Positions 1-64,000 of a stretch of DNA of 64,000 bases are shown one piece after another; position 1 is the stretch's first letter; every line of letters starts with the position of its first letter. Origin of the DNA: Gilvibacter sp. SZ-19 (lineage in GTDB: Bacteria > Bacteroidota > Bacteroidia > Flavobacteriales > Flavobacteriaceae); assembly GCF_002163875.1 (NCBI RefSeq), contig NZ_CP019333.1, positions 2,720,864 to 2,784,863 on the forward strand, written 5' to 3'. Made by a program: the position numbers and the translations under genes. The notes under the pieces were generated by a model. The model had not been told where the DNA came from. It did no database searches and saw only the letters and a program-made list of their open reading frames with translations.

Positions 1-519
1 CATCAGGTCCGAGTAGACGTGTAAATTCAAACCAAAGGATTTGTCTTCTGTACTCTTGTTTTCCAGGGTATACCAAACCACCATTCCTTGTTTTCTGTCT
101 GGAGCGAACTGGGTTCGTGTTATGTGCAGATCGGTATTGGCCACATTGCCATAATCGTGTGAATTTCCCCAAGGATAGTTCGTAAACTTATCCGCTTTGT
201 CCAGTATAATAAGATCTCGCTCGGTTTTAAGGCTTAGACCAAATCCATCGAGCAGTTTTATGGGATGATTCCAAACCCCACCCATCTCTCCGCTGATGTG
301 CCAGCCCAATTCTGGAAAACTACCGTCTTGGTGTCCGACCATATAGACGCGGTCTCCCGCAGTGACGAAGGGAGAGTCCAGGTATTCGGCTTTGCCGTCT
401 AGTGCAACTTCTTGGTATGTGTTGGCCTCTTCTGTTTGGCTTTCAGATGCTTCTTTACAGGCATTTAGTGTGAGTAGACTCCATCCGCAGAGTGTGAGCA
501 GCAAGTTGGATTTATTCAT
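1..519 (-). CDS. Lipoprotein, 3' part beyond window (possible glycoside hydrolase-like)
   Basis: Open reading frame that starts with ATG at 519 and runs off the left edge; 173 codons are visible. The N-terminus is a lipoprotein signal: Lys near the start, a Leu-rich core and a lipobox ending LNAC, so the mature protein would begin at Cys21 and sit on a membrane. The following residues (around AGDRVYMVGHQDGSFPELGW and GEMGGVWNHPIKLLDGF) look like the start of flavobacterial proteins annotated as glycogen-debranching or GH63-like enzymes. That resemblance is from memory and the catalytic part lies outside the window, so the enzyme class is a guess; the lipoprotein call is firm. Confidence 0.6.
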   Translation of the reverse strand, partial: MNKSNLLLTLCGWSLLTLNACKEASESQTEEANTYQEVALDGKAEYLDSPFVTAGDRVYMVGHQDGSFPELGWHISGEMGGVWNHPIKLLDGFGLSLKTERDLIILDKADKFTNYPWGNSHDYGNVANTDLHITRTQFAPDRKQGMVVWYTLENKSTEDKSFGLNLHVYSDLM

Positions 520-613
520 GGAATTGAAAGTGTGTTGACCCCCAACAGGTCTGGTTTTTGAATCGAAACCCTAAGATAATTGGAAATGAGCGATCCGCAA
601 AATGGAGTTGCCC

Positions 614-1417
614 TTACTTGATCTGCCAATGGATATGATCGTCATGTCTTACGGCGTGGCAGCCTTGAAATCGAACCTTAGTGGCTCCATTGGTCAAGCG
701 GTGTTTTAAATGAGGTTCTAGGAAGATCTTATCGGTCTTTGGGTTGCTGCTGAGCAGTTCCAACAAGCGCTTATTTAGGTTGGTGTCGAATGTAAGTTGT
801 TTGTTCGGCTTACCAAAAGTTAGCCAAGCGGTCTTGTCGTAGAAACGGTGACCACCGTTTAGACAAACCTCGGTTTGGTTGAATTCCCCCAATTCCGGGG
901 ATTCAAAAACGCCGTAGCCACTTCGTGACGGCTTTTTGGCAGTGATCCTTCCGAATTCATCCTTATAAAAGAAACTCAGATCTAACTTTTTGCCATCGGA
1001 ATGGCTTAAGTGGGGCAGTAAGGGAAACTTATCGATAAAAGGAAAGTTGGCGTCCAGATACACCACAACAAGCTTGGGGTCGGTCTTTTGTAATTGGGAG
1101 GCAAGTTGCTCGAGCTCTTGCTTGAGTTCAGGTGTTGCGTAATGCCTGTTGCATAAGCGATATACATAGCTTTGGGCGCGGATGTGATCGGTCTGCGGTA
1201 ATTCGACTCGTCCAAAATAGGCGGCCAAATAAGGAACTCCCCAAAGGGTTAAGACCAGATAAGCTCCGCAGAAAACAACAAGTCGTTTGAGAATACGTCT
1301 TTCACTAGGCCGATAGAATAGCAGCACAAGACCGTAGAGCAGACCTCCGATCTGTGTTAAGACGGTGAGTATGGCAATGATGGTTAGATGCGTTAGGAAT
1401 TTAATCGCAGTCTTCAT
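614..1417 (-). CDS. Membrane-anchored LAS-type (M15/M74-like) metallopeptidase candidate
   Basis: 267 residues. Two hydrophobic segments (about 10-34 and 46-68) precede a soluble domain. In that domain SHSDGKKLDLSFF places His139 and Asp146 in the H-x6-D spacing of the LAS zinc peptidases (LytM, D-Ala-D-Ala carboxypeptidase, MepA). The extreme C-terminus HDDHIHWQIK supplies the HxH motif (His261, His263) that provides the third zinc ligand in this fold. Family knowledge suggests peptidoglycan cross-link hydrolysis in the periplasm; substrate is inferred only. Cys pairs (Cys89, Cys185, and one just before the HxH motif) could form a disulfide. ATG start at 1417 gives a membrane-anchoring N-terminus. 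The LRR gene lies 56 bp upstream on the same strand. Confidence 0.65.
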   Translation of the reverse strand: MKTAIKFLTHLTIIAILTVLTQIGGLLYGLVLLFYRPSERRILKRLVVFCGAYLVLTLWGVPYLAAYFGRVELPQTDHIRAQSYVYRLCNRHYATPELKQELEQLASQLQKTDPKLVVVYLDANFPFIDKFPLLPHLSHSDGKKLDLSFFYKDEFGRITAKKPSRSGYGVFESPELGEFNQTEVCLNGGHRFYDKTAWLTFGKPNKQLTFDTNLNKRLLELLSSNPKTDKIFLEPHLKHRLTNGATKVRFQGCHAVRHDDHIHWQIK

Positions 1418-1473
1418 AGCCCTTTTAAAACGCTAAAAGGCTATTAAAAAGTATGGATGTAAGCGAAGTCTTA

Positions 1474-2145
1474 CTAGTTGCAGTTCGTGCTGTAACTGTC
1501 TTCCGGATCAATTTCCCAATCGGCAGGAATATTGCTTTGCTGACTACTGCTCACCTGTACGCAGGTCAAGGGGTTGTTCACTGCGTTCAAAATAGTGAGT
1601 GCAGCATTGGAAGAAACATCTAAGGCGGTTAGCTGATTGCCAGGCACTACCAATTGCTGTAGTGCAAAATTGTTACTTACGTTAATACTTTCTAACGCAT
1701 TGTCTATTAAACTGACCTTTTCCAGATCCGGTAGGGAAGTGATATTGATGCTACTAATCTGATTGAAATCGGCAAAAATGAATTTTAGTTTGCTGTTGGT
1801 GGCAATAGGCAAACTCTCCAATAAATTATCATTGATCCAAAGGTTTTCTAGGTTGACAAAATCTTCGATTCCACTGATATCGCTAATTCCCTGCTCATTG
1901 AGTACCAAGCTGGTCACGTTTTCTATATTGGCTGTTAGCACAAAGCCATCGACCTCATTGTCGAAATTCAAGGCTACCAAGGCGGCCTCAAAAGCCGGGT
2001 CAACAATAGCAGTCCTTGCTGGTTCTTCTTGTTGCCCGCCGCCGGAATTGTCATTATTCATCGGCATATCGTCATTGCTCTCGGAAGAGCATGAGAACAT
2101 TACTATACAAGTCAATAGAAGGGATAAGTACTTTAAGCTGCGCAT
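1474..2145 (-). CDS. Leucine-rich-repeat lipoprotein
   Basis: About 223 residues from the ATG at 2145; an upstream TTG at 2160 would add five residues before the signal peptide and is less likely. The signal peptide ends in a lipobox (VMFSC), followed by an acidic, Asn/Gly-rich linker typical of surface lipoproteins. Residues about 75-205 contain five to six degenerate leucine-rich repeats (L..L.L..N.L..L), with Asn in the ladder positions. Such proteins usually bind other proteins or glycans at the cell surface. No enzymatic motif is present. It follows the GNAT gene by about 40 bp and may be the tail of that operon. Confidence 0.75.
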   Translation of the reverse strand: MRSLKYLSLLLTCIVMFSCSSESNDDMPMNNDNSGGGQQEEPARTAIVDPAFEAALVALNFDNEVDGFVLTANIENVTSLVLNEQGISDISGIEDFVNLENLWINDNLLESLPIATNSKLKFIFADFNQISSINITSLPDLEKVSLIDNALESINVSNNFALQQLVVPGNQLTALDVSSNAALTILNAVNNPLTCVQVSSSQQSNIPADWEIDPEDSYSTNCN

Positions 2146-2185
2146 GGTCTGTTTTAACAATAAAACAACACAGCTGGCTAAATTC

Positions 2186-2701
2186 CTACTCGTTAAGGGT
2201 GATTTCGTAATAATCCAACCAAGCCGTATCGCCCGGTAATTGTACAGGTTTGACGAATTCTAAGCCCAATTTCTCAATAAGTCTAACAGATGCTTTATTC
2301 TCAGGTAATACAATGGCACTTACCTTATGAAGCTTTAAGTTGTTTTGGGCATGATCCATTAAAGCCAGAGCTGCTTCGCTGCCAAATCCTTTGCCTTCGT
2401 ATTGCGGTAAAAAAGCAAACCCGATATCTACAACTGCTAAGCCTGGGCGGTTAAACAAGCCACAAGTCCCCATGGGCGCAGCAGTCTCTTTATTGTATAC
2501 AACGCAATTTCCGTAAGCGTGCTCTTTGTAGTGGGAGAGCATTTTGTCCGCTATATATTTTTCTGCCACGGCTATACTACTAATGTTTCTATCGCCAATG
2601 TACCTGAGCCATTTAGGGCTGTTCTGTAATTCGTAAATAAAAGCCGCATCACTTAATTTGACAGGTTCGAGTCGGAGTCGTTCTGTTTCAATGACCGCCA
2701 T
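2186..2701 (-). CDS. GNAT family N-acetyltransferase (RimJ/RimL type)
   Basis: 171 residues. Opens with ETERLRLEPV, the usual start of RimJ/RimL-like acetyltransferases, and carries the acetyl-CoA loop region PQYEGKGFGSEAALALMDHA (Q/R-x-x-G-x-G/A form) at about residues 98-117. The end, with NKASVRLIEKLGLEF, is the conserved motif B helix of the family. The acceptor could be a ribosomal protein, an amino acid or a small amine and cannot be read from sequence. It starts 2 bp after the esterase stop codon, so it is probably co-transcribed with the genes upstream. Confidence 0.85.
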   Translation of the reverse strand: MAVIETERLRLEPVKLSDAAFIYELQNSPKWLRYIGDRNISSIAVAEKYIADKMLSHYKEHAYGNCVVYNKETAAPMGTCGLFNRPGLAVVDIGFAFLPQYEGKGFGSEAALALMDHAQNNLKLHKVSAIVLPENKASVRLIEKLGLEFVKPVQLPGDTAWLDYYEITLNE

Positions 2702-2703
2702 AA

Positions 2704-3483
2704 TTATTCCTTAGTTTGGGCAAAAAGCCAGTGTAGTAAATCTGGGTTCGCAAAGGTAGGAGTCCAGCTATCGTGATCTACCCCGGGATAAACGGTAAAC
2801 TGAACATCGGCATCCAAACGTTTCAAGGCCTCCACCATTTGTTCTGAATATCGAATAGGAACCACTTGGTCTGCATCGCCATGAAAGATCCACCAAGGCA
2901 AACGATCCAGTTTCCCAGCTATGGCCGGATTGGCTCCACCACAAATTGCAAAGGCAGCGGCGAATAACTTAGGGTTACGCCTAACCAATTCAAATGTTCC
3001 CATAGCGCCCATAGATAAGCCCCCTATGTAGAGGCGGTCTGTATCTACAGGATAACTTTTTAATAGGGCTTTGATAAGGCCCTCTAAGAGGGTTTGCTCT
3101 AAACGGTAAGTGTTTCTTCTGGGAAAGTCTATGGTTACACCCTCTGGAGTTTGGTTGTAATCTCTATTGACCCAATAACCCTGAGCCGAACACTGTGGAA
3201 AAACGACTATGGCCGGAAACTTAGTCCGAATACTGTCCGAAGCAAAGAAGGCACCGCCGTGCTTGAGTTGGGAAGTATTGTCATTGCCGCGCTCTCCAGA
3301 ACCGTGTAAGAAAACCAACATAGGGTAACTGATCTCAGGATTATAGTGTTTGGGCAACATGATCCGATAGGGGAGCTCCCCATTTTTCGAGATATAGGTC
3401 TCTTTTTTATAAAGTTCCAAGCCTTGCGCAAGACCTCCAAAGGAACTCAGCAATAGTAGTACAATTAGGCTTTTGATTCTCAT
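2704..3483 (-). CDS. Secreted alpha/beta-hydrolase, esterase/predicted peptidase type
   Basis: 259 residues with an N-terminal signal peptide ending near Gly-Leu-Ala-Gln (residue 20), so exported. Alpha/beta-hydrolase hallmarks are present: oxyanion loop FLHGSGERG (about 58-66), nucleophile elbow GLSMG with Ser157, acid in HGDADQVVP (Asp205 or nearby), and catalytic His237 in GVDHDSW. The arrangement matches the COG4099 'predicted peptidase' / feruloyl-esterase-like group. The substrate is unknown; an ester of plant or algal polymer is possible in a marine flavobacterium. The start overlaps the preceding membrane-protein stop by 4 nt, indicating translational coupling. Confidence 0.8.
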   Translation of the reverse strand: MRIKSLIVLLLLSSFGGLAQGLELYKKETYISKNGELPYRIMLPKHYNPEISYPMLVFLHGSGERGNDNTSQLKHGGAFFASDSIRTKFPAIVVFPQCSAQGYWVNRDYNQTPEGVTIDFPRRNTYRLEQTLLEGLIKALLKSYPVDTDRLYIGGLSMGAMGTFELVRRNPKLFAAAFAICGGANPAIAGKLDRLPWWIFHGDADQVVPIRYSEQMVEALKRLDADVQFTVYPGVDHDSWTPTFANPDLLHWLFAQTKE

Positions 3484-3938
3484 CGGTAGGCTTTTCTAAT
3501 CTTTAACAAGATAAAAAGAATTACCACTGCAAAAAGATTAATACCTACTTGTTTTGCCTGCCTTTTAGGGACTAGATCCCAAACAAAATCAGATACTCCT
3601 GCATTGAACTCCAATGCTCCGGGTTCCATTAGGTAGGTCAGACTAATCCCAATTCCTCCGGCGAAATAATAACTCCATCCCCAAGCTGTAAAAGTGAAAA
3701 TCTGTAAAACTTGAATAAAGATCCCAAGTTCTGAAGCCCTTCTGTTCTCTTTGTTCAAGAACAAATAACCCACATAAAAGAACAGACTGAATAAAACTGT
3801 CTGAACACTCAGAGTAAACCAAAACCAACTGTCGTCTCCAGGGTGTCGCAATCGCAGAAAACTCACCAAGAGGCCAATTAGACCACCGACCATAAAGAAA
3901 TAGGTCATAAAGGCTACTCTTTTGTCGCGTTGCTTCAT
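3480..3938 (-). CDS. Small four-helix membrane protein, unknown function
   Basis: 152 residues. Four hydrophobic segments can be seen (about 12-28, 40-60, 74-100, 130-147) with Lys/Arg-rich ends, including KQRDKR at the N-terminus and KIRKAYR at the C-terminus. No known motif is recognised. Begins one base after the GTP cyclohydrolase II-like stop codon and overlaps the next gene by 4 nt, so it belongs to the same transcript. Its role is not deducible from sequence. Confidence 0.7.
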   Translation of the reverse strand: MKQRDKRVAFMTYFFMVGGLIGLLVSFLRLRHPGDDSWFWFTLSVQTVLFSLFFYVGYLFLNKENRRASELGIFIQVLQIFTFTAWGWSYYFAGGIGISLTYLMEPGALEFNAGVSDFVWDLVPKRQAKQVGINLFAVVILFILLKIRKAYR

Positions 3939-3939
3939 T

Positions 3940-4431
3940 TTAGTTTTCGATTTTTATCCCTGCGGAGATGAGCGCCGCTCTTTTGTGTTCGTTGCTGCTA
4001 TCTAGATTTACAGAAGCCATTTCAAAACTGGCCAAAACTTGAGCAGCAGCTGTAAAATCTCTGGCCTCGGCAGGATAGCCTGCGGCCCGGTAGGCTTCTG
4101 CTTGCTTCAAGCCCTGAGCCTTAAAGGCCTTACTTTTCATTAAAGCCAAGTGACCATTGCCTTTTCCCTCCTGATCTAAGAGTACAATGATACCCGCACC
4201 CTTGGCTGCTATTTGTTGCATGGCCAGATCCATCTGCTGTTGACAATCACACTCCAAAGAATTGAAATAGTGTCCGTAGATACAACTCGAATGTAAACGG
4301 CAATATACGGCATTGGCTCCTTTGAGATTACCCATATGGAGGCAAATGATCTCTTGCTGCTCATCGGCAAATAAGGTCTCCGTAAAAAGGCCGTAGCGTG
4401 TTTTTAAAGTGGTGTCGGCTAGTTTTTGCAT
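3940..4431 (-). CDS. GTP cyclohydrolase II-like protein with altered active site
   Basis: 163 residues, matching a single GCH II domain without the RibB half. The zinc site C-x10-C-x-C is intact (Cys50, Cys61, Cys63). Compared from memory with E. coli RibA, Arg49 (RxHS) and Arg128 (here Arg124 in ARDFT) are kept, but Tyr105 is Phe103, Asp126 is Glu122, and the RQEGR GTP loop reads DQEGK (Asp86, Lys90). The TNNPKK motif is replaced by DSSNEHK. It therefore probably binds a purine nucleotide or related compound but need not perform the riboflavin reaction. Start overlaps the cysteine hydrolase stop by one base (TGATG). The housekeeping ribBA is expected elsewhere in the genome. Confidence 0.75.
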   Translation of the reverse strand: MQKLADTTLKTRYGLFTETLFADEQQEIICLHMGNLKGANAVYCRLHSSCIYGHYFNSLECDCQQQMDLAMQQIAAKGAGIIVLLDQEGKGNGHLALMKSKAFKAQGLKQAEAYRAAGYPAEARDFTAAAQVLASFEMASVNLDSSNEHKRAALISAGIKIEN

Positions 4432-4985
4432 CAGTTGTCTATTGAATCTAGAAATTCCTCTAAGGTCTGGATCAGTGCAAACTCTCCATCCAAACTCGCA
4501 ATAGCCGTCTCGTGGATCAATTGGGCGTCATATCGTTTTCCGTTGCGATCTACTTTGTCAAAAGTTGCCGTCGCATCCTCGATCAAAGTGACCTCAAAAC
4601 CTAAATTAGCTGCCATACGAACGCTGGTGGATACGCAGTGGTCTGTAGTTAAACCTGCCATGACAAGATCTTGCTGTTGCGTGGACTTGAGCACTTCTTC
4701 TAGCGGGGTGCCAATAAAGGCACTGTTAACGGTCTTGGTATAGACCGGTTCAGTTTCTAAAGGCTTTACTAACTCATTTAGGGCGTTCCCTGCGGCCTCG
4801 GGGCGCAGTGGAGACTTCGGATTGGTGGAGCAATGCTGAACGTGATACACTGGCCATGACTTAGCTCTGAAGTATTCTAAAAGCTCTTGTGCCCGTTGTT
4901 CCGCCTCGGGATTGTTCCTATTGCCTCCCCAGTATTCAATATCCTCGAAACCCTTTTGTATGTCTATCAGTACCAGTGCTTTCAT
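4431..4985 (-). CDS. Isochorismatase-family cysteine hydrolase
   Basis: 184 residues, standard length for the family. The catalytic triad is visible: Asp8 in LVLIDIQKGF, Lys84 in VYTKTVNSAF and nucleophile Cys117 in LTTDHCVSTS, the last in the usual GxxTDxCVxxT/S context. Members hydrolyse amides such as nicotinamide, ureidoglycolate-type or N-carbamoyl compounds, or vinyl ethers; the substrate here is not determined. Overlaps modC by 4 nt (ATGA) and the GCH II-like gene by 1 nt, so all three are probably translated from one message. Confidence 0.85.
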   Translation of the reverse strand: MKALVLIDIQKGFEDIEYWGGNRNNPEAEQRAQELLEYFRAKSWPVYHVQHCSTNPKSPLRPEAAGNALNELVKPLETEPVYTKTVNSAFIGTPLEEVLKSTQQQDLVMAGLTTDHCVSTSVRMAANLGFEVTLIEDATATFDKVDRNGKRYDAQLIHETAIASLDGEFALIQTLEEFLDSIDN

Positions 4986-5845
4986 TTTTTGCTTTCTAAT
5001 AGTATTGCTGAATCAGTCGGTAAACCGACAGGCACCCAACTTCCAAGGGCATATTTGTCGTTTGTGTGGTCTGTTTTAATTTCGAACTGCTGTCCATTAG
5101 CAGAAACCATTAGACCAGTCGCAGTCTTAGCAATGACCTGTGCTAAGACGGTCACTTGTTTATCGGATCGATCAAGTCCGAAAACTACAGTTGGGGCCCC
5201 TGATTTGGTAATACTACCATTATCCAATACCCAAACATGAGCGGCCAGTTTACAGACCTCTGGAAGGTCATGACTCACTAAGATCACACTAAATCCGAAG
5301 CGACTGTGCAACTGCAATAAATGATCTTGAAATTCCAAGCGGAGTTTTTGATCTAAAGCGGTGAAGGGTTCATCGAGTAGCAGCAGCTGAGGTTCTTGAG
5401 CAAGGGCTCGGGCCAGTGCAGCGCGTTTGGCCTGACCTCCAGAGAGTACGTCTGGTTTTTGATCGGCTAAAGATTCCAACTCCGTTAATCGCAGTAATTC
5501 CGCTATGAGGGCATTGTTGGGGTTTTTGCCACTGGCATACTCTAGATTTTGCCTTATGCTCATGTTGGGAAACAAGGCGAGGTCTTGAAACAAGTAGCCT
5601 ATATTTCGTTTCCCCGCCGACAGATTTACAGACTTCTCAGAATCGAACCATACTTCATTGTGGTTGGTAATTTTTCCAGAATCTGGACTCAGCAAGCCGC
5701 TAAGCATGCGTAAGGTCGAAGTTTTCCCAGCTCCAGATGGTCCAAAGAGCGCATTAAAACTGCCTTGCTCAAATTGAATGTCTACATCCAAGGGCATTAC
5801 GCCATGTGAGCCTTTCAGAATTTTATGTAAACGAGCCTTTATCAT
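4982..5845 (-). CDS. modC: Molybdate ABC transporter, ATP-binding protein ModC
   Basis: 287 residues from the ATG at 5845, chosen because it forms a 4-nt ATGA overlap with the modB stop; an upstream start at 5863 is also possible. Walker A GPSGAGKT at about 35-42, signature LSGGQ followed by KRAALARAL, Walker B LLLLDEP and switch His in VSHD are all present. The last about 70 residues form a short TOBE/Mop-like domain expected to bind oxyanion. With ModA and ModB it would drive uptake of molybdate (or tungstate) across the inner membrane. Assignment rests on the modABC gene order. Confidence 0.88.
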   Translation of the reverse strand: MIKARLHKILKGSHGVMPLDVDIQFEQGSFNALFGPSGAGKTSTLRMLSGLLSPDSGKITNHNEVWFDSEKSVNLSAGKRNIGYLFQDLALFPNMSIRQNLEYASGKNPNNALIAELLRLTELESLADQKPDVLSGGQAKRAALARALAQEPQLLLLDEPFTALDQKLRLEFQDHLLQLHSRFGFSVILVSHDLPEVCKLAAHVWVLDNGSITKSGAPTVVFGLDRSDKQVTVLAQVIAKTATGLMVSANGQQFEIKTDHTNDKYALGSWVPVGLPTDSAILLESKK

Positions 5846-6531
5846 TTGCCGAATCCTCCCCAATTTTTTGCTCCTCTGGTGTAGACCCAGAACAAGATCA
5901 CAAAAGAGATCAGAAACAATACTAAAGAATATAGATGTGCTTGTCCAAAGTTCAATTTCTCAACTTCCTCATAGATCGCTATGGAGGCTACGCGCGTCTT
6001 CTCTGGAATTGCTCCACCTATCATTAGCACAACCCCAAACTCTCCCAAAGTGTGCGCAAAGGTCAGTACCAATCCACTCAATAAGGCAGGTTTCATATTG
6101 GGTAGTAAAACCTGTCGTAAAGTATCTAATCGGGAACGCCCCATGAGTTTTGATGCTTCTTTATACTGCGGAGGGAGACTTTTAAAGCCTGCCAAAACAG
6201 GATGAACCATAAAGGGTAATCCGTAGAGCATGGAGGCAATGACCAGTCCGCTAAAACTAAAGACCAATCTCAGCCCTAATACACTGTCTAACCATGCGCC
6301 AAAGGCATTGTTAGGACTAAAGGCTATTAAAAAATAGAAACCCAACACGGTGGGCGGAAGCACCAAGGGCATGCTAATGAGAACGGTAACAAATGGTTTT
6401 AATTTGGTTTTGGAATTGGCCAACCAATAGCCCACGGGAATTGCAACCAACAATAATAATATTGTGGTGAGGATTGCTAGTTTAAGAGTAAGTAATAATG
6501 GATCCCAGTTCACGCTATTCAAAGATAGCAT
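5842..6531 (-). CDS. modB: Molybdate ABC transporter, permease ModB
   Basis: 229 residues with five to six transmembrane helices. The cytoplasmic coupling loop of ABC importers is present around residues 140-165 (EASKLMGRSRLDTLRQVLLP, an EAA motif). Length and sequence match ModB/CysW-like permeases. Begins 10 bp after modA and overlaps modC by 4 nt, which fixes the complex as ModABC. Substrate could be molybdate or tungstate. Confidence 0.9.
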   Translation of the reverse strand: MLSLNSVNWDPLLLTLKLAILTTILLLLVAIPVGYWLANSKTKLKPFVTVLISMPLVLPPTVLGFYFLIAFSPNNAFGAWLDSVLGLRLVFSFSGLVIASMLYGLPFMVHPVLAGFKSLPPQYKEASKLMGRSRLDTLRQVLLPNMKPALLSGLVLTFAHTLGEFGVVLMIGGAIPEKTRVASIAIYEEVEKLNFGQAHLYSLVLFLISFVILFWVYTRGAKNWGGFGK

Positions 6532-6541
6532 TAATTCGATT

Positions 6542-7306
6542 CTAGGGCAGGTCGTAGCCCTGTTGTTTGATCAGTTTTTTAACCGCATCACTCAAAAGGA
6601 AATCTACAAATGCGCTTGCTGCAGGATGTCTATTCTCACCTTTTATTAGAACTACGCCTTGAACTATGGGTTTGTAGTGTACCTTATTAATGTCCAGTAC
6701 ATATACTTCGGATTCACGCTGCGCTTGTATGGCTGTAGATTTGGCTGTAATAGCAGCCTGGGCAGCTCCGGAAACCACATAGGTCGCCGCTTGAACCGCA
6801 TTTTCGGCATAGACCAGATTAGGGCGTACTTCGTCCCATAGATCTTGATATTCTAAAAGCTCTTTGGCCGCACGGCCATAAGGAGCCAAGTCTGGGTTGG
6901 GAATGGCTAAGGTTTTAAGTCCCGGTAATGTGAGGCCAGATTTGAGAAAGTCCTGCCGAGACAAAAGCACCAATATGCCTTTGGCATAAGGAGCAGGGGC
7001 GGCCGTGGTTAGGCCTTGATTATACAAGCGCTGCGGATAGCTCAAGTCTGCGGCCATAAAGATATCTACAGGAGCTCCATTACTGATCTGGCTGGTAAGT
7101 TTTCCAGAAGAGCCGCTTATAATATCGATCTCAACATTATTGGTCGTACTAAACTCTTCTGCCAGGGCTCGTGCCAATCCTTCTGCGTTTGCCGCAACTG
7201 CAATACGCAATTTTTCAGTGGGTTGTTCTGAGCAAGCGCTTAGGAGTAAACAGGCCAAAAAAAGGCCACTTATAAGATTAGTCTTCTGAAAAAATCGCTG
7301 TCTCAA
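6542..7306 (-). CDS. modA: Molybdate-binding lipoprotein ModA
   Basis: About 254 residues. N-terminal signal with lipobox LLSAC, then a type 2 periplasmic binding domain with the ModA hallmarks: AAxA near the mature N-terminus (VAANAEGLARAL), SGSSGKL (oxyanion-binding Ser region, about 65-71), and AAQAAITAKSTA. In Bacteroidota the protein is anchored as a lipoprotein. The only in-frame start giving a complete signal peptide is TTG at 7306, which lies 29 bp inside the preceding gene; this implies translational coupling. It captures molybdate or tungstate for ModBC. Confidence 0.88.
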   Translation of the reverse strand: MRQRFFQKTNLISGLFLACLLLSACSEQPTEKLRIAVAANAEGLARALAEEFSTTNNVEIDIISGSSGKLTSQISNGAPVDIFMAADLSYPQRLYNQGLTTAAPAPYAKGILVLLSRQDFLKSGLTLPGLKTLAIPNPDLAPYGRAAKELLEYQDLWDEVRPNLVYAENAVQAATYVVSGAAQAAITAKSTAIQAQRESEVYVLDINKVHYKPIVQGVVLIKGENRHPAASAFVDFLLSDAVKKLIKQQGYDLP

Positions 7307-7826
7307 ATCCGTCTATACTTTTGGTGTTCTTTTTTTCCCAATAGGCCCAAAGGTCCTCATCGGATTTAGCCTTTGCCCAATCTGCCAAGCGTGTCCTGTG
7401 CGATTTAAATTCCATATAAGGAACTCCATAACCGCAAGAGGTCTGTACCGTTTCAATGTGGAGTTTAATGAATTGTCTGGCCCCGGCTGTTTCTGGGAAA
7501 AGCTTTAAATAGTCTTCGAATTGTGGGTCTCTTGGGTGATAGACCTCACAGCTTCCATATAATCTCAAAATCAATGGAGGATCTTCAAAGGCATTGAACA
7601 TTACCGTCATACGATTGCTCTTAAGTAGGTGAGCGGCTGTTTCGTTTCCGCTTCCGGTAAGATTAAGCCAAACTACTGTTTTATCGTCTATGACTCGAAT
7701 ACTATCCATGCCTTTAGGTGATAGGTTGATCCTGCCTTCTTGTGCTGCTGTTGCAACAAAGAACACAGGCTGGGCCTCTATGAAATTTTTATGGACTTCT
7801 CGTAATTCTTGGAATTGTGCAGCCAT
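7278..7826 (-). CDS. Pyridoxamine 5'-phosphate oxidase-family (FMN-binding) protein
   Basis: 182 residues with the split-barrel pattern of the family: PVFFVATAAQEGRINLSPKG near the start, then VVWLNLTGSGNETAAHL and MTVMFNAFEDPPLILRLYG. These recall FMN-binding proteins annotated as pyridoxamine 5'-phosphate oxidase-like, not true PdxH. The likely cofactor is FMN and the electron acceptor is unknown. First gene of the modABC run; its 3' end overlaps modA by 29 bp. Confidence 0.8.
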   Translation of the reverse strand: MAAQFQELREVHKNFIEAQPVFFVATAAQEGRINLSPKGMDSIRVIDDKTVVWLNLTGSGNETAAHLLKSNRMTVMFNAFEDPPLILRLYGSCEVYHPRDPQFEDYLKLFPETAGARQFIKLHIETVQTSCGYGVPYMEFKSHRTRLADWAKAKSDEDLWAYWEKKNTKSIDGFETAIFSED

Positions 7827-8132
7827 GATTGCGCCTTACTTTTTATTAGGATAAAGATACTGCAAGTCGGTGGAGCGACCACAAATCTGTATATTTATAT
7901 TTTGTTTAACAAAATGAATAAAAATTTAAACAAAATATTAATAGAAAGGCATTTTATAGGTTCTAATTTAGCATCAGTTAAATCAGACTAGTAGAACAGA
8001 CTTGATTTGAAATGCGCCAAAATTGTAAAGACCCAATGATCCGGACTAGGTTGAAAGCGATCCGAAGCGACTTCTTCAAAAACACACTAAGCCAGTTTGA
8101 TTTATAAACAAAAACTACAAAAATTGAAACTC
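7827..8132. other. Intergenic region between divergent genes, no gene seen
   Basis: About 300 bp, AT-rich between 7900 and 7960. It should carry the promoters of the FMN-binding/mod operon (minus) and of the fasciclin lipoprotein (plus). I found no exact TAnnTTTG box; the nearest are TAATTTAG at 7964-7971 (plus) and TATCTTTA near 7850-7860 (minus). No ORF with a credible product and no strong hairpin was seen. Confidence 0.4.
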
Positions 8133-8714
8133 ATGAAAAAGATTGCCACATTCGTACTAGCCGGGATGTTCATCTCTGCCTGTGCACAGAACAAACAAAA
8201 CAATGACACTGCCGAGGTTGCCTCCGCAGAAGTAGAAACCGTAACCGACGCTAAAGTTGCCGATACTCCTCCAACTATAGTAGGAGTAGCCGCAGGAAAC
8301 GATGCTTTTAGCACTTTGGTAGCTGCCGTAAAAGCTGCTGGATTGGTAGAGACTTTAAGTGGAGAAGGTCCATTCACTGTTTTTGCTCCAACCAACGATG
8401 CTTTCGGAAAACTACCTGCAGGAACTGTAGAAGGTCTACTTAAGCCAGAAGCTAAAGGAACCCTAACTGCAGTGTTGACCTACCACGTAGTAGCCGGAAA
8501 ATTCGAAGCTGCTGCAGTAGTAGATGCGATTAAGAAGAACAATGGAAAGTTCGAGGTTAAAACCGTTCAGGGGGGAACCATCACACTTTCTCTAGAAGGA
8601 GGAAACGTAGTACTTACAGACGCTACTGGCGCCAAGTCTACTGTGATCATCCCAGACGTAGCTGCATCCAATGGAGTGATCCACGCCATTGATTCAGTTG
8701 TAATGCCTCAATAA
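8133..8714 (+). CDS. Fasciclin-domain lipoprotein
   Basis: 193 residues from the ATG at 8133; a longer frame from 8097 would put 12 residues ahead of an otherwise perfect lipoprotein signal (lipobox ISAC). After a short Thr/Ala/Glu-rich linker there is one fasciclin (FAS1) domain at about residues 60-193. It shows the H1 and H2 boxes: FTVFAPTNDAF and, near the end, GVIHAIDSVVMPQ, with YHVV between them. FAS1 domains mediate adhesion or binding of extracellular matrix and glycans. Single-gene transcript ended by the terminator at 8750-8780. Confidence 0.92.
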   Translation: MKKIATFVLAGMFISACAQNKQNNDTAEVASAEVETVTDAKVADTPPTIVGVAAGNDAFSTLVAAVKAAGLVETLSGEGPFTVFAPTNDAFGKLPAGTVEGLLKPEAKGTLTAVLTYHVVAGKFEAAAVVDAIKKNNGKFEVKTVQGGTITLSLEGGNVVLTDATGAKSTVIIPDVAASNGVIHAIDSVVMPQ

Positions 8715-8749
8715 TTTTAGGTGGTCAAAAAATAAAATTGCTATGAATC

Positions 8750-8780
8750 AAGGCTGTCCGAAAGGGCAGCCTTTTCTTTT
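8750..8780 (+). terminator. Rho-independent terminator after the fasciclin gene
   Basis: A 10-bp stem (8750-8759 with 8764-8773, one G-T pair) closed by a GAAA tetraloop and followed by TTTTCTTTT. It lies 36 bp after the fasciclin stop and just before the convergent serine hydrolase stop. Confidence 0.85.
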
Positions 8781-8781
8781 G

Positions 8782-9915
8782 CTATTTTTTGGCAATTAGC
8801 TGCTGGTGTATCTGACGCCCTAAGGCAGCCAAAAAAGGAACTCCAACTTCATCGTACTGGTAGTTGTCGTCGTTAAAGATCCCATTTTCATTGACATGAA
8901 CCGTAGCTGTGAGTATAAAGGAGATCTCATTGGTGGTATCCATAATGTAAGCGCAGTCTGTCAGATATCCATAGGCATAGCCAACTTTGTTCAAGATGGT
9001 GATGTCATCTGGCATGGGCGCTTTACTGTCGCCATAAAGAAAGAATTTGACGTAGGAGTCATAGTACTCCTGGGAAGTAAAACCGGCCTCTTTGGGCAGC
9101 AATTGCATACTCTCCAGTAAGAACTGATGCAGCTCCGGGCTCAAGTCGAACTGCTGCTCACTGCTGTAATATTCTGGAAAAACCACTCTTCGCATGGTAT
9201 TGTGCATGCTGCGGATGGGGTAGAAGTTCTTGTAAGCAAAATCCATTGGCGCTTTAATAAGACTGTCGTTTTTAAAATATCCCACGCCTTTTAATGTCTT
9301 TTCCAACTCCAAGGCTTCAAGCGCCTGCATTTGGTAACCTTCGCCAATAAAGATCTCATTTGCTTCGGAGCCTTTAAAGGTCAGACCTTTGAGCATGATG
9401 TCGTCTGCATTGGCAGTAGAAAGTCTGTGTGCTAGTCTGAATTTATCTATCCCGAGCTCTTGCATTCGCTGATTGACAAAATCCTTGCCTAAATATTCAT
9501 ACAAACGATTGTAGGCCTCGTTACTGCTTACAGCAAATATATCGCGGATGTCTTTTCTAAATGTGGAGCTGATAGAGTCTCCATTGACGTTAATGGTAGC
9601 GTCCAGATCTATAAAACCGTTGTCATCTAATTGTTCCAAAGTGATCACTGCCATAGGGAATTTCACCGTGCTGGCAGGGTAGAAGTAGACCGAATCGTTC
9701 ACTTGAAACTCGTACTCATCGAACTGCAGGAAATCTGCGGAGGTGTTTACAACGCTCAAAGCAATTTGAACTTCGTGAGCCTCAAGATTATTCATTACTC
9801 TCCTTATAGCCGGATCGTTAGAATCCAATGCTGCCTGTAAGGGATCGACGAGTTCATCTTGGCAAGAGAAAAGTGGAAGCAAAAGAAGAAAACAGTAAGC
9901 AATATGCGCTCTCAT
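8782..9915 (-). CDS. Class A beta-lactamase-like serine hydrolase, lipoprotein
   Basis: 377 residues from the ATG at 9915 (GTG at 9921 is an alternative). Lipobox LFSC gives a membrane-anchored protein. The penicilloyl-serine transferase motifs are present in altered form: SxxK as STVK in YPASTVKFPM (about 82-85), SxN as SSN in AVSSNEAYNRL, and the KTG box as KVG in LNKVGYAYG. An Ala/Glu loop and insertions make it about 90 residues longer than a standard class A enzyme. It could be a beta-lactamase, a D-Ala-D-Ala peptidase-like protein or an unrelated hydrolase; activity against beta-lactams is not implied. Monocistronic and convergent with the fasciclin gene. Confidence 0.8.
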   Translation of the reverse strand: MRAHIAYCFLLLLPLFSCQDELVDPLQAALDSNDPAIRRVMNNLEAHEVQIALSVVNTSADFLQFDEYEFQVNDSVYFYPASTVKFPMAVITLEQLDDNGFIDLDATINVNGDSISSTFRKDIRDIFAVSSNEAYNRLYEYLGKDFVNQRMQELGIDKFRLAHRLSTANADDIMLKGLTFKGSEANEIFIGEGYQMQALEALELEKTLKGVGYFKNDSLIKAPMDFAYKNFYPIRSMHNTMRRVVFPEYYSSEQQFDLSPELHQFLLESMQLLPKEAGFTSQEYYDSYVKFFLYGDSKAPMPDDITILNKVGYAYGYLTDCAYIMDTTNEISFILTATVHVNENGIFNDDNYQYDEVGVPFLAALGRQIHQQLIAKK

Positions 9916-9950
9916 AGGCACTTAGTTTGCCTAAAGATAGCAATTCGCCC

Positions 9951-10715
9951 TTAGTTTCTGTTGAGCACCTTATACTGCTCGTAGCATTCAGAAATTGCGT
10001 CCAAGATCTGCAGATCGTTAGCGGTTCTTATAAACTGATCAGAATAGTTGCAATTGTTCAAGATCATGTCCAGATCGTTGCGTTCCAATTGCAAGACCGC
10101 CATAAGGGTTTCTCTATCGAATTTGCTCTGCAATAGGTTTCTGATGTTGTCATCGGCCTTCATTTGCCGCAATTTCCGCATCTGTTTGGGGCGTTTACCA
10201 AAGACGTTATAGAGAAAATCTGCCGGATTGAATATGGCGCTGAGCACCTTACCCACAGCTCCTGGTTGCTGAGAACCCCCTTCGTAACCGCGATCTAGTC
10301 CTGCAATGGCGTAGCGGTAATCGTCGTAAACCGGAATGATCTTGGCATCGATCTCTAAATATCCAGTAAGTTCTACAGGCCTGATCACAACCTCTTCTAA
10401 GGCAATCCCGAGTTCAGTCATTTTGACCTTTATCTCTCCGAAGCGCAATAAATCATTGGTAACACGAACGCGAATAGATTTGAATCCGAGGTAAGAGAAA
10501 TAGAGGGTGTCGTTAACTTTAGCGGGAATTTTAAAGCTACCGTCTCGCTCAGAAACCGTACCGATCACCTGATTGAGGTTTACGATATTCACGTTCTCAA
10601 GGGCTTTGTCATCGGCATCGTTTTGTACAATACCTTGAACCATTTCTGTTTGCTCCTCCTGAGAGAGGGCAGAAAAAGAGATCAGCATCAATACAAAGCA
10701 CCAGAAAGGTTTCAT
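9951..10715 (-). CDS. Carboxypeptidase-regulatory-like domain protein, secreted
   Basis: 254 residues from the ATG at 10715, where the frame meets a good signal peptide (FVLMLISFSALSQ); an upstream start at 10763 would spoil it. Residues about 22-110 form a CarboxypepD_reg-like beta-sandwich (VQGIVQNDADDKALENVNI, GTVSERDGSFKI, LYFSYLGFKSIRV), the same domain that begins TonB-dependent receptors. The remaining part is helical, charged and not recognised. It has no beta-barrel, so it is a stand-alone periplasmic or cell-surface protein, as seen often in Flavobacteriaceae. Confidence 0.8.
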   Translation of the reverse strand: MKPFWCFVLMLISFSALSQEEQTEMVQGIVQNDADDKALENVNIVNLNQVIGTVSERDGSFKIPAKVNDTLYFSYLGFKSIRVRVTNDLLRFGEIKVKMTELGIALEEVVIRPVELTGYLEIDAKIIPVYDDYRYAIAGLDRGYEGGSQQPGAVGKVLSAIFNPADFLYNVFGKRPKQMRKLRQMKADDNIRNLLQSKFDRETLMAVLQLERNDLDMILNNCNYSDQFIRTANDLQILDAISECYEQYKVLNRN

Positions 10716-10799
10716 AGCAAGGGTCTTAAGCTCAAAAATACATATTAAGTATACAATTCTCATACCGCCGACCCCATATTTACAAAAAATTTAAGAATC

Positions 10800-12599
10800 T
10801 TATCGTCTTCGTCGCTTACCTCCAGTGCCTTTAGACTTGCCACCATCGCCTCTTGGCTTACCGCCTCCGCCTTTCTTTCTACCGCGTCTTCCGCCGAATT
10901 CTTCTTCAAATCGACCTCCGCCGCGCTTGCCTTGTTTGCGTGTTCTTGGCTGTTTGAATTTCTTTTTCCCATCAGAGGATTCTTTAAAACGTTTGCCTCC
11001 GCCTTTTCTGCGCTTTTCGGTAGTCGCTTCGACGACTATCTTACGTCCGTCTAGAACAAAGTCTTCAAAGGTGTCGATCACTCTTTTTACGTAGGGTTCC
11101 TCTACATTGAAGAAAGAAAAGCTTCCTTTTACGTCTACCTTGAACAGGCCATCATCTTTGATCTGTAATAGGTCTTTTAAAAAGTCCTTTAGCGTCATCC
11201 AACTAAAGTCGTCCTTAGCACCTACATTAATAAAGAAGCGCGTGCTGTTGCCACCGCTAGATACATTACCAACTTCTGGTACGTTGAGTTCTTTGGCGTT
11301 CTTGTAGTAATTGAAGAAACGGCTGAACTCCACACTAAAGATCTTTTTGATCAAGGTCTCCTTGTCAAAAGCACCGAGGCTTTCCATAATGGCCGGAACA
11401 TAAGGCTCTATCTCCTTGTTCACGTCGGTTTGCTCGATCTTCTCTGCCAAATGCAAGAGTTGAATCTCACAGATCTCCATGCCGGTTGGTAAGGTCTTAA
11501 CCTCAAACTGCTTGTGAATGATCTTTTCTATGGCTTTGATCTTACGCACTTCGCTTTTTGAAACCAAAACCATGGAAACTCCAGATTTTCCGGCACGTCC
11601 TGTACGTCCACTACGGTGCGTATAGGTTTCGATCTCGTCTGGCAACTGGTAGTTGATCACGTGGGTGATATCGTCCACATCAATACCGCGAGCGGCAACA
11701 TCTGTGGCCACCAACATTTGTATCTGATTGGTTCGGAACGATTTCATTACCAGATCACGCTGATTCTGACTCAAGTCACCGTGCAGAGCAGCTGCGTTGT
11801 AGCCGTCTTCGATCAGCATTTCTGCTACTTTCTGGGTATCGCGCTTGGTTCTACAGAAAACAACCGAAAAGATGTTGGGATTAGCATCTGCTAGGCGCTT
11901 CAATGCTAAATAACGATCTCTGGCACTTATGAGGTAGTATTCGTGCTCTACGCGTTGTGCGCCACTGTTCTTTGTTCCTACGGTGATCTCTTTAGGATCG
12001 TACATGAACTGCTTGGCAATAGCGGCAACTTCTTTAGGCATGGTTGCGCTAAAGAGCCAGGTGCTTTTGTCTTCTGGTGTGTGAGAAAGGATCTCTTTGA
12101 TGTCCTCGTAGAATCCCATGTTCAACATTTCATCGGCCTCATCTAAAACGCAGTACTCCACTTTTTTTATGACAGCAACACCGCGACCGATTAGATCTTT
12201 CATACGACCTGGAGTGGCTACAATGATCTGGGCACCGTTCTTTAGGTCCTTAGCTTGTCCTTGTACACTCGCACCGCCGTAAACGGCCACAATGTGTAAA
12301 CCTTTAACGTGTTGTGAATAAGAGCGCAGCTCGTGGGTGATCTGCAGACAGAGTTCGCGCGTAGGCGCAATGATAAGCCCTTGGGTATTTCTACTTTTTG
12401 TATCGATCTTTTGGATCAGTGGAAAACCAAAGGCAGCAGTTTTTCCGGTCCCGGTTTGCGCTAAGGCAACCAAGTCGGTCTCTGATTGTAATAATAGGGG
12501 AATCGCTTTGGCCTGAACTTCGGTTGGTTTTTCAAAACCCATATCGGCCGTGGCCTGCAATAAAGGCGCAGACAGTCCTAATGCTTCAAATGCACTCAT
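10800..12599 (-). CDS. DEAD-box ATP-dependent RNA helicase (CsdA/DeaD type)
   Basis: 599 residues from the ATG at 12599; the frame continues upstream to 12665 but that extension is not helicase-like. All core motifs are seen: Q motif, AQTGTGKT (about 48-55), PTREL, DEADEM, SATMP, and HRSGRTGRAG. Residues about 455-530 resemble the DbpA/CsdA RNA-binding domain. The last 60 residues are a basic Lys/Arg/Gly tail likely to bind RNA nonspecifically. The expected role is ribosome assembly and unwinding of structured mRNA, particularly in the cold. The upstream region carries duplicated promoter elements (see separate entries). Confidence 0.93.
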   Translation of the reverse strand: MSAFEALGLSAPLLQATADMGFEKPTEVQAKAIPLLLQSETDLVALAQTGTGKTAAFGFPLIQKIDTKSRNTQGLIIAPTRELCLQITHELRSYSQHVKGLHIVAVYGGASVQGQAKDLKNGAQIIVATPGRMKDLIGRGVAVIKKVEYCVLDEADEMLNMGFYEDIKEILSHTPEDKSTWLFSATMPKEVAAIAKQFMYDPKEITVGTKNSGAQRVEHEYYLISARDRYLALKRLADANPNIFSVVFCRTKRDTQKVAEMLIEDGYNAAALHGDLSQNQRDLVMKSFRTNQIQMLVATDVAARGIDVDDITHVINYQLPDEIETYTHRSGRTGRAGKSGVSMVLVSKSEVRKIKAIEKIIHKQFEVKTLPTGMEICEIQLLHLAEKIEQTDVNKEIEPYVPAIMESLGAFDKETLIKKIFSVEFSRFFNYYKNAKELNVPEVGNVSSGGNSTRFFINVGAKDDFSWMTLKDFLKDLLQIKDDGLFKVDVKGSFSFFNVEEPYVKRVIDTFEDFVLDGRKIVVEATTEKRRKGGGKRFKESSDGKKKFKQPRTRKQGKRGGGRFEEEFGGRRGRKKGGGGKPRGDGGKSKGTGGKRRRR

Positions 12600-12694
12600 A
12601 GTTACTTGTATTTGCGTGTTGGTCGAAGCACGCGACAAGTAAACCCATTTAGCTTCGTGCAACACAGTTCCTCAACCCGAGGACTTTTCTGGCG

Positions 12695-12723
12695 CGAAAG
12701 TACGCTAAGTTTTTTGTTTCCAA
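12695..12723 (-). promoter_or_regulatory. Proximal promoter of the DEAD helicase gene
   Basis: Minus strand: TTG at 12723-12721, an 18-nt spacer, then TACTTTCG at 12702-12695, a one-mismatch match to the Bacteroidota -7 box TAnnTTTG. The predicted transcript would start near 12690, giving a leader of about 90 nt before the ATG at 12599. Confidence 0.55.
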
Positions 12724-12772
12724 GCTTTTTTGATGAAATAAAAAAGTTAGCGGACTAACGAAGTGTTTCTTG
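12697..12772. repeat. Direct repeat, copy 1 (helicase upstream region)
   Basis: Nearly identical to 12832-12907 (offset 135 bp). The first 62 positions differ only at 12736 (a versus c); the ends then diverge gradually. The copy contains the -33 and most of the -7 element of the proximal promoter. Confidence 0.85.
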
Positions 12773-12778
12773 AGACCC

Positions 12779-12821
12779 AACCAAATTTTATAATTTGGAG
12801 TTTAACCTATAAAATTTGGTT
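12779..12821. repeat. Perfect 14-bp inverted repeat between the direct repeats
   Basis: AACCAAATTTTATA at 12779-12792 is the exact complement of 12808-12821, with a 15-nt loop. No T-run follows on either strand, so it is not an ordinary terminator. It sits between the two promoter-bearing direct repeats and could be a protein-binding dyad or an RNA hairpin in the leader of the distal transcript. Confidence 0.75.
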
Positions 12822-12829
12822 GCTTTAGA

Positions 12830-12858
12830 AAAAAGTACGCTAAGTTTTTTGTTTCCAA
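12830..12858 (-). promoter_or_regulatory. Distal, weaker promoter copy
   Basis: The same element in the second repeat copy: TTG at 12858-12856, 18-nt spacer, then TACTTTTT at 12837-12830. The last -7 base is off consensus. A transcript from here would have the inverted repeat 12779-12821 in its leader. Confidence 0.4.
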
Positions 12859-12907
12859 GCTTTTTTGATGCAATAAAAAAGTTAGCGGACTAATGGAGCG
12901 TTTTTTG
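12832..12907. repeat. Direct repeat, copy 2 (helicase upstream region)
   Basis: Second copy of the segment at 12697-12772. It lies between the helicase gene and the divergent exported-protein gene at 13029. Confidence 0.85.
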
Positions 12908-13028
12908 AAGCTCTTGCGGGTATTATGGTTTGATGAAGATTGGTCCTCTCTAAATACCCTTGAATGGGTATGGGTTTTCGTGATAAGAGATGTTAAGATT
13001 GAATATTAATCAATTAGGAAACTTTATC

Positions 13029-13556
13029 ATGCGAAAAATTAAATACAATTTCACCTGTAAGGCAGTAACTCTTTTCTTTTTGCTATTCTCAAGTCTGTAT
13101 ACAGCTAAAGCACAGGAAAACACCGACAATTTGAAGCTTTTGGAGCCTCAGAAGATTAGCCCCCCAAGTAGTGTATTGTATCTCAATATTGGAAGTTTAG
13201 GTACTTATACTTCGGCAACTCTAAATTATGAGCATTTATTATGGAAGCCTACTAAAGGAGTCTTTAAGAGCTATTACGCCAATTTTGATGTAGGAGTTTT
13301 TGCGGTTATTGATTTAATAAGTTCTGTAAATGAAGGACTTACCAGCACCGTGGGTATTGTTGGTTTAACAGGCAATAGGAATGGGCATTTTGAAGTTGGC
13401 ATGGGCGTATCAACACTGTTTGATTCGCAGGGAGAAGTATATCCGGTGCCAGACGTAACGCTCGGATATCGTTATCAAAGAGAAAGCGGCTTTATGTTTA
13501 GAACCGGACTTGGTTTTATACAAGGGCTCTATCTTAGTTTTGGTACAAGTTTTTAA
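13029..13556 (+). CDS. Exported protein, possible outer-membrane barrel, unknown function
   Basis: 175 residues from the ATG at 13029, which begins a clear signal peptide (MRKIKYNF... SSLYTAKAQ); the frame from 12990 would hide it. The mature part alternates hydrophobic and polar residues with many Gly and aromatic residues (SSVLYLNIGSLGTYTSATLNYEHLLW, TLGYRYQRESGFMFRTGLGF) and ends in Phe, which recalls a small outer-membrane beta-barrel. It has no named family that I recognise. It stands alone on the plus strand between minus-strand genes and is convergent with rdgB. Confidence 0.7.
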   Translation: MRKIKYNFTCKAVTLFFLLFSSLYTAKAQENTDNLKLLEPQKISPPSSVLYLNIGSLGTYTSATLNYEHLLWKPTKGVFKSYYANFDVGVFAVIDLISSVNEGLTSTVGIVGLTGNRNGHFEVGMGVSTLFDSQGEVYPVPDVTLGYRYQRESGFMFRTGLGFIQGLYLSFGTSF

Positions 13557-13561
13557 GGGTT

Positions 13562-14137
13562 TCAGCCTCTCAAAAAAGACAGAAGCTGACTTACCGCCTT
13601 ACCACGATGACTGATCTTTGCTTTTTCTTCGTGACTCATCTGAGCAAAAGAACGGTCGTAGCCCTGTGGCTTAAAGATAGGGTCGTAGCCAAAGCCATCG
13701 GTTCCCTGACGTGCTCTTAAGATCTCCCCTGGACAAGTCCCCTCAAAGAAATAGGGTTCATTTTTATGCAACAAGGCGATAACACAAACAAAGCGAGCAG
13801 AACGATCGTCTTGGTTTTGCAAAGCGCCTAAAAGCTTGTCCATATTGTCGTCAGATGTACATCCAACCCCGGCATAGCGCGCAGTATAGACCCCAGGAGC
13901 ATCGTTTAAGGCAGAAACTTCCAGACCACTATCGTCCGCAAAACAAGGCAAACCGTATTTTTCTTGGACATATTTAGCCTTGAGCAAGGCATTGCCCCTA
14001 AAACTATCTGCAGTCTCCGGGATCTCTTCATGACAGCCCAGATCGTCTAGACTCAGCAGTTTTATCTTATCGCCAACCATGGCTTGCAATTCTTTGAGCT
14101 TTCCGCTATTGTGCGTGGCAAAGACCAGTTCTTTCAT
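13562..14137 (-). CDS. rdgB: Non-canonical purine NTP pyrophosphatase (RdgB/HAM1)
   Basis: 191 residues. Family motifs: LVFATHNSGKLKEL at the N-terminus (nucleotide phosphate loop), ADDSGLEV (catalytic Asp), GPGVYTARYAG-type segment and FGYDPIF with AQMSHEEKAKISHRGKA at the end. Hydrolyses dITP, XTP and ITP to monophosphates, cleaning the nucleotide pool. Two bases separate it from rlmH upstream, so both are likely co-transcribed. Confidence 0.95.
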   Translation of the reverse strand: MKELVFATHNSGKLKELQAMVGDKIKLLSLDDLGCHEEIPETADSFRGNALLKAKYVQEKYGLPCFADDSGLEVSALNDAPGVYTARYAGVGCTSDDNMDKLLGALQNQDDRSARFVCVIALLHKNEPYFFEGTCPGEILRARQGTDGFGYDPIFKPQGYDRSFAQMSHEEKAKISHRGKAVSQLLSFLRG

Positions 14138-14139
14138 AG

Positions 14140-14613
14140 TTATTGATGGTGATAGGGTTCGTTATGGAGTATACTGAATGCGCGGTAAAGCTGCTCGGCA
14201 AAGAAAAGGCGTACCATTTGGTGCGAGAAGGTCATTTTAGAGAGCGACAATTTGCTGTTTGCACGCTGGTATACCTCCTCAGCAAACCCGTAAGGGCCAC
14301 CTATGACAAAAACTAAAGTCTTAATCCCGGAATTCATGCGCTGTTGTAAATAGTCGGCAAAAGCCATTGAGGTGAACTGTTTTCCTGCTTCGTCTAAGAG
14401 TACAACAAAATCACTTGGGCTCAGCTGATTCAATATCAAGTCACCTTCTTGTTTTTTTTGCTGCTCAAAGCTGAGCTTAGCCCTTTTCTTCAATTCTGGA
14501 ATGATCTGAATTTCAAAGCGAATATAACGCGTCAGTCGTTTGGTGTAGATCTCGGTGAGTTCTGCTATTGCTGCGCTATCTGTTTTGCCAACGGCCAAGA
14601 GTTTGATCTGCAT
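14140..14613 (-). CDS. rlmH: 23S rRNA (pseudouridine-1915-N3)-methyltransferase RlmH
   Basis: 157 residues, the usual RlmH length. SPOUT-type knot motifs are visible: LLDEAGKQFTSMAFA, FVIGGPYGFAEEV (SAM-binding Gly loop) and the C-terminal QMVRLFFAEQLYRAFSILHNEPYHHQ. It methylates pseudouridine in helix 69 of the large subunit. First gene of a two-gene unit with rdgB. Confidence 0.96.
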   Translation of the reverse strand: MQIKLLAVGKTDSAAIAELTEIYTKRLTRYIRFEIQIIPELKKRAKLSFEQQKKQEGDLILNQLSPSDFVVLLDEAGKQFTSMAFADYLQQRMNSGIKTLVFVIGGPYGFAEEVYQRANSKLSLSKMTFSHQMVRLFFAEQLYRAFSILHNEPYHHQ

Positions 14614-14724
14614 CTGACAAAGGTACGAAAGCCAGACCGAGCGTTTAATTTTCTTTTACGAATCCGCATTGCTAAAGCCTGCGTTTAGGGTGGAATTAGT
14701 AATTTAGCCAAAACACCTATTTCC

Positions 14725-15582
14725 ATGATCTCCCAAAAAGACTTTGATAAAGAAATCGATCTGATCATCGCCAATGCTATTCGAGAAGACGTAGGCGATG
14801 GCGATCACAGCTCCTTAGCTTGTATCCCTTATGACGCTGCTGGAAAGGCGCGACTTTTGGTCAAAGACGAAGGTATACTCGCAGGAGTAGCATTTGCTCA
14901 GAAGGTATTTGAATTTGTAGATGCCGGTCTTGAGGTCGACATTAGAATCACCGACGGTAGCCCTGTCAAATACGGAGATGAAGCATTTTATGTGAGTGGG
15001 AATTCACAGTCCATACTAAAGGCTGAACGCTTGGTTTTAAACGCCATGCAGCGCATGAGTGCTATTGCGACCAAGACCAGCAAATATGTAAAGCTATTAG
15101 AAGGAACGGGTACTAAGATTCTCGATACGCGAAAGACCACACCGGGTATTCGTGCATTGGAAAAATGGGCGGTTAAGATCGGCGGCGGTGAGAATCACCG
15201 TTTCGCCCTCTATGATATGATCATGCTCAAAGACAACCACATTGACTTTTGTGGTGGAATTACAAAAGCCATACAAGTAACTCGGGAGTATCTTAAGGAC
15301 AATCGTTTGGATCTGAAGATCATCGTTGAGGCTCGATCTTTAGAAGAGATCAAAGAGATATTGCAGAACGAGGGAGTTTATCGCATTCTTATAGATAATT
15401 TCAACTACGAGGACACTCGAAAAGCCGTTGCTCTAATTGGCGATCAATGCCTAACTGAATCCTCTGGAGGCATCACTTTAGAAACGGTGCGGGCCTATGC
15501 AGAATGCGGGGTAGATTATATTTCTAGTGGAGCTTTGACCCATTCGGTACACAATATGGATCTCAGCCTAAAAGCTATATGA
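14725..15582 (+). CDS. nadC: Nicotinate-nucleotide pyrophosphorylase (quinolinate phosphoribosyltransferase)
   Basis: 285 residues. Contains VGDGDHSS near the start (QPRTase N-domain), RLVLNAMQRMSAIATKT, ILDTRKTTPGIRALEKWAV and GGGENHRFALYDMIMLKDNH, then ESSGGITLETVRAYAECGVDYISSGALTHS at the C-terminus, which is the phosphate-binding end of the barrel. Converts quinolinate and PRPP to nicotinate mononucleotide in de novo NAD synthesis. The stop overlaps the yihY-like start by 4 nt. Confidence 0.96.
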   Translation: MISQKDFDKEIDLIIANAIREDVGDGDHSSLACIPYDAAGKARLLVKDEGILAGVAFAQKVFEFVDAGLEVDIRITDGSPVKYGDEAFYVSGNSQSILKAERLVLNAMQRMSAIATKTSKYVKLLEGTGTKILDTRKTTPGIRALEKWAVKIGGGENHRFALYDMIMLKDNHIDFCGGITKAIQVTREYLKDNRLDLKIIVEARSLEEIKEILQNEGVYRILIDNFNYEDTRKAVALIGDQCLTESSGGITLETVRAYAECGVDYISSGALTHSVHNMDLSLKAI

Positions 15583-16490
15583 GTTTAGAACAACGCTTGC
15601 GAAATACTCCTGTGGTCAGTGCGGCTATCCGTCTCTGCGATAAGATCTTACTGCCGGGTTTTGAAGGTTTGTCGTTGTATGATTTATTAAAGACCTATGC
15701 CGTTGGGATAGTCAAAGGGACCTTTTCCAGTAGGGCAGGAGCCATTGCCTTTAGCTTTTTTATGGCGATCTTTCCCTTTCTGCTCTTTGTGCTGAACCTT
15801 ATTCCTTATGTTCCCATAGAGAACTTTCAGCAGCGTTTCTTGGATTTTATCGGCGGATTGATGCCAGCCCAGACCTTTGATTTCTTTTTCCCCGTCATAG
15901 AAGATATTGCAGCCAACCCAAGAGGAGGATTGCTGTCCTTTGTTTTTGTGCTCACGCTGTTGGTTATGGCCAATGGTGTCAATTCTATATTTAGCGGTTT
16001 TGAGTACTCTTTTCACGTTACAATTAACCGTAATTTTTTGCGCCAGTATTGGGTTGCCTTGGTGGTTTCTGTGTTTTTGGCATTGTTGTTGCTTTTTAGC
16101 GTAGTGATAGCGGTGTACAGTGAATATTTGATCAGTGTACTCAAGCAAGAACAATACATCTCTGACGAGGTGTTTTGGATAACAACGGTACGTTATGTGG
16201 TCTTTGTGCTTTTGGTTTATATGGTAGTAGCAATACTGTATTATTTTGGAGTGAAGGACGGGAGACAATCGCGCTTCTTTTCCATAGGCGCTTTGGTAAC
16301 TACCTTATTGTTTATGCTAACCACCTATCTCTTTGGAGTTTATATTAATAATTTCTCCAATTACAACGAGCTTTACGGGTCCATAGGGGCTCTTTTGATA
16401 ATGATGCTGTATATTTGGTTAAATTCTAACTTACTTTTACTGGGCTTTGAACTCAATGCGAGTTTAAGAGCTTTGAAAAACAAACACTAA
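15579..16490 (+). CDS. YihY/BrkB-family inner-membrane protein
   Basis: 303 residues with about six transmembrane helices and the family signature segments RAGAIAFSFFMAIFPFLLF and NELYGSIGALLIMMLYIWLNSNLLLLGFELNA. Members were once called RNase BN but that assignment is obsolete; the function is not known. Overlaps the nadC stop by 4 nt, so it is translationally coupled to nadC. Confidence 0.9.
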   Translation: MSLEQRLRNTPVVSAAIRLCDKILLPGFEGLSLYDLLKTYAVGIVKGTFSSRAGAIAFSFFMAIFPFLLFVLNLIPYVPIENFQQRFLDFIGGLMPAQTFDFFFPVIEDIAANPRGGLLSFVFVLTLLVMANGVNSIFSGFEYSFHVTINRNFLRQYWVALVVSVFLALLLLFSVVIAVYSEYLISVLKQEQYISDEVFWITTVRYVVFVLLVYMVVAILYYFGVKDGRQSRFFSIGALVTTLLFMLTTYLFGVYINNFSNYNELYGSIGALLIMMLYIWLNSNLLLLGFELNASLRALKNKH

Positions 16491-16516
16491 TAATTACTTA
16501 AATACTTTATTGACTT

Positions 16517-17092
16517 ATGAAACGAGTTTTAATACTTATGATCGCTCTACTTTCTATGAACGTTGGGTTTGCGCAGAATGGAGGAATGACAGAAATAGGA
16601 GATGTTATGCTACCTAATACCATGAAAGTTGGTGGTTCTGATTTGGTGCTTAATGGCGGCGGAATCCGTAAAAAAGCATTCGTTTTGGAACTGTATTCGG
16701 GCGGACTATACTTGGAATCCAAGTCTAAAGATGCACAGGGCATCATCGATGCAGATAAGAACATGGCCATGAAACTAGTGATCACCTCTAGTTTTGTATC
16801 TAGCGACGCTATGAAAGAGGCTGTAAACGACGGATTTGATGCGTCTATGCGCGGAGACACTTCTTCTTTAGATAGCGAGATCCAGAAATTCATCGGCTTT
16901 TTTAGCGAGGAGATCGTAGAAGAAGACGTTTTTGATATCACTTACCAAACCGGACGTGGCGTGGTGTGTTACAAGAACGGAAAAGAATTGGGAGTTATTC
17001 CTGGTATGGCGTTTAAGAAAGCCCTATTCGGAATTTGGCTAGGAAAAGTTCCTGCCGATAAAAAACTTAAAAAAGGAATGTTGGGCAACTAA
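16517..17092 (+). CDS. Exported chalcone-isomerase-like protein
   Basis: 191 residues with a cleavable signal peptide (MNVGFAQ). The mature sequence, including MKVGGSDLVLNGGGIRKKAFVLELYSGGLYLES and KAFKKALFGIWLGKVPADKKLKKGMLG, matches the bacterial chalcone isomerase-like fold (Chalcone_3-type). Bacterial members are periplasmic and are thought to bind fatty acids or other small lipids, not flavonoids. Follows the yihY-like gene by 26 bp; ended by the terminator at 17119. Confidence 0.85.
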   Translation: MKRVLILMIALLSMNVGFAQNGGMTEIGDVMLPNTMKVGGSDLVLNGGGIRKKAFVLELYSGGLYLESKSKDAQGIIDADKNMAMKLVITSSFVSSDAMKEAVNDGFDASMRGDTSSLDSEIQKFIGFFSEEIVEEDVFDITYQTGRGVVCYKNGKELGVIPGMAFKKALFGIWLGKVPADKKLKKGMLGN

Positions 17093-17118
17093 TTGTGCTC
17101 ATAGAATTACGTAATTTT

Positions 17119-17148
17119 AGGCTGTCGTTTAATTCGACAGCCTTTTTT
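17119..17148 (+). terminator. Rho-independent terminator after the chalcone-isomerase-like gene
   Basis: Perfect 9-bp stem AGGCTGTCG (17119-17127) with 17135-17143, 7-nt loop, and TTTTT tail. The priA start codon (TTG, 17154) follows only six bases after the T-run. Confidence 0.9.
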
Positions 17149-17153
17149 ATTTC

Positions 17154-19604
17154 TTGTACTTTATTGATGTCATACTGCCCATTCCAATTAAGCAGGCGTT
17201 CACTTATTCGGTAAACGCTCACGAGGCTCATTTTCTCAAGCCAGGACATCGGGTAGCGGTTCCCTTTGGGAAATCGAAGATCTACACGGCGATCGTGTAT
17301 AAAGTGCATCAAACCCCACCTCAGACCTACGAGACCAAGGAGATCGATCAGATCTTAGACGAATATCCTCTGGTAACCCAAACCCAACTAAAGCATTGGC
17401 AGTGGATAGCGGATTACTATCTCTGCAGTATAGGAGAGGTGATGCGGGCTGCGCTACCGGGAGCATTTCTGCTAGAAAGCGAAACCATTATTCGTTTGCA
17501 GACCGAGCGTCCGGCGAGTGAGGCTGCCTTATCTGAACAAGAAGAAATGATCTTGGAAGCCTTAGAGAACCGGCAGCAGTTGCACCTTAATGATGTGCGC
17601 AGCATATTAGACAGAAAGCAAGTTCTAGGAGTGATTCAAGCCTTATTGGAAAAGAATAGGATAGCACTGGTAGAAACCCTTTACGAGCAGTATATCCCAA
17701 AAATGGTGAGTTATCTGCAATTGGCTCCGCAGTATAAGGAAGAATCTGCCTTGACGGCACTCTTAGACGAAATGCAACGCGCACCAAAACAGCGAGAGGT
17801 GTTGATGCAACTTTTTATGTTGTCTGCGCGGCAATCTGGAGCTGTAAAACGTCCTGAGCTTTTAGCCGAAGTAGCAGGAGCTGCTGCACCGCTGCGCAGC
17901 TTGATCGACAAAGGGATCGTACTGGAAGAAAAACGTCAAACCGATAGAAAAGCCCAGTGGGAAAGCGACACAGCAGATTCTAAAGGCCTATCAGAAGCGC
18001 AAGAGCGGGCTTACAAGCAGATAAGACAACAGTTCACCGAAAAGTCTGTTTGTCTATTACACGGTGTTACTTCTAGTGGTAAGACCGAGGTATACGTAAA
18101 ACTTATAGAAGAGCAGTTAGCGCATGGAAAGCAAGTCTTGTATATGCTTCCGGAGATTGCCCTCACAACCCAGCTCATAAGTCGTTTACAAGAATATTTT
18201 GGCGATCGCGTCGGGGTTTATCACTCCCGTTATAGTGTCCACGAAAGGGTAGAGGTCTGGAACCAATTGTTACGCCAAGATCAGCGTGCACAATTGGTCG
18301 TTGGAGCTCGTTCTACCGTTTTCTTACCCTTTCAAGATCTGGGCTTGGTCATTGTAGACGAGGAGCACGAGCACTCCTTTAAACAATACAATCCTGCACC
18401 GCGCTATCACGGTCGAGACGCTGCAGTGGTGCTTGCTTCTTTGTGTAAGGCAAAGGTACTTTTGGGTTCTGCTACACCAGCGTTAGAAACCTATCAGAAC
18501 GCTGTTTCGGGTAAATACGGTTTGGTAAGTCTTAAGGAACGCTACGGGAAGGTACTATTGCCAGATACTCAGTTGGTCGATCTGCGTGATAAGAATCGTA
18601 AAAAGCGAATGCAAGGCCATTTTTCTGATAGCTTACTAGAAGCTATACGGGAAACCTTGGCCGAGAAAAAACAGGTGATCCTATTCAAGAACAGGCGCGG
18701 ATTTGCTCCTATAATGGAATGTATGACCTGTGGAAGCGCTCCGCAGTGCCCCAATTGCGATGTAAGCCTTACTTTTCACAAGGCCAAAGGGCAGTTGCGC
18801 TGTCATTACTGCGGATACGCGAGTCCCTTGACCAAGCAGTGCGGTGCTTGTGGCAGTATGACCTTAGACCCTAAAGGCTTCGGAACAGAACAAATCCAAA
18901 CAGAATTACAAGAACTTTTGCTAGAAGCGCGAATAGCTCGTATGGACCAAGACACTACGCGTGGCAAACACGCTCATGCCAAACTTATTCACGGTTTTGA
19001 GCAGGGAGAGATAGACATCTTGGTCGGAACCCAAATGTTGGCTAAAGGCTTAGACTTTAGGGCAGTTGGTTTGGTGGGAGTGATGCAAGCAGATTCCTTG
19101 CTCAATTTCCCGGACTTTAGAGCCCACGAACGAAGCTTTCAGCTACTCAGCCAAGTGGCTGGTCGCGCTGGGCGTACCAAAGATAGGGGGAAAGTGCTGA
19201 TCCAAGCTTTTAATCCGGAGCACCTAATATTACAGCAGGTAACTACTCATGACTACGATGGTATGTTTAAAGATGAGATGGAACAACGCAGGCAATATGG
19301 TTATCCTCCCTTCAATCGCCTGATCAGGTTTACCTTTAAGCATCGCAATTTTGAGACCATGCAAAATGGTTCACGCTGGTTTGCCAAAGCTTTAGAGGCC
19401 CAGTTCAATGAGGGAGTGCTTGGTCCGGAGATCCCGCCGGTAGGTCGTATACGCAACGAATACCTGAGTCATGTGTTACTAAAAGTGCCTGTAAACGCCG
19501 GAATAAAGGCATACAAGGGTAAGGTCGGCATGTTGGTGCGCAACTTTGAGGCGCAAAAACCGTTTGCGCGTATTAAGCTAGTAGTGGATGTAGATCCGTA
19601 TTAA
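17154..19604 (+). CDS. priA: Primosomal replication-restart helicase PriA
   Basis: 816 residues. The DNA-binding N-domain begins with a typical PriA start (YFIDVILPIPIKQAFTYSV). The helicase core shows Walker A GVTSSGKTEVY, DEEH (VIVDEEHEHSFKQY), GSATPALET and QVAGRAGRTKDRG. Eight cysteines in two CxxC-type pairs (CMTCGSAPQCPNC, CHYCGYASPLTKQCGAC) bind two zinc ions. It reloads the replisome at stalled forks. An in-frame TAA at 17130-17132 rules out an upstream start, so TTG at 17154 is the only start giving full length. Confidence 0.95.
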   Translation: MYFIDVILPIPIKQAFTYSVNAHEAHFLKPGHRVAVPFGKSKIYTAIVYKVHQTPPQTYETKEIDQILDEYPLVTQTQLKHWQWIADYYLCSIGEVMRAALPGAFLLESETIIRLQTERPASEAALSEQEEMILEALENRQQLHLNDVRSILDRKQVLGVIQALLEKNRIALVETLYEQYIPKMVSYLQLAPQYKEESALTALLDEMQRAPKQREVLMQLFMLSARQSGAVKRPELLAEVAGAAAPLRSLIDKGIVLEEKRQTDRKAQWESDTADSKGLSEAQERAYKQIRQQFTEKSVCLLHGVTSSGKTEVYVKLIEEQLAHGKQVLYMLPEIALTTQLISRLQEYFGDRVGVYHSRYSVHERVEVWNQLLRQDQRAQLVVGARSTVFLPFQDLGLVIVDEEHEHSFKQYNPAPRYHGRDAAVVLASLCKAKVLLGSATPALETYQNAVSGKYGLVSLKERYGKVLLPDTQLVDLRDKNRKKRMQGHFSDSLLEAIRETLAEKKQVILFKNRRGFAPIMECMTCGSAPQCPNCDVSLTFHKAKGQLRCHYCGYASPLTKQCGACGSMTLDPKGFGTEQIQTELQELLLEARIARMDQDTTRGKHAHAKLIHGFEQGEIDILVGTQMLAKGLDFRAVGLVGVMQADSLLNFPDFRAHERSFQLLSQVAGRAGRTKDRGKVLIQAFNPEHLILQQVTTHDYDGMFKDEMEQRRQYGYPPFNRLIRFTFKHRNFETMQNGSRWFAKALEAQFNEGVLGPEIPPVGRIRNEYLSHVLLKVPVNAGIKAYKGKVGMLVRNFEAQKPFARIKLVVDVDPY

Positions 19605-20314
19605 GCCTTCATGGAAGCGGTAAGTGCTTCTACCAGTTGGGTCTTTCTGTTACGGCTAAGCGGCAACTGATCGTTATCGATCTCAATGACCTTGCTGTTA
19701 TAACGCTCTACTTTATCCAGATTCACGATATAAGACTTATGAATTCTAAGGAAACGATCTGCAGGCAAGAGCGATTCAAAATTCTTCATGGTAGAAAGAA
19801 CTACTAGAGAGTCGTGCTCTGTCACCAACTTCACATAATCCCCCAGAGCCTCGATATAGCGCAGCTCATTCAAGAAAACTTTACGCTTTTTTAGGTTGCT
19901 CTTTACAAAGATGAAGTCTTCGTCGTCAAAACCGTCTTCGTTGTGTAGGCGATGGTTCGTGATCGCTTTGTGTACAGCATTGAGAAAACGCTCCTTAGAG
20001 ATCGGCTTGCGCAAATAGTCTACGGCGTCGTAATCAAAGGCTTTAAAAGCGTATTTCGTCTTTCCGGTAACAAAGATGATCTGTGGTTTTACACTCAAGT
20101 CATCCAAGAGGTCAAAGCCGGATAGGATCGGCATTTCGATATCTAAGAATATCAAGTCGATTTGTGTGTCCAATAGCCCCATTTTCGCTTCAATAGCGTT
20201 GTTGTACTCGGCTACTAAATTTAGCGAGGGGTGGTTTTGGATCAGTTTGACGATAGACAGACGCTGTAGGCTAGAATCGTCAACTATAGCACAGTTAAGT
20301 ACGGTTTTTTCCAA
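19601..20314 (-). CDS. LytTR-family response regulator
   Basis: About 237 residues. The receiver domain (1-115) has the acidic pair VDD, phospho-acceptor Asp in LIFLDIEMPILSGFD, Thr in IFVTGKTKYA and Lys in LRKPISKE. The C-terminal LytTR DNA-binding domain (about 140-235) has FVKSNLKKRKVFLNEL, YIEALGDYVKLVTEHDSL and RFLRIHKSYIVNLDKVERY. No histidine kinase is adjacent, so its partner is elsewhere. The frame has no ATG before the conserved part; I prefer TTG at 20314 (MEKTVLNC) over TTG at 20341. Its stop overlaps the priA stop by four bases (convergent). Confidence 0.9.
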   Translation of the reverse strand: MEKTVLNCAIVDDSSLQRLSIVKLIQNHPSLNLVAEYNNAIEAKMGLLDTQIDLIFLDIEMPILSGFDLLDDLSVKPQIIFVTGKTKYAFKAFDYDAVDYLRKPISKERFLNAVHKAITNHRLHNEDGFDDEDFIFVKSNLKKRKVFLNELRYIEALGDYVKLVTEHDSLVVLSTMKNFESLLPADRFLRIHKSYIVNLDKVERYNSKVIEIDNDQLPLSRNRKTQLVEALTASMKA

Positions 20315-20467
20315 GGCAATAATAGATTTAGTAACGTACAATTATAAGCAAATTATCGATGAACGACAACATTTATTAACGAAACTTAACGATTAAGAGT
20401 GGAAAATTTACGTTTATCTGCCAAATATGTAAGGGTAAAATGTAGGAAATTAAAGGGTAGCCGAGCT

Positions 20468-20497
20468 TTGAATATTGTAGAATTAGTTCTATTTTTG
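20468..20497 (+). promoter_or_regulatory. Promoter of the rpsF-rpsR-rplI operon
   Basis: TTG at 20468-20470, 19-nt spacer, TATTTTTG at 20490-20497: a full match to the Bacteroidota housekeeping consensus. Predicted start near 20503 leaves a leader of about 38 nt before rpsF. Confidence 0.8.
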
Positions 20498-20540
20498 CAG
20501 CCTCTTTATAAGAGACTTAATTTATATTTAAACACAAAGT

Positions 20541-20879
20541 ATGAATCATTACGAAACTGTTTTCATCTTGAATCCCGTTTTATCTGAAGAACAGATAAAG
20601 GAAACAGTAAAGAAATTCGAAGATTTTTTGGTTTCTGGCGGAGCTAAGATGATTTCAAAAGAGGACTGGGGGCTTAAGAAGCTTGCCTATCCTATTCAAC
20701 ACAAGAAAAGTGGATTTTACCACTTGTTCGAGTACACCGTTCCTGGTGAAGTGATCAACCCATTAGAAGTAGAGTTCAGACGCGACGAGCGCATTATGCG
20801 TTATTTGACTGTTCGTTTGGACAAGCACGCTATCGCATGGGCAGAGAAAAGAAGAAAACGCAACGCTAAAACCGCTTAA
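20541..20879 (+). CDS. rpsF: Small ribosomal subunit protein bS6
   Basis: 112 residues with the S6 start [42 protein letters not shown] in the middle and [19 protein letters not shown] near the end. Binds the central domain of 16S rRNA together with bS18. First gene of the rpsF-rpsR-rplI operon, 2 bp before rpsR. Confidence 0.98.
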
Positions 20880-20881
20880 TC

Positions 20882-21178
20882 ATGTCTAGCATTGAACAAC
20901 AAGCAAAAGGCAAAAAAGACGGTGAGATCCGTTATTTGACGCCGCTTAACATCGAGACTACTAAGGCAAAGAAATACTGCCGTTTCCAAAAGTCTGGTAT
21001 TAAGTACATCGATTATAAAGATCCAGACTTCTTGATGAAGTTTGTGAATGAACAAGGTAAACTTCTTCCTCGTCGTTTGACAGGTACTTCTTTGAAGTAT
21101 CAGCGTAAAGTGGCCGTAGCTGTTAAAAGAGCTCGTCACCTTGCACTTATGCCATACGTAGGGGATCTATTAAAATAA
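20882..21178 (+). CDS. rpsR: Small ribosomal subunit protein bS18
   Basis: 98 residues. Contains the S18 core [29 protein letters not shown] and the C-terminal [15 protein letters not shown] short N-terminal extension (about 20 residues) is typical of Bacteroidota. Partner of bS6 in the 30S platform; 12 bp before rplI. Confidence 0.98.
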
Positions 21179-21190
21179 TACAGTACGGTC

Positions 21191-21646
21191 ATGGAACTTA
21201 TATTAAAGAAAGATGTAGAAAATCTTGGGTTTACAGACGATATCGTTACTGTAAAGAACGGATACGGTAGAAACTACCTTATCCCTCAAGGATATGCTGT
21301 ATTGGCTACTTCTTCTGCTAAGAAAGTATTGGCAGAGACCTTGAAGCAACGCGCTTTTAAAGAGCAAAAGTTGGTTGATGACGCCAAAACAGAAGCTGAG
21401 AAACTTAACGGTTTAGAAGTGAAGATCGCTGCAAAAGCTGGAGAAGGTGATAAACTTTTCGGTTCTGTAAATAATGCAGACGTAGCTGAAGCTCTAGAGA
21501 AAGCTGGAGTGAGCATCGACAAGAAGTACATTACAGTTGCTGGTGGAAACATCAAGCGCACTGGACAGTACGAAGCTAAAGTTCGTTTCCACAGAGATGT
21601 GATCGCGAACCTTACTTTTGACGTAATTGCAGAGGCTAAGAGTTAA
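21191..21646 (+). CDS. rplI: Large ribosomal subunit protein bL9
   Basis: 151 residues. N-terminal MELILKKDVENLGFTDDIVTVKNGYGRNYLIPQGYA is the L9 signature, followed by the long central helix (about 45-75) and the C-domain beginning near LEVKIAAKAGEGDKLFGSV. Last gene of the operon, followed by a strong terminator. Confidence 0.98.
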   Translation: MELILKKDVENLGFTDDIVTVKNGYGRNYLIPQGYAVLATSSAKKVLAETLKQRAFKEQKLVDDAKTEAEKLNGLEVKIAAKAGEGDKLFGSVNNADVAEALEKAGVSIDKKYITVAGGNIKRTGQYEAKVRFHRDVIANLTFDVIAEAKS

Positions 21647-21666
21647 TTAGACCTTCAAAATAATTC

Positions 21667-21700
21667 AAAGGCCTTTTGTTCGTTCAGAAGGCCTTTTTTT
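21667..21700 (+). terminator. Rho-independent terminator of the rpsF-rpsR-rplI operon
   Basis: Perfect 9-bp stem AAAGGCCTT (21667-21675) with 21688-21696, 12-nt loop, and T-run to 21700. Confidence 0.9.
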
Positions 21701-21721
21701 ATAGATCGTATTTTTAAAAGG

Positions 21722-22192
21722 ATGAAATACACCAGACTTACCAAAGAACAGTTCGAAGCCCTACAAGAGGAGTTTACAAGATTTTTAGCTACCCAGAGTA
21801 TTACTGCGGACGAATGGCAGGAGATCAAACGCAGCAAACCCGAAGTCGCAGAGGCGGAGCTCGATGTATTTAGCGATCTGGTTTGGGAAGGTGCCTTAAG
21901 TGCCGCAAAGTATCTGGAAAATGCTAGTCCAGAACAGTTGTTCTGTTTCGCTGTTCAGAATGAGCTAATTGAGCTCATTCATGTAAAAGTGTCTCCAAAC
22001 ACTGCAGACTTGACCACGGCCGCCGGCAGGGAATGGTTGCTAAAGAACCTCAAGGATGAGCGTGTTGTTATACAAAGAGGAAGCAAAGCTGTCTCAGAAG
22101 ATCGCAATCAGCAATTGTTTGGCTTAGTACGCCAAGGGGCTCATATAGTCGAAGGAAGTTTTATCGATGCGCTTTTAAAAGTGATCAACTAG
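21722..22192 (+). CDS. Conserved cytosolic protein, DUF6495-like
   Basis: 156 residues, acidic and mostly helical, without signal peptide or membrane segment. Opens MKYTRLTKEQFEALQEEFTRFL. I recognise it as the small protein that often follows rplI in Flavobacteriia (DUF6495, from memory). Function unknown. It starts 22 bp past the operon terminator, so it has its own promoter or depends on read-through. Confidence 0.75.
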   Translation: MKYTRLTKEQFEALQEEFTRFLATQSITADEWQEIKRSKPEVAEAELDVFSDLVWEGALSAAKYLENASPEQLFCFAVQNELIELIHVKVSPNTADLTTAAGREWLLKNLKDERVVIQRGSKAVSEDRNQQLFGLVRQGAHIVEGSFIDALLKVIN

Positions 22193-22193
22193 T

Positions 22194-23435
22194 CTATTCG
22201 TATCTCAGACTTTCTATAGGGTCTAATCGAGCTGCTTTCATCGCCGGATAAGAGCCAGCAACCACGGCAACCAAAAAGGTGATTATAGTAGCGGCAATAA
22301 CCGCTCCCCAGGGAATACTAAAGTTAAAATCGGCCAGCGAGGCAAAGGCAATTCCAGTTGCCAGTCCAAGAAGAATTCCAAGAATACTTCCCAACTGACC
22401 AATTACAATGGTCTCCATAAGAAACTGAGTCCCTATGGTAGATCGTTTAGCGCCAAGGGCTTTTCGTACTCCAATCTCCCGTGTGCGTTCGGTCACTGAT
22501 ACAAGCATGATATTCATCAAAGCGATCAAGGAACCGAAAATGGTTATCGCACTGATAAACCAAGCTGCAAATTCCAAAACACCTGTAATTTCAGCGATAC
22601 GGTTAATAAGGTCTTCACTGCGCTCCAGGCCAAAGTTGTTCTCTTCAACAGGGGAGAGGCCTCGGACATTCCTAAAGGTCACAATAGCATCGTTTTGAGC
22701 GCCTTCTAGGTATTCTTTGTCGTCTACCATCACACTAATGGTATAATTGATGTTAGGAGCCGTGTAAATGCTTCTCGCTTGCTGTATAGGAATGATAACC
22801 TTCAGATCTTGATTGTTGCCAAAAGTCGCTCCTTTACTTTCTAGCAAACCTATCACTTTGAATTTGACCCCGCGTATGCTCAAGGTCTTGCCAATAGGGT
22901 CAGTGCCTTCAAAAAGAGTCTTCTTAAAATCTGCTCCTAACAAACACACATTGTTGTTGTTCTGAATATCGAAAATATTGAAATCGCGACCTTTCTCGAC
23001 TTCGGTTCCCGTATTGCTTAAATAGTTCTCATTGGCACCGTAAACTTGAACTTCTGGGTCTGTCTTGTTGCCTTCGTAACGTACCTCGGCACGGCTAGTT
23101 CCTCTAAAGGAGACAGAAACCTTGGTAAAAGGGTAGGAGTAGCGGTCCTGGAACTCCTTGATGTCTCTGTAACTAATGATAGGATTGATCTTTTGGCGCT
23201 CGCCTCCGCGTCGTCCTTGGGAAGTGAAATCGTATCTCTGGATATTGAAAGAGTTTGCCCCCATGGAGGCAAAATCGCTAGAAATAGTGTTCTCTAGGGC
23301 TTTTACGGCGGCCAAAATACCGACCAAGGCCCATATACCAATTGCTATGATTACTACCGTTAAAATGGTTCTTAAGAGTTGACTGCGGATGGAATCCATC
23401 GCAATTCGAACATTCTCACGGAATAATGAAAACAT
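22194..23435 (-). CDS. ABC transporter permease, MacB/FtsX type
   Basis: 413 residues. One N-terminal transmembrane helix (about 20-43), a periplasmic MacB-like core domain (about 45-275) and three C-terminal helices with the FtsX pattern (SVTERTREIGVRKALGAKRSTIGTQFLMETIVIG). Ends SYPAMKAARLDPIESLRYE, the usual tail of this family. Such permeases work with an ATPase and often with a periplasmic adaptor in mechanotransmission or efflux of peptides and lipoproteins. No ATPase gene is adjacent. Convergent with the DUF6495-like gene, 1 bp apart. Confidence 0.92.
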   Translation of the reverse strand: MFSLFRENVRIAMDSIRSQLLRTILTVVIIAIGIWALVGILAAVKALENTISSDFASMGANSFNIQRYDFTSQGRRGGERQKINPIISYRDIKEFQDRYSYPFTKVSVSFRGTSRAEVRYEGNKTDPEVQVYGANENYLSNTGTEVEKGRDFNIFDIQNNNNVCLLGADFKKTLFEGTDPIGKTLSIRGVKFKVIGLLESKGATFGNNQDLKVIIPIQQARSIYTAPNINYTISVMVDDKEYLEGAQNDAIVTFRNVRGLSPVEENNFGLERSEDLINRIAEITGVLEFAAWFISAITIFGSLIALMNIMLVSVTERTREIGVRKALGAKRSTIGTQFLMETIVIGQLGSILGILLGLATGIAFASLADFNFSIPWGAVIAATIITFLVAVVAGSYPAMKAARLDPIESLRYE

Positions 23436-23530
23436 AGGTTAGGTGTTTAATTGCGTTATAAGACGAACTAAGGGTGATAAAGTTACAAAATATCGCAACG
23501 GAATTATTCGGCTTTAACACGCCTTAAGGA

Positions 23531-23565
23531 AATAAAAAAGGCGAGCATCTTTAGATACTCGCCTT
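23531..23565 (-). terminator. Rho-independent terminator after the first LamG exoprotein gene
   Basis: On the minus strand: 8-bp stem AAGGCGAG/CTCGCCTT (23558-23565 with 23538-23545), 12-nt loop, then TTTTTT. Lies 22 bp past the stop codon at 23587. Confidence 0.85.
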
Positions 23566-23586
23566 GAGGACTGATTAAAATTTAAA

Positions 23587-26500
23587 CTACTTCTCTATTA
23601 AAACCTTAACTGTATAGGTACCGGTATTGGTCGTGGTCTTTAAAATGTACGTTCCTGTGGCCATTTGCGCTGAAGAGAAAGACTCCTGCGGATTGTTTCC
23701 ACTGTAATTGTATTGACCTATAAACTGACCAAGTATGTTGTATACTGCAACACTAGTAATAGTCTGATCTGCCTCTTTTGCGATTACATTTACTTGTGCT
23801 GCTTGCTTCTGGTGCATAGCATAAACCAAAGTCTCTGTTATTTTCATGGTTCCGTCCTGATCTTGGTTACGCGGTGTTCTGCGCAACACGATTTCGAATC
23901 GATTCGGATGCATCCCGGCGTCAATAGTACCAGTGTATGTATCCTCAAGCAGATTGGTGAAAATATTGAATTCTTTATCACGGAGATATGGAATGATCTT
24001 CTCTCCTAAATTCTGAGCTTGATCTAACCCAATGGTGAACTCTCCACTTTCATCTATCTCAGCAATAAGCGGTAAAACAACACTGCTATTGCCATCTAGC
24101 ATTGGAATCCCTTGGATAACATAGCGTGCTCCATCAATGTCCCAATTTAGATCTTCTGCAAGATCGTCAAAAACCTTCCCGTCATATCCTCTGTCATAAG
24201 CAAGAGTCGCATTGTTGTCAAGGGTCAATAATAATTGACGATGCAACATTTTAGGAGAATCAAATCCAATTCTAATTTTCGGACGATTGTCAACCGGATC
24301 CAAGTCGCTGTCATCTGGTAGACTGTAGGTAGCCGAAGTTCCAATTGGAGTGCTCGGTAGGGCATAAGTATCGTCGGTAAAGACGAATACCGAGCTAGAT
24401 CCGGAACGAACAAAGTTACGTTGACTGTTGTTGAATTCAATGGTTCCATTAGAATCCGCAGCTACAAAGAATCCTTGACCTGGAGCGACATAGCGTCCTG
24501 GAGTTTTTGTTGGAACTCCTGCGGCACTTACGTCAGGGTGACTGGTAGCCATAACCCCTCCAGATAAATTATACATAGCATATCCTCCTTGATACTCAGC
24601 TAGCACGTGAGAGCCTCCTCCCCAGTGTTCCCAGAAATACAGGGTACCGTCAAGGTGTGGATTATCAGCAATGAAATCATGCGCATCTAAAGCAGAGGCA
24701 AAAGGATTACCAACTAGGTAGTTATTTCCGCCATTGATATTGAGTTGGATGTCATATCCAGTCTGATCGTTATTTGGCTTACCGGAGAAGGTATAGTTCT
24801 GCTCGTCTAGTACAGACCCTGTTCCTGGACCCTTCATGGTATAACCTTGGCCGGCTTCGAGTACTCCGCCTGGTCCCAGATACTGCCATGAACTGTAATC
24901 GCCGATTGGGTGGTTGTCGTATTTGAACAACCAGAAATCGGAGAGCGATATTGGAGTGGTAGGCATACCATTATACCCACCAATCCAATTCACATTCACA
25001 GGATTATTGACATCGGTTCCGTCTCTTAGCATGGAATTCACGCTAAAGGTAACGTTGTTGGCCGATGTTGATATAGTACTAGTAGGGGAACTCCAGTAAT
25101 TATACGTATAAGTGTCTGCGGTACCTCCTTGGTCTATTTCGATATAACCCGCGCTGCTAGGATCCAAATCACTTCCTTGTGTCTGAATAAGCTGTGATTC
25201 GCCTTGCAGGTCCATAAATCCATCGAGGTCTAAATAATGAGACACTTCAAACTTATTGTTGTTGTCTACGAGTATTTCAGCGCTTGCGTCTACAAACACA
25301 CCCAAAACAGTGGTATTGTCAGAGGCAGTCAAGTCGTGATTCACACGAGAAATCGTCCAGTCTATGGTAGTAACACCATCCACAATAGAAGTCGCTCCAG
25401 GTAAATACAATACACTGTTGTTCATCCAAGTGTTCGCATCGTTCCAAGATCCGTCCTGATCGGTCTCGTAGGGTAGTGGTGCGGTTTGGAAGTCTACTGT
25501 ATCTAAGTTTTTAATAGCAGCCGTATTGCCATTTCCTGACTCATCCTTAATGTTTGTAAAGGTGTAAGTGGTCATTGGATAATAAGCCATTAGTTGGCTC
25601 CAATCGATAACGGCCACCTCATTCTTAGTGATATTCTGAGGTAAGATGCTTCCTGTTACTGTATTGTCGGAATGCTCAATGATCTCTTGATTCATGATGA
25701 ATCTTATCTGATCTTGAGAAAGCGTTGTGTCCCAGACGCGCACCTCGTCTATACCTCCGTCCCAGAAATTACTTGGATTTTGGTAGTCTGCAGCTGCAAT
25801 TAGGAAGTGCTGGTTGTTCGACACTGGTGGATCCATCGGACCTGAAACATCCAACACTCCATCTATATAGATTCGAGCTGTGGTTCCGTCATAAGTTACG
25901 GCAACATGGTGCCATTCGTCATTTGGGATACTAACCGATGAATTCAAGACTTGTAAAGTACCGGAACTGTTGGTCCATACGGCTTGTGCTGCACCGCTGC
26001 CATTGACTCTTAAGGCATATCCTTCTGTCATTGGAGAGGCGTCTCGTTTAGAGATGATATCGCGATTAGTTGCTCCATCATTCTTAACCCAAGCAGATAG
26101 TGTAAAGTCTGCGTCTAGATCCAGAAAATCATCAGAATCCATATAATCTACACTACCGTCAAAATCAACAGAACGCACGTACATGTTTTCTGGGGCATAT
26201 CCAAAAGTAATGTACTTGGTTCCGTTGAAATCGTAAGTTGTTTCCAAATTCGCACCGTTTAGTCGCATGATGCGGTATTCTGAGTTCGGGTTAAATGTTG
26301 GTGTATCAGAGATGAACATCAAATACTCTCCCGGAGGATTCAGCGTAGCTGCCAGATCGGCCTCTGGTACTGAAACTTCCACACGGGGAACGTCACCACC
26401 GCTCTCAACTACCTTCCAAGTGCGTTCTACCGAAGTAAATTCTACTATGGTAGTTAGACCAGAAACACCTGCACTCATATCTACGATAATAGGTGCAACA

Positions 26501-28176
26501 GCATTCAGGCTTGTATTGTCATGTCCCCACATTAGGTAGGACTCATCGGTTGTTAAGTTGTTGGTATTTTGGTTGTTTGTCGCTTCGATATTACTAATAC
26601 CCATGGTCACCATGGTATTAGGATTTACTGATTTAGATTGTTTTTGCATTAATCCAGCAGCGTCAGAACGACCCAAGCCGGCAATATCCCAGTTAAAGGC
26701 TCCGCCGTCCGAAGACTGATCCCAAATAAGGTTTCCGTTAGAATCAACATAGTCTTGAGACACGCCATTAACACCTAAAGTGATCCCGTATTTAACAGCC
26801 AAATAGCTTTGAATACGGTTACGGCTGTCTGTCATAGAACCATCTGTGTTCGTGGCAGAGTAGGTGATCACTTCTGTGATACGACCCCCAAAACTACCGT
26901 TCCAGTACTGACTGCGTCCTAGCCAATAACGGGTATTAGCAACTTCTGCAAAATCGGCAGCATCTGATTCGGATTCTGCAATTTCGATATTGTTGAAGTA
27001 CACCTGTTGACTTGTTGGAGCGCTGATATCGTTATGTCTGGCGTTGATGATGGCAACTTGGTTAAGATCTAGTGCAAAGTCCAGATCTCCTTTTCCGTAA
27101 CCATCGCCAGCACCCGTTGTGGTTCCGATACAGTAGGCAAAGTATTCCCCGGTAAAACGTTGTGTATAGGCTCCATATCCAAAACCAGTTACATCTTCGG
27201 CATAAGTATTTCCTGTTGGGTCCGTAGAAGTAAAGGTATCCAGCGGAATCATTCCATTGGTAATGTTCTGATCCGGAGTAACTACCATATAGATGTCATG
27301 GCTATAGAAACCACCGGTTCCTGCCATTTCATCCTTATTGTCCAAATAATCCATATCGCTTCCAGACAGGTTATTGTCATTGCTGAAAGACAAAACAGGA
27401 TTAAAATTAATATTGTTTGTGCTGTTGTCGTAATAGGTAGGAGCCTGGTAAGCTTCTAATACTTTGGCATCGTTTCCTTTACCATAATCCTCCCAGGTCA
27501 TTAGAGCAGTATTGTCTGCAATAGAACCTGTTCCGTCTACGCGGTCAGTTCTGAGCCACAATTCCAAATTACTGTCAATTCCTCCAGGACCTTCTGAGAT
27601 CGAATTGTAGGTAGTTCCGGTGATAGTTACATAGTCGATATGCATATCATCGGAGTTGGAGGAGGAGTTACTGCTAAAACGGAATTGTCCCGTAGCAGAA
27701 CTTGGGAAGGTGTGGTCGGTTTTAAAAATTGTAACGGTCTTGGCGTAGTCTATTCCGGGAAAACCACTTTGAAAGTCGGCAGACTTTCCCGCAACACTTC
27801 CCGCGACGAATCTTCCTATAACTGTCCATGAGGTACTATTGTTAGGACGGTACTCCACATCAAAAGTCTCATTAGTATCATATCCCCGGTTGTGGAATCG
27901 GAATGATACATCGACCTTGTCATATGCGTTTAAGGAAAAGGTTGGAGTCCTAATTTCTCCGTTACTGTTTTGAATTCTAAGGCTGTAGTTGTTTTCTGGG
28001 GCATAAAGAGCACTGTTCACTCTGGCGGCATTGGACGTAAGGGCCCAGCCGTCGGTTCCAGATTCAAAGGTCGCCTGATGGATTACGGTCTGCGCCGACA
28101 ATAGGGGCGTAAAGGTCAAGCAGATAATAAGCGTTACCCATGCAACGCTTCGGTTGATCGAAGTAGTTTTTTCCAT
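23587..28176 (-). CDS. Giant secreted LamG-domain protein with T9SS sorting domain (paralogue 1)
   Basis: 1529 residues. Signal peptide ends LLSAQ (about 29). Residues about 35-190 form a first beta-sandwich (GTDGWALTSNAARVNS, VDVSFRFHNRGYDTNETF), and about 195-470 hold a second carbohydrate-binding-like region (SNLELWLRTDRVDG). A LamG/concanavalin domain lies at about 668-832 (FTLSAWVKNDG, EWHHVAVTYDGTTARIYIDGVLD, GGIDEVRVWD). Then comes a region shared with both neighbours (YNYWSSPTS, VGNPFASALDA, PGQGFFVAADSNG) and a type A T9SS C-terminal domain (about 1450-1529; ITSVAVYNILGQFIG, ATGTYILKTTT). Probably exported through T9SS and attached to the cell surface; ligand unknown. Confidence 0.9.
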   Translation of the reverse strand: MEKTTSINRSVAWVTLIICLTFTPLLSAQTVIHQATFESGTDGWALTSNAARVNSALYAPENNYSLRIQNSNGEIRTPTFSLNAYDKVDVSFRFHNRGYDTNETFDVEYRPNNSTSWTVIGRFVAGSVAGKSADFQSGFPGIDYAKTVTIFKTDHTFPSSATGQFRFSSNSSSNSDDMHIDYVTITGTTYNSISEGPGGIDSNLELWLRTDRVDGTGSIADNTALMTWEDYGKGNDAKVLEAYQAPTYYDNSTNNINFNPVLSFSNDNNLSGSDMDYLDNKDEMAGTGGFYSHDIYMVVTPDQNITNGMIPLDTFTSTDPTGNTYAEDVTGFGYGAYTQRFTGEYFAYCIGTTTGAGDGYGKGDLDFALDLNQVAIINARHNDISAPTSQQVYFNNIEIAESESDAADFAEVANTRYWLGRSQYWNGSFGGRITEVITYSATNTDGSMTDSRNRIQSYLAVKYGITLGVNGVSQDYVDSNGNLIWDQSSDGGAFNWDIAGLGRSDAAGLMQKQSKSVNPNTMVTMGISNIEATNNQNTNNLTTDESYLMWGHDNTSLNAVAPIIVDMSAGVSGLTTIVEFTSVERTWKVVESGGDVPRVEVSVPEADLAATLNPPGEYLMFISDTPTFNPNSEYRIMRLNGANLETTYDFNGTKYITFGYAPENMYVRSVDFDGSVDYMDSDDFLDLDADFTLSAWVKNDGATNRDIISKRDASPMTEGYALRVNGSGAAQAVWTNSSGTLQVLNSSVSIPNDEWHHVAVTYDGTTARIYIDGVLDVSGPMDPPVSNNQHFLIAAADYQNPSNFWDGGIDEVRVWDTTLSQDQIRFIMNQEIIEHSDNTVTGSILPQNITKNEVAVIDWSQLMAYYPMTTYTFTNIKDESGNGNTAAIKNLDTVDFQTAPLPYETDQDGSWNDANTWMNNSVLYLPGATSIVDGVTTIDWTISRVNHDLTASDNTTVLGVFVDASAEILVDNNNKFEVSHYLDLDGFMDLQGESQLIQTQGSDLDPSSAGYIEIDQGGTADTYTYNYWSSPTSTISTSANNVTFSVNSMLRDGTDVNNPVNVNWIGGYNGMPTTPISLSDFWLFKYDNHPIGDYSSWQYLGPGGVLEAGQGYTMKGPGTGSVLDEQNYTFSGKPNNDQTGYDIQLNINGGNNYLVGNPFASALDAHDFIADNPHLDGTLYFWEHWGGGSHVLAEYQGGYAMYNLSGGVMATSHPDVSAAGVPTKTPGRYVAPGQGFFVAADSNGTIEFNNSQRNFVRSGSSSVFVFTDDTYALPSTPIGTSATYSLPDDSDLDPVDNRPKIRIGFDSPKMLHRQLLLTLDNNATLAYDRGYDGKVFDDLAEDLNWDIDGARYVIQGIPMLDGNSSVVLPLIAEIDESGEFTIGLDQAQNLGEKIIPYLRDKEFNIFTNLLEDTYTGTIDAGMHPNRFEIVLRRTPRNQDQDGTMKITETLVYAMHQKQAAQVNVIAKEADQTITSVAVYNILGQFIGQYNYSGNNPQESFSSAQMATGTYILKTTTNTGTYTVKVLIEK

Positions 28177-28233
28177 AAGCTAGTAGATTAAGCCACAGGT
28201 CGATTTGGGGTCTTCTGTAACATATTCTTGAAA

Positions 28234-28241
28234 CAAATCTA
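28234..28241 (-). promoter_or_regulatory. -7 promoter box for LamG paralogue 1
   Basis: Minus-strand TAGATTTG (TAnnTTTG) about 58 bp upstream of the ATG at 28176. No clear TTG at the -33 position was found, so it may need an activator. Confidence 0.45.
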
Positions 28242-28276
28242 TAAAAAAAACCTTTCGTTTTAACATTTTAACACTT

Positions 28277-28296
28277 AAAAAAGTGCATTTCATCGA
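28277..28296. repeat. 20-nt motif shared with 38165-38184
   Basis: The 20 bases starting AAAAAAGTGCATTTC are identical to 38165-38184. Both sites lie upstream of an exoprotein gene transcribed on the minus strand. At each site the motif forms the right arm of a small dyad (CACTT...AAGTG here). Confidence 0.65.
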
Positions 28297-28374
28297 AAAA
28301 ATGTGTTGATAAACGGTGTTTTTGTCCGTTTAAACCGTAAAAATTTAAGAGATTTCTTACATAGTGTATTTGGA

Positions 28375-28405
28375 TAAAAAAAGGGAGTCTCATTACAAGA
28401 CTCCC
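28375..28405 (-). terminator. Rho-independent terminator after the second LamG exoprotein gene
   Basis: Minus strand: stem AGACTCCC... (28398-28405 with 28383-28390), 7-nt loop, and a run of eight T. Lies about 40 bp beyond the stop at 28444. Confidence 0.85.
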
Positions 28406-28443
28406 CTTTTCGCTAGGAAAAACTACTTCTTTTGTCTTAGCTT

Positions 28444-31400
28444 TTATTTATCGATAATGATCTTTGTGGTTTGGATATCATTTTCTGTCTGAATGCGTAG
28501 CACATAAGTTCCTGTACTCAAATGAGCAGAAGGGAAGCTTACTTGAGTAGCATCACCCGCAAACTGATATGTTCCAACTTGCTGACCAAGGATCGAATAA
28601 ACCGTAACCTCACTAATGGTCATTTCTTGATCTTTGGCAAACACAGTCACTTCTTGAGCGATTTTACTGTGTAGTGCGCCTACAGTGGCAACTTGCTTAC
28701 TAGCTACCTGAGTATCTACCTGACGCTCACCTTTTCTAATGATGATCGCGAATCGGTTGTCATACACTCCAGGTTCGATAAGCGTAGTAAAGTAATCTGT
28801 TCTTAGATCCACGAAAGTATTGGTTAGTTTGTCGTGCAGGTAAGGAACGAGTTTCTCGCTCATAAACTCCGCAGCATCCAAGCCAATCTTCATTTCACCG
28901 TATTCTTCGATCTTCACATAAAGTGGTAAGCGTGTACTGGCTTCGCTATTGATAGGTGGTACTCCTTGTATTGCATAACGCGTATCGTTAATAAGCCAGT
29001 TCATATCTTCAATTTGCTCGTCAAAGACTTTACCGTCGTAACCTCTATCAAATCCTTTAGTGGTATTATCGTCAAAGGTTACTAAGAGCTGTCTGTGCAT
29101 GCCAATTGGTGAGTCAAATCCAACGCGGATCTTGGTTCTTGTATCCGGTGCATCGAATTGGGTATCATCTGGCTCGCCTGTGGTTTCAGCACCTGTTGTA
29201 CTTGGAGTAGCGTAGGTGTCGTCAGTGAACATGAATACAGAAGATCCACCCAGTTTAACGAAATTTCGTTGACTGTTGTTGAAGTTGATTGTACCATCGC
29301 TATCCGCAGCTACAAAGAAACCTTGCGCTACTGGTACATAACGCCCTGGAAGTTTTGTGGAAGCTCCTGCATCACTTACCATTGGGTGAGAAGTGGCTGC
29401 AACACCTCCAGAAAGGTTGTACATACCATATCCACCTTGGTATTCTGCCAAGAAGTGTGATCCGCCTCCAAAGTGTTCCCAGAAATATAGCGTACCGTCT
29501 AGATGCGGGTTGTCTGCGATAAAGTCATTGGCATCGAGAGCAGAAGGGAATGGGTTTCCTACCAAATAGTTTCTACCCGCGTTGATACTCAATTGAATTT
29601 CATGTCCCGTTTGGTCGTTATTCGGCTTTCCGGTAAAGGTGTAGTTTTGAATATCTGTAACACCTCCTGTACCTGATCCTTTCATTGTAAATCCTTGACC
29701 TACTTGGAAGTATTGGTATGGTCCAACAAACTCCCAAGCGTCATAATCACCGATAGCACCGTTCTCGAATCGGTAGATCCAACGAGCAGATAGGGAGATC
29801 GGAGATCCGCCTGATCCATCATAACCCCAAACCCAATTGATATTCAAAGGGGAACTCGGGTTACTACCATCGCGTAAACGATTGTTTACTTTGTAATCCC
29901 AGTTCAAAGTACTTGGAGTTAGTCTACCTACTGGAGAAGACCAATAGTTATAGGTATAAAGATCTGCCGTACCACCTTGGTCACGTTCCATATATCCTAT
30001 ACTAGTTACTTCTAGGTCACTACCAGCAGTTTGTACCAACTGGGAGTCTCCTTGAAGATCTAGGAATCCGTCTAATTCTAAGTAATGAGACACTTCTAGT
30101 TTGTTCTCGTTGTCCATCACAAGAGACGCGCTGCTGTCTATCATTGCAGCAAGCACAGTAGTGTTTACCGAGTTTGTAAGATTGTGATTGATGTCTACAA
30201 TATTCCACTCAATAAGTGTAGAACCATCTACGATAGAAGTTCCTTGTGGGTATTCTTGTACTGATTTGTTCACCCAAGTAGAAGCTGTATACCAATCACC
30301 ATCAGCATCGGTTTCGTAGGGAAGCGGAGCTGTTTGGAAATCTACAGTGTCTAGGTTTTTAATGGCCGCTACATTGTTGTTTCCTGAGCTATCGTTAATG
30401 TTGGTAAAGGTATATACGTTCATCGGGTAGTACACGATAAGTTCTGGCCAGTCAATTACTGCCACATCGTTCTTCGTGATACTTTGAGGAACAATGGTTC
30501 CGTTAACTGTGTTATCAGTGTGCTCTTCTAGTTCTTGATTCATCATATAACGAATCTGATCTACAGTAAGCGCACGATTCCAAATACGTACCTCATCAAT
30601 AGTACCATCAAAATGGTTTTGAGGGGACAAGTAGTTGGCGGCACCGATAAGTAAGTGCTGCGCGTTAGCTACTGGAGGCAACATTGCCTGATCGTTATCA
30701 AGTACTCCATCAATATATAGGTATGCTCTAGAACCGTCGTAGGTCAAAGCAACATGGTGCCATACATCAGCGTAATCTGTAATTATGGTATTCGATAAGA
30801 TCGATTGTGTAATTCCTAAATTGTTCTTCCACATAGCCTGTAGCGCACCAGTTGAGTGAATTCTAAGTGCATATCCTTGGGTATACGGAGAGGCATCACG
30901 CTTAGAGATAATGTCAACATCGGTATTACTTCCGTCTGACATGATCCATCCAGACATACTGAAAGCGCCGTTTACGTCGGCAATATCATCTGCATCCAAG
31001 TAATCGGCAGATCCGTCAAAATCAACAGAACGCTCATATACATACTGTGGCGCATAACCGAAAGTGATGTATTTGGTGCCGTCAAAATCATAAGTAGCTT
31101 CTAGGTTAGAACCGTTCAAAGTCATGATACGATACTCAGAAGTTGGGCTAAATGAAGGCGTGTTTGAAATAAACATCAGGTAGCTACCCGGCGGGGTCAG
31201 GGTAGCAGATAGTGATACTTCAGGAACTGAAACCGTCACTGTAGGTACGTTTCCACCAGACTCAACTACCTTCCATGTTCTAGAAACGGAAGTAAAGTCA
31301 ACAGGAGTGGAAAGGCCGGGAATACTGGCACTTAGATCGACATTAACGGCAGGTGCCGCTGCCATGCTTCCGCTGTCGTTGCCCCAAACTAAATATGATT

Positions 31401-33030
31401 CGTCAATAGGAATACTGTTGCTATTGTTGCTGTTTGTCGAAGTAATCTCGGTGATACCCATAGTCACTATAGTTCCACTGTTGATAGACTTCGATTGTTT
31501 TTGTTGCCAACCGGCAGCGTCACTACGACCAATTCCAGCGATATCGTAGTTGAAAGCAGCAGCATCTTCAGATTGATCCCAGATCACGTTACCGTTAGCG
31601 TCTACATAATCTTGAGAGACACCATTGATGCCAAGCGTGATCCCATATTTGATAGCCAAATAAGACTGAATACGGTTTCTGGCATCAGAAGCCGATCCGT
31701 CGGCATTGGTAGCAGAATAGGTGATAACCTCAGCAATGCGCCCACCGAAACTTCCGTTCCAGTATTGGCTACGTCCTATATAGTATTTTTGGTTAGAGAT
31801 CTCAGCAAAATCAGGAGCATCTGATTCGCTGTCTCCGATATTAATATTATTAAAGAATACATCTTGACCTGTAGCTCCAGAAGTAGCATTGTGTCTGGTG
31901 TTAACAATACCTACTTGATTTAAGTCTACATTAAAGGTAAGGTCTCCACGACCATACCCATTGCCCGGACCAGAGGTGGTACCAATACAGTATGCAAAGT
32001 ACTCATTGGTAAAACGGTTAGTATATGCCCCATAACCGAATCCAGTCACATCTTCTTGAGCTGTAGTACCTGTAGGATCCTTGCCTGTAAAGGTATCAAG
32101 GGGAATCATGGTATTGGTAATTGGCTCATCTGGTGTTACCACCACAAAGATGTCATGACTGTAAAAACCACCTGTTCCGGTCAATTCGTCACGTGCTGTT
32201 AGATAACCCATGTCTGAGCTGGAGGTAGCAGAAGAATTGCTAAACTCAATGACTGGATTAAAATTGATGTTGTCGGTTGTATTATTCTTATAGGTAGGCG
32301 CTTGTGTGCTTACCATAGTATTGGCATCATTTCCTTTACCGGTATCTTGCCATGTATTGATGTTCGAGTTATTTGCAATAACACCAGATCCATCTACCTT
32401 ATCGGCTTGCAACCATAACTCTAAGTTACTTGTTACACCACCAGGACCTGTAGAAATAGTATTAAAGGTAGTTCCGGTGATTGTGATCATATCTATGTGG
32501 ATCAAATCACTCGAATGATTGGCATTAGGTCTAAGTCTGAACTGACCCGTAGCTAATAATGGAAAGGTGTAATCTGTCGCAAAAATGCTAAAGATCTTTG
32601 TGTAGTCTACTGTAGATGGAGCATCGTGTTGAAAATCAGCATTTTTACTAGCGACAACACCAGAAGTATAGGTGTTCAGTACTTGCCATGAGCTGATTGC
32701 ATCTGGGCGATACTCAAGTATCAAGGTTTCTCCGGTATCAATACCTCGATTCACAAAGTGAAAACGGATATCGACCTTGTCATAAAAGGAAAGCGCAAGA
32801 CCAGGAGACACCATATTGGTGTTGTTTCTACTGAGCTGAATACTCCAGCTACCTTCGTAGGCGTATGAAGTACTATTAGCTCTTGTTCCTCCGGTGATTG
32901 TCCAGCCGTCGGTACCAGTCTCAAAACCGGTCTGATGTAAAACTGTTTGTGCTTGTGCGTTAGCTTGAAATAGGAACAGTATTCCTACAAATAAGAATCC
33001 TAAGATTCTGTTCGAAGTATTTGTTTTCAT
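28444..33030 (-). CDS. Giant secreted LamG-domain protein with T9SS sorting domain (paralogue 2)
   Basis: 1528 residues from the ATG at 33030, which gives a standard signal peptide ending QANAQA; an ATG at 33042 would add four residues. It is colinear along its full length with the neighbouring protein at 23587-28176: first sandwich domain, SNLELWLQADKVDG region, LamG domain at about 666-830 (FSMSGWIMSDGS, VWHHVALTYDGSRAYLYIDGVLD, DEVRIWNRALT), the YNYWSSPVG / VGNPFPSALDA region and a T9SS type A sorting domain (ISEVTVYSILGQQVG, LSTGTYVLRIQT). The pair arose by tandem duplication. Role inferred: surface adhesin or glycan-binding protein. Confidence 0.9.
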   Translation of the reverse strand: MKTNTSNRILGFLFVGILFLFQANAQAQTVLHQTGFETGTDGWTITGGTRANSTSYAYEGSWSIQLSRNNTNMVSPGLALSFYDKVDIRFHFVNRGIDTGETLILEYRPDAISSWQVLNTYTSGVVASKNADFQHDAPSTVDYTKIFSIFATDYTFPLLATGQFRLRPNANHSSDLIHIDMITITGTTFNTISTGPGGVTSNLELWLQADKVDGSGVIANNSNINTWQDTGKGNDANTMVSTQAPTYKNNTTDNINFNPVIEFSNSSATSSSDMGYLTARDELTGTGGFYSHDIFVVVTPDEPITNTMIPLDTFTGKDPTGTTAQEDVTGFGYGAYTNRFTNEYFAYCIGTTSGPGNGYGRGDLTFNVDLNQVGIVNTRHNATSGATGQDVFFNNINIGDSESDAPDFAEISNQKYYIGRSQYWNGSFGGRIAEVITYSATNADGSASDARNRIQSYLAIKYGITLGINGVSQDYVDANGNVIWDQSEDAAAFNYDIAGIGRSDAAGWQQKQSKSINSGTIVTMGITEITSTNSNNSNSIPIDESYLVWGNDSGSMAAAPAVNVDLSASIPGLSTPVDFTSVSRTWKVVESGGNVPTVTVSVPEVSLSATLTPPGSYLMFISNTPSFSPTSEYRIMTLNGSNLEATYDFDGTKYITFGYAPQYVYERSVDFDGSADYLDADDIADVNGAFSMSGWIMSDGSNTDVDIISKRDASPYTQGYALRIHSTGALQAMWKNNLGITQSILSNTIITDYADVWHHVALTYDGSRAYLYIDGVLDNDQAMLPPVANAQHLLIGAANYLSPQNHFDGTIDEVRIWNRALTVDQIRYMMNQELEEHTDNTVNGTIVPQSITKNDVAVIDWPELIVYYPMNVYTFTNINDSSGNNNVAAIKNLDTVDFQTAPLPYETDADGDWYTASTWVNKSVQEYPQGTSIVDGSTLIEWNIVDINHNLTNSVNTTVLAAMIDSSASLVMDNENKLEVSHYLELDGFLDLQGDSQLVQTAGSDLEVTSIGYMERDQGGTADLYTYNYWSSPVGRLTPSTLNWDYKVNNRLRDGSNPSSPLNINWVWGYDGSGGSPISLSARWIYRFENGAIGDYDAWEFVGPYQYFQVGQGFTMKGSGTGGVTDIQNYTFTGKPNNDQTGHEIQLSINAGRNYLVGNPFPSALDANDFIADNPHLDGTLYFWEHFGGGSHFLAEYQGGYGMYNLSGGVAATSHPMVSDAGASTKLPGRYVPVAQGFFVAADSDGTINFNNSQRNFVKLGGSSVFMFTDDTYATPSTTGAETTGEPDDTQFDAPDTRTKIRVGFDSPIGMHRQLLVTFDDNTTKGFDRGYDGKVFDEQIEDMNWLINDTRYAIQGVPPINSEASTRLPLYVKIEEYGEMKIGLDAAEFMSEKLVPYLHDKLTNTFVDLRTDYFTTLIEPGVYDNRFAIIIRKGERQVDTQVASKQVATVGALHSKIAQEVTVFAKDQEMTISEVTVYSILGQQVGTYQFAGDATQVSFPSAHLSTGTYVLRIQTENDIQTTKIIIDK

Positions 33031-33093
33031 TTCTGGGGGCATTTAAAATGAACATAATAAAGTGTGAGGTTAAGTTTATAATTGTTTGCGGTT

Positions 33094-33101
33094 CAAAAGT
33101 A
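33094..33101 (-). promoter_or_regulatory. -7 promoter box for LamG paralogue 2
   Basis: Minus-strand TACTTTTG (TAnnTTTG) about 64 bp upstream of the ATG, a distance close to that of the equivalent box of paralogue 1. An imperfect dyad rich in GGTTAAACCG lies just upstream (33112-33132). Confidence 0.45.
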
Positions 33102-33220
33102 TACAATTTGAACGGTTACGGTTAAACCGTTAATCAAGTAAATCATACACTTTGTCGAAAATATAGTGTATTTGACGGTTAAAATGGGTTTTAGGGAGCA
33201 AATACTGTAGGAATATAGTC

Positions 33221-33253
33221 ACAAAAAAAGCCTTCCACTTACAGGAAGGCTTT
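33221..33253 (-). terminator. Rho-independent terminator after the M14 peptidase gene
   Basis: Minus strand: 10-bp stem AAAGCCTTCC type (33244-33253 with 33227-33236), 7-nt loop, then a T-run. Lies 24 bp past the stop codon at 33277. Confidence 0.88.
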
Positions 33254-33276
33254 CTTAAAGTTTAAACTAGTGATAA

Positions 33277-36200
33277 TTAATTCTTGATCAGTCTTTTGAT
33301 CACTTCCTGGTTACTAGTCTGCAGTTTAACTAAATAGACTCCAGCCGGAAGTTGTCCTACAAAAATATCGCGTTGAGATTGTCCGTTCATATCTGCAGTG
33401 AAAACTACACGACCTTGAATGTCGATAAGGGTCACTGTTTCGATTACCTCATTGCTTGTATTCTGAATAGTGAAGGCAGAAGATGCAGGGTTAGGGTAGA
33501 GCAGTACGCTCGCATCGCTAAATCCTAGATCCTCAGTTCCAAGTAATTCATTCTTAAAGAACAGTTCAAAACGATCAGGGTAGTGTCCTTGATCTGCGGT
33601 AAAGGTATAATCACGCTCATTTAGATTTGTGATCACTCCAGTTTGAAGATCCTTTAGGTATACCGTGGCACCATTGATCTCGTTTCCTTCTAACTGTGCA
33701 ATGCTAATAGTATAAGCAGTGGTCTCTTCCAATAGTGTTCTAAAGCCCATAGGAACTTTAGTGTCTTCGGTAAAGGCTGCGCGTCCTTGAATTCCTAGTT
33801 CTAGATCGTCAACTGTAGAGAAAAGAGAAACATAGGTTCCGATTCTTTTACTGTCGTATCCAAGGTCAAAGCCATCTGTAGCTTCGCTCAAGAAAGCAAC
33901 CAAAGTAGTACTGGTAGACTCCGTATAAGATGCATTGTTCATTTGCAACCAAATGCGGTTCGGTCTTGCCGTAGCCTCTGGAGTACTCTTGAATCCGGTA
34001 TTGTTGCCAGTTACACGCATAGTATTAGAGAATACCGCATTAGCGTTACTGGTTGGTTTTACACCAAATCCTTGCCCTGATGGTACAAACTGATCAGGAA
34101 TGTTTCCTGGATCGGAAGCCGCAGCTATACCTCCAGAGGAGTTGTACTGAGAAATGTCTTCCATGCTGTAAGCAAGGTAACCAGGTCCTGCAGCTGGAGT
34201 GGTGTTCTGATTCCAGAAATACAATTCAGGAATATGTGGATTGTTGGCCAAGAACAGATCAGCATCGATTGCAGAAGCATAAGGATTACCAATTAAGTTG
34301 GCACTTTCTTCTGGAGATCCGTTATAGATCAATGATTTAGTCACCTGTCCGTTGTTCAATGTTCCTTGTGTATAATTTGCCGTGTAGGTTCCACCTGGTC
34401 CAGGACCAAATGGCACAACAATATAACCACGAGCTACATCTAGAGACTCAGATCCTGTTAATGGAATACGGTCGTTTCCGGTCTGATCCACAAAGTTGAT
34501 CGCGTCTCCAACAATTGCCGTTACTGCATCATTGGTGTCAAAGTTCGCGGTATTGTGGCCAAAAGCTCTAAAAGCACCAGAGAATGCAACGTCTCTTGTA
34601 GAAGTAGACATTGGGCTCGACATTACGCTAAACTCTCTGAATCCTAGGGTAGGAGTCGTTTTAGAAACTGTAATGCTTCCGTTGTTGGTAGCTGCAGAAG
34701 TATCGTCAGTTTGAACCACAGATCCTTCATGGGCTACAACAAGGTTTCCTCCGGTATCTACAGTGATATCTCCTGTGGAGCTGGCATAGGTTCCTGCAGC
34801 AACAGTAAGGGTAGCACCACTTTGTACCGTAATGGCACAAGCTTCAATGCTAGGAAGCGTATTCATATCATAATCTGAAGCAATAACAGCTTGTACGTTA
34901 GCCGTTGGCGTTCCATTGTCCCAGCTACCAGTCCAAGTAGTAGTAACACTACATACTTCTGTGGCATTAAGTACAAAGTTGTCTATTGCAATGTCTGAAG
35001 TAAAGTCTGTACCAGTAGTCGCGTTAAAACGAACACGGATCACTTTACCGTCGTAACTTAAGGCGCTAAGGTCTACATTCTCGGTAAGCCATGCAGCACC
35101 GTTAGATGTTTGCTGTTGTCCGGTGATGCTGGTAGCTTGTGACCAAGTGATACCACCATCCTCACTAACCTCTAAGGCTACAGTTCCCATAGCCGCACCG
35201 AACATGTGATAATCGAAAGCAATTGAAGCTCCGTAATGATTACTTAGGTCGATACATCCGCTCGTAAGAATTACGTTGGCATTGAATCCTAAATCAGAAG
35301 TAGAAGCCTCTGTATATAGATATTGTCCACCGTCTGGAGCAACAGGATCGTTCCCTTGACTTGGTCCAGTATTAGAACTAACAGTTCCACCAGTATTAAG
35401 CGTCCAGTCACCGTCGTCTCCAGCTTGCTCTTTAAATAGTCCACGTCCATTTTCCCAATCTTCTGTATAAGGGAAAGTGTTAACAAGATCAAAGTTACAC
35501 TGTACCTCTGTACTGGTGCGGATCACCTTAAAGTCGTCTATAAAGAATCCGTCAAAGTTGTAGCTGTAGTTTTCACCACGGTTGTTCGAGTCGTTAGAAT
35601 ATCTAAAACGAATCTGAACGCTATTGGAACCAAATAAAGAAGTATTTTCGCCTAAGCTGATTACTATCTCCTCCATTACCCATTGATCAAAGGTATCGCC
35701 ATCATAAACTAAGCCTGAACTTCCGCTCTGGTGGCCTTCGTCTGTTGTTCCTTTGGCATTGTGGTCGTTAGTAGAAGAGGTAGCTTCTGGTTTGGTGTAG
35801 CGTCCGCTAAGAGCTACCCAGTTCGTGCCATCTGTAGAACCTAATACTTCAACGTAGTCGAAGTTGCGTTCAATATCGTATTTAGTGTAATACTGGATCA
35901 CAGTCTCTCCCGCAGTTGAAATATCAAATGCAGCAGAGGTAAGCGTTCCGTTAGAATTGTTAACATAAGGAATGGTACTAGAGCTTCTTAAAGAACGAGT
36001 TCCAGTGAAACCGTCTAAAGAGGAGTTATTCCAAGCTCCGGTAGCTGTCCAGTTGGTTAGTCCATCTGTATCCGGGTTATCAGAGAAGATTACCGTTGGG
36101 TTGTATACTTTTTCAATTTCTGCCTCGTAGATCACGTTTCCGTCATCGTTGCGCAAAGAAACCGTATACGTGAAAGTGTCATCTGCCTGAATGTTCATAT

Positions 36201-37908
36201 CTAGTGATACTGGGGTTGTTAGGTTTGTCCAAGCACTTGATCCTACAATACCAAGACCGTTTGCACTTAAAGTGACAGCAGATCCTGTCATATTGGTTCC
36301 TGGTGTAACTACCAGGTCAAAGTCGCTAGCTGTTTGTCCTACACGCTCAATAGCAAAAGTTAGGTTAGGAGTAAGACTAGTTACGTCAGATTGCGTCATG
36401 TCATGGAACTTCGCATACTTACCTCCGTAGTAAATAGAGGCAAAGAAGTGACGCACTACAGCCTGAGCGTTAGGAGTGATCTCCGTAGAAGGAGGCCAAA
36501 ATCCGTTCCCACCGATCTCAGGAGTTGTTCCCAATAGGTTGATGCCAGATCCTACAGATCCATTACCATCAGTTGGTCCACCAACCATCCAGTCGTCTGC
36601 AATACCGTTAGCAGGAGTAAAGATAGTCGCTCCAGAAACATAACGGTTATATCGGGTCATTTCCGCGTGCCAAGCATGCATTTCGTCCTCGCGCCCTGAA
36701 ACGTTAGTAGGGTTACCACCATATGGGTGAGGAATACTGTTGGCAAAGGTGTGGTTCATTAAAACTATCTTGAAGTTTCGGTCTGGATCGGTACCAGCGT
36801 CAGGACCGTCGTACAAGATAAAGTCTCTTAAAATTCGTGATTCTGGCTCAGACCATGGGCTGGTTCCTCTATATGAATCAGAACTTGGAGTACCTGAAGA
36901 TCCAGAACCCGCGGTTCCCCAGAAGTAATCAAAGTTTCTGTTCAAGTCCACACCACGGGTGGTGTTAGATGAACTTACTGTACTGTTACCAGAAGAAGGA
37001 TTCAGGTTTTTACGCTGCATTCCTCCACCAGAAGGTGTAATGGTCTGATTCCAACGCAATCCATCAGGGTTCACTATAGGAATGAAGTAAATTTCGTTAT
37101 TGTCCAAAAGCTCGGTCACTCGGTTGTCAACACCGTAGTTCTCAAGCAGGTACCACATAAAGTAGATGTTACTCATCATAGAGCTAACCTCTCTAGAGTG
37201 GATCATAGAAGTAAAGAGCATAGCAGGCTTAGTACCTTCTGCAGAAGCCTGATCACTTGTCATACGCACATAGTAAACAGTCTGCCCAGCCCAGTCATTC
37301 GCTGTACCGGAACTGTTGTTACCCCAAGTAACTTCGCCGCTAGGGGAAGCATCTTGCTTAGCAGAAACAAGACCTGGGAATAATGCCTCCATCTCGTCTA
37401 ACTCTATAAGGACTTCATCTACAGTCAAACAGCCGCCAAAACCGGCTCCTAAATGAAAATTGCTCGGGATAGCCCAGGCTACCTCAGAAGATCCTGTGTA
37501 TTGCAAGAAGTTATCTTGAGTGGCACTACTCACAGAGCTCTTAGCAGCAGCTTCCGCAGCTTGAATAGCTTTCATTTGTGCCAATTGCGCTTTAGCTTTT
37601 GGAAGTTCCTTGGCAGCAACTTCCTGATAATGCGCATACAGGTCATCGATAAGTACGGTATAGTCAACATCCAAAGATTGCAATACCGACAATTCGGTAG
37701 GTTGCAATTCTAACTGGAGCTTCTCGTGGGTGTGCTGAACACCACAGCGCAGGTCAATTCCGTTCTCGACCAAAAGTTTAGACAGCGTAGGAGATACGTT
37801 GTCGATCTGAATTCTTTTAGCAGTTTCTTGAGCGAATAGCCCGGCAGAAACAAACAGAGCCATCACAAAGGTAATAGCCTTTAGAGGTAGTTTTGGGTTC
37901 ATAATCAT
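33277..37908 (-). CDS. Secreted M14 zinc carboxypeptidase with T9SS sorting domain
   Basis: 1543 residues. Signal peptide ends SAGLFAQ (about 27). After an N-terminal region (28-140) comes an M14 carboxypeptidase domain (about 150-510): zinc ligands in MIHSREVSS (His236 and Glu239) and in MNHTFAN (about 383), substrate Arg in GVDLNRNFDYFWG, and catalytic Glu in TTPEIGG (about 462). Two beta-sandwich modules follow, the second MAM/cleaved-adhesin-like (GSWDNG, CIDLSNHYGASIAFDYHMFGA). Then the C-terminal region shared with both LamG proteins (LIGNPYASAIDADLF) and a T9SS type A domain (VLLYPNPASSAFTI, LPAGVYLVKLQT). Likely an extracellular protease feeding on peptides. Confidence 0.92.
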   Translation of the reverse strand: MIMNPKLPLKAITFVMALFVSAGLFAQETAKRIQIDNVSPTLSKLLVENGIDLRCGVQHTHEKLQLELQPTELSVLQSLDVDYTVLIDDLYAHYQEVAAKELPKAKAQLAQMKAIQAAEAAAKSSVSSATQDNFLQYTGSSEVAWAIPSNFHLGAGFGGCLTVDEVLIELDEMEALFPGLVSAKQDASPSGEVTWGNNSSGTANDWAGQTVYYVRMTSDQASAEGTKPAMLFTSMIHSREVSSMMSNIYFMWYLLENYGVDNRVTELLDNNEIYFIPIVNPDGLRWNQTITPSGGGMQRKNLNPSSGNSTVSSSNTTRGVDLNRNFDYFWGTAGSGSSGTPSSDSYRGTSPWSEPESRILRDFILYDGPDAGTDPDRNFKIVLMNHTFANSIPHPYGGNPTNVSGREDEMHAWHAEMTRYNRYVSGATIFTPANGIADDWMVGGPTDGNGSVGSGINLLGTTPEIGGNGFWPPSTEITPNAQAVVRHFFASIYYGGKYAKFHDMTQSDVTSLTPNLTFAIERVGQTASDFDLVVTPGTNMTGSAVTLSANGLGIVGSSAWTNLTTPVSLDMNIQADDTFTYTVSLRNDDGNVIYEAEIEKVYNPTVIFSDNPDTDGLTNWTATGAWNNSSLDGFTGTRSLRSSSTIPYVNNSNGTLTSAAFDISTAGETVIQYYTKYDIERNFDYVEVLGSTDGTNWVALSGRYTKPEATSSTNDHNAKGTTDEGHQSGSSGLVYDGDTFDQWVMEEIVISLGENTSLFGSNSVQIRFRYSNDSNNRGENYSYNFDGFFIDDFKVIRTSTEVQCNFDLVNTFPYTEDWENGRGLFKEQAGDDGDWTLNTGGTVSSNTGPSQGNDPVAPDGGQYLYTEASTSDLGFNANVILTSGCIDLSNHYGASIAFDYHMFGAAMGTVALEVSEDGGITWSQATSITGQQQTSNGAAWLTENVDLSALSYDGKVIRVRFNATTGTDFTSDIAIDNFVLNATEVCSVTTTWTGSWDNGTPTANVQAVIASDYDMNTLPSIEACAITVQSGATLTVAAGTYASSTGDITVDTGGNLVVAHEGSVVQTDDTSAATNNGSITVSKTTPTLGFREFSVMSSPMSTSTRDVAFSGAFRAFGHNTANFDTNDAVTAIVGDAINFVDQTGNDRIPLTGSESLDVARGYIVVPFGPGPGGTYTANYTQGTLNNGQVTKSLIYNGSPEESANLIGNPYASAIDADLFLANNPHIPELYFWNQNTTPAAGPGYLAYSMEDISQYNSSGGIAAASDPGNIPDQFVPSGQGFGVKPTSNANAVFSNTMRVTGNNTGFKSTPEATARPNRIWLQMNNASYTESTSTTLVAFLSEATDGFDLGYDSKRIGTYVSLFSTVDDLELGIQGRAAFTEDTKVPMGFRTLLEETTAYTISIAQLEGNEINGATVYLKDLQTGVITNLNERDYTFTADQGHYPDRFELFFKNELLGTEDLGFSDASVLLYPNPASSAFTIQNTSNEVIETVTLIDIQGRVVFTADMNGQSQRDIFVGQLPAGVYLVKLQTSNQEVIKRLIKN

Positions 37909-38601
37909 TGAATTAGGGCGCCAATAGTCATTGGCTTGTTCATGTTACGGATCGAACACAAGTGAGAAATCGAAGTAATTCTTAGGCCAAAGATTCGAGC
38001 TGTTAAGTAGGCGCGAAGTCGGTATGAAGAATACGGGGGTTTCATATTCGATTCGGGGTTACGGTTTAGTTGAAACGTTATTAGCTGTAATTCAGCTGCT
38101 GACAAAAATGTGTATTAAAATCCATTTGACCAAGAAAAAACATGATAATTTGCACTTTAACTGCAAAAAAGTGCATTTCATCGATGTTTTTAAGGCTATA
38201 GAATTAACAATTGTTAGTTGAATTTTGTAGGAAGAGGAAGGGTAGTGTATAGTATACCTTAATTTAAGTAAGTCTTTGGTTTTGGGCGCTCGCTGCCTAA
38301 GGTGTCACTCCAGCTTTTATTTGGTGATCTTTGGGTAATAGTAGTTCGGGCGCCACCCTCACTGCATTCGGGTCGGGCTATCGCTACTCGCTATCACCTT
38401 CGCTAAACCTACGGTGATCGAAGACACTTGCTGAGTTCTACAGAACCCCTTTAGGATCGACTGGGCTTTAGATTTTCCTGAACAAAATTTAGTTTTGACC
38501 ATGGGGTAGTCTAAACCCCACCCAAATTTTAATTAGTTATTTAAATACAATGCATCAAAAACAAAAGCTCAGGATTTATAAATATATGCTGTTAATTGGT
38601 A
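37909..38601. other. Gene-free region with hairpins upstream of the M14 gene
   Basis: No credible ORF. Up to about 38220 the DNA is AT-rich and should hold the M14 gene promoter; I found only a degenerate -7 box (AATCTTTG, 37995-37988 minus). From 38281 to 38470 the base composition rises in GC and shows words repeated farther right (GGGCTATCGCTACTCGC at 38375-38391 and 38699-38715). Small palindromes occur at 38436-38446 (GTTCT..AGAAC) and 38503-38520 (TGGGGT..ACCCCA). Confidence 0.5.
38165..38184. repeat. 20-nt motif shared with 28277-28296
   Basis: Identical to 28277-28296. Here it is the right arm of an 8-bp inverted repeat TGCACTTT...AAAGTGCA (about 38153-38176). It lies about 260 bp upstream of the M14 peptidase start codon. 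Confidence 0.65.
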
Positions 38602-38634
38602 TTGCCAGCTGATGAAATGTTCTCGGTATGTTTG
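38602..38634 (+). promoter_or_regulatory. Candidate promoter in front of the hairpin-repeat array
   Basis: TTG at 38602-38604, 22-nt spacer, TATGTTTG at 38627-38634 (exact TAnnTTTG). The spacer is slightly long. Initiation would be near 38640, at the first base of repeat B. Confidence 0.45.
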
Positions 38635-38637
38635 TAT

Positions 38638-38660
38638 GAGGTACCCGCGTAAGCGGAAAG
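38638..38660 (+). repeat. Repeat B, copy 1
   Basis: 23 bases identical to 38873-38895. Contains CCGC GTAA GCGG, a 4-bp stem with a GNRA-type loop on the plus strand, followed by GAAAG. Confidence 0.8.
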
Positions 38661-38772
38661 CATTTTTATTTGTTTTTTGGGCGCCTGCCTTCGGCACCGG
38701 GCTATCGCTACTCGCTTTTGCTTCGCAAAGAGCTCAAACATGCGCTCTATCCCTGTCGCGGGGGAATTGTTT

Positions 38773-38814
38773 GAGACTTAGCTCCTTTCATTCGCTGAGT
38801 CTTAAGAGGGAAGC
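38773..38814 (+). repeat. Repeat A, copy 1
   Basis: GAGACTTAGC, variable loop, CGCTGAGTCTTAAG and AGGGAAGC. The stem is 9 bp with one G-T pair. Followed by two triloop hairpins at 38834-38848 and 38850-38868. Confidence 0.8.
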
Positions 38815-38849
38815 CTGAACATTACCGAACGAAGTTTTCAAAGAAAACC

Positions 38850-38868
38850 AAATATCCAGTGGATATTT
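38850..38868 (+). repeat. Triloop hairpin 1
   Basis: AAATATCC (38850-38857), loop AGT, GGATATTT (38861-38868); perfect 8-bp stem. Comparable hairpins follow the other A copies with different stem sequence. Confidence 0.8.
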
Positions 38869-38872
38869 GAGA

Positions 38873-38895
38873 GAGGTACCCGCGTAAGCGGAAAG
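38873..38895 (+). repeat. Repeat B, copy 2
   Basis: Exact second copy of the 23-base element at 38638-38660, placed between triloop hairpin 1 and the second A copy. Confidence 0.8.
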
Positions 38896-38907
38896 AACGA
38901 TTACAAT

Positions 38908-38950
38908 GAGACTTAGCTCGCTATCACTCGCTGAGTCTTAAGAGGGAAGC
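38908..38950 (+). repeat. Repeat A, copy 2
   Basis: Same stem and AAGAGGGAAGC tail as copy 1, with loop TCGCTATCACTC. Confidence 0.8.
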
Positions 38951-38978
38951 TGTATCAAGCATAGGACCGAGCGTTGAG

Positions 38979-38999
38979 AAAATGTCCTGTGGACATTTT
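38979..38999 (+). repeat. Triloop hairpin 2
   Basis: AAAATGTCC (38979-38987), loop TGT, GGACATTTT (38991-38999); perfect 9-bp stem. The flanks CGTT and AGCG can extend it after a small internal loop. Confidence 0.8.
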
Positions 39000-39035
39000 T
39001 AGCGAAGGGGCCAGGCTGCCGCGTTGGTATGAATA

Positions 39036-39079
39036 AAGACTTAGCTCGCCTTTGGCTCGCTGAGTCTTAAGAGGGAAGC
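39036..39079 (+). repeat. Repeat A, copy 3
   Basis: Same stem and tail with loop TCGCCTTTGGCTC. No B element precedes it; the segment 39005-39030 stands in its place. Confidence 0.8.
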
Positions 39080-39099
39080 AGGAACAAGCATACAAACCC

Positions 39100-39127
39100 A
39101 AAAGCCCGTTGGGCTTTTACTGTCTTT
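39100..39127 (+). terminator. Triloop hairpin 3, terminator-like
   Basis: AAAAGCCC (39100-39107), loop GTT, GGGCTTTT (39111-39118), then ACTG and TCTTTTTT. It could end a plus-strand transcript of the array. Confidence 0.5.
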
Positions 39128-39172
39128 TTTCACGTCCATTCGCTTTGAAAGCAAGCTTTCAGCTCAGAACAT

Positions 39173-39205
39173 AAAAAAACCCAGATACCTTGCGGTATTT
39201 GGGTT
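39173..39205 (-). terminator. Rho-independent terminator of the tRNA-Met gene
   Basis: Minus strand: imperfect 12-13-bp stem AAACCCAAATACC (39193-39205 with 39176-39188), GCAA loop, then a T-run. It begins 9 bases past the tRNA 3' end. Confidence 0.85.
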
Positions 39206-39213
39206 TGCTTTTG

Positions 39214-39287
39214 TAGCGAGAGGGAGACTTGAACTCCCGACCTCCGGGTTATGAATCCGACGCTCTAACCAGCTGAGCTACCTCGCC
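39214..39287 (-). tRNA. tRNA-Met (anticodon CAT)
   Basis: 74 nt. Acceptor GGCGAGG pairs with TCTCGCT (G-T at the ends), discriminator A. The D arm has AGCTCAGCTGGTTAGAGC, the anticodon loop TTCATAA carries CAT, and the T arm is GGGAG TTCAAGT CTCCC. CCA is not encoded, as usual in Bacteroidota. The D-arm form and absence of initiator features point to elongator Met; a lysidine-modified tRNA-Ile (CAT) cannot be fully excluded. Confidence 0.93.
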
Positions 39288-39302
39288 ATTTTTTACAGCG
39301 AG

Positions 39303-39332
39303 CAAAGATAACAACAAATCCGCTCAAGCCAA
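39303..39332 (-). promoter_or_regulatory. Promoter of the tRNA-Met gene
   Basis: Minus strand: TTG at 39332-39330, 19-nt spacer, TATCTTTG at 39310-39303, a full consensus match. Start predicted near 39297, about 10 bases before the mature 5' end. Confidence 0.85.
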
Positions 39333-39433
39333 ATAAAGCGATCAATTTTTGTTTTATTTTTTTAATTCCAAAGCAATTCTTTTGTACTATCAAATTAATA
39401 TATATATTGGAGCGTTCCAATCTAAAAAGTGCA

Positions 39434-39820
39434 ATGAGCGACAAAGTGAAATATGAAATGGAGTTCCCAATCCATGTGTCTCCATCCCTTCTTTACCAAT
39501 ACCTTTCAACACCATCCGGACTCTCAGAGTGGTACGCAGATAATGTCAATTCCAGAGGAGAACTCTTTACCTTCATTTGGGATGGCAGCGAGGAACAAGC
39601 CAAGCTGATCAGCAAGAAAAGTGGCGAGCGCGTCAAGTTTCGTTGGATGGAAGACGAAGACACCGATTATTATTTTGAATTACGCATCCAAGTAGATGAG
39701 ATCACCAAAGACGTTTCTCTTATGGTTACCGACTTTGCCGAAGATGACGAAATGGAAGAAGGTAAAATGCTCTGGGACAACATGATCTCAGAACTAAAAC
39801 ATATTTTAGGATCGGTTTAA
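39434..39820 (+). CDS. START-like/AHSA1-type (SRPBCC) domain protein
   Basis: 128 residues from the ATG at 39434 (MSDKVKYEMEFPIH); the frame from TTG at 39407 adds nine residues with no homology. Hallmarks of the START-like fold are FPIHVSPSLLYQYLSTPSGLSEWYADNV at the N-terminus and the C-terminal helix LWDNMISELKHILG. Acidic, cytosolic, with a hydrophobic cavity expected; ligand unknown. Commonly found conserved in Flavobacteriia. Confidence 0.85.
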   Translation: MSDKVKYEMEFPIHVSPSLLYQYLSTPSGLSEWYADNVNSRGELFTFIWDGSEEQAKLISKKSGERVKFRWMEDEDTDYYFELRIQVDEITKDVSLMVTDFAEDDEMEEGKMLWDNMISELKHILGSV

Positions 39821-39838
39821 AAACCCTCTAATTATAGG

Positions 39839-39846
39839 TATCTTTG
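39839..39846 (+). promoter_or_regulatory. -7 box in front of the aminotransferase gene
   Basis: TATCTTTG, an exact TAnnTTTG match, 26 bp upstream of the ATG at 39872. It overlaps the left edge of the upstream gene's terminator. No clear TTG at -33; TTT at 39816-39818 is at about the right distance. Confidence 0.45.
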
Positions 39847-39871
39847 CTCCCGAATAATCGGGAGTTTTTTT
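39847..39871 (+). terminator. Hairpin with T-run between the START-like and aminotransferase genes
   Basis: Perfect 7-bp stem CTCCCGA (39847-39853) with 39858-39864, loop ATAA, then seven T. The T-run abuts the ATG of the next gene. Confidence 0.85.
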
Positions 39872-40714
39872 ATGTACAATATCAACGGAACACTCACGGC
39901 AGATCAATCCGCGTTAACACTTGACAACAGAGGCCTCAACTACGGAGACGCCGTGTTTGAGACCCTTCGTGTGCAGCAGGGAAAGATCCTTTTCTGGGAA
40001 GATCATTATTTCCGACTCATGTCGGCCATGCGTATTATGCGTATGGAGATACCCATGGAGTTTACTCCGGAGCAGCTCAGTGAGCAAATATTAGCCTTGG
40101 TAACTGCCAATGAGCTCATGGCCAAGACTGCTGTGGTTAAACTTCTGGTATATCGCAAATCCGGCGGCTTATATGGCCCGCAGCATTTAGAAGTAGAATA
40201 TACTATGAGCCTAAGAGCCATCGAGAGTCCTTTTTATACCTTAAACGAAGCGCCATATGAGGTTGAATTGTACAAAGATCATTATTTGAGTCCTTCTTTG
40301 TTATCAACTTTAAAGACCAATAATAAGGCCTTACAGGTTTTGGGTAGTATTTACGCCAGAGAGAACGATTATCAGAACTGTTTAGTTGTAAACACAGACA
40401 AAGAAATTGTCGAGGCCTTAAACGGAAACTTGTTCTTGGTCAAGGGAGACCGCATAAAAACACCGGCAATAGCTTCGGGTTGCTTGAACGGCATCATGCG
40501 CAAGCAGATATTAAAACTCTTACTCGAATTACCTGATTATTTGATAGAGGAGGGGCCTGTTTCTCCATTTGAGTTGCAAAAGGCAGACGAAATGTTTCTG
40601 ACCAATGTGGTCCAAGGGATACAACCGGTTACCAAATACCGCAAAAAGCAGTACGACAATAAGGTCGCCAAAGACCTTATTGGGAAACTCAATGCACGGG
40701 TTAGATTGTCTTAA
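39872..40714 (+). CDS. Aminotransferase class IV (aminodeoxychorismate lyase / BCAT-like)
   Basis: 280 residues with the fold-type IV PLP pattern: NRGLNYGDAVFETLRV, a PLP-binding Lys in STLKTNNKALQVLG (about 145-158), and DEMFLTNVVQGIQPV near the C-terminus. The final Thr/Asn-Gly phosphate loop (SGCLNGIMRK, VQGIQPV) is like that of aminodeoxychorismate lyase (PabC). It may make p-aminobenzoate for folate, or act as a branched-chain or D-amino-acid transaminase. Its stop overlaps that of yqgE (convergent). Confidence 0.85.
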   Translation: MYNINGTLTADQSALTLDNRGLNYGDAVFETLRVQQGKILFWEDHYFRLMSAMRIMRMEIPMEFTPEQLSEQILALVTANELMAKTAVVKLLVYRKSGGLYGPQHLEVEYTMSLRAIESPFYTLNEAPYEVELYKDHYLSPSLLSTLKTNNKALQVLGSIYARENDYQNCLVVNTDKEIVEALNGNLFLVKGDRIKTPAIASGCLNGIMRKQILKLLLELPDYLIEEGPVSPFELQKADEMFLTNVVQGIQPVTKYRKKQYDNKVAKDLIGKLNARVRLS

Positions 40715-41271
40715 TTGTAGTGTGGATTCTCCGGAGCGTTAGACCATAAGGCATAGTCGTCTCCAAATTCGATCATTTTCTCCTTCCAGAAATTGTCATA
40801 ACTCATTCCGATAACCCCGTTGGCATAAGGGTTCTCCATGACTATCCAACTGTTTATCTCCAGCTCGTCTTCTAATTGTTCACTGGCCCAACCGGAATAC
40901 CCCAGAAAGAAACGAATATCATCATTGGATATCTTGTCTTGTTCCAAGAGTGTCATAACGGCATCAAAGTCTCCACCCCAATAAATACCATTAGCGATCT
41001 CAACACTATCAGGTATCAGCTCCGGGATCTTGTGAATGAAGTACAAATTGTCTTGCTCTACCGGACCGCCTTTATAAACGGTTAGTTCGGAATCGATCTC
41101 AGGAATTAGATCATTGAGGGTAAATTCTAAGGGTTTATTGAGTATAAAACCTACAGCACCGGCCTCGTTCACTTCCGCCAACAGTACCACAGAACGATTA
41201 AATGAAACATCTGTGAGTATAGAAGGTTCGGCTATCAGCAGAACTCCCTTAGTTGGTTTGAGTGTTGGCAT
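40711..41271 (-). CDS. YqgE/AlgH family protein
   Basis: 186 residues. Contains the family's N-terminal KGVLLIAEPSILTDVSFNRSVVLLAE, then VGFILNKPLEFTLNDL, VYKGGPVEQDNLYFIH and FFLGYSGWASEQLEDELEINSW. Function uncertain; the name AlgH relates to alginate regulation in Pseudomonas. Convergent overlap with the aminotransferase gene. Confidence 0.93.
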   Translation of the reverse strand: MPTLKPTKGVLLIAEPSILTDVSFNRSVVLLAEVNEAGAVGFILNKPLEFTLNDLIPEIDSELTVYKGGPVEQDNLYFIHKIPELIPDSVEIANGIYWGGDFDAVMTLLEQDKISNDDIRFFLGYSGWASEQLEDELEINSWIVMENPYANGVIGMSYDNFWKEKMIEFGDDYALWSNAPENPHYN

Positions 41272-41297
41272 AAGTAAATCTAGAAATAAATCCCTTA

Positions 41298-41328
41298 AAA
41301 AGCAAAACCCCGCGAATTGCGGGGTTTT
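41298..41328 (-). terminator. Rho-independent terminator after the HU gene
   Basis: Perfect 10-bp stem AAAACCCCGC (41304-41313 with 41319-41328) and a 5-nt loop. T-rich sequence follows the stem on the minus strand (41303-41297). Also lies just upstream of yqgE. Confidence 0.85.
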
Positions 41329-41352
41329 ACCTTAATTTTATTGCGTTTGTGA

Positions 41353-41625
41353 TTAGTTCACAGAGTTAGATAATTCTGAACCTGCTTTGAATTTTACCAC
41401 GTTTTTAGCAGCAATTTTAATTGTTTTCCCAGTTTGTGGGTTACGTCCTTCGCGAGCAGAACGCTTAGAAACAGACCAAGATCCGAATCCTACTAGAGAT
41501 ACTCTATTTCCTTTCTTAAGAGCTCCTTCTACATTTCCACAAAAAGACTCTAGAGCTTTTTTAGCTGCTGCTTTAGTGATTCCAGCATCGGCCGCCATTG
41601 CGTCGATTAAATCTGATTTATTCAT
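41353..41625 (-). CDS. HU-family DNA-binding protein
   Basis: 90 residues. MNKSDLIDAMAADAGITKAAAKKALESF, GNRVSLVGFGSWSVSKRSAREGRNPQTGKTI and AAKNVVKFKAGSELS are the classic HU/IHF sequence with the DNA-intercalating arm RNPQTGK. Nucleoid-associated protein that bends DNA. Strong promoter upstream and terminator downstream show a monocistronic, highly expressed gene. Confidence 0.97.
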   Translation of the reverse strand: MNKSDLIDAMAADAGITKAAAKKALESFCGNVEGALKKGNRVSLVGFGSWSVSKRSAREGRNPQTGKTIKIAAKNVVKFKAGSELSNSVN

Positions 41626-41678
41626 AATTTGAACTTTAAATTAAATTAGTGGTTAAACGTTATTATTTTATTGCCTTA

Positions 41679-41708
41679 CAAATTTAATCGGATTATCGGT
41701 TCACGCAA
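41679..41708 (-). promoter_or_regulatory. Promoter of the HU gene
   Basis: Minus strand: TTG at 41708-41706, 19-nt spacer, TAAATTTG at 41686-41679. Full Bacteroidota consensus; transcription predicted to start near 41672, 47 bp before the ATG. Confidence 0.85.
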
Positions 41709-41812
41709 GGAATGGCGCGGGAAATCGGGGTTTTTGTTAATAACTCGAAGGCATTGTTAATAAAGCGAACACTTTATCGATAAAATTCATGCAGCCCAGA
41801 CCAGACGGGGGT

Positions 41813-42751
41813 TTAATGGACTTTGGCTTGCGGCTTAAACTCAAATCCATTTAAAAGGGCAGAAGCGGTCATTTTTCGCTTGCCCGCCAACTTGATTTCT
41901 AAAATGGAGATCCAACCTTTTTCAACGGCCACTTTCAGGTTCTTTTTATCGTGAACCAAAGTCCCAGTTTCCAAATCGTGCTGACCCGCTTGAAAGGACA
42001 CTTCGTATAATTTAGCTACAATTTCCTCGTCACCGTTATAAATAATAGTCCATGCGCCAGGAAAGGGATTCAACCCTCTTACCTTATTATATATATATTC
42101 CGGGGCCAGAGACCAATCAATACGCGTATTGTCGGAATTTAGCTTTGGAGCTGGTTTAAACGCTTTCTCCTTGGGTTGTGCTTTTGGCGTTACCTCACCC
42201 TGAGCTATGGCCTTTGATGTTTCAACGACCAAGTCTGCTCCCAAAAGCATCATTCTATCGTGAAGCTCACCGGTGGTTTCATTTGGCCCGATGACCATAG
42301 TGCGACTGTCAATTATTGCACCAGTATCGATTTGTTCATCTATAAAGAAAGTAGTCACTCCAGTCTCTGTCTCTCCGTTGATCACTGCCCAATGAATCGG
42401 GGCCGCCCCCCGATATTCTGGTAAAAGGGAGCCGTGTAAATTAAAGGTGCCTAGCTCAGGTAGCTTCCATACAGCTTCTGGCAACATTCTGAATGCAACA
42501 ACTACAATAAGATCGGGTTTCCATGCGCGCAGGGCTTCTAGAAATGCCTCATCTTTGAGTTTTTCTGGTTGCAGTATTGGCAGATCGTGCTTAAGTGCGG
42601 CTTCCTTTACTGCGGAGCCTCTCAGCTTACGGCCTCTTCCTGCAGGCTTGTCCGGAGTAGTGACAACACCAACAACTTCCATTTTAGCTGCTAATAAGGC
42701 CTCTAAGGAAGCCACTGCAAATTCCGGAGTACCCATAAAGACTATACGCAT
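41813..42751 (-). CDS. fmt: Methionyl-tRNA formyltransferase
   Basis: 312 residues. MRIVFMGTPEFAVASLEALL, VVTTPDKPAGRGRKL (10-formyl-THF site), FNLHGSLLPEYRGAAPIHWAVINGETETGVT with the catalytic Asn-His-Asp set (Asn in FNLHGS, His, and Asp in IDTGAII), and a C-terminal tRNA-binding domain with RGLNPFPGAW. Formylates initiator Met-tRNA. Starts 4 bp after the recQ stop. Confidence 0.97.
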   Translation of the reverse strand: MRIVFMGTPEFAVASLEALLAAKMEVVGVVTTPDKPAGRGRKLRGSAVKEAALKHDLPILQPEKLKDEAFLEALRAWKPDLIVVVAFRMLPEAVWKLPELGTFNLHGSLLPEYRGAAPIHWAVINGETETGVTTFFIDEQIDTGAIIDSRTMVIGPNETTGELHDRMMLLGADLVVETSKAIAQGEVTPKAQPKEKAFKPAPKLNSDNTRIDWSLAPEYIYNKVRGLNPFPGAWTIIYNGDEEIVAKLYEVSFQAGQHDLETGTLVHDKKNLKVAVEKGWISILEIKLAGKRKMTASALLNGFEFKPQAKVH

Positions 42752-42754
42752 CGC

Positions 42755-44644
42755 TTATATACTTCTAAATTTTTGATTGTGATCTAAGGCGACCAAGCCC
42801 TCGTCTAAGAGCAGCTGTAAGACTTCGCCCACTGCTACAGGAGCAAAATTAAGGCTTTCCGCCAGTTGATCGTGTGTCAAAGGTCCCTTTTTAAGAAGAT
42901 CTAATACCTGTCGGTGTTTGGGCATACTGTTTTTGGCAGATGCTTTTGGACTTTGGCAAAGATCACAAATACCACAAGGCGCAAGATCGTGCTGATCAAA
43001 GTAAGCGGCTAATAATTGCTGTCTGCAAGAAGAAGCTGCTGTGATATAGTTTAATAGCGCTTCAAACTGTTTGGTCTTTTGCTTGTGATACAGCTCGATA
43101 TGTTTCCCAAAAGGGTAGAGGGTTCGTTCATCTTCTCTGGGCTGCATAAAGGTGATATTGCTGTCTGCCGCCTGTAGTTCTAGACTAATGATCCCTTGTT
43201 TCTCCATAAATTCCAATTGTTCTACAAGGAACTGTTCCGGCCTATTTAACTGTCTGGCAAGGGGTTTTAATGCAATTCTTGTTGAAACTTCTGCAATGCC
43301 GCCATAAAGTCGCAATAACATTTGGCCAAGCATACCGGCCTGTGGATTACTTTCAAAAAAGTCGAGTAATTGTTGGTTTGAAGCTGTGAACTGTACCTTG
43401 GTCTGTCTGCTAAAAACTGGGCTTAATCGGAGTATTCCTAGCCGATCCATCATTTGGAAACTGGCATAGGTCTTTCCGTAAGCCAGGTTGTAATCTGCGC
43501 AGAAGCCGGCAAAGTCTAGTGGATAGCTTTCAAAAGCTCCCTCTCCATAGGCAATGCGCAATTGTTGCTGGAGTTTTTTGTAAACGGTAGTTGTGAATTT
43601 AAGATCTGGCAGCTGTTCCAAAAACATACTCTTGGCGTTTTGGATATCGTCGGCACTGTACAAGAGCACCGCCTGAGCCGCTAATTCATCTCGCCCTGCT
43701 CGCCCTGCTTCCTGATAATAGCTCTCTAAGCTATCCGGAAGCTGAAAATGAACCACTAAGCGAACATCGGCCTTGTCTATGCCCATTCCGAAGGCATTTG
43801 TAGCTATCATAACAGCCTGATCACTTTGCTTCCATTCCTCCAGGCGCTCCTTTCTGGTCTTAGCGTCTAAACCTCCGTGGTAAGAAAAGGTCTGATGCCC
43901 AGCAGCATTTAGCCATTGCGTCAATTGTTCACAAGCTCGTCTGCTGCGTAAATACACTATGCCGGACCCAGGATGTTTGTGCAGCATAGCCTCTAAACCT
44001 TTGTATTTGTCTTGAGTAGCAAGAACTGAATAGCTTAGGTTGCTTCTTTCAAGGCTGCCAATATGGATCAAAGGATCACGAAGCATTAGTTGCTCCTGTA
44101 TGTCCATAACCACACGAGAATTGGCCGTTGCTGTGAGGGCAATAATTGAAGCCTCTGGGGCCAGTTCTCGCAATGCACTTAGCTTTGCATAGGAGGGTCT
44201 AAAGTCGTGTCCCCATTGCGAGATGCAATGGGCTTCATCTATGGCTATCAGGTTTACCTTCATTTGCTTGATCCGTCCTTGAACAAGGTCTTGCTGTAGT
44301 CTTTCTGGCGAGAGGAAGAGAAACTTATAATCTCCATAGATGCAATTGTCCAGGGTGCGGTCTACTGCTTCATAACTGAGTCCGCCGCTTAGAGCAACTG
44401 CCTTGATTCCAAGGGTTTTGAGCCTAAATACTTGGTCTTGCATCAGCGCCACCAAAGGACTTACAACCAAAGTTATTCCGTCTAAAGCGATGCCAGGTAA
44501 TTGATAACATAGACTTTTGCCGCCTCCGGTAGGTAAGATCGCTAAAACATCGCGCCCTTGTATGGAGGCTGTAATAAGCTCCAATTGACCAGGCCTGAAG
44601 GATTCATAGCCCCAATACTGCTGTAAGAGCTCCTTCGGATTCAT
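42755..44644 (-). CDS. ATP-dependent DNA helicase RecQ (short form)
   Basis: 629 residues. Motif 0 and Walker A (SFRPGQLELI, LPTGGGKSLCYQLP), DEAHCISQWGHDFRPSY (motif II and aromatic-rich loop), ALTATANSRV and QEAGRAGRDE. Zinc-binding Cys residues (CRQQLL, CGICDLC) are at about 545-575. The C-terminus is a short winged-helix/HTH, and no HRDC domain is visible. 3'-5' helicase in recombination repair. It overlaps the AAA-type ATPase stop by one base. A second RecQ is common in this family, so I leave the symbol open. Confidence 0.92.
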   Translation of the reverse strand: MNPKELLQQYWGYESFRPGQLELITASIQGRDVLAILPTGGGKSLCYQLPGIALDGITLVVSPLVALMQDQVFRLKTLGIKAVALSGGLSYEAVDRTLDNCIYGDYKFLFLSPERLQQDLVQGRIKQMKVNLIAIDEAHCISQWGHDFRPSYAKLSALRELAPEASIIALTATANSRVVMDIQEQLMLRDPLIHIGSLERSNLSYSVLATQDKYKGLEAMLHKHPGSGIVYLRSRRACEQLTQWLNAAGHQTFSYHGGLDAKTRKERLEEWKQSDQAVMIATNAFGMGIDKADVRLVVHFQLPDSLESYYQEAGRAGRDELAAQAVLLYSADDIQNAKSMFLEQLPDLKFTTTVYKKLQQQLRIAYGEGAFESYPLDFAGFCADYNLAYGKTYASFQMMDRLGILRLSPVFSRQTKVQFTASNQQLLDFFESNPQAGMLGQMLLRLYGGIAEVSTRIALKPLARQLNRPEQFLVEQLEFMEKQGIISLELQAADSNITFMQPREDERTLYPFGKHIELYHKQKTKQFEALLNYITAASSCRQQLLAAYFDQHDLAPCGICDLCQSPKASAKNSMPKHRQVLDLLKKGPLTHDQLAESLNFAPVAVGEVLQLLLDEGLVALDHNQKFRSI

Positions 44645-45207
44645 TAGCGATTGAGTTGTTCCAAGATAAAAGCGACTCTTTTTTCTATGGTATTCTTAGG
44701 TACTTCGATGAGCGGATAACCAAATCGCTCATAACTGCTCATAAGACTGTGGTGTAGTTCTTTGGCTTGCTGGAAGGTTTCGAAACGGCCACCATCGGCA
44801 TGAAATATCGATTCCCAAGGTGGCATTATAAAAACAAGGTCGTAGCGGTGATCCAGACAGTAACGCTCGAATTCTTCCGTATAAGACTGCTCGAAATAAT
44901 CCATATAAGCCAAGACATCCGGGAGCCCTCTGTCGTAAAAGAGCGGTTGCGCTAAGGCGCTACCGTCTAAATACTGTTTTTGTCTGCCGCGGAGTAGGCG
45001 CCGGTTAAAACCCTCAGAATCTTCTGCAAACACTATCGGATTGGTCGCCTCTTGCGGGCTCTCCTGCAGGGCGGTCTCTTCTGACGTAAATTCGCGGATC
45101 ACCTCAGGGAAGATATGGTATCCAAGCTCTTGTAGTGCTTCTATTACAGCGGTTTTACCTGTTCCAGGCGCCCCGGTGATAACGATCCTGTGGATTTGTT
45201 TTTCCAT
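44644..45207 (-). CDS. AAA-type ATPase/kinase-like P-loop protein
   Basis: 187 residues from the ATG at 45207 (MEKQIHRIVITGAPGTGKT); the frame continues upstream to 45336 but that part is not conserved. Walker A GAPGTGKTAV at about 11-20. The remainder (PEVIREFTSEE, LFYDRGLPDVLAYMDYF, PPWESIFHADGGRFETFQQA) fits AAA_28/NadR-kinase-like proteins. Substrate is unknown. Ends at the recQ start codon. Confidence 0.82.
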   Translation of the reverse strand: MEKQIHRIVITGAPGTGKTAVIEALQELGYHIFPEVIREFTSEETALQESPQEATNPIVFAEDSEGFNRRLLRGRQKQYLDGSALAQPLFYDRGLPDVLAYMDYFEQSYTEEFERYCLDHRYDLVFIMPPWESIFHADGGRFETFQQAKELHHSLMSSYERFGYPLIEVPKNTIEKRVAFILEQLNR

Positions 45208-45303
45208 GTGTTTTAAAGTAAAGGAATCCCTTGGTTTTAACAAGGCAAATATCGATCCATAACTCAGGCAAAGTTGCAGATAATTTTTTCGATCTGAAAG
45301 ACG

Positions 45304-45311
45304 TATCTTTG
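45304..45311 (+). promoter_or_regulatory. -7 box before the DUF493 gene
   Basis: TATCTTTG, exact TAnnTTTG, 28 bp upstream of the ATG at 45339. No TTG at the -33 position. Confidence 0.45.
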
Positions 45312-45338
45312 TCGGTACAGAAATACTGCTACACATTC

Positions 45339-45629
45339 ATGAATAATTCTGAGAAAACAGAAGAATTTTACAAGCGTTTAAAAGCCCAATTAGAAGATAA
45401 TTTTAGTTGGCCTTCTACCTATTTATATAAATTTATTGTCCCATCTGATCCGGCTAAAGTGGCGGCCATTAAAGACATATTTGCAGACACTTCAGCGAAT
45501 CTACAAACCAAAGAATCTTCTAAAGGAACCTTTACTAGTGTCTCTGTAAAAGTGCGTATGAAATCGCCAGATGCCGTGATAGAAAAATATTTAGAAGTTT
45601 CTAAAGTAGAAGGGGTGATTTCCCTATAA
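45339..45629 (+). CDS. DUF493 family protein (YbeD-like)
   Basis: 96 residues from the ATG at 45339 (the frame reaches up to 45231, but without homology). The sequence FSWPSTYLYKFIVPS, GTFTSVSVKVRMKSPDAVIEKYLEVSKVEGVISL matches DUF493, a small ferredoxin-like fold. A structural role in lipoate-related regulation has been proposed for E. coli YbeD; function remains open. First gene of a DUF493-DUF4290-murA run. Confidence 0.9.
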   Translation: MNNSEKTEEFYKRLKAQLEDNFSWPSTYLYKFIVPSDPAKVAAIKDIFADTSANLQTKESSKGTFTSVSVKVRMKSPDAVIEKYLEVSKVEGVISL

Positions 45630-45681
45630 TTTACTATTTTGCAAACGCTAGGACTTACCCTTACTTACTAAGCCTTTAATT

Positions 45682-46314
45682 TTGATAGACCAGTTAGAAT
45701 ACAACACAGAGCGTCCGCATTTGATCATACCCGAATACGGCCGTCACATACAAAAAATGGTAGACCATTGTCTGGCCATAGAAGACAAAGAAGCCCGCAA
45801 CAAATGTGCTAAGAGCATCATTGCAGTGATGGGGAATCTGAATCCACACTTGCGCGATGTCCCTGATTTTCAACACAAACTTTGGGACCAACTTTTTATC
45901 ATTTCGGACTTTAAATTGGATGTAGATTCTCCATATCCGAAGCCATCCATAGAAGAGCTTCGCGAAAGACCACAACCGCTGGGATATCCGCAAAACCATC
46001 CGAAGTATCGTTTCTACGGAAACAACATAAAACGCATGATCGATGTTGCACGGGGATGGGACGAAGGCGATATGAAGAACGCCTTGGTGATCAATATCGC
46101 CAACCACATGAAGAAATCGTTCTTGAACTGGAACAAGGACACCGTAGAAGACTCGGTGATCTTTCAACACTTATATGAGTTGTCGGAGGGAGAATTCAAC
46201 CTTAAAGACTCCGAAGAAGATCTCAGCGATTCCAGCGACCTTTTAAAGACCAAAAAACGATTCCAAAAGAAATCCTCCGGAAAAAAGGGAGGAAGAAGTA
46301 GAAAACGCCACTAA
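45682..46314 (+). CDS. DUF4290 family protein
   Basis: 210 residues. IDQLEYNTERPHLIIPEYGRHIQKMVDHC at the N-terminus and FYGNNIKRMIDVARGWDEGDMKNALVINIANHMKKSFLNWNKDTV are hallmarks of DUF4290, found almost only in Bacteroidota directly before murA. The last 35 residues are acidic and then Lys/Arg-rich. Helical, cytosolic; function unknown. Translation must begin at TTG (45682), as no in-frame ATG precedes the conserved N-terminus. Ends 15 bp before murA. Confidence 0.88.
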   Translation: MIDQLEYNTERPHLIIPEYGRHIQKMVDHCLAIEDKEARNKCAKSIIAVMGNLNPHLRDVPDFQHKLWDQLFIISDFKLDVDSPYPKPSIEELRERPQPLGYPQNHPKYRFYGNNIKRMIDVARGWDEGDMKNALVINIANHMKKSFLNWNKDTVEDSVIFQHLYELSEGEFNLKDSEEDLSDSSDLLKTKKRFQKKSSGKKGGRSRKRH

Positions 46315-46329
46315 AACCTACACGCCGTA

Positions 46330-47643
46330 ATGGGTACATTTCAGATTGAAGGAGGTCATCGCCTCCAAGGTGAGATCCAGCCTCAAGGAGCCAAGAATGA
46401 AGCACTACAAATTCTCTGTGCGGTCTTACTCACCCCAGAAGAAGTTATCATTGAGAATATTCCCAATATCCGCGATGTAAACAAACTCATCACCATACTC
46501 GGGAACCTGGGTGTTAAGATTCAGAAGCTAGGAGAAGGCCGTTATGCCTTTAAAGCAGACGATGTTAATCTGAAATACCTAGAATCAGAATTATTCAAAG
46601 AAGAAGGGAGCTCGCTAAGAGGTTCCATCATGATCGTTGGCCCGCTTTTGGCGCGTTTTGGCAAAGGATATATTCCAAGACCTGGAGGCGACAAGATCGG
46701 ACGCCGCCGCTTGGATACGCACTTTGAAGGATTTATAAATTTAGGGGCCAAGTTCCGCTACAATAAAGAAGAGCGTTTTTACGGTGTAGAAGCTCCAAAC
46801 GGACTCCAAGGCACCTATATGCTTTTAGATCAAGCTTCAGTTACCGGAACGGCCAATATTGTAATGGCTGCTGTCCTGGCAGAAGGAACCACTACCATAT
46901 ACAATGCAGCCTGTGAGCCTTATCTACAACAATTGTGTAAGATGCTCAACTCCATGGGCGCCAAGATCAGTGGTGTAGGATCTAACCTCTTGGTTATTGA
47001 AGGTGTTGACGCCTTGGGCGGATGCACGCACCGTATCTTACCAGATATGATCGAGATTGGTAGTTGGATCGGTTTGGCGGCTATGACCCGCTCGGAGATC
47101 ACGATCAAGAATGTTAGCTGGGAAAATCTAGGGCTTATTCCCGATACTTTTAGAAAGCTTGGGATCACTTTAGAGAAAAGAGGTGATGATATTTATATTC
47201 CCGCTCAGGAGTCATATGAGATCCAAGGATATATAGACGGTTCCATTCTTACTGTGGCCGATGCACCTTGGCCAGGCTTTACTCCGGACCTCTTAAGTAT
47301 AGTGCTTGTGGTCTGTACCCAGGCGAAAGGCTCGGTCTTGATCCATCAGAAGATGTTCGAATCTCGCTTGTTCTTTGTAGATAAGCTAATAGACATGGGG
47401 GCAAAGATCATTTTATGTGATCCGCACCGCGCAACGGTAATTGGGCACAACTTCGAGTCTAGCCTTAAAGCTACCACCATGGTTTCTCCAGATATCCGTG
47501 CAGGGATCTCCTTGTTAATAGCAGCGCTTTCTGCCAAGGGAACGAGTATTATTAACAATATAGAACAGATCGATCGCGGTTATGAGCGGATCGATGAGCG
47601 TTTACGAGCTATAGGGGCTAAAATTACGCGCCTGAACTCTTAG
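46330..47643 (+). CDS. murA: UDP-N-acetylglucosamine 1-carboxyvinyltransferase MurA
   Basis: 437 residues. N-terminal FQIEGGHRLQGEIQPQGAKNEALQ (catalytic Lys22 and Asn23), ITGTANIVMAAVLAEG-type region, and IPRPGGDKIGRRRLDTHFEGF, where Asp121 occupies the position of the catalytic Cys115 of E. coli. Asp at this site is known from Mycobacterium and Chlamydia and makes the enzyme insensitive to fosfomycin. Catalyses the first step of peptidoglycan precursor synthesis. Its last 20 bases overlap the convergent gene at 47624. Confidence 0.96.
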   Translation: MGTFQIEGGHRLQGEIQPQGAKNEALQILCAVLLTPEEVIIENIPNIRDVNKLITILGNLGVKIQKLGEGRYAFKADDVNLKYLESELFKEEGSSLRGSIMIVGPLLARFGKGYIPRPGGDKIGRRRLDTHFEGFINLGAKFRYNKEERFYGVEAPNGLQGTYMLLDQASVTGTANIVMAAVLAEGTTTIYNAACEPYLQQLCKMLNSMGAKISGVGSNLLVIEGVDALGGCTHRILPDMIEIGSWIGLAAMTRSEITIKNVSWENLGLIPDTFRKLGITLEKRGDDIYIPAQESYEIQGYIDGSILTVADAPWPGFTPDLLSIVLVVCTQAKGSVLIHQKMFESRLFFVDKLIDMGAKIILCDPHRATVIGHNFESSLKATTMVSPDIRAGISLLIAALSAKGTSIINNIEQIDRGYERIDERLRAIGAKITRLNS

Positions 47644-48232
47644 CAGAAGAAGACTGCTGTTTTCTGTTCTTGTTGATCTCGTCTTGAAGTTTTCTGCGGA
47701 TCTGTTGCTCGCGCTCTAAACTGCGCTGTCTGTGGCTTTCGTATTCCTCTTCTACCTCCGTGAGTTTAGATTTGGCAGCACGAGTAACAGCGTTGCTGTT
47801 TCTGAATCGAAATATAAACACCAATAGCAAGAATAGCAGACCACCAATAATGCTCCACATGATGGTATTATATGTGCCTTTGCTGGTTTGAGTGCCAAAC
47901 AGGCTCATCTGATTTTCTGCCTCTTGGGAACTATTCAGATTCTGCTGTAGGGTCTGTAGTTGCCCTTCTAAGGAAGCAACTTTAGACTCCAAACCGCTCA
48001 CAGTGGTCTGTAAGGCATTCACCTCACTTTTATAAGCGGCTATACTGTCGTTAACAGCTTTCTTTAGGTTGTCCAGTTTATAACGTTTAACAACCTTGTA
48101 ATCTTCGTATCTATTAGACTTATCAATAACGTCTGTAAAGTGCTCGTCGAGTGTCTTAGGAGCTTGCTGCGCAAATAGGGGGGAGCTGCTCAGCAATAGG
48201 ATAAAAGCGAATATTTTTAATGCGGGATTCAT
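47624..48232 (-). CDS. Exported coiled-coil membrane protein, unknown function
   Basis: 202 residues from the ATG at 48232 (signal peptide ending SSPLFAQ); the frame from 48265 adds 11 residues ahead of it. A coiled coil covers about 60-110 (VSGLESKVASLEGQLQTLQQNL). A transmembrane helix follows at about 125-145, then a basic, heptad-rich cytosolic tail (about 150-202). Similar proteins in Flavobacteria have been mis-annotated as a tRNA methyltransferase; nothing here supports that. Overlaps murA tail by 20 bp. Confidence 0.75.
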   Translation of the reverse strand: MNPALKIFAFILLLSSSPLFAQQAPKTLDEHFTDVIDKSNRYEDYKVVKRYKLDNLKKAVNDSIAAYKSEVNALQTTVSGLESKVASLEGQLQTLQQNLNSSQEAENQMSLFGTQTSKGTYNTIMWSIIGGLLFLLLVFIFRFRNSNAVTRAAKSKLTEVEEEYESHRQRSLEREQQIRRKLQDEINKNRKQQSSSAKSSGA

Positions 48233-48333
48233 AATTGCTAGTTTTCTAACGCGGTAAATGTACATGATGAACGCCTAAAGAAGGCATTCTCTTGTATGAA
48301 TTTTCAAATTTCTCGACGAAAGACGGTTTTTCC

Positions 48334-48570
48334 TTAAGCAGATTGCGGTTGAGTTTCCTTAATGCTGCATCGCAAGGCTCCAGAAGGGCAGCGTTTAACC
48401 TGTCTAACAATTTGTTCGGCCGGTGCACCTTCTAAATGGATCCAAGGAATAACGGATGTTCTAAATACCGATGAAAGTTCTTTCGCACAGCATTCAGCGT
48501 TAATGCATTTCTTTGGATCAAAAGTCACTGTTAAGCCACCGTTGGAGAACTTATGCATAGTAGTGTCCAT
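48334..48570 (-). CDS. Small (4Fe-4S) divergent mono-cluster domain protein
   Basis: 78 residues. FDPKKCINAECCAKEL (three Cys), then WIHLEGAPAEQIVRQVKRCPSGALRC, with the final CP of a cluster-binding CxxxxC...CP pattern, matches the Fer4_19-type (divergent 4Fe-4S) domain often fused or adjacent to GNAT proteins. Probably carries one iron-sulfur cluster. Free-standing here, with no acetyltransferase next to it. Confidence 0.8.
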   Translation of the reverse strand: MDTTMHKFSNGGLTVTFDPKKCINAECCAKELSSVFRTSVIPWIHLEGAPAEQIVRQVKRCPSGALRCSIKETQPQSA

Positions 48571-48774
48571 AGGTTTAGATTTGCGGGGTTACTGTAAATT
48601 TGGGTTGCTTACATCGATAAAAATAATAAAATAATCGTTTAAAAGTCAAGTACATAGAAAAATCTTACAAATATTTATAGTATATAACCAAGTAAGCCTT
48701 AGTGTTTTAAGGAAATCTTAACTTTCAATAGGTTTCGATTGAATTACCTTCGTAAGCACACTAAATTCATTAAC

Positions 48775-49617
48775 ATGAAAAACTATTTCTTCTTATTTCT
48801 ATTCGCTTTGGCCGGATCGGCTTGGGCACAAGTAAATACACCAGCACCGAGTCCATTTCAAAAAGTGGAGCAAAAAGTTGGTTTAACCGATATTACCTTA
48901 GAATATTCTCGCCCAAGTATGAAGGGGCGTAAAGTATTTGGAGATCTCGTTCCATTCGGACCAGTTTGGAGAACGGGAGCAAATGCTAACACTAAGATCA
49001 GCTTTAGTACTGATGTTACCATTGGAGGTAAAAAAGTAGAGGCTGGAACTTATGCCTTGTATAGCAAGCCCGGAGCTAGCAGCTGGGAGATCATTTTTTA
49101 CAGTGATGCTAGTAACTGGGGTAACCCACAAAATTGGGATGAGTCTAAAGTTGCCGCCAGCGTGACCTCAGAAGTATGGCCTATCGAAATGCCGGTAGAG
49201 ACCTTTACCATTACTTTTGACGATTTGACCAACAATGCCGTGAATCTTGGTATTATTTGGGAGAACACTTATGTGCGTGCCACTATCGAGGTTCCAACAG
49301 ACGATGCAGTAATGGCGAGTATAGATCGTACCATGGCTGGTCCAAGCGGTAATGATTATTACGCTGCGGCAGTGTATTACTTACAAGAAGGTAAGGATAT
49401 GAAGCAAGCTAAAGAATGGATCGACAAGGCCATTTCTATGCGCAAGGACCCTGCTTTCTGGATGTACCGTCAGAAATCTCTGATCCATGCTAAGATGGGA
49501 GATAAGCAAGGCGCAATAGCTGCTGCAAAAACTTCTTTGGAGTTGGCAGAAAAAGCTGGAAATAAAGATTATATTGCCCTCAATCAGAAGTCACTCAAAG
49601 AATGGGGGGCTAAATAA
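48775..49617 (+). CDS. DUF2911 domain protein with C-terminal TPR-like repeats
   Basis: 280 residues from the ATG at 48775, which starts a normal signal peptide (MKNYFFLFLFALAGSAWAQ). DUF2911 covers about 25-165 (ITLEYSRPSMKGRKVFGDLVPFGPVWRTGANANT, GGKKVEAGTYALYSKPG). Residues about 190-275 show two helical hairpins like TPR repeats (AAAVYYLQEGKDMKQAKEWIDKAI and KMGDKQGAIAAAKTSLELAEKAGN). Periplasmic or cell-surface protein common in Bacteroidota; function not known. Isolated plus-strand gene. Confidence 0.88.
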   Translation: MKNYFFLFLFALAGSAWAQVNTPAPSPFQKVEQKVGLTDITLEYSRPSMKGRKVFGDLVPFGPVWRTGANANTKISFSTDVTIGGKKVEAGTYALYSKPGASSWEIIFYSDASNWGNPQNWDESKVAASVTSEVWPIEMPVETFTITFDDLTNNAVNLGIIWENTYVRATIEVPTDDAVMASIDRTMAGPSGNDYYAAAVYYLQEGKDMKQAKEWIDKAISMRKDPAFWMYRQKSLIHAKMGDKQGAIAAAKTSLELAEKAGNKDYIALNQKSLKEWGAK

Positions 49618-49640
49618 AGATAAAGCAAGCCTAACTTGCA

Positions 49641-49678
49641 AGGGGTCGGTCAGTGAGAGATTTGGCCCCTATTTTTTT
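49641..49678 (+). terminator. Possible terminator of the DUF2911 gene
   Basis: 7-bp stem AGGGGTC (49641-49647) with 49664-49670, long 16-nt loop, then TTTTTTT. It lies partly inside the 3' end of the convergent symporter gene (stop at 49650). Confidence 0.45.
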
Positions 49679-51359
49679 GCCTATTGTCAAGGCTTTGAAT
49701 CAGCATTGCGATAAGAATAACCAAGACACAGCCTATTAGATTGAGCCAGAGGTAAGGAATAACATCCCAGAACCAAAGCCCGATGATCACCACTTGTGTC
49801 ACTATGGCCGCTAAAAAGACAGCTCGGCTTCTCACGAACTTGATAAAGAAAGCCAGTAAAAAGATTCCCAAGACATTTCCGTAGAAAATTGAACCGATAA
49901 TATTCACCAATTGGATCAGGTTCTCAAAAAGGTTGGCCACACAGGCCACTAGAATAGCGAGTACTCCCCACATTGCTGTAAACCATTTAGATTTACTGAT
50001 ATAAAAAGCTTCATCTCTCTCTTGGGTCTGCCTGCGTTTATAGATATCTATGGTAGTAGTGGTGCCCAAGGCGTTGAGTTCTGATGCAGTGGACGACATC
50101 GCTGCCGATAAGATCACAGCCAAAAGCAAGCCAATAAGACCCTTGGGTAGATTATTGAGAATATAGTGGATAAAGACATAGTCCTTGTCATTCACTGTTG
50201 CATTCTCATTTACCTGGAGTATGACCGTCTTTGCTTTTTCTCGTAGTTCTTTGTCTGTGGCCTGAAGTGATTTCATCTTAGCCACCAACTGACCATCCTT
50301 AAGGCCATCTGTAGTGGCAGCCATTGCTGCCTGCACAGCAAAGAGTTCCTTTTCAACAACAAATCTTTCGGTCTCTAAGGCCTTGTACTCATCGGCGTAA
50401 TCGCTGGCCATCACCTCGCTCACATTACTCGGATTAAAGTGCAGGGGAGCGCTATTGTATTGGTAGAAGACAAAAACCATGACTCCAACCAAAAGAATAA
50501 AGAACTGCATGGGTACTTTAAGCAGCCCGTTAAACATTAGCCCCAATTGACTTTGCTTTACAGATTGTCCACTCAGATAGCGTTGTACCTGACTTTGGTC
50601 GGTCCCAAAATAAGAGAGCATTAAAAAGGTTCCTCCAATGATCCCGCTCCAAACGGTATAATTGTTTTCAAAGTCGAAGGAAAAATCGAGCACGTCCATC
50701 TTTCCGCTTGCGCCTGCAATTTCTAGCGCCTTGCTAAAGGTAACCTCTTCCGGAAGGCCATCTAAGATCAAATAGAAAGCAATGAACATTCCGGCAAAGA
50801 TGACCGCCATTTGCTGTTTCTGGGTGACACTCACCGCTTTGGTTCCACCGCTAACGGTGTAAATAATGACCAAAACACCAATGATGATATTGAGTAGATA
50901 CAGATCCCAGCCCAACACGGCAGAGAGTATGATGGCTGGGGCAAAAATGGTGATTCCTGCCGAAAGGCCTCGTTGGATCAAGAACAAAAAGGCAGTGAGC
51001 ACACGTGTCTTTCCGTCAAAGCGCTGCTCCAAGAACTCGTAAGCCGTATAAACCTTTAATTTGTGGTATAAGGGGATGAACACCATACAGATAATGATCA
51101 TCGCTATAGGCAATCCGAAGTAAAACTGCACAAAGCCCATCCCGTCGTGAAAGGCTTGTCCGGGCGTAGACAAAAAGGTAATAGCACTGGCTTGGGTAGC
51201 CATTACAGAGATTCCTACGGTCCACCATTTGGCGGAGTTTCCACCTCTGAGATAATCGGAGACCTTGCTGTGTTTTCGCGTTTTCCAAGCTCCGTAGATA
51301 ACAATGAACAAGAGCGTGGTGGCCAGTACCAACCAATCTTCTAATTGCAACCGATTCAT
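49650..51359 (-). CDS. Sodium:solute symporter (SSS family)
   Basis: 569 residues with about 13 transmembrane segments and the SSS signature regions GGNSAKWWTVGISVMATQASAITFLSTPG, YTAYEFLEQRFDGKTRVL, and ILSAAMSSTASELNALGTTTTIDIYKR. A long hydrophilic insertion (about 320-385) lies between helices. Solute cannot be read from sequence. Its ATG overlaps the stop of the 34-residue membrane protein by four bases (ATGA), and the PIG-L deacetylase precedes that; together they suggest uptake of a deacetylated or amino-sugar product. Confidence 0.9.
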   Translation of the reverse strand: MNRLQLEDWLVLATTLLFIVIYGAWKTRKHSKVSDYLRGGNSAKWWTVGISVMATQASAITFLSTPGQAFHDGMGFVQFYFGLPIAMIIICMVFIPLYHKLKVYTAYEFLEQRFDGKTRVLTAFLFLIQRGLSAGITIFAPAIILSAVLGWDLYLLNIIIGVLVIIYTVSGGTKAVSVTQKQQMAVIFAGMFIAFYLILDGLPEEVTFSKALEIAGASGKMDVLDFSFDFENNYTVWSGIIGGTFLMLSYFGTDQSQVQRYLSGQSVKQSQLGLMFNGLLKVPMQFFILLVGVMVFVFYQYNSAPLHFNPSNVSEVMASDYADEYKALETERFVVEKELFAVQAAMAATTDGLKDGQLVAKMKSLQATDKELREKAKTVILQVNENATVNDKDYVFIHYILNNLPKGLIGLLLAVILSAAMSSTASELNALGTTTTIDIYKRRQTQERDEAFYISKSKWFTAMWGVLAILVACVANLFENLIQLVNIIGSIFYGNVLGIFLLAFFIKFVRSRAVFLAAIVTQVVIIGLWFWDVIPYLWLNLIGCVLVILIAMLIQSLDNRQKNRGQISH

Positions 51360-51460
51360 TGACTAAAATGATTCATTAACAAATAAAAGACTATCCCATA
51401 GACCAAATTGGCTACTAGGATCAGGGTGTACCACTTATTCCAGCGTCTTGGGTTCTCCAT
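51356..51460 (-). CDS. 34-residue membrane protein between deacetylase and symporter
   Basis: Short ORF from ATG at 51460 to TGA at 51356. Starts MENPRRWNKWYTLILV and continues into one hydrophobic helix (YTLILVANLVYGIVFYLLM, about 11-29) ending NHFSQ. Its ATG shares one base with the PIG-L TAA (TAATG), and its TGA overlaps the symporter ATG (ATGA). Both junctions are typical of translationally coupled genes, which argues that it is real. The inside-positive N-terminus predicts N-in orientation. Likely a small subunit or partner of the symporter. Confidence 0.75.
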   Translation of the reverse strand: MENPRRWNKWYTLILVANLVYGIVFYLLMNHFSQ

Positions 51461-53964
51461 TATTTCCCTATAGATAAAAGGTTTGCGAACAAGCGGTATG
51501 CGCCAGGAACGCCCGCTGGAAGTTCTCTAAAGAAACTCAATCCGGTATAGATATAATGGCCTTTTCCGTGTTTGGCAACCAAAAGACTTCCCTTAGAATC
51601 TTCTTTGGCTTGTTTGTCTTTCATGGCTAAAATAGCCTCGTATTGGTTGTCCCAGCTGCTTGGAAAATAGAGCCCTCTTTCTTGTACCCAGCCTTCAAAA
51701 TCCGAGGCAGTGATCTTATTAGGACTGTTGAGTACAGGATGCTGCGGAGCCAATAAGGTTACAGGAGCATACTCGTCTGTAACGCGCTCTCTTGAAAGGG
51801 TTATCGGGTATGGGGCAAAATCGTTTGTGACCAAGCCACGACTGGTGTTGTACTGCACAATTACGTTTCCGCCAGAGGCGACATAATCGGCAACAACTTG
51901 TTTTTTAAACTGTAGTTCTTCTACCGTGTTGTATGCGCGCACACCAAATACCAAGGCGTCATAATTGGCCAGATTGGCCAGACTTAGCTCTTCTGGAGCC
52001 AAAGTAACCACATGATAGCCAATTTGCTCCAAGCTCTCCGGAATGGCATCTCCTGCGCCTTTCACATAAGCGATATGTTCCCCGCGTTTTGCAATGGGAA
52101 TACGCGCCACTTTTGCCTCAGAAGGCATCAAGACGTTTTGGAAAGGTATATGCGGATAGTCTATCTGGATCAACTCTTGTGTATATTTTTGCCCATCGCT
52201 AGTAACTAGGGGTCTAATATATCCCTCGCTTTGATTGGCGGGAGGTGTCACTGTAAAATTAAAACGTCGCTTTTCCCCTTGATTGTCGAGTTTAAAATCG
52301 ATACTGCTAGGACTAGCTGTCCAACCCACGGGCAATTCAAGGCTTAACTCACCACTAATATTGGCTTTTCCTGCACGAACTTCTACAGGAATAACTTTTG
52401 GGTCTGTATTCGCAAAAATGATCACCTTTTCCGCTATTGCAGAGGTGAGTTCCGGCAATACATCGAACGGTCTATAAACTTCTCCATCCACTGGGTCATT
52501 GAATTTGTATACCACATTGCGTAGAGCAGACATGTTCACACCATTAATGCTGATGTTGAACTGCACCGGAAAGCGCTGAGGCGCGCGAGGCAGTCCTATA
52601 TAATCCTCCCGGCTCACTTTATACATCCCAAGCGTGCCAGGTTCTTTTAACCAATAAGGAGCAGTATATTCAGCCAATGGGCTAAAAGTACCGCTAACAC
52701 TGCTTGCTGTATAGCCTTGATTAGTTGCTAAAGGCACAGCAGCGAACATGTCAGGGAATTTAACTATTGCAGATGTAACTCCGTTTAGTTTTACGTTCAA
52801 GTTAGAGCGATTAATTGCTTCTATGCGAATATTTGGATCGCTATTTAAAGTGGTTTCTTGCTGATCGGCCACTGCTTCTAAAAAGATCCCGCTACAATCT
52901 AAGATGATCTTTTTCAGGGCTTCGAGTTTAATGGACTTCCAATGGCTGGCCGGAAGTTTTTCTAAAAGCTTATAGGCTTCAAGCAATTTGGGTACATTGG
53001 CAGCTGGGTCTTGAAAGTTAAAATTGGCGATCACCTGATCTACAATTGCCCCTACAGCAGCTCCACCTTCCATGCGAGACCAAGAGGTATTCACGCCTTC
53101 AAACAGATCTTCTTTGTTCTTTGGGAAATCTCCTTTAATGAACTCCAGCCATTCGGTTTGCGATCCGCGACTTCCGGTACTACCAAAGCCCTGAGATTTA
53201 TGCATGCTGCGGCTCAATGCAGCGATCTCTCCGTTGGAAAGTCCGCGCGTAGGGAAGTAGTTCCCAGTCTCAACGGCCATTAAATTGGTCTTGTCGGCCT
53301 CATCGAATTTTTCTTGGCTGCCATAAAACCACCAGCTAGTATTAAAAAATAAGCGCTTGGGTTGCCACAGGCCGTATTTTTCTGCGGATTCTGGAAAGGC
53401 AGTTGGATCGCCAGCTAGGTCAAAAGCCTCCACGCTGAGCATGGCAGAGGAGGTGTGGTGTCCATGAGTACTTCCAGGAGTCCTGTGATTGAATCGATTC
53501 ACTATGATATCTGGCTTAAACCGTCTGATGTTCATCACCACATCTTTGAGTACTTCGTTCTTGTTCCAGATAGCTAAGGTTTCGTCTGGGTGTTTGGAAT
53601 AACCAAAATCATTGGCTCGGGTAAAGTATTGACTACCACCATCAGTTGCTCGGGCTGCCAAGAGTTCTTGGGTTCTTATAACTCCCAGAAGTTCACGAAT
53701 TTCTGGGCCTATCAGATTTTGGCCGCCATCGCCTCGGGTCATCGATAAATATGCCGTTCTGGCTTTTACATCGTTGGCCAGATATGAGATAAGTCTGGTA
53801 TTCTCATCGTCTGGGTGTGCAGCCACGTAAAGGGCTGTGCCAAAGAAACTCAGTTTTCTTAGGTCTTCATAGATCTCAGAGGAATTCGGTTTTTCTGGTT
53901 TTTGAGCCGAACTTGCTAAGGGTAGCAAAATGGCGATAAGCAGTAAAAAGCCTTTTAATCGCAT
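51460..53964 (-). CDS. Secreted PIG-L family deacetylase with C-terminal accessory domains
   Basis: 834 residues from the ATG at 53964, giving a clean signal peptide (LLPLASSAQ). The PIG-L (LmbE-like) N-acetylglucosaminyl deacetylase domain covers about 40-270: zinc motif AHPDDE at 49-54, and the later His in HGHHTSSAML (about 165-175). Residues about 500-610 resemble NEW3/NPCBM-associated sandwich domains (VRAGKANISGELSLELPVGWTASP). The C-terminal 150 residues look like a class I glutamine-amidotransferase-like fold (LVFGVRAYNTVEELQFKKQVVADYVASGGNVIV). Probably removes N-acetyl groups from extracellular glycan or glycoside. First gene of the operon. Confidence 0.88.
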   Translation of the reverse strand: MRLKGFLLLIAILLPLASSAQKPEKPNSSEIYEDLRKLSFFGTALYVAAHPDDENTRLISYLANDVKARTAYLSMTRGDGGQNLIGPEIRELLGVIRTQELLAARATDGGSQYFTRANDFGYSKHPDETLAIWNKNEVLKDVVMNIRRFKPDIIVNRFNHRTPGSTHGHHTSSAMLSVEAFDLAGDPTAFPESAEKYGLWQPKRLFFNTSWWFYGSQEKFDEADKTNLMAVETGNYFPTRGLSNGEIAALSRSMHKSQGFGSTGSRGSQTEWLEFIKGDFPKNKEDLFEGVNTSWSRMEGGAAVGAIVDQVIANFNFQDPAANVPKLLEAYKLLEKLPASHWKSIKLEALKKIILDCSGIFLEAVADQQETTLNSDPNIRIEAINRSNLNVKLNGVTSAIVKFPDMFAAVPLATNQGYTASSVSGTFSPLAEYTAPYWLKEPGTLGMYKVSREDYIGLPRAPQRFPVQFNISINGVNMSALRNVVYKFNDPVDGEVYRPFDVLPELTSAIAEKVIIFANTDPKVIPVEVRAGKANISGELSLELPVGWTASPSSIDFKLDNQGEKRRFNFTVTPPANQSEGYIRPLVTSDGQKYTQELIQIDYPHIPFQNVLMPSEAKVARIPIAKRGEHIAYVKGAGDAIPESLEQIGYHVVTLAPEELSLANLANYDALVFGVRAYNTVEELQFKKQVVADYVASGGNVIVQYNTSRGLVTNDFAPYPITLSRERVTDEYAPVTLLAPQHPVLNSPNKITASDFEGWVQERGLYFPSSWDNQYEAILAMKDKQAKEDSKGSLLVAKHGKGHYIYTGLSFFRELPAGVPGAYRLFANLLSIGK

Positions 53965-54042
53965 GGGTGGTAATTGGTATGGTTTGCTCAAATATAGCCA
54001 AATTAGGTGCCGAGCTACCGCCTCTTAAAGCTTCTTTAACAT

Positions 54043-54642
54043 TTAGGAATCCGCAGCTAAAACAATTTCAGATAAACCTTTGTAGACCAAATGCGTGGGC
54101 AATCCCATAACCGTAAAAAAAGAGCCTTCTATTCTGGGAACAGCTACATAGCCCAACCATTCCTGAATGCCATAACTTCCGGCCTTGTCATAGGGTTTAT
54201 AGGTATCTACATAATAGGCTATCTGCTCCTGGTCTAGTGGGTCAAACCAAACTTTGACCTTATCGTGCCTAACTAGTTGCTGGTTCTTTGTTGTGATGCA
54301 GATAGATGTTATCACCTCGTGATAATTGTCTTGCAAACTGCTCAACATGGCAATAGCTTCTTGGCGGTTGGCAGCTTTTTCCAAGGGTTTACCTTGAAAC
54401 CAGACTATGGTGTCGCTGGTAACCAGAATATCCTTGTCTTGCAGATCTGTAAAGGGTTCCGCCTTCTTTTTGGCCAAATAGTCCGTGATCTGTTCGGCCT
54501 CTAATGCATCATCGTAAACCTCATTTACCGGACGGATATCCAAAACAAAATCAAAGCCCATTCCCTTGAAGAAATTCTGCCTTCTGGGCGAGGCTGAAGA
54601 AAGGATAAGTCTGTAATTCTTTAAGCGTTCTTCTAGGAGCAT
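54043..54642 (-). CDS. maf: Maf family nucleotide pyrophosphatase
   Basis: 199 residues. LILSSASPRRQNFFKGMGF (Maf signature, Ser-x-Ser-Pro-Arg-Arg) at about 12-30, LVTSDTIVWFQGKPLEKA, and DKAGSYGIQEWLGYVAVPRIEGSFFTVMGLPT at the C-terminus. Hydrolyses nucleoside triphosphates including modified bases, and is linked with septum formation. The start overlaps the ubiA-like stop by one base. Confidence 0.94.
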   Translation of the reverse strand: MLLEERLKNYRLILSSASPRRQNFFKGMGFDFVLDIRPVNEVYDDALEAEQITDYLAKKKAEPFTDLQDKDILVTSDTIVWFQGKPLEKAANRQEAIAMLSSLQDNYHEVITSICITTKNQQLVRHDKVKVWFDPLDQEQIAYYVDTYKPYDKAGSYGIQEWLGYVAVPRIEGSFFTVMGLPTHLVYKGLSEIVLAADS

Positions 54643-55556
54643 TATTGATAAGGGTAAATGATAAGCGATATTAAACCTAAGACCATGATGATCTTTAATA
54701 AAAACGATAAGAACTGATAATCTTCGCGTTTGCTGGCAGACCAGGCCTTAATAGAGAAAAGCAGCAGGGGTGCTCCCAAGGCTATAAAAAAGTAAGCCAG
54801 CATCAATTCAGAATACAGAAAATTACTATAGGCGTAATAGAGCACCGCTAAAAGGGTGATAAGGCCAAATCCAAAAACGACAGTGCCTGCTCTTTCGCGG
54901 CCTATAGCAATGGGTAGCGAGTTCACTCCAAAGTTCTTATCGCCATTAATGTCAATAATATCTTTAACAAGCTCCCGTATAAAATTCAGGCTAAAAGCAA
55001 AGATCGCATAGTCCACTAGCAGGCCCATAACTCGCAGCTGCGTGTCTTGATTAGCAGGATGTGCTACCGGAGCCAGATCAAAGACGCCTACCAATAAAAC
55101 CACTAGCGCGGTGAGCAGCGCTATCAATAAATTACCGGCCAATAAAACCTTTTTTAAAGAAGTGGCATAAAAGTAGAGTAGCACCGAACAGAGCACAAAG
55201 AGTGCAGCAAAATTGGCTTTGTCTATGGCATAAGCGACCCAAAAACCGAGTCCAACCCCTAAGGCATTAAAGGCAACATAGGCATTGAAAGCAGTCTTCT
55301 CAGCGATGGATCTTCCAATGATCAAGGCTTCCGGACGGTTTATCCCATCGATCCCTTTGTCTTCTATATCGTTAATAATATAGCCTCCTGCAGCAATAAA
55401 GGCAGTGGCGAGCATCAGCAGCAAAAAATGTACACCATCTAAGGCCTGACTTACGCCAAAGCTAGGAAAGAAAGCCCGTTTTATTATTGCCTGAGTGGCG
55501 ATTATGATGAGTAAATTCGGCCAGCGAATGAGTTTTAACCAGGCGCTTATCCCCAT
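54642..55556 (-). CDS. UbiA-family prenyltransferase (geranylgeranylglycerol-phosphate type)
   Basis: 304 residues with about eight transmembrane helices. The two Asp-rich motifs of the family are present: NDIEDKGIDGINRPE and RELVKDIIDINGDKNFG. In Flavobacteria this gene is commonly labelled geranylgeranylglycerol-phosphate geranylgeranyltransferase, but a role in quinone or other lipid prenylation is equally possible. Overlaps the kdsC-like gene by 10 bp and maf by 1 bp. Confidence 0.9.
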   Translation of the reverse strand: MGISAWLKLIRWPNLLIIIATQAIIKRAFFPSFGVSQALDGVHFLLLMLATAFIAAGGYIINDIEDKGIDGINRPEALIIGRSIAEKTAFNAYVAFNALGVGLGFWVAYAIDKANFAALFVLCSVLLYFYATSLKKVLLAGNLLIALLTALVVLLVGVFDLAPVAHPANQDTQLRVMGLLVDYAIFAFSLNFIRELVKDIIDINGDKNFGVNSLPIAIGRERAGTVVFGFGLITLLAVLYYAYSNFLYSELMLAYFFIALGAPLLLFSIKAWSASKREDYQFLSFLLKIIMVLGLISLIIYPYQ

Positions 55557-56044
55557 TTGCCGTGTACTTTTAGAACTTGTTCTATAAGATCTCTCGCGCA
55601 GCCTGCACCACCGTTCTTGTGCGATACATAATCCACAACGGCCTTGACCTCAGGGATGGCATCTTGTGGACAGCTAGCCAGGCCCACAGCCTTGAGCGGT
55701 GGAATGTCTGGCATATCGTCTCCCATATAAGCGATCTCGCTCAAAGCAACACCACTTTTTTGACAATAGTCGTCCAGAAAGTTCGACTTTTTATGGGCGC
55801 CTAAGAACACTTCTGTTATTCCCAGTCCTTCTAGTCGCTTGCGAACACCTTCGTTGGTTCCGCCGGAAATTATGGCAACATTAAAACCTTGATCTACCGC
55901 GCGTTTAAGGGCATAGCCATCTTTGATATTCATACTGCGGAGCAGTTCTCCGTCTGAGGTGATCAACACTTTGCCATCGGTCAGTACGCCATCTACGTCG
56001 AAAATAAAGGTTGTGATCTGTTCGAGTTTGGTTTTATAACTCAT
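55547..56044 (-). CDS. KdsC-type HAD phosphatase (3-deoxy-manno-octulosonate 8-phosphate phosphatase)
   Basis: 165 residues. HAD motif I FDVDGVLTDGKV, motif II IISGGTN, Lys motif and YMGDDMPDIPPLKAVGLASCPQDA (motif IV) are in order. Short cap-less form typical of KdsC tetramers. Makes KDO for lipopolysaccharide. Overlaps DUF2520 by 4 nt and ubiA-like by 10 nt. Confidence 0.92.
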   Translation of the reverse strand: MSYKTKLEQITTFIFDVDGVLTDGKVLITSDGELLRSMNIKDGYALKRAVDQGFNVAIISGGTNEGVRKRLEGLGITEVFLGAHKKSNFLDDYCQKSGVALSEIAYMGDDMPDIPPLKAVGLASCPQDAIPEVKAVVDYVSHKNGGAGCARDLIEQVLKVHGKWG

Positions 56045-56790
56045 GTATTTTGAGAGTTTTTTATCGCTGTGGTAAGCAGTTGATATATCTTTTGGTTTGC
56101 TGCGGATTGAATCGATAAGTGTGCCTGCATGATGCCTTCATCGCCGCGTTTGGCCGGACCTGTTTGTACATCTGCCGGTTTTTGATCTATGACTTTCTGC
56201 GCAGTTTCAAGTATTAGTGGTTGTAGCAGATCAAAAGGAATCTCTCGATCTTCCAAGATCTCATAGGCGGTTTGATAAAGTTGATTCACAAAATTGTTCA
56301 CATAAACAGCAGCCAAATGCAAATACTTGCGCTGCTCACTGTCCATGGCTTCGACCCTTGAACTCAATTGTGAGGCAAAATGCTGAAGCAGCTCAAAATC
56401 GTCCTCAGAATGCGCTTCTAAGCAAAAGGGTATGTTTGTAAAATCTACAGCACGCAACTTGCTAAAGGTCTGTAGCGGATAACAGACGCCACGTCTTTCT
56501 GCCTGGATGGCATCTAACTTCTGCGCTCCTGAGGTATGGGCTAAAAGCCCGTGTTTCTTTTGAAGTGCGTCAGTAACTTTGCCTATAGCATCATCACTAA
56601 CGGCAACTATGGTAAGGTCTGCGGCGGGTAGCGCTAAAGGATCGGTCGTTGTTAGAACTTGGTCAAAATCGCGCAGCGTTTCAGGGTTTCTTCCCAACAC
56701 ACCAACAAGGGCTATCTCTTTTAAAGGCAACACAGCCTCGTAGAGGTGATAAGCCAGGTTTCCGCTACCAACAATTGCCAGTTTTATCAT
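56041..56790 (-). CDS. Rossmann-fold DUF2520 oxidoreductase-like protein
   Basis: 249 residues. N-terminal Rossmann dinucleotide-binding start IAIVGSGNLAYHLYEAV-type (GxGNxAxHL) and LTIVAVSDDAIGKV, then a C-terminal helical DUF2520 domain (YLHLAAVYVNNFVNQLYQTAYEIL, PARRGDEG-like TGPAKRGDEGIMQAHL). Resembles ProC/6PGDH-type NADP oxidoreductases; substrate not known. First of the four-gene overlapping operon with kdsC, ubiA-like and maf. Confidence 0.87.
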   Translation of the reverse strand: MIKLAIVGSGNLAYHLYEAVLPLKEIALVGVLGRNPETLRDFDQVLTTTDPLALPAADLTIVAVSDDAIGKVTDALQKKHGLLAHTSGAQKLDAIQAERRGVCYPLQTFSKLRAVDFTNIPFCLEAHSEDDFELLQHFASQLSSRVEAMDSEQRKYLHLAAVYVNNFVNQLYQTAYEILEDREIPFDLLQPLILETAQKVIDQKPADVQTGPAKRGDEGIMQAHLSIQSAANQKIYQLLTTAIKNSQNT

Positions 56791-56916
56791 AGAGACGAAG
56801 GTAATAATTTTTTAAGTGGAGTCTGGAGATTAAACAAAATAGAGCAGCTTGATGAGGCAATAAAAATTGCTGAGTAATTCAAAGCGAGAAGCAACATTTT
56901 TTTAAGCCTTGTTTTG

Positions 56917-56924
56917 TAAATTTG
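56917..56924 (+). promoter_or_regulatory. -7 box before ccsBA
   Basis: TAAATTTG (TAnnTTTG) 16 bp upstream of the ATG at 56940. It implies a very short leader. No clear -33 TTG. Confidence 0.4.
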
Positions 56925-56939
56925 CATCAAAATTGCGGC

Positions 56940-59900
56940 ATGCAAAAAAAGTTGCTCTCCATCCTTTTTTCGACCCGATTAACTGCGGTCTTATTCCTAG
57001 TTTTTGCGGCAGCTATGGCTGTTGGTACATTTTTAGATGCCTCTCAGACCACATCGCCCACGCCCTTGACCAACCATTATATCTACAAAGCTTGGTGGTT
57101 TGAAGCCATCATGGTTTTGTTCATGATCAACTTTATCGGTAACATTAAGCGTTACCGTTTAGATAAACGCGAGAATTGGGCCACGCTCTTGTTGCACCTT
57201 TCTTTTATCTTGATCCTACTAGGAGCAGGGATTACCCGCTACATTGGTTATGAAGGCGTAATGCGCATCCGCGAAGGCGAAACAGAGAACACCATGCTGA
57301 GTGCAGAGGTGTATCTCAAAGTGTTTATAGATGGAGATTCTATTGTAAACGGATTAAAGCAGCGCCGCAACTTACAACCCAGAGCGGTGAACTTTTCGGA
57401 GCGCTTGGCCAATAAATACAAGGGAGATAAGATCTTAAAGACTGATTATAACGGCCAGGAGGTGACTTTTACATTTGTCGATTATATTTCTGGAGCCAAG
57501 GAAGACCTTATTCCAGGTGATGCTGGGGAGTTTTATTTGAAGCTTGTAGAAGCTACAGATGGTAACCGTCACGAACATTGGCTACAAGATGGTACTGTCA
57601 CTCAGGTACATTCTTTGGCTTTTGCCTTTAACAAGCCTACTACAGGTGCGATCAATATCTTCTACAACGAAGATGAAGGCTTTAGCATTAGCACCCCCCT
57701 GGAAGGTTCGTATATGCGAATGGCAGATCAGCAACAAGGCAAGGTCGTAGCAGACAGTATTCAGCCATTACAATTACGTTCGCTCTACCAAATTGCCGGG
57801 AATCAATTCGTATTTCCAGAAGGGCTAATGCAGGGCGAATACGGCATTGTTAAAGCGCCTAAAGAAGATCAAAGCCAAGTAGACGCTTTGTTCTTAGAGG
57901 TGAGCTCGGCAGGAGAGACCAAACCCCTGACTTTGATTGGTGGGAAAGGCAATGTGCCAGATCCGGAGATCGTAGAAGTAGGTGGTTTAGAGGTATACGC
58001 AAGTTATGGGGCCAAAGAAATGGAATTGCCATTTAGCTTGACCCTGAACGATTTTATCGCAGAGAAATATCCTGGAACCGAGTCCGCTTACAGCGCTTTT
58101 AAGAGTAAGCTAACGGTAAATCCATCTGCTGGAGACCCTTATGACTACGATATCTATATGAATCACGTTTTGGATCAGGACGGTTATCGTTTTTTCCAAG
58201 CCTCTTTTGATCAGGACGAAAAAGGGACCATATTAAGTGTGAATCACGATTTCTGGGGAACTTGGGTAACCTATATCGGTTATTTCTTGCTCTACTTAGG
58301 CCTTATGTTGATCTTATTTGACCGTAGAACCCGTTTTGGCAAACTCAAGCAAATGTTAGAAAAGGTTAAGAAAAAGAAGGCTGCTTTAATGTTGCTTGCG
58401 CTGTTGAGTTTTGGTGCCTATGGACAAGACGGTCATCGAACAGATCAGGACCTAGAAGCTAAACAAGCGCAAATAGTCGCCTCCGCAGTAGCCAAAGATC
58501 ACGCTAGTAAATTCGGAAAGGTCATTATACAAGACAACGGGCGTATGAAGCCTATCAATACCTTTTCGTCGGAACTCTTGCGCAAGATCAGCAGAAAAGA
58601 CAGTTATGCTGGCCTAACGGCAGATCAGGTTTTCTTGTCTATGAGTGAACATCCGCAATTGTGGATAGACGTGCCTCTCATTTACCTACCTAGAGGGAAT
58701 GACAGTATTCGCAAGATCTTAGGGGTAGCCAATGACGTAAAGGCAATCTCCCTTTTGGATATCGTGGATCAGCAGGGAAACAACAAACTTGACCCTTATC
58801 TTACCGAAGCGACTAGAAAGAACAACCCTAACAAGTTTGAGAAGGATTTCATTAAGGTCTATGAGCATGTGTATTTGCTCAACCAAGCCCTTACCGGTAG
58901 TATTTTGAAAATCTTCCCGATTCCTGGCGATCTGAACAACAAATGGGAGTCAACCTTAGACATTAGAACCCGCATGGCTACCAAGGACGATTCCATTAAG
59001 GGGCAGCTGTTTCCCGTTTACTTGCAGACCCTGCGTGACGCCCGCGGCGATGGCAATTACGAGAATGCAGATAAACTTCTTGAAGCCATAACAGTTTATC
59101 AAAAGAACAATGGTAGCGAGGTATATCCATCGGACAAAAAGATAGAAGCAGAAATAGCCTATAACAGAGCGGATATATTCAACCGACTCTACAAGTATTT
59201 TGCCTTGATAGGAGTGGTGATGTTTTTAATGATCATCTGGCAGATATTTACCGAGAAAAAATTCTTGAAAGGCGCTATCACAGCGTGTAAAGTGATCATC
59301 TGGGCCTTCTTTGTACTTATGACCTTAGGTTTGGCAGCCCGATGGTATATAAGTGGACACGCCCCTTGGAGCGACGCCTACGAATCGGTCATTTATGTGG
59401 CCTGGGCTACAGTTTTCTTCGGATTGGCCTTTGGTAGAAAATCTGTACTTACAGTAGCTTCTACCGCTTTTGTGGCTTCTATAATCCTATGGGTGGCGCA
59501 TGAGAATTGGTTAGACCCTTCTATCGCCAACTTACAACCGGTATTGGATTCGTATTGGTTAATGATCCACGTTGCTGTGATCGTAGCGAGTTACGGGCCT
59601 TTCACCTTAGGAATGATCTTAGGATTGGCAGCCTTGTTGTTAATGGTCCTGACCACCAAGAAGAACAAAGAGCGCATGAAGCTCAATATCGAGGAGATCA
59701 CCATCATTACCGAACTGGCCTTGACCGTTGGATTGGTCATGCTTACCATTGGAAACTTTTTAGGGGGACAATGGGCCAACGAGAGTTGGGGACGTTATTG
59801 GGGATGGGATCCTAAAGAAACTTGGGCCCTTATCAGTATTATGATCTACGCCTTTGTGATCCATATGCGATTGGTTCCAGGTTTGCGAGGGCGCTGGACC

Positions 59901-60107
59901 TTTAACTTTGCCAGCGTAATAGCCTATGCATCTATCATGATGACCTATTTTGGGGTGAACTTCTATTTGACCGGCTTGCACTCTTACGCAAGTGGCGACA
60001 AACCCATTACTCCGGGCTTTGTGTATTACACTTTAGGCTTTGTGGCTATTTTGAGTACTGCGGCATGGATCCAATACAAGAAACACTATAAAAAAGTAAA
60101 GGCCTGA
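56940..60107 (+). CDS. ccsA: Fused ResB-CcsA cytochrome c biogenesis protein
   Basis: 1055 residues from the ATG at 56940 (MQKKLLSILFSTRLTAVLFLVF); the frame from TTG 56922 adds six. ResB/CcsB part: three N-terminal helices (to about 95), a long periplasmic domain, and one more helix (about 435-455). A second signal-like segment (LMLLALLSFGAYGQ, about 480-492) follows. CcsA part from about 740: six or more helices, with heme-handling WANESWGRYWGWDPKETWA (WWD motif) and conserved His residues in HAPWSDAYES, HVAVIVAS and VIHMRL. Holds and delivers heme to apo-cytochrome c outside the membrane (system II). Monocistronic. Confidence 0.94.
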   Translation: MQKKLLSILFSTRLTAVLFLVFAAAMAVGTFLDASQTTSPTPLTNHYIYKAWWFEAIMVLFMINFIGNIKRYRLDKRENWATLLLHLSFILILLGAGITRYIGYEGVMRIREGETENTMLSAEVYLKVFIDGDSIVNGLKQRRNLQPRAVNFSERLANKYKGDKILKTDYNGQEVTFTFVDYISGAKEDLIPGDAGEFYLKLVEATDGNRHEHWLQDGTVTQVHSLAFAFNKPTTGAINIFYNEDEGFSISTPLEGSYMRMADQQQGKVVADSIQPLQLRSLYQIAGNQFVFPEGLMQGEYGIVKAPKEDQSQVDALFLEVSSAGETKPLTLIGGKGNVPDPEIVEVGGLEVYASYGAKEMELPFSLTLNDFIAEKYPGTESAYSAFKSKLTVNPSAGDPYDYDIYMNHVLDQDGYRFFQASFDQDEKGTILSVNHDFWGTWVTYIGYFLLYLGLMLILFDRRTRFGKLKQMLEKVKKKKAALMLLALLSFGAYGQDGHRTDQDLEAKQAQIVASAVAKDHASKFGKVIIQDNGRMKPINTFSSELLRKISRKDSYAGLTADQVFLSMSEHPQLWIDVPLIYLPRGNDSIRKILGVANDVKAISLLDIVDQQGNNKLDPYLTEATRKNNPNKFEKDFIKVYEHVYLLNQALTGSILKIFPIPGDLNNKWESTLDIRTRMATKDDSIKGQLFPVYLQTLRDARGDGNYENADKLLEAITVYQKNNGSEVYPSDKKIEAEIAYNRADIFNRLYKYFALIGVVMFLMIIWQIFTEKKFLKGAITACKVIIWAFFVLMTLGLAARWYISGHAPWSDAYESVIYVAWATVFFGLAFGRKSVLTVASTAFVASIILWVAHENWLDPSIANLQPVLDSYWLMIHVAVIVASYGPFTLGMILGLAALLLMVLTTKKNKERMKLNIEEITIITELALTVGLVMLTIGNFLGGQWANESWGRYWGWDPKETWALISIMIYAFVIHMRLVPGLRGRWTFNFASVIAYASIMMTYFGVNFYLTGLHSYASGDKPITPGFVYYTLGFVAILSTAAWIQYKKHYKKVKA

Positions 60108-60151
60108 CGCTTTTAAAACGCACAGGCCTTGCACTTCGCTAAGTTAGCCGT

Positions 60152-61522
60152 CTAGTTATAGATATAGTCTGGTTGCTGATCCAGCATACGATAATCGTCC
60201 TGGATTTGTTCAGCGATTTCGAGTTTGCGATACAAATTGAGAGTTAGGCGCTCTACCTCACGTTCGCTTAAGTTTAGTATTCTTGCGATCTTGTGATTTT
60301 CCTTTCCTTCTGATACATACTGTAACAGTCTGGTTTCGGTGTTATCTAGATCGTAATGATCGATTAGGTTTTCCATATAGGCTTCTTCGGATTCCACAAG
60401 GGCAGCTCCTCTAGAAAGCGTCTCAATGCGTTTCAAGTATATGCGCATTTCTGTACTCATCAATTCTTTCTCTTCCTTAATAGAGCGCATGCGGTACATT
60501 ATAGCATAGCTCAATACAAGCATTTCGAAAACACTACCTATTTTAAGGTGTACGGGTTGAATGTTCAAGAAATTGATTCCCAATCCTTTCAACAAGTAAA
60601 AATCCGTAGCCATTATAAAGAGTAAACTATAAGACACTACAAAGATTCGTGCGTATAGCCCTGCATTCCACAGGCGAACTCCAACTATCAAATAGGTCAA
60701 TCCTACAGAGAAAAGCATAATATGTCCTACGGTAGCATAACTGAACTCGTTAAAGCCCCAATACATACCAAAGCTAACTGCAGCAAATCCTAGTAGGGCA
60801 GTGGTAAACCATCTGAGCCTTGGGAAGTGTTGCGCACTTCTTAAGAACTGGCAAGAGAAAGCAGCTCCGGCAAAACCTACCAATAAATGAAGTATTGGCT
60901 CCAAATAGGTGTTTACAAAGCTTCCGGTCACTCCGAATAGATTGAACAAACCATCGCTAAAAGAGTAGGTAAGTCCAACCGTGATCAAAAAGGCTGCGTA
61001 TTTAAAGAATACCTTTTCGTCAAAGAGAATAAAACACATTAGGTTGATCAATACCACCATAATGGCGAAACCGTAATACAAGCCTAATTGAAATAGTGTT
61101 CTTTGATTTTCCGCATCGTAAACTGCTTCTGAGGCAATAGCGACCGGAACCTGCGCTTCTTGGTGTAGTTTTACACGTAAGAATAACGGATAATTCGTCG
61201 CATCACTGAGTCTGTAAGTAGGGTAGCGGGTAAATCCTTCTTGTCCTATATTTAAACCACGACTGTTGTATAAGGTCGCGTCGTAAATGTGGGGACTCGA
61301 TAAGGTCAATACCTGATCGTGTGTGTTGGATCCGAAGATCTTGAACCAATATGTTCCATTGTTCAACCCAAAGTTCTCTAAGCCGTAAGGGATGTATTCG
61401 GCAACGGAGGCAGACGTAAAGTCTAACTTCTCTGGAGAATCCTGCATATAGCGCACCTGTTGTTGACCAAGGGCATTAACGGTCAGACAAAGCAGGAGGC
61501 CTAAAATAAAGCTCCTGTACAT
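60152..61522 (-). CDS. 7TM-DISM sensor with C-terminal LuxR-like HTH
   Basis: 456 residues from the ATG at 61522; a TTG at 61537 is less likely. Signal peptide ends NALGQ. Periplasmic 7TMR-DISMED2-like sandwich at about 25-140 (YWFKIFGSNTHDQVLTL, NYPLFLRVKLHQE), seven transmembrane helices at about 150-345, then a short helical linker. The last about 60 residues (YDLDNTETRLLQYVSEGKENHKIARILNLSEREVERLTLNLYRKLEI) form a GerE/LuxR-type helix-turn-helix. No kinase domain is present. Likely a one-component membrane-bound regulator sensing an extracellular ligand, with target genes unknown. Confidence 0.85.
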   Translation of the reverse strand: MYRSFILGLLLCLTVNALGQQQVRYMQDSPEKLDFTSASVAEYIPYGLENFGLNNGTYWFKIFGSNTHDQVLTLSSPHIYDATLYNSRGLNIGQEGFTRYPTYRLSDATNYPLFLRVKLHQEAQVPVAIASEAVYDAENQRTLFQLGLYYGFAIMVVLINLMCFILFDEKVFFKYAAFLITVGLTYSFSDGLFNLFGVTGSFVNTYLEPILHLLVGFAGAAFSCQFLRSAQHFPRLRWFTTALLGFAAVSFGMYWGFNEFSYATVGHIMLFSVGLTYLIVGVRLWNAGLYARIFVVSYSLLFIMATDFYLLKGLGINFLNIQPVHLKIGSVFEMLVLSYAIMYRMRSIKEEKELMSTEMRIYLKRIETLSRGAALVESEEAYMENLIDHYDLDNTETRLLQYVSEGKENHKIARILNLSEREVERLTLNLYRKLEIAEQIQDDYRMLDQQPDYIYN

Positions 61523-61663
61523 AAGTAAATCAATCAATTTGGGACTCGAAAGATATAAAAATCCTACGTTGACCGATAAAATTATGCAGTTAATCGGTAA
61601 AAAAGGCTAAAAAAAGTGTTAACAGATGTATTTTCCTACAAATACATTTAACATTCTTACAAG

Positions 61664-63055
61664 TTAGTGCCCAACCATGTCCTCAGGACGTACCCAAGCG
61701 TCAAATTCTTCCGCAGTAAGATAACCGAGTCGAACGGCTTCTTCTTTTAAGGTAGTTCCGTTGGCATGTGCAGCTCCTGCTATTTCGGCCGCTTTGTAGT
61801 AACCTATCTTGGTATTTAGCGCAGTTACAAGCATCAGGGAGTTGTTCAACATCTTTTCAATGACCTGATTGTTCGGTTCTATTCCTTGAGCACAGTTAAG
61901 ATCGAAAGAAACACAGGCGTCTCCTATAAGCTGTGCAGACTCTAAGATGTTCGCAGCCATAACAGGCTTAAAGACATTCAGTTCATAATGCCCTTGCATA
62001 CCGCCAACACCAATGGCCACATCGTTACCCATAACTTGAGCACAGACCATGGTCAAGGCCTCACATTGAGTTGGATTCACCTTACCTGGCATGATGGACG
62101 ATCCTGGCTCGTTAGCAGGAATAATGATCTCTCCAATTCCAGAACGCGGGCCACTTGCCAATAAACGAATATCGTTGGCGATCTTATTCAGCGATACTGC
62201 CAATTGCTTCAAAGCACCGTGGGTCTCTACTATAGCGTCATGGGCAGCTAGGGCCTCGAATTTATTATCCGCACTCACAAAAGGAAGCTTGGTAAACTCT
62301 GCTATGTATTCAGAAACGCGTTTGGCATATCCTTTTGGAGTATTGATCCCGGTTCCAACGGCAGTTCCTCCTAAAGCCAACTCACTTAGATGCGCTAAGG
62401 TGTTCTTTAATGCAGCCAAACCGTGATCCAACTGAGATACGTAGCCTGAGAATTCTTGTCCCAGGGTCAGGGGAGTGGCATCCATAAGGTGAGTTCTCCC
62501 GATCTTTACAACATCTTTAAATTCTTTGGATTTGGCTTTTAGGGTATTGCGAAGCTGTTCTACACCAGGGATGGTGGTCTCCACTACTTTTTTGTAGGCA
62601 GCGATATGCATCCCAGTTGGGAAAGTATCGTTAGAAGACTGGGATTTGTTCACATCGTCATTAGGCTGTAAGGTCTTTTCACCTTCTCCCACGGTTTTAC
62701 CAGCCAACTGGTGGGCCCGATTGGCGATCACCTCATTGACATTCATATTACTCTGTGTACCACTTCCTGTTTGCCAAATTACCAAAGGGAACTGATCGTC
62801 GTGTTTTCCTGCTAAGATCTCATCACATACCGCCGCAATAAGATCGCGTTTGGCTACGTCCAGAACTCCCAATTCACAATTGGTGTAGGCAGCAGCTTTC
62901 TTTAGGTAAGCAAAACCATAAACGATCTCCAAAGGCATGGAAGCAGGTCTTCCTATCTTGAAATTGTTTCTAGAGCGCTCTGTTTGAGCTCCCCAAAGTT
63001 TGTCTGCAGGTACTTTAACTTCTCCTAAAGTGTCTTTTTCTATGCGGTATTCCAT
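61664..63055 (-). CDS. fumC: Class II fumarate hydratase
   Basis: 463 residues. Family landmarks: [50 protein letters not shown], and the signature [17 protein letters not shown] (catalytic Ser region). Interconverts fumarate and malate in the TCA cycle; heat-stable, iron-free form. Promoter box TACCTTTG lies at 63082-63075 on the minus strand. Confidence 0.97.
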
Positions 63056-63074
63056 GGTCTTTTATTTAAGACTA

Positions 63075-63082
63075 CAAAGGTA
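63075..63082 (-). promoter_or_regulatory. -7 box of fumC
   Basis: Minus strand TACCTTTG (TAnnTTTG) 20 bp upstream of the fumC start. A TTG lies only 12 bp beyond it, too close for a normal -33 element. Confidence 0.45.
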
Positions 63083-63161
63083 AATATTGAAGGGCAAAAG
63101 TGCGAGAGCAGAGGGATATAATTTTTTTAACTGCGGACGAAATATTTTTTAGATTTTCGAT

Positions 63162-63169
63162 TATCTTTG
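63162..63169 (+). promoter_or_regulatory. -7 box of the small membrane protein gene at 63193
   Basis: TATCTTTG (exact TAnnTTTG) 24 bp before the ATG at 63193. An AT-rich block lies upstream, without TTG at the -33 distance. Confidence 0.5.
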
Positions 63170-63192
63170 CAGTGTATTAAAAACACTTACCC

Positions 63193-63357
63193 ATGTTCGA
63201 ATTTGACCAATATTTAGGATTTTTAGCATTCTTAACCATCTTGACCATCGGTTTTTGGTTGATGATCTTTCTAATTAGCATCATCCCTTATTGGATCGGC
63301 GGGGCACTAATCGAAAAAATGAAGATGAAGCGCGAAGCCAAAAAGGCACAGCAATAA
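63193..63357 (+). CDS. Small single- or double-helix membrane protein, 54 residues
   Basis: ATG at 63193, TAA at 63355-63357. Starts MFEFDQYLGFLAFLTILT, has a strongly hydrophobic stretch (about 8-38, broken only by Trp/Gly and Pro), and ends with the basic tail EKMKMKREAKKAQQ. It has its own -7 box and is followed by a perfect bidirectional terminator, and lies between two minus-strand genes. These features support a real gene. Function unknown. Confidence 0.7.
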   Translation: MFEFDQYLGFLAFLTILTIGFWLMIFLISIIPYWIGGALIEKMKMKREAKKAQQ

Positions 63358-63375
63358 GCTTTCTTTAAACAACAT

Positions 63376-63412
63376 AAAAAAAAGAGCGGTCAATTCGACC
63401 GCTCTTTTTTTG
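63376..63412. terminator. Bidirectional terminator between convergent genes
   Basis: 8-bp stem GAGCGGTC (63384-63391) with 63397-63404, flanked by A-run on the left and T-run on the right, so it can act on both strands. It separates the 54-residue protein gene and the outer-membrane protein gene. Confidence 0.88.
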
Positions 63413-63416
63413 TTCC

Positions 63417-64000
63417 TTATGGACGTCCTTGGAATTCAAAGTCGTCATCACCACCTCCAGGACCGCCACCTCTTTGTTGGCGTCTCTTTTGCTGGTTGAA
63501 TCTGTAGGTAAAGGTAAGATTGAACTGGCGTTCTCTCCACTGAAATTCGCTCTCTTGTCTAAAAGTGGCCGTATTGGTCTCGCTAATACGCTTTCTGCTG
63601 TTAAATAGGTCGCGTACGTTAAAACCTAGAGTAGCATTATCGTTAAAGAGATCCTTAGCAAAAGCAAGGTCTATAGACAGAATTCCTTTGTTTCTGGTCT
63701 GGGCGTCTTCTCTAGGGCCACGGTAAAAAGCATTGGTCTGCCAATCGATCTTAGCAGGTAGGGTCACTTTAGAGGAGAATCTTGCAAACCAACTGGTGTT
63801 GTCTGCGCTAAAGTCAGTACCGTTAAACTCACCTTCTGTTACAAAACGGAAAAAGTTAAAGCTTCCGTTCAGGCGCAACCATTTGGTAGGGTTGTATAGT
63901 ACTCCGGCTTCCGCTCCAAAGCGCTCATTAGTCGCTAGGTTGATCGGAATGGTTCGCACTACAGGCACACCGTTTGGCGTAACATCTCCTGTGTTCTCTC
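63417..64000 (-). CDS. Outer-membrane beta-barrel family protein (TonB-receptor-like), N-terminus beyond window
   Basis: 194 codons of the C-terminal part are visible; the frame stays open to the right edge. The pattern of amphipathic strands (GVLYNPTKWLRLNGSFNFFRF, TLGFNVRDLFNSRKRISETN) and the end RQFNLTFTYRFNQ match the last strands of OMP_b-brl_3-type / TonB-dependent transporters. After the barrel there is an unusual hydrophilic tail rich in Gly, Gln, Arg and Asp (QQRGGGPGGGDDDFEFQGRP). Substrate cannot be deduced. Confidence 0.85.
   Translation of the reverse strand, partial: ENTGDVTPNGVPVVRTIPINLATNERFGAEAGVLYNPTKWLRLNGSFNFFRFVTEGEFNGTDFSADNTSWFARFSSKVTLPAKIDWQTNAFYRGPREDAQTRNKGILSIDLAFAKDLFNDNATLGFNVRDLFNSRKRISETNTATFRQESEFQWRERQFNLTFTYRFNQQKRRQQRGGGPGGGDDDFEFQGRP

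What the first reader, a model, noticed from the sequence alone, without database searches (positions are those of the whole stretch)
38602..39127. Candidate new structured RNA: tandem array of three hairpin units with promoter and terminator signals
A 490-nt gene-free stretch contains element A three times (period about 130 nt), element B twice, and after each A a triloop hairpin with a different stem sequence but kept pairing (AAATATCC/GGATATTT, AAAATGTCC/GGACATTTT, AAAAGCCC/GGGCTTTT), the pattern expected of an RNA structure. Element B folds into CCGC-GTAA-GCGG, a GNRA loop only on the plus strand. TATGTTTG (38627) sits right before the first B, and the last hairpin is followed by a T-run. 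It is not a CRISPR and not a known tRNA or rRNA. A function is unknown; a DNA repeat family is the alternative.
Basis: partly seen in the sequence, partly recalled or inferred. Interest (0 to 1): 0.68.

Follow-up and report, generated by a model that had tools for sequence, protein, structure and literature searches.

The report
Mosaic of structured repeats beside tRNA-Met
The 'new RNA' is a patchwork of hairpin-forming DNA repeats beside a tRNA gene in a marine Gilvibacter; one of its pieces is a strongly conserved 80-base fold that occurs about 25 times per genome and also sits in front of a family of membrane-protein genes in other flavobacteria, so it looks like a mobile repeat rather than one new RNA gene.

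Summary
The repeats are real: A three times, B twice, with stable hairpins. The reading as one three-unit RNA gene is not supported. The stretch is a mosaic in the 3' flank of tRNA-Met. A (hairpin plus linker) is a local tandem repeat found only at this locus, in three of four Gilvibacter genomes. B is the 3' end of an 80-nt unit (outer stem, two inner hairpins, then CCGC-loop-GCGG) present 15-26 times in each of the four genomes. Its fold is very well supported (94% of cells paired; 22 of 24 pairs change on both sides). Copies are gained, lost and tandemly duplicated between species, avoid divergent regions (26 convergent, 4 divergent), and lie 3' of tRNAs and genes in antisense orientation. 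The three 'different stems with kept pairing' belong to three different elements. The promoter motif is at chance frequency and not conserved; no Rfam family matches. Best explanation: REP/BIME-like, non-autonomous structured DNA repeats, mobiliser unknown. Unexpectedly, B homologues form the 5' leader of DUF6090 genes in ten other flavobacterial genera, some in integron-like cassettes; there an RNA role is plausible.

The parts
38584..38661 (+). B-type unit 1, decayed: only the 3' part (GAGGTACCCGCGTAAGCGGAAAG) is well kept
   Evidence: model R1, 29.9 bits; also present in G. sediminis as GTGGTACCGGTGTAAGCGGAAAG
38678..38765 (+). C unit: GGGCGCC frame ending in CGCGGGGG, with exchangeable inner hairpins
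   Evidence: genomic copies; family listed; inner part differs in G. sediminis
38772..38814 (+). A unit, copy 1 (hairpin GACTTAGC..GCTGAGTC plus linker TTAAGAGGGAAGC)
   Evidence: model R2 match
38817..38896 (+). B unit 2, complete: outer stem TACC/GGTA, H1 GTTTTC..GAAAAC, H2 CAAATATCC-AGT-GGATATTTG, H3 CCGC-GTAA-GCGG
   Evidence: model R1, 97 bits; own fold -21.2 kcal/mol, z -5.2; absent from the orthologous loci
38907..38962 (+). A unit, copy 2, with linker AGGGAAGC..CAAGCATA
38963..39014 (+). D unit (GGACCGAGCG - AAAATGTCC-TGT-GGACATTTT - TAGCGAAGGGGCC), a shorter relative of B
   Evidence: genomic copies at G000:C1:892264, 766709, 661280; kept in G. sediminis
39036..39091 (+). A unit, copy 3
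39100..39131 (+). terminator-like hairpin AAAAGCCC-GTT-GGGCTTTT with downstream T-run
   Evidence: a hairpin with a T-run at the same place in G. sediminis and DT_42
39213..39287 (-). tRNA-Met (CAT); the array lies in its 3' flank, behind its own terminator-like hairpin (39177-39206)

Best explanation
The stretch is a mosaic of hairpin-forming repeated DNA in the 3' flank of tRNA-Met: dispersed, non-autonomous repeat units (B, C, D) together with a locus-specific tandem repeat (A). It grew by insertion of dispersed units and by local tandem duplication, as REP/BIME-type clusters do. Shown here: dispersal, structure, covariation, presence/absence between species, preference for gene and tRNA 3' flanks. 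Inferred: that folded single-stranded DNA is the form that is copied or inserted, that an enzyme not yet identified moves it, and that folding of read-through RNA at gene ends is a by-product or a reason for retention.
For: B model R1 finds 26, 26, 15 and 22 matches in four Gilvibacter genomes; fold supported on 83 distinct sequences, covariation score 0.374 against 0.163 shuffled. Presence/absence and tandem gain at orthologous loci: window locus (no array in the fourth genome), L124 against L107, L140 against L126, tRNA-Ser locus. 26 convergent against 4 divergent settings, 3'-side neighbour on the opposite strand 53 to 15, nine of nine distinct tRNA loci with B 3' of the tRNA and antisense. 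Pieces of the array scattered over the genome.
Against: A is confined to this locus in three genomes, with two pairs changed on both sides and a kept U-G pair, and a terminator-like hairpin follows it, which also fits a transcribed element. No mobilising enzyme is identified. The G-T over A-C excess (52 to 20) fits folded RNA as well as single-stranded DNA. In other genera the same fold is a 5' leader. Exact ends and target duplications of B were not determined.
Confidence: 0.7

Rival explanations
1. Locus-specific small RNA or 3'-UTR element: the A hairpin, linker and terminator-like hairpin are transcribed from the + strand, and B, C and D are later insertions.
For: A occurs only here, in 2-3 tandem copies in three genomes; stem kept with changes on both sides at two pairs; linker AGGGAAGC..AACAAGCATA kept; terminator-like hairpin with T-run at the same place in three genomes; in DT_42 the A units directly follow what looks like a + strand ORF (my reading of the sequence).
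Against: No conserved promoter; array missing in the fourth genome; few sequences, so the covariation is thin; A2 and A3 are separated by a D unit here.
Confidence: 0.2
2. REPs moved by the genome's RAYT (TnpA-REP) of Bacteroidetes subclass 2.6.
For: One Y1_Tnp protein of 186 aa with WQ and YIHNNP motifs; subclass 2.6 genes are flanked by atypical structures that have genomic copies (PMC6006769); a C-like half unit lies beside this gene.
Against: The inverted hairpins flanking the gene (CACCAGACGGAGTCTGG) are unrelated to A, B or D; no convincing B match in 32 RAYT-locus sequences (best E 0.1); G. sediminis shows no RAYT match but has 26 B copies.
Confidence: 0.1
3. B units are recombination sites or passengers of an integron-like cassette system that acts on folded single-stranded DNA.
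For: A B-like fold lies inside 271-nt repeats that separate unrelated genes in G. sediminis, and cassette starts are complementary to their own site as expected of integron cassettes; B lies 3' of genes in antisense orientation, as the active strand of attC does (general knowledge).
Against: No integron integrase above cut-off in the genus (best 115 bits against 265); paired RYYYAAC/GTTRRRY ends were not seen at dispersed B copies by eye.
Confidence: 0.1
4. B is a transcribed terminator or 3'-end stabiliser for the tRNA or gene that reads into it.
For: Placement 3' of tRNAs and genes in a fixed orientation; read from the tRNA side, H2 is followed by GTTTTC, flagged as terminator-like.
Against: The T-run is only four long; the tRNA here has its own terminator-like hairpin; copies are gained and lost.
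Confidence: 0.15

Closest known systems
REP elements and BIMEs (repetitive extragenic palindromes, with or without a REPtron/RAYT)
   Same: Short, non-coding, hairpin-forming repeats in many copies between genes, single or in mosaic clusters, avoiding divergent regions
   Different: 80-nt unit with a closed three-way fold plus a third hairpin instead of a simple 20-40 nt palindrome; no GT[AG]G tag noted; not flanking the genome's RAYT
Atypical REP structures of Bacteroidetes TnpA-REP subclass 2.6 / RAYT group 5 (PMC6006769)
   Same: Same phylum, atypical structures with genomic copies; one similar RAYT in this genome
   Different: RAYT flanks here carry other hairpins; B occurs without any RAYT in G. 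sediminis
Integron attC sites and cassette arrays
   Same: Folded repeats 3' of genes, antisense strand folded; B-like fold inside attC-like repeats of G. sediminis
   Different: Dispersed B copies lack recognised core sites; no integron integrase above cut-off
Rfam bacterial motifs, including Flavo-1
   Same: Structured element in flavobacteria
   Different: No match at gathering score, and none by E-value up to 5 over 38100-39300 except tRNA and weak chance families

Membership tests
REP/BIME | many copies, mostly extragenic | tested here: met
   15-26 matches of R1 per genome; about 12 of 85 copies overlap a called ORF of 90 aa or more, several of these in repeat-derived ORFs
REP/BIME | palindromic, forms stem-loops | tested here: met
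REP/BIME | short simple palindrome of about 20-40 nt | tested here: not met
   80-nt unit with several hairpins and an outer stem
REP/BIME | copies in clusters or mosaics of several repeat types | tested here: met
   window array
REPtron (RAYT-linked REP) | repeat flanks a RAYT gene | tested here: not met
   no B at the RAYT of this genome or at sampled RAYT loci of the family; a C-like half unit is present
REPtron (RAYT-linked REP) | cleavage of the repeat by TnpA-REP | not testable with these tools
   needs the purified protein
attC / integron | integron integrase in the genome | tested here: not met
   TIGR02249 best 115 bits against cut-off 265; model positions 178-238 not covered in the best hits
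attC / integron | complementary core sites at the ends of the repeat | tested here: inconclusive
   met for several cassettes of the G. sediminis array; not seen by eye at dispersed B copies
structured RNA gene | covariation in homologues | tested here: met
   for B; thin for A; does not separate RNA from DNA
structured RNA gene | conserved promoter or transcript | tested here: not met
   promoter at chance level and not conserved; transcription itself not testable here
known Rfam family | match at gathering score | tested here: not met

The most novel reading that the evidence does not exclude
B is one structural family with two lives. In ten other flavobacterial genera it is a conserved 5' leader of DUF6090 genes, overlapping a leader ORF of 36-41 codons that stops on the DUF6090 start codon, hence a cis-acting RNA carried partly in integron-like cassettes. 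In Gilvibacter the same fold has spread as a mobile, strand-oriented repeat at tRNA and gene 3' ends, perhaps by recombination on folded single-stranded DNA.
Probability: 0.2. Interest if true: 0.75.

Novelty: new variant of a known kind. Interest (0 to 1): 0.48.

Why it matters
The B unit is a structured repeat family with very strong covariation that has no Rfam match, and I found no paper describing it in the library held here. It shows that covariation among dispersed copies does not by itself prove an RNA gene. Because the same fold is a 5' leader in some genera and a dispersed 3'-flank repeat in another, roles at the DNA and RNA level can be tested against each other.

Tried and rejected
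Rfam at gathering and relaxed thresholds: only tRNA reaches a gathering score. RAYT as the direct explanation: B does not flank RAYT genes. Classical integron integrase in the genus: none above cut-off. Promoter signals: chance level. Literature: nothing on DUF6090 and nothing on Gilvibacter repeats in the titles and abstracts returned; one search on flavobacterial integron cassettes gave only class 1 integron and resistome papers. A first alignment of A used wrong bounds and was redone. RNAalifold alone on the DUF6090 leaders recovers only the second hairpin.

Full report
Observation. Searching the window's own genome (3.1 Mb, one contig) with 38602-39127 gave twenty places. Pieces of B, C and D occur elsewhere; the A core occurs exactly three times, all here, plus two places with three mismatches. 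A pattern from B found named relatives, Gilvibacter sediminis NBRC 101626 and a Gilvibacter metagenome genome, DT_42, so the window is taken to be Gilvibacter (Flavobacteriaceae). The handles G100 and G102 are read as these two because contig lengths agree (1,445,480 and 5,760 bases).

What the pieces are. B is the 3' end of an 80-nt unit. Twelve copies from this genome align end to end and fold into an outer four-pair stem that closes two hairpins, followed by a third hairpin. A covariance model (R1) finds 26, 26, 15 and 22 matches in four Gilvibacter genomes. Over 83 distinct sequences 94.1% of pair cells are paired and 22 of 24 pairs show two-sided changes; the covariation score is 0.374 against 0.163 in shuffles and at most 0.083 when partners are slid. 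That alignment was fitted to the model, so the values lean upwards, and the rows include relatives at orthologous places; but in the unfitted MAFFT alignment of twelve copies the outer stem already shows TACC/GGTA, TATC/GATA, TGCT/AGCA and TATT/AATA. A was modelled separately (R2). It occurs only at this locus in three genomes, apart from one weak match, and not in the fourth. C has a GGGCGCC...GCGCGGGG frame with exchangeable inner hairpins. D is a shorter relative of B's second hairpin.

The terminator-like hairpin is real, and a similar one stands at the same place in the relatives. The promoter signal is not supported: TANNTTTG is at chance frequency, and G. sediminis has CATGTTTT.

Comparison between species. 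The locus lies between an M14-peptidase gene and tRNA-Met followed by a START-like gene. The orthologous locus has no array in the fourth genome. DT_42 has two A units and no B there; G. sediminis has three A-type hairpins, a C with other inner hairpins, a D and the B remnant, but not the 136-nt stretch with the complete B. Elsewhere a B copy is present in the window's genome and absent in G. sediminis, with a flanking stretch repeated. B lies between two other repeats in DT_42 but not in G. sediminis. Downstream of tRNA-Ser the window's genome has several copies in tandem where G. sediminis has one. This is how mosaic repeat clusters behave.

Context. With simple ORF calling on the fetched loci, B copies are rarely in divergent regions (4 against 26 convergent), and the gene on B's 3' side is on the opposite strand in 53 of 68 cases. 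At nine distinct tRNA loci B lies 3' of the tRNA in antisense orientation. Orthologous loci are counted more than once in 53:15 and 26:4, so the binomial values overstate significance; the nine tRNA loci were grouped by eye. G-T pairs outnumber A-C mismatches 52 to 20, which points to the B strand as the folded one, as RNA or as single-stranded DNA; the model-based alignment may favour G-T somewhat.

Mechanism. The best-supported explanation is a cluster of non-autonomous structured repeats in a gene-end region, moved and multiplied as DNA. The mover is unknown. The single RAYT-like gene is not flanked by B, and G. sediminis shows no RAYT match although it has 26 B copies. Two-sided changes within palindromes can arise by template switching between the arms (general knowledge of quasi-palindrome correction, not tested here), so covariation does not decide between RNA and DNA.

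An unexpected relative. Model R1 over 149 Flavobacteriaceae genomes finds matches in twelve other genera, one to four per genome, nearly all over the full model. Of 22 such places read, 19 in ten genera stand directly before a gene whose product begins like DUF6090 proteins; of twelve such proteins scanned (one of them the Gilvibacter cassette gene), eleven pass the Pfam cut-off and one scores just below it, and two places are judged by the start sequence alone. One Gilvibacter copy and one leader agree at 61 of 83 alignment columns, score 93.5 against at most 46 in 500 shuffles. Fourteen or more of nineteen leaders contain an ORF of 36-41 codons (MIKFFRLSKxNFxxQNQRSxRxLVEIAACGK...) that stops on or next to the DUF6090 start, as in ATGATTAA. 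The second hairpin of these leaders also shows two-sided changes. In G. sediminis an array of unrelated genes, all on one strand, is separated by 271-nt repeats that hold a B-like fold. Three of its cassettes show exact complementarity of 9-10 bases between the cassette start and their own site, as expected of integron cassettes, but no integron integrase reaches the cut-off in the genus. Some DUF6090 genes of other genera show the same GTTGTGCTT/AAGCACAAC frame (L166, L169, L171). An RNA role in those genera is plausible, and this is the most novel reading left open.

Verdict. Repeats confirmed; structure confirmed for B; a single structured RNA gene not supported. Most likely this is a REP/BIME-like mosaic with a new, unusually elaborate unit.

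Noticed in passing
L166-L187, e.g. L166:1486-1600 and L168:1481-1596 (other Flavobacteriaceae genera): B homologues form the 5' leader of DUF6090-type genes (19 of 22 places), overlapping a conserved leader ORF of 36-41 codons that ends on the DUF6090 start; a direct repeat of about 18-25 nt (CTAACCAATGATAAAATTCTTTAGA / CTAACCATGATTAAGTTC) flanks the element.
   Followed up: partly
L135:1700-10400 (G. sediminis, G100:C17): Integron-like gene cassette array: unrelated genes (sigma-70, Crp-like, DJ-1, DUF6090, RDD) on one strand, separated by 271-nt attC-like repeats that carry a B-like fold; cassette starts complementary to their own site, but no integron integrase above cut-off in the genus.
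   Followed up: partly
L027:2226-2786 (minus strand): The genome's only RAYT-like Y1_Tnp gene, with SHVH where NH[LIV]H is usual, flanked on both sides by inverted hairpins containing CACCAGACGGAGTCTGGCGCTAGCG, and a C-like half unit nearby.
   Followed up: partly
window 38280-38440: A second C-like repeat upstream of the finding, apparently nested with an A-like end (CTTGCTGAGTTCT); the matching stretch of G. sediminis reads GACTTAGCTTGCGATCACC...CTCGCTGAGTTC.
   Followed up: no
L101, L136, L091, L130 and others: Another dispersed hairpin repeat, GTCATCTCGATAC-hairpin-CACTCGATGACC, often next to B copies and sometimes with B inserted inside it.
   Followed up: no
G000:C1:2991881-2992675 (L189, L193): IntI-like tyrosine recombinase (115 bits to TIGR02249 or less, IntI-specific stretch not covered) with similar genes in G. 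sediminis and DT_42; a B copy lies about 1.6 kb away.
   Followed up: no
L084 (fourth Gilvibacter genome), minus-strand read 4020-1940: At the orthologous locus, in place of the array, genes that read like contractile-tail sheath and tube proteins (my reading; no family search was run).
   Followed up: no
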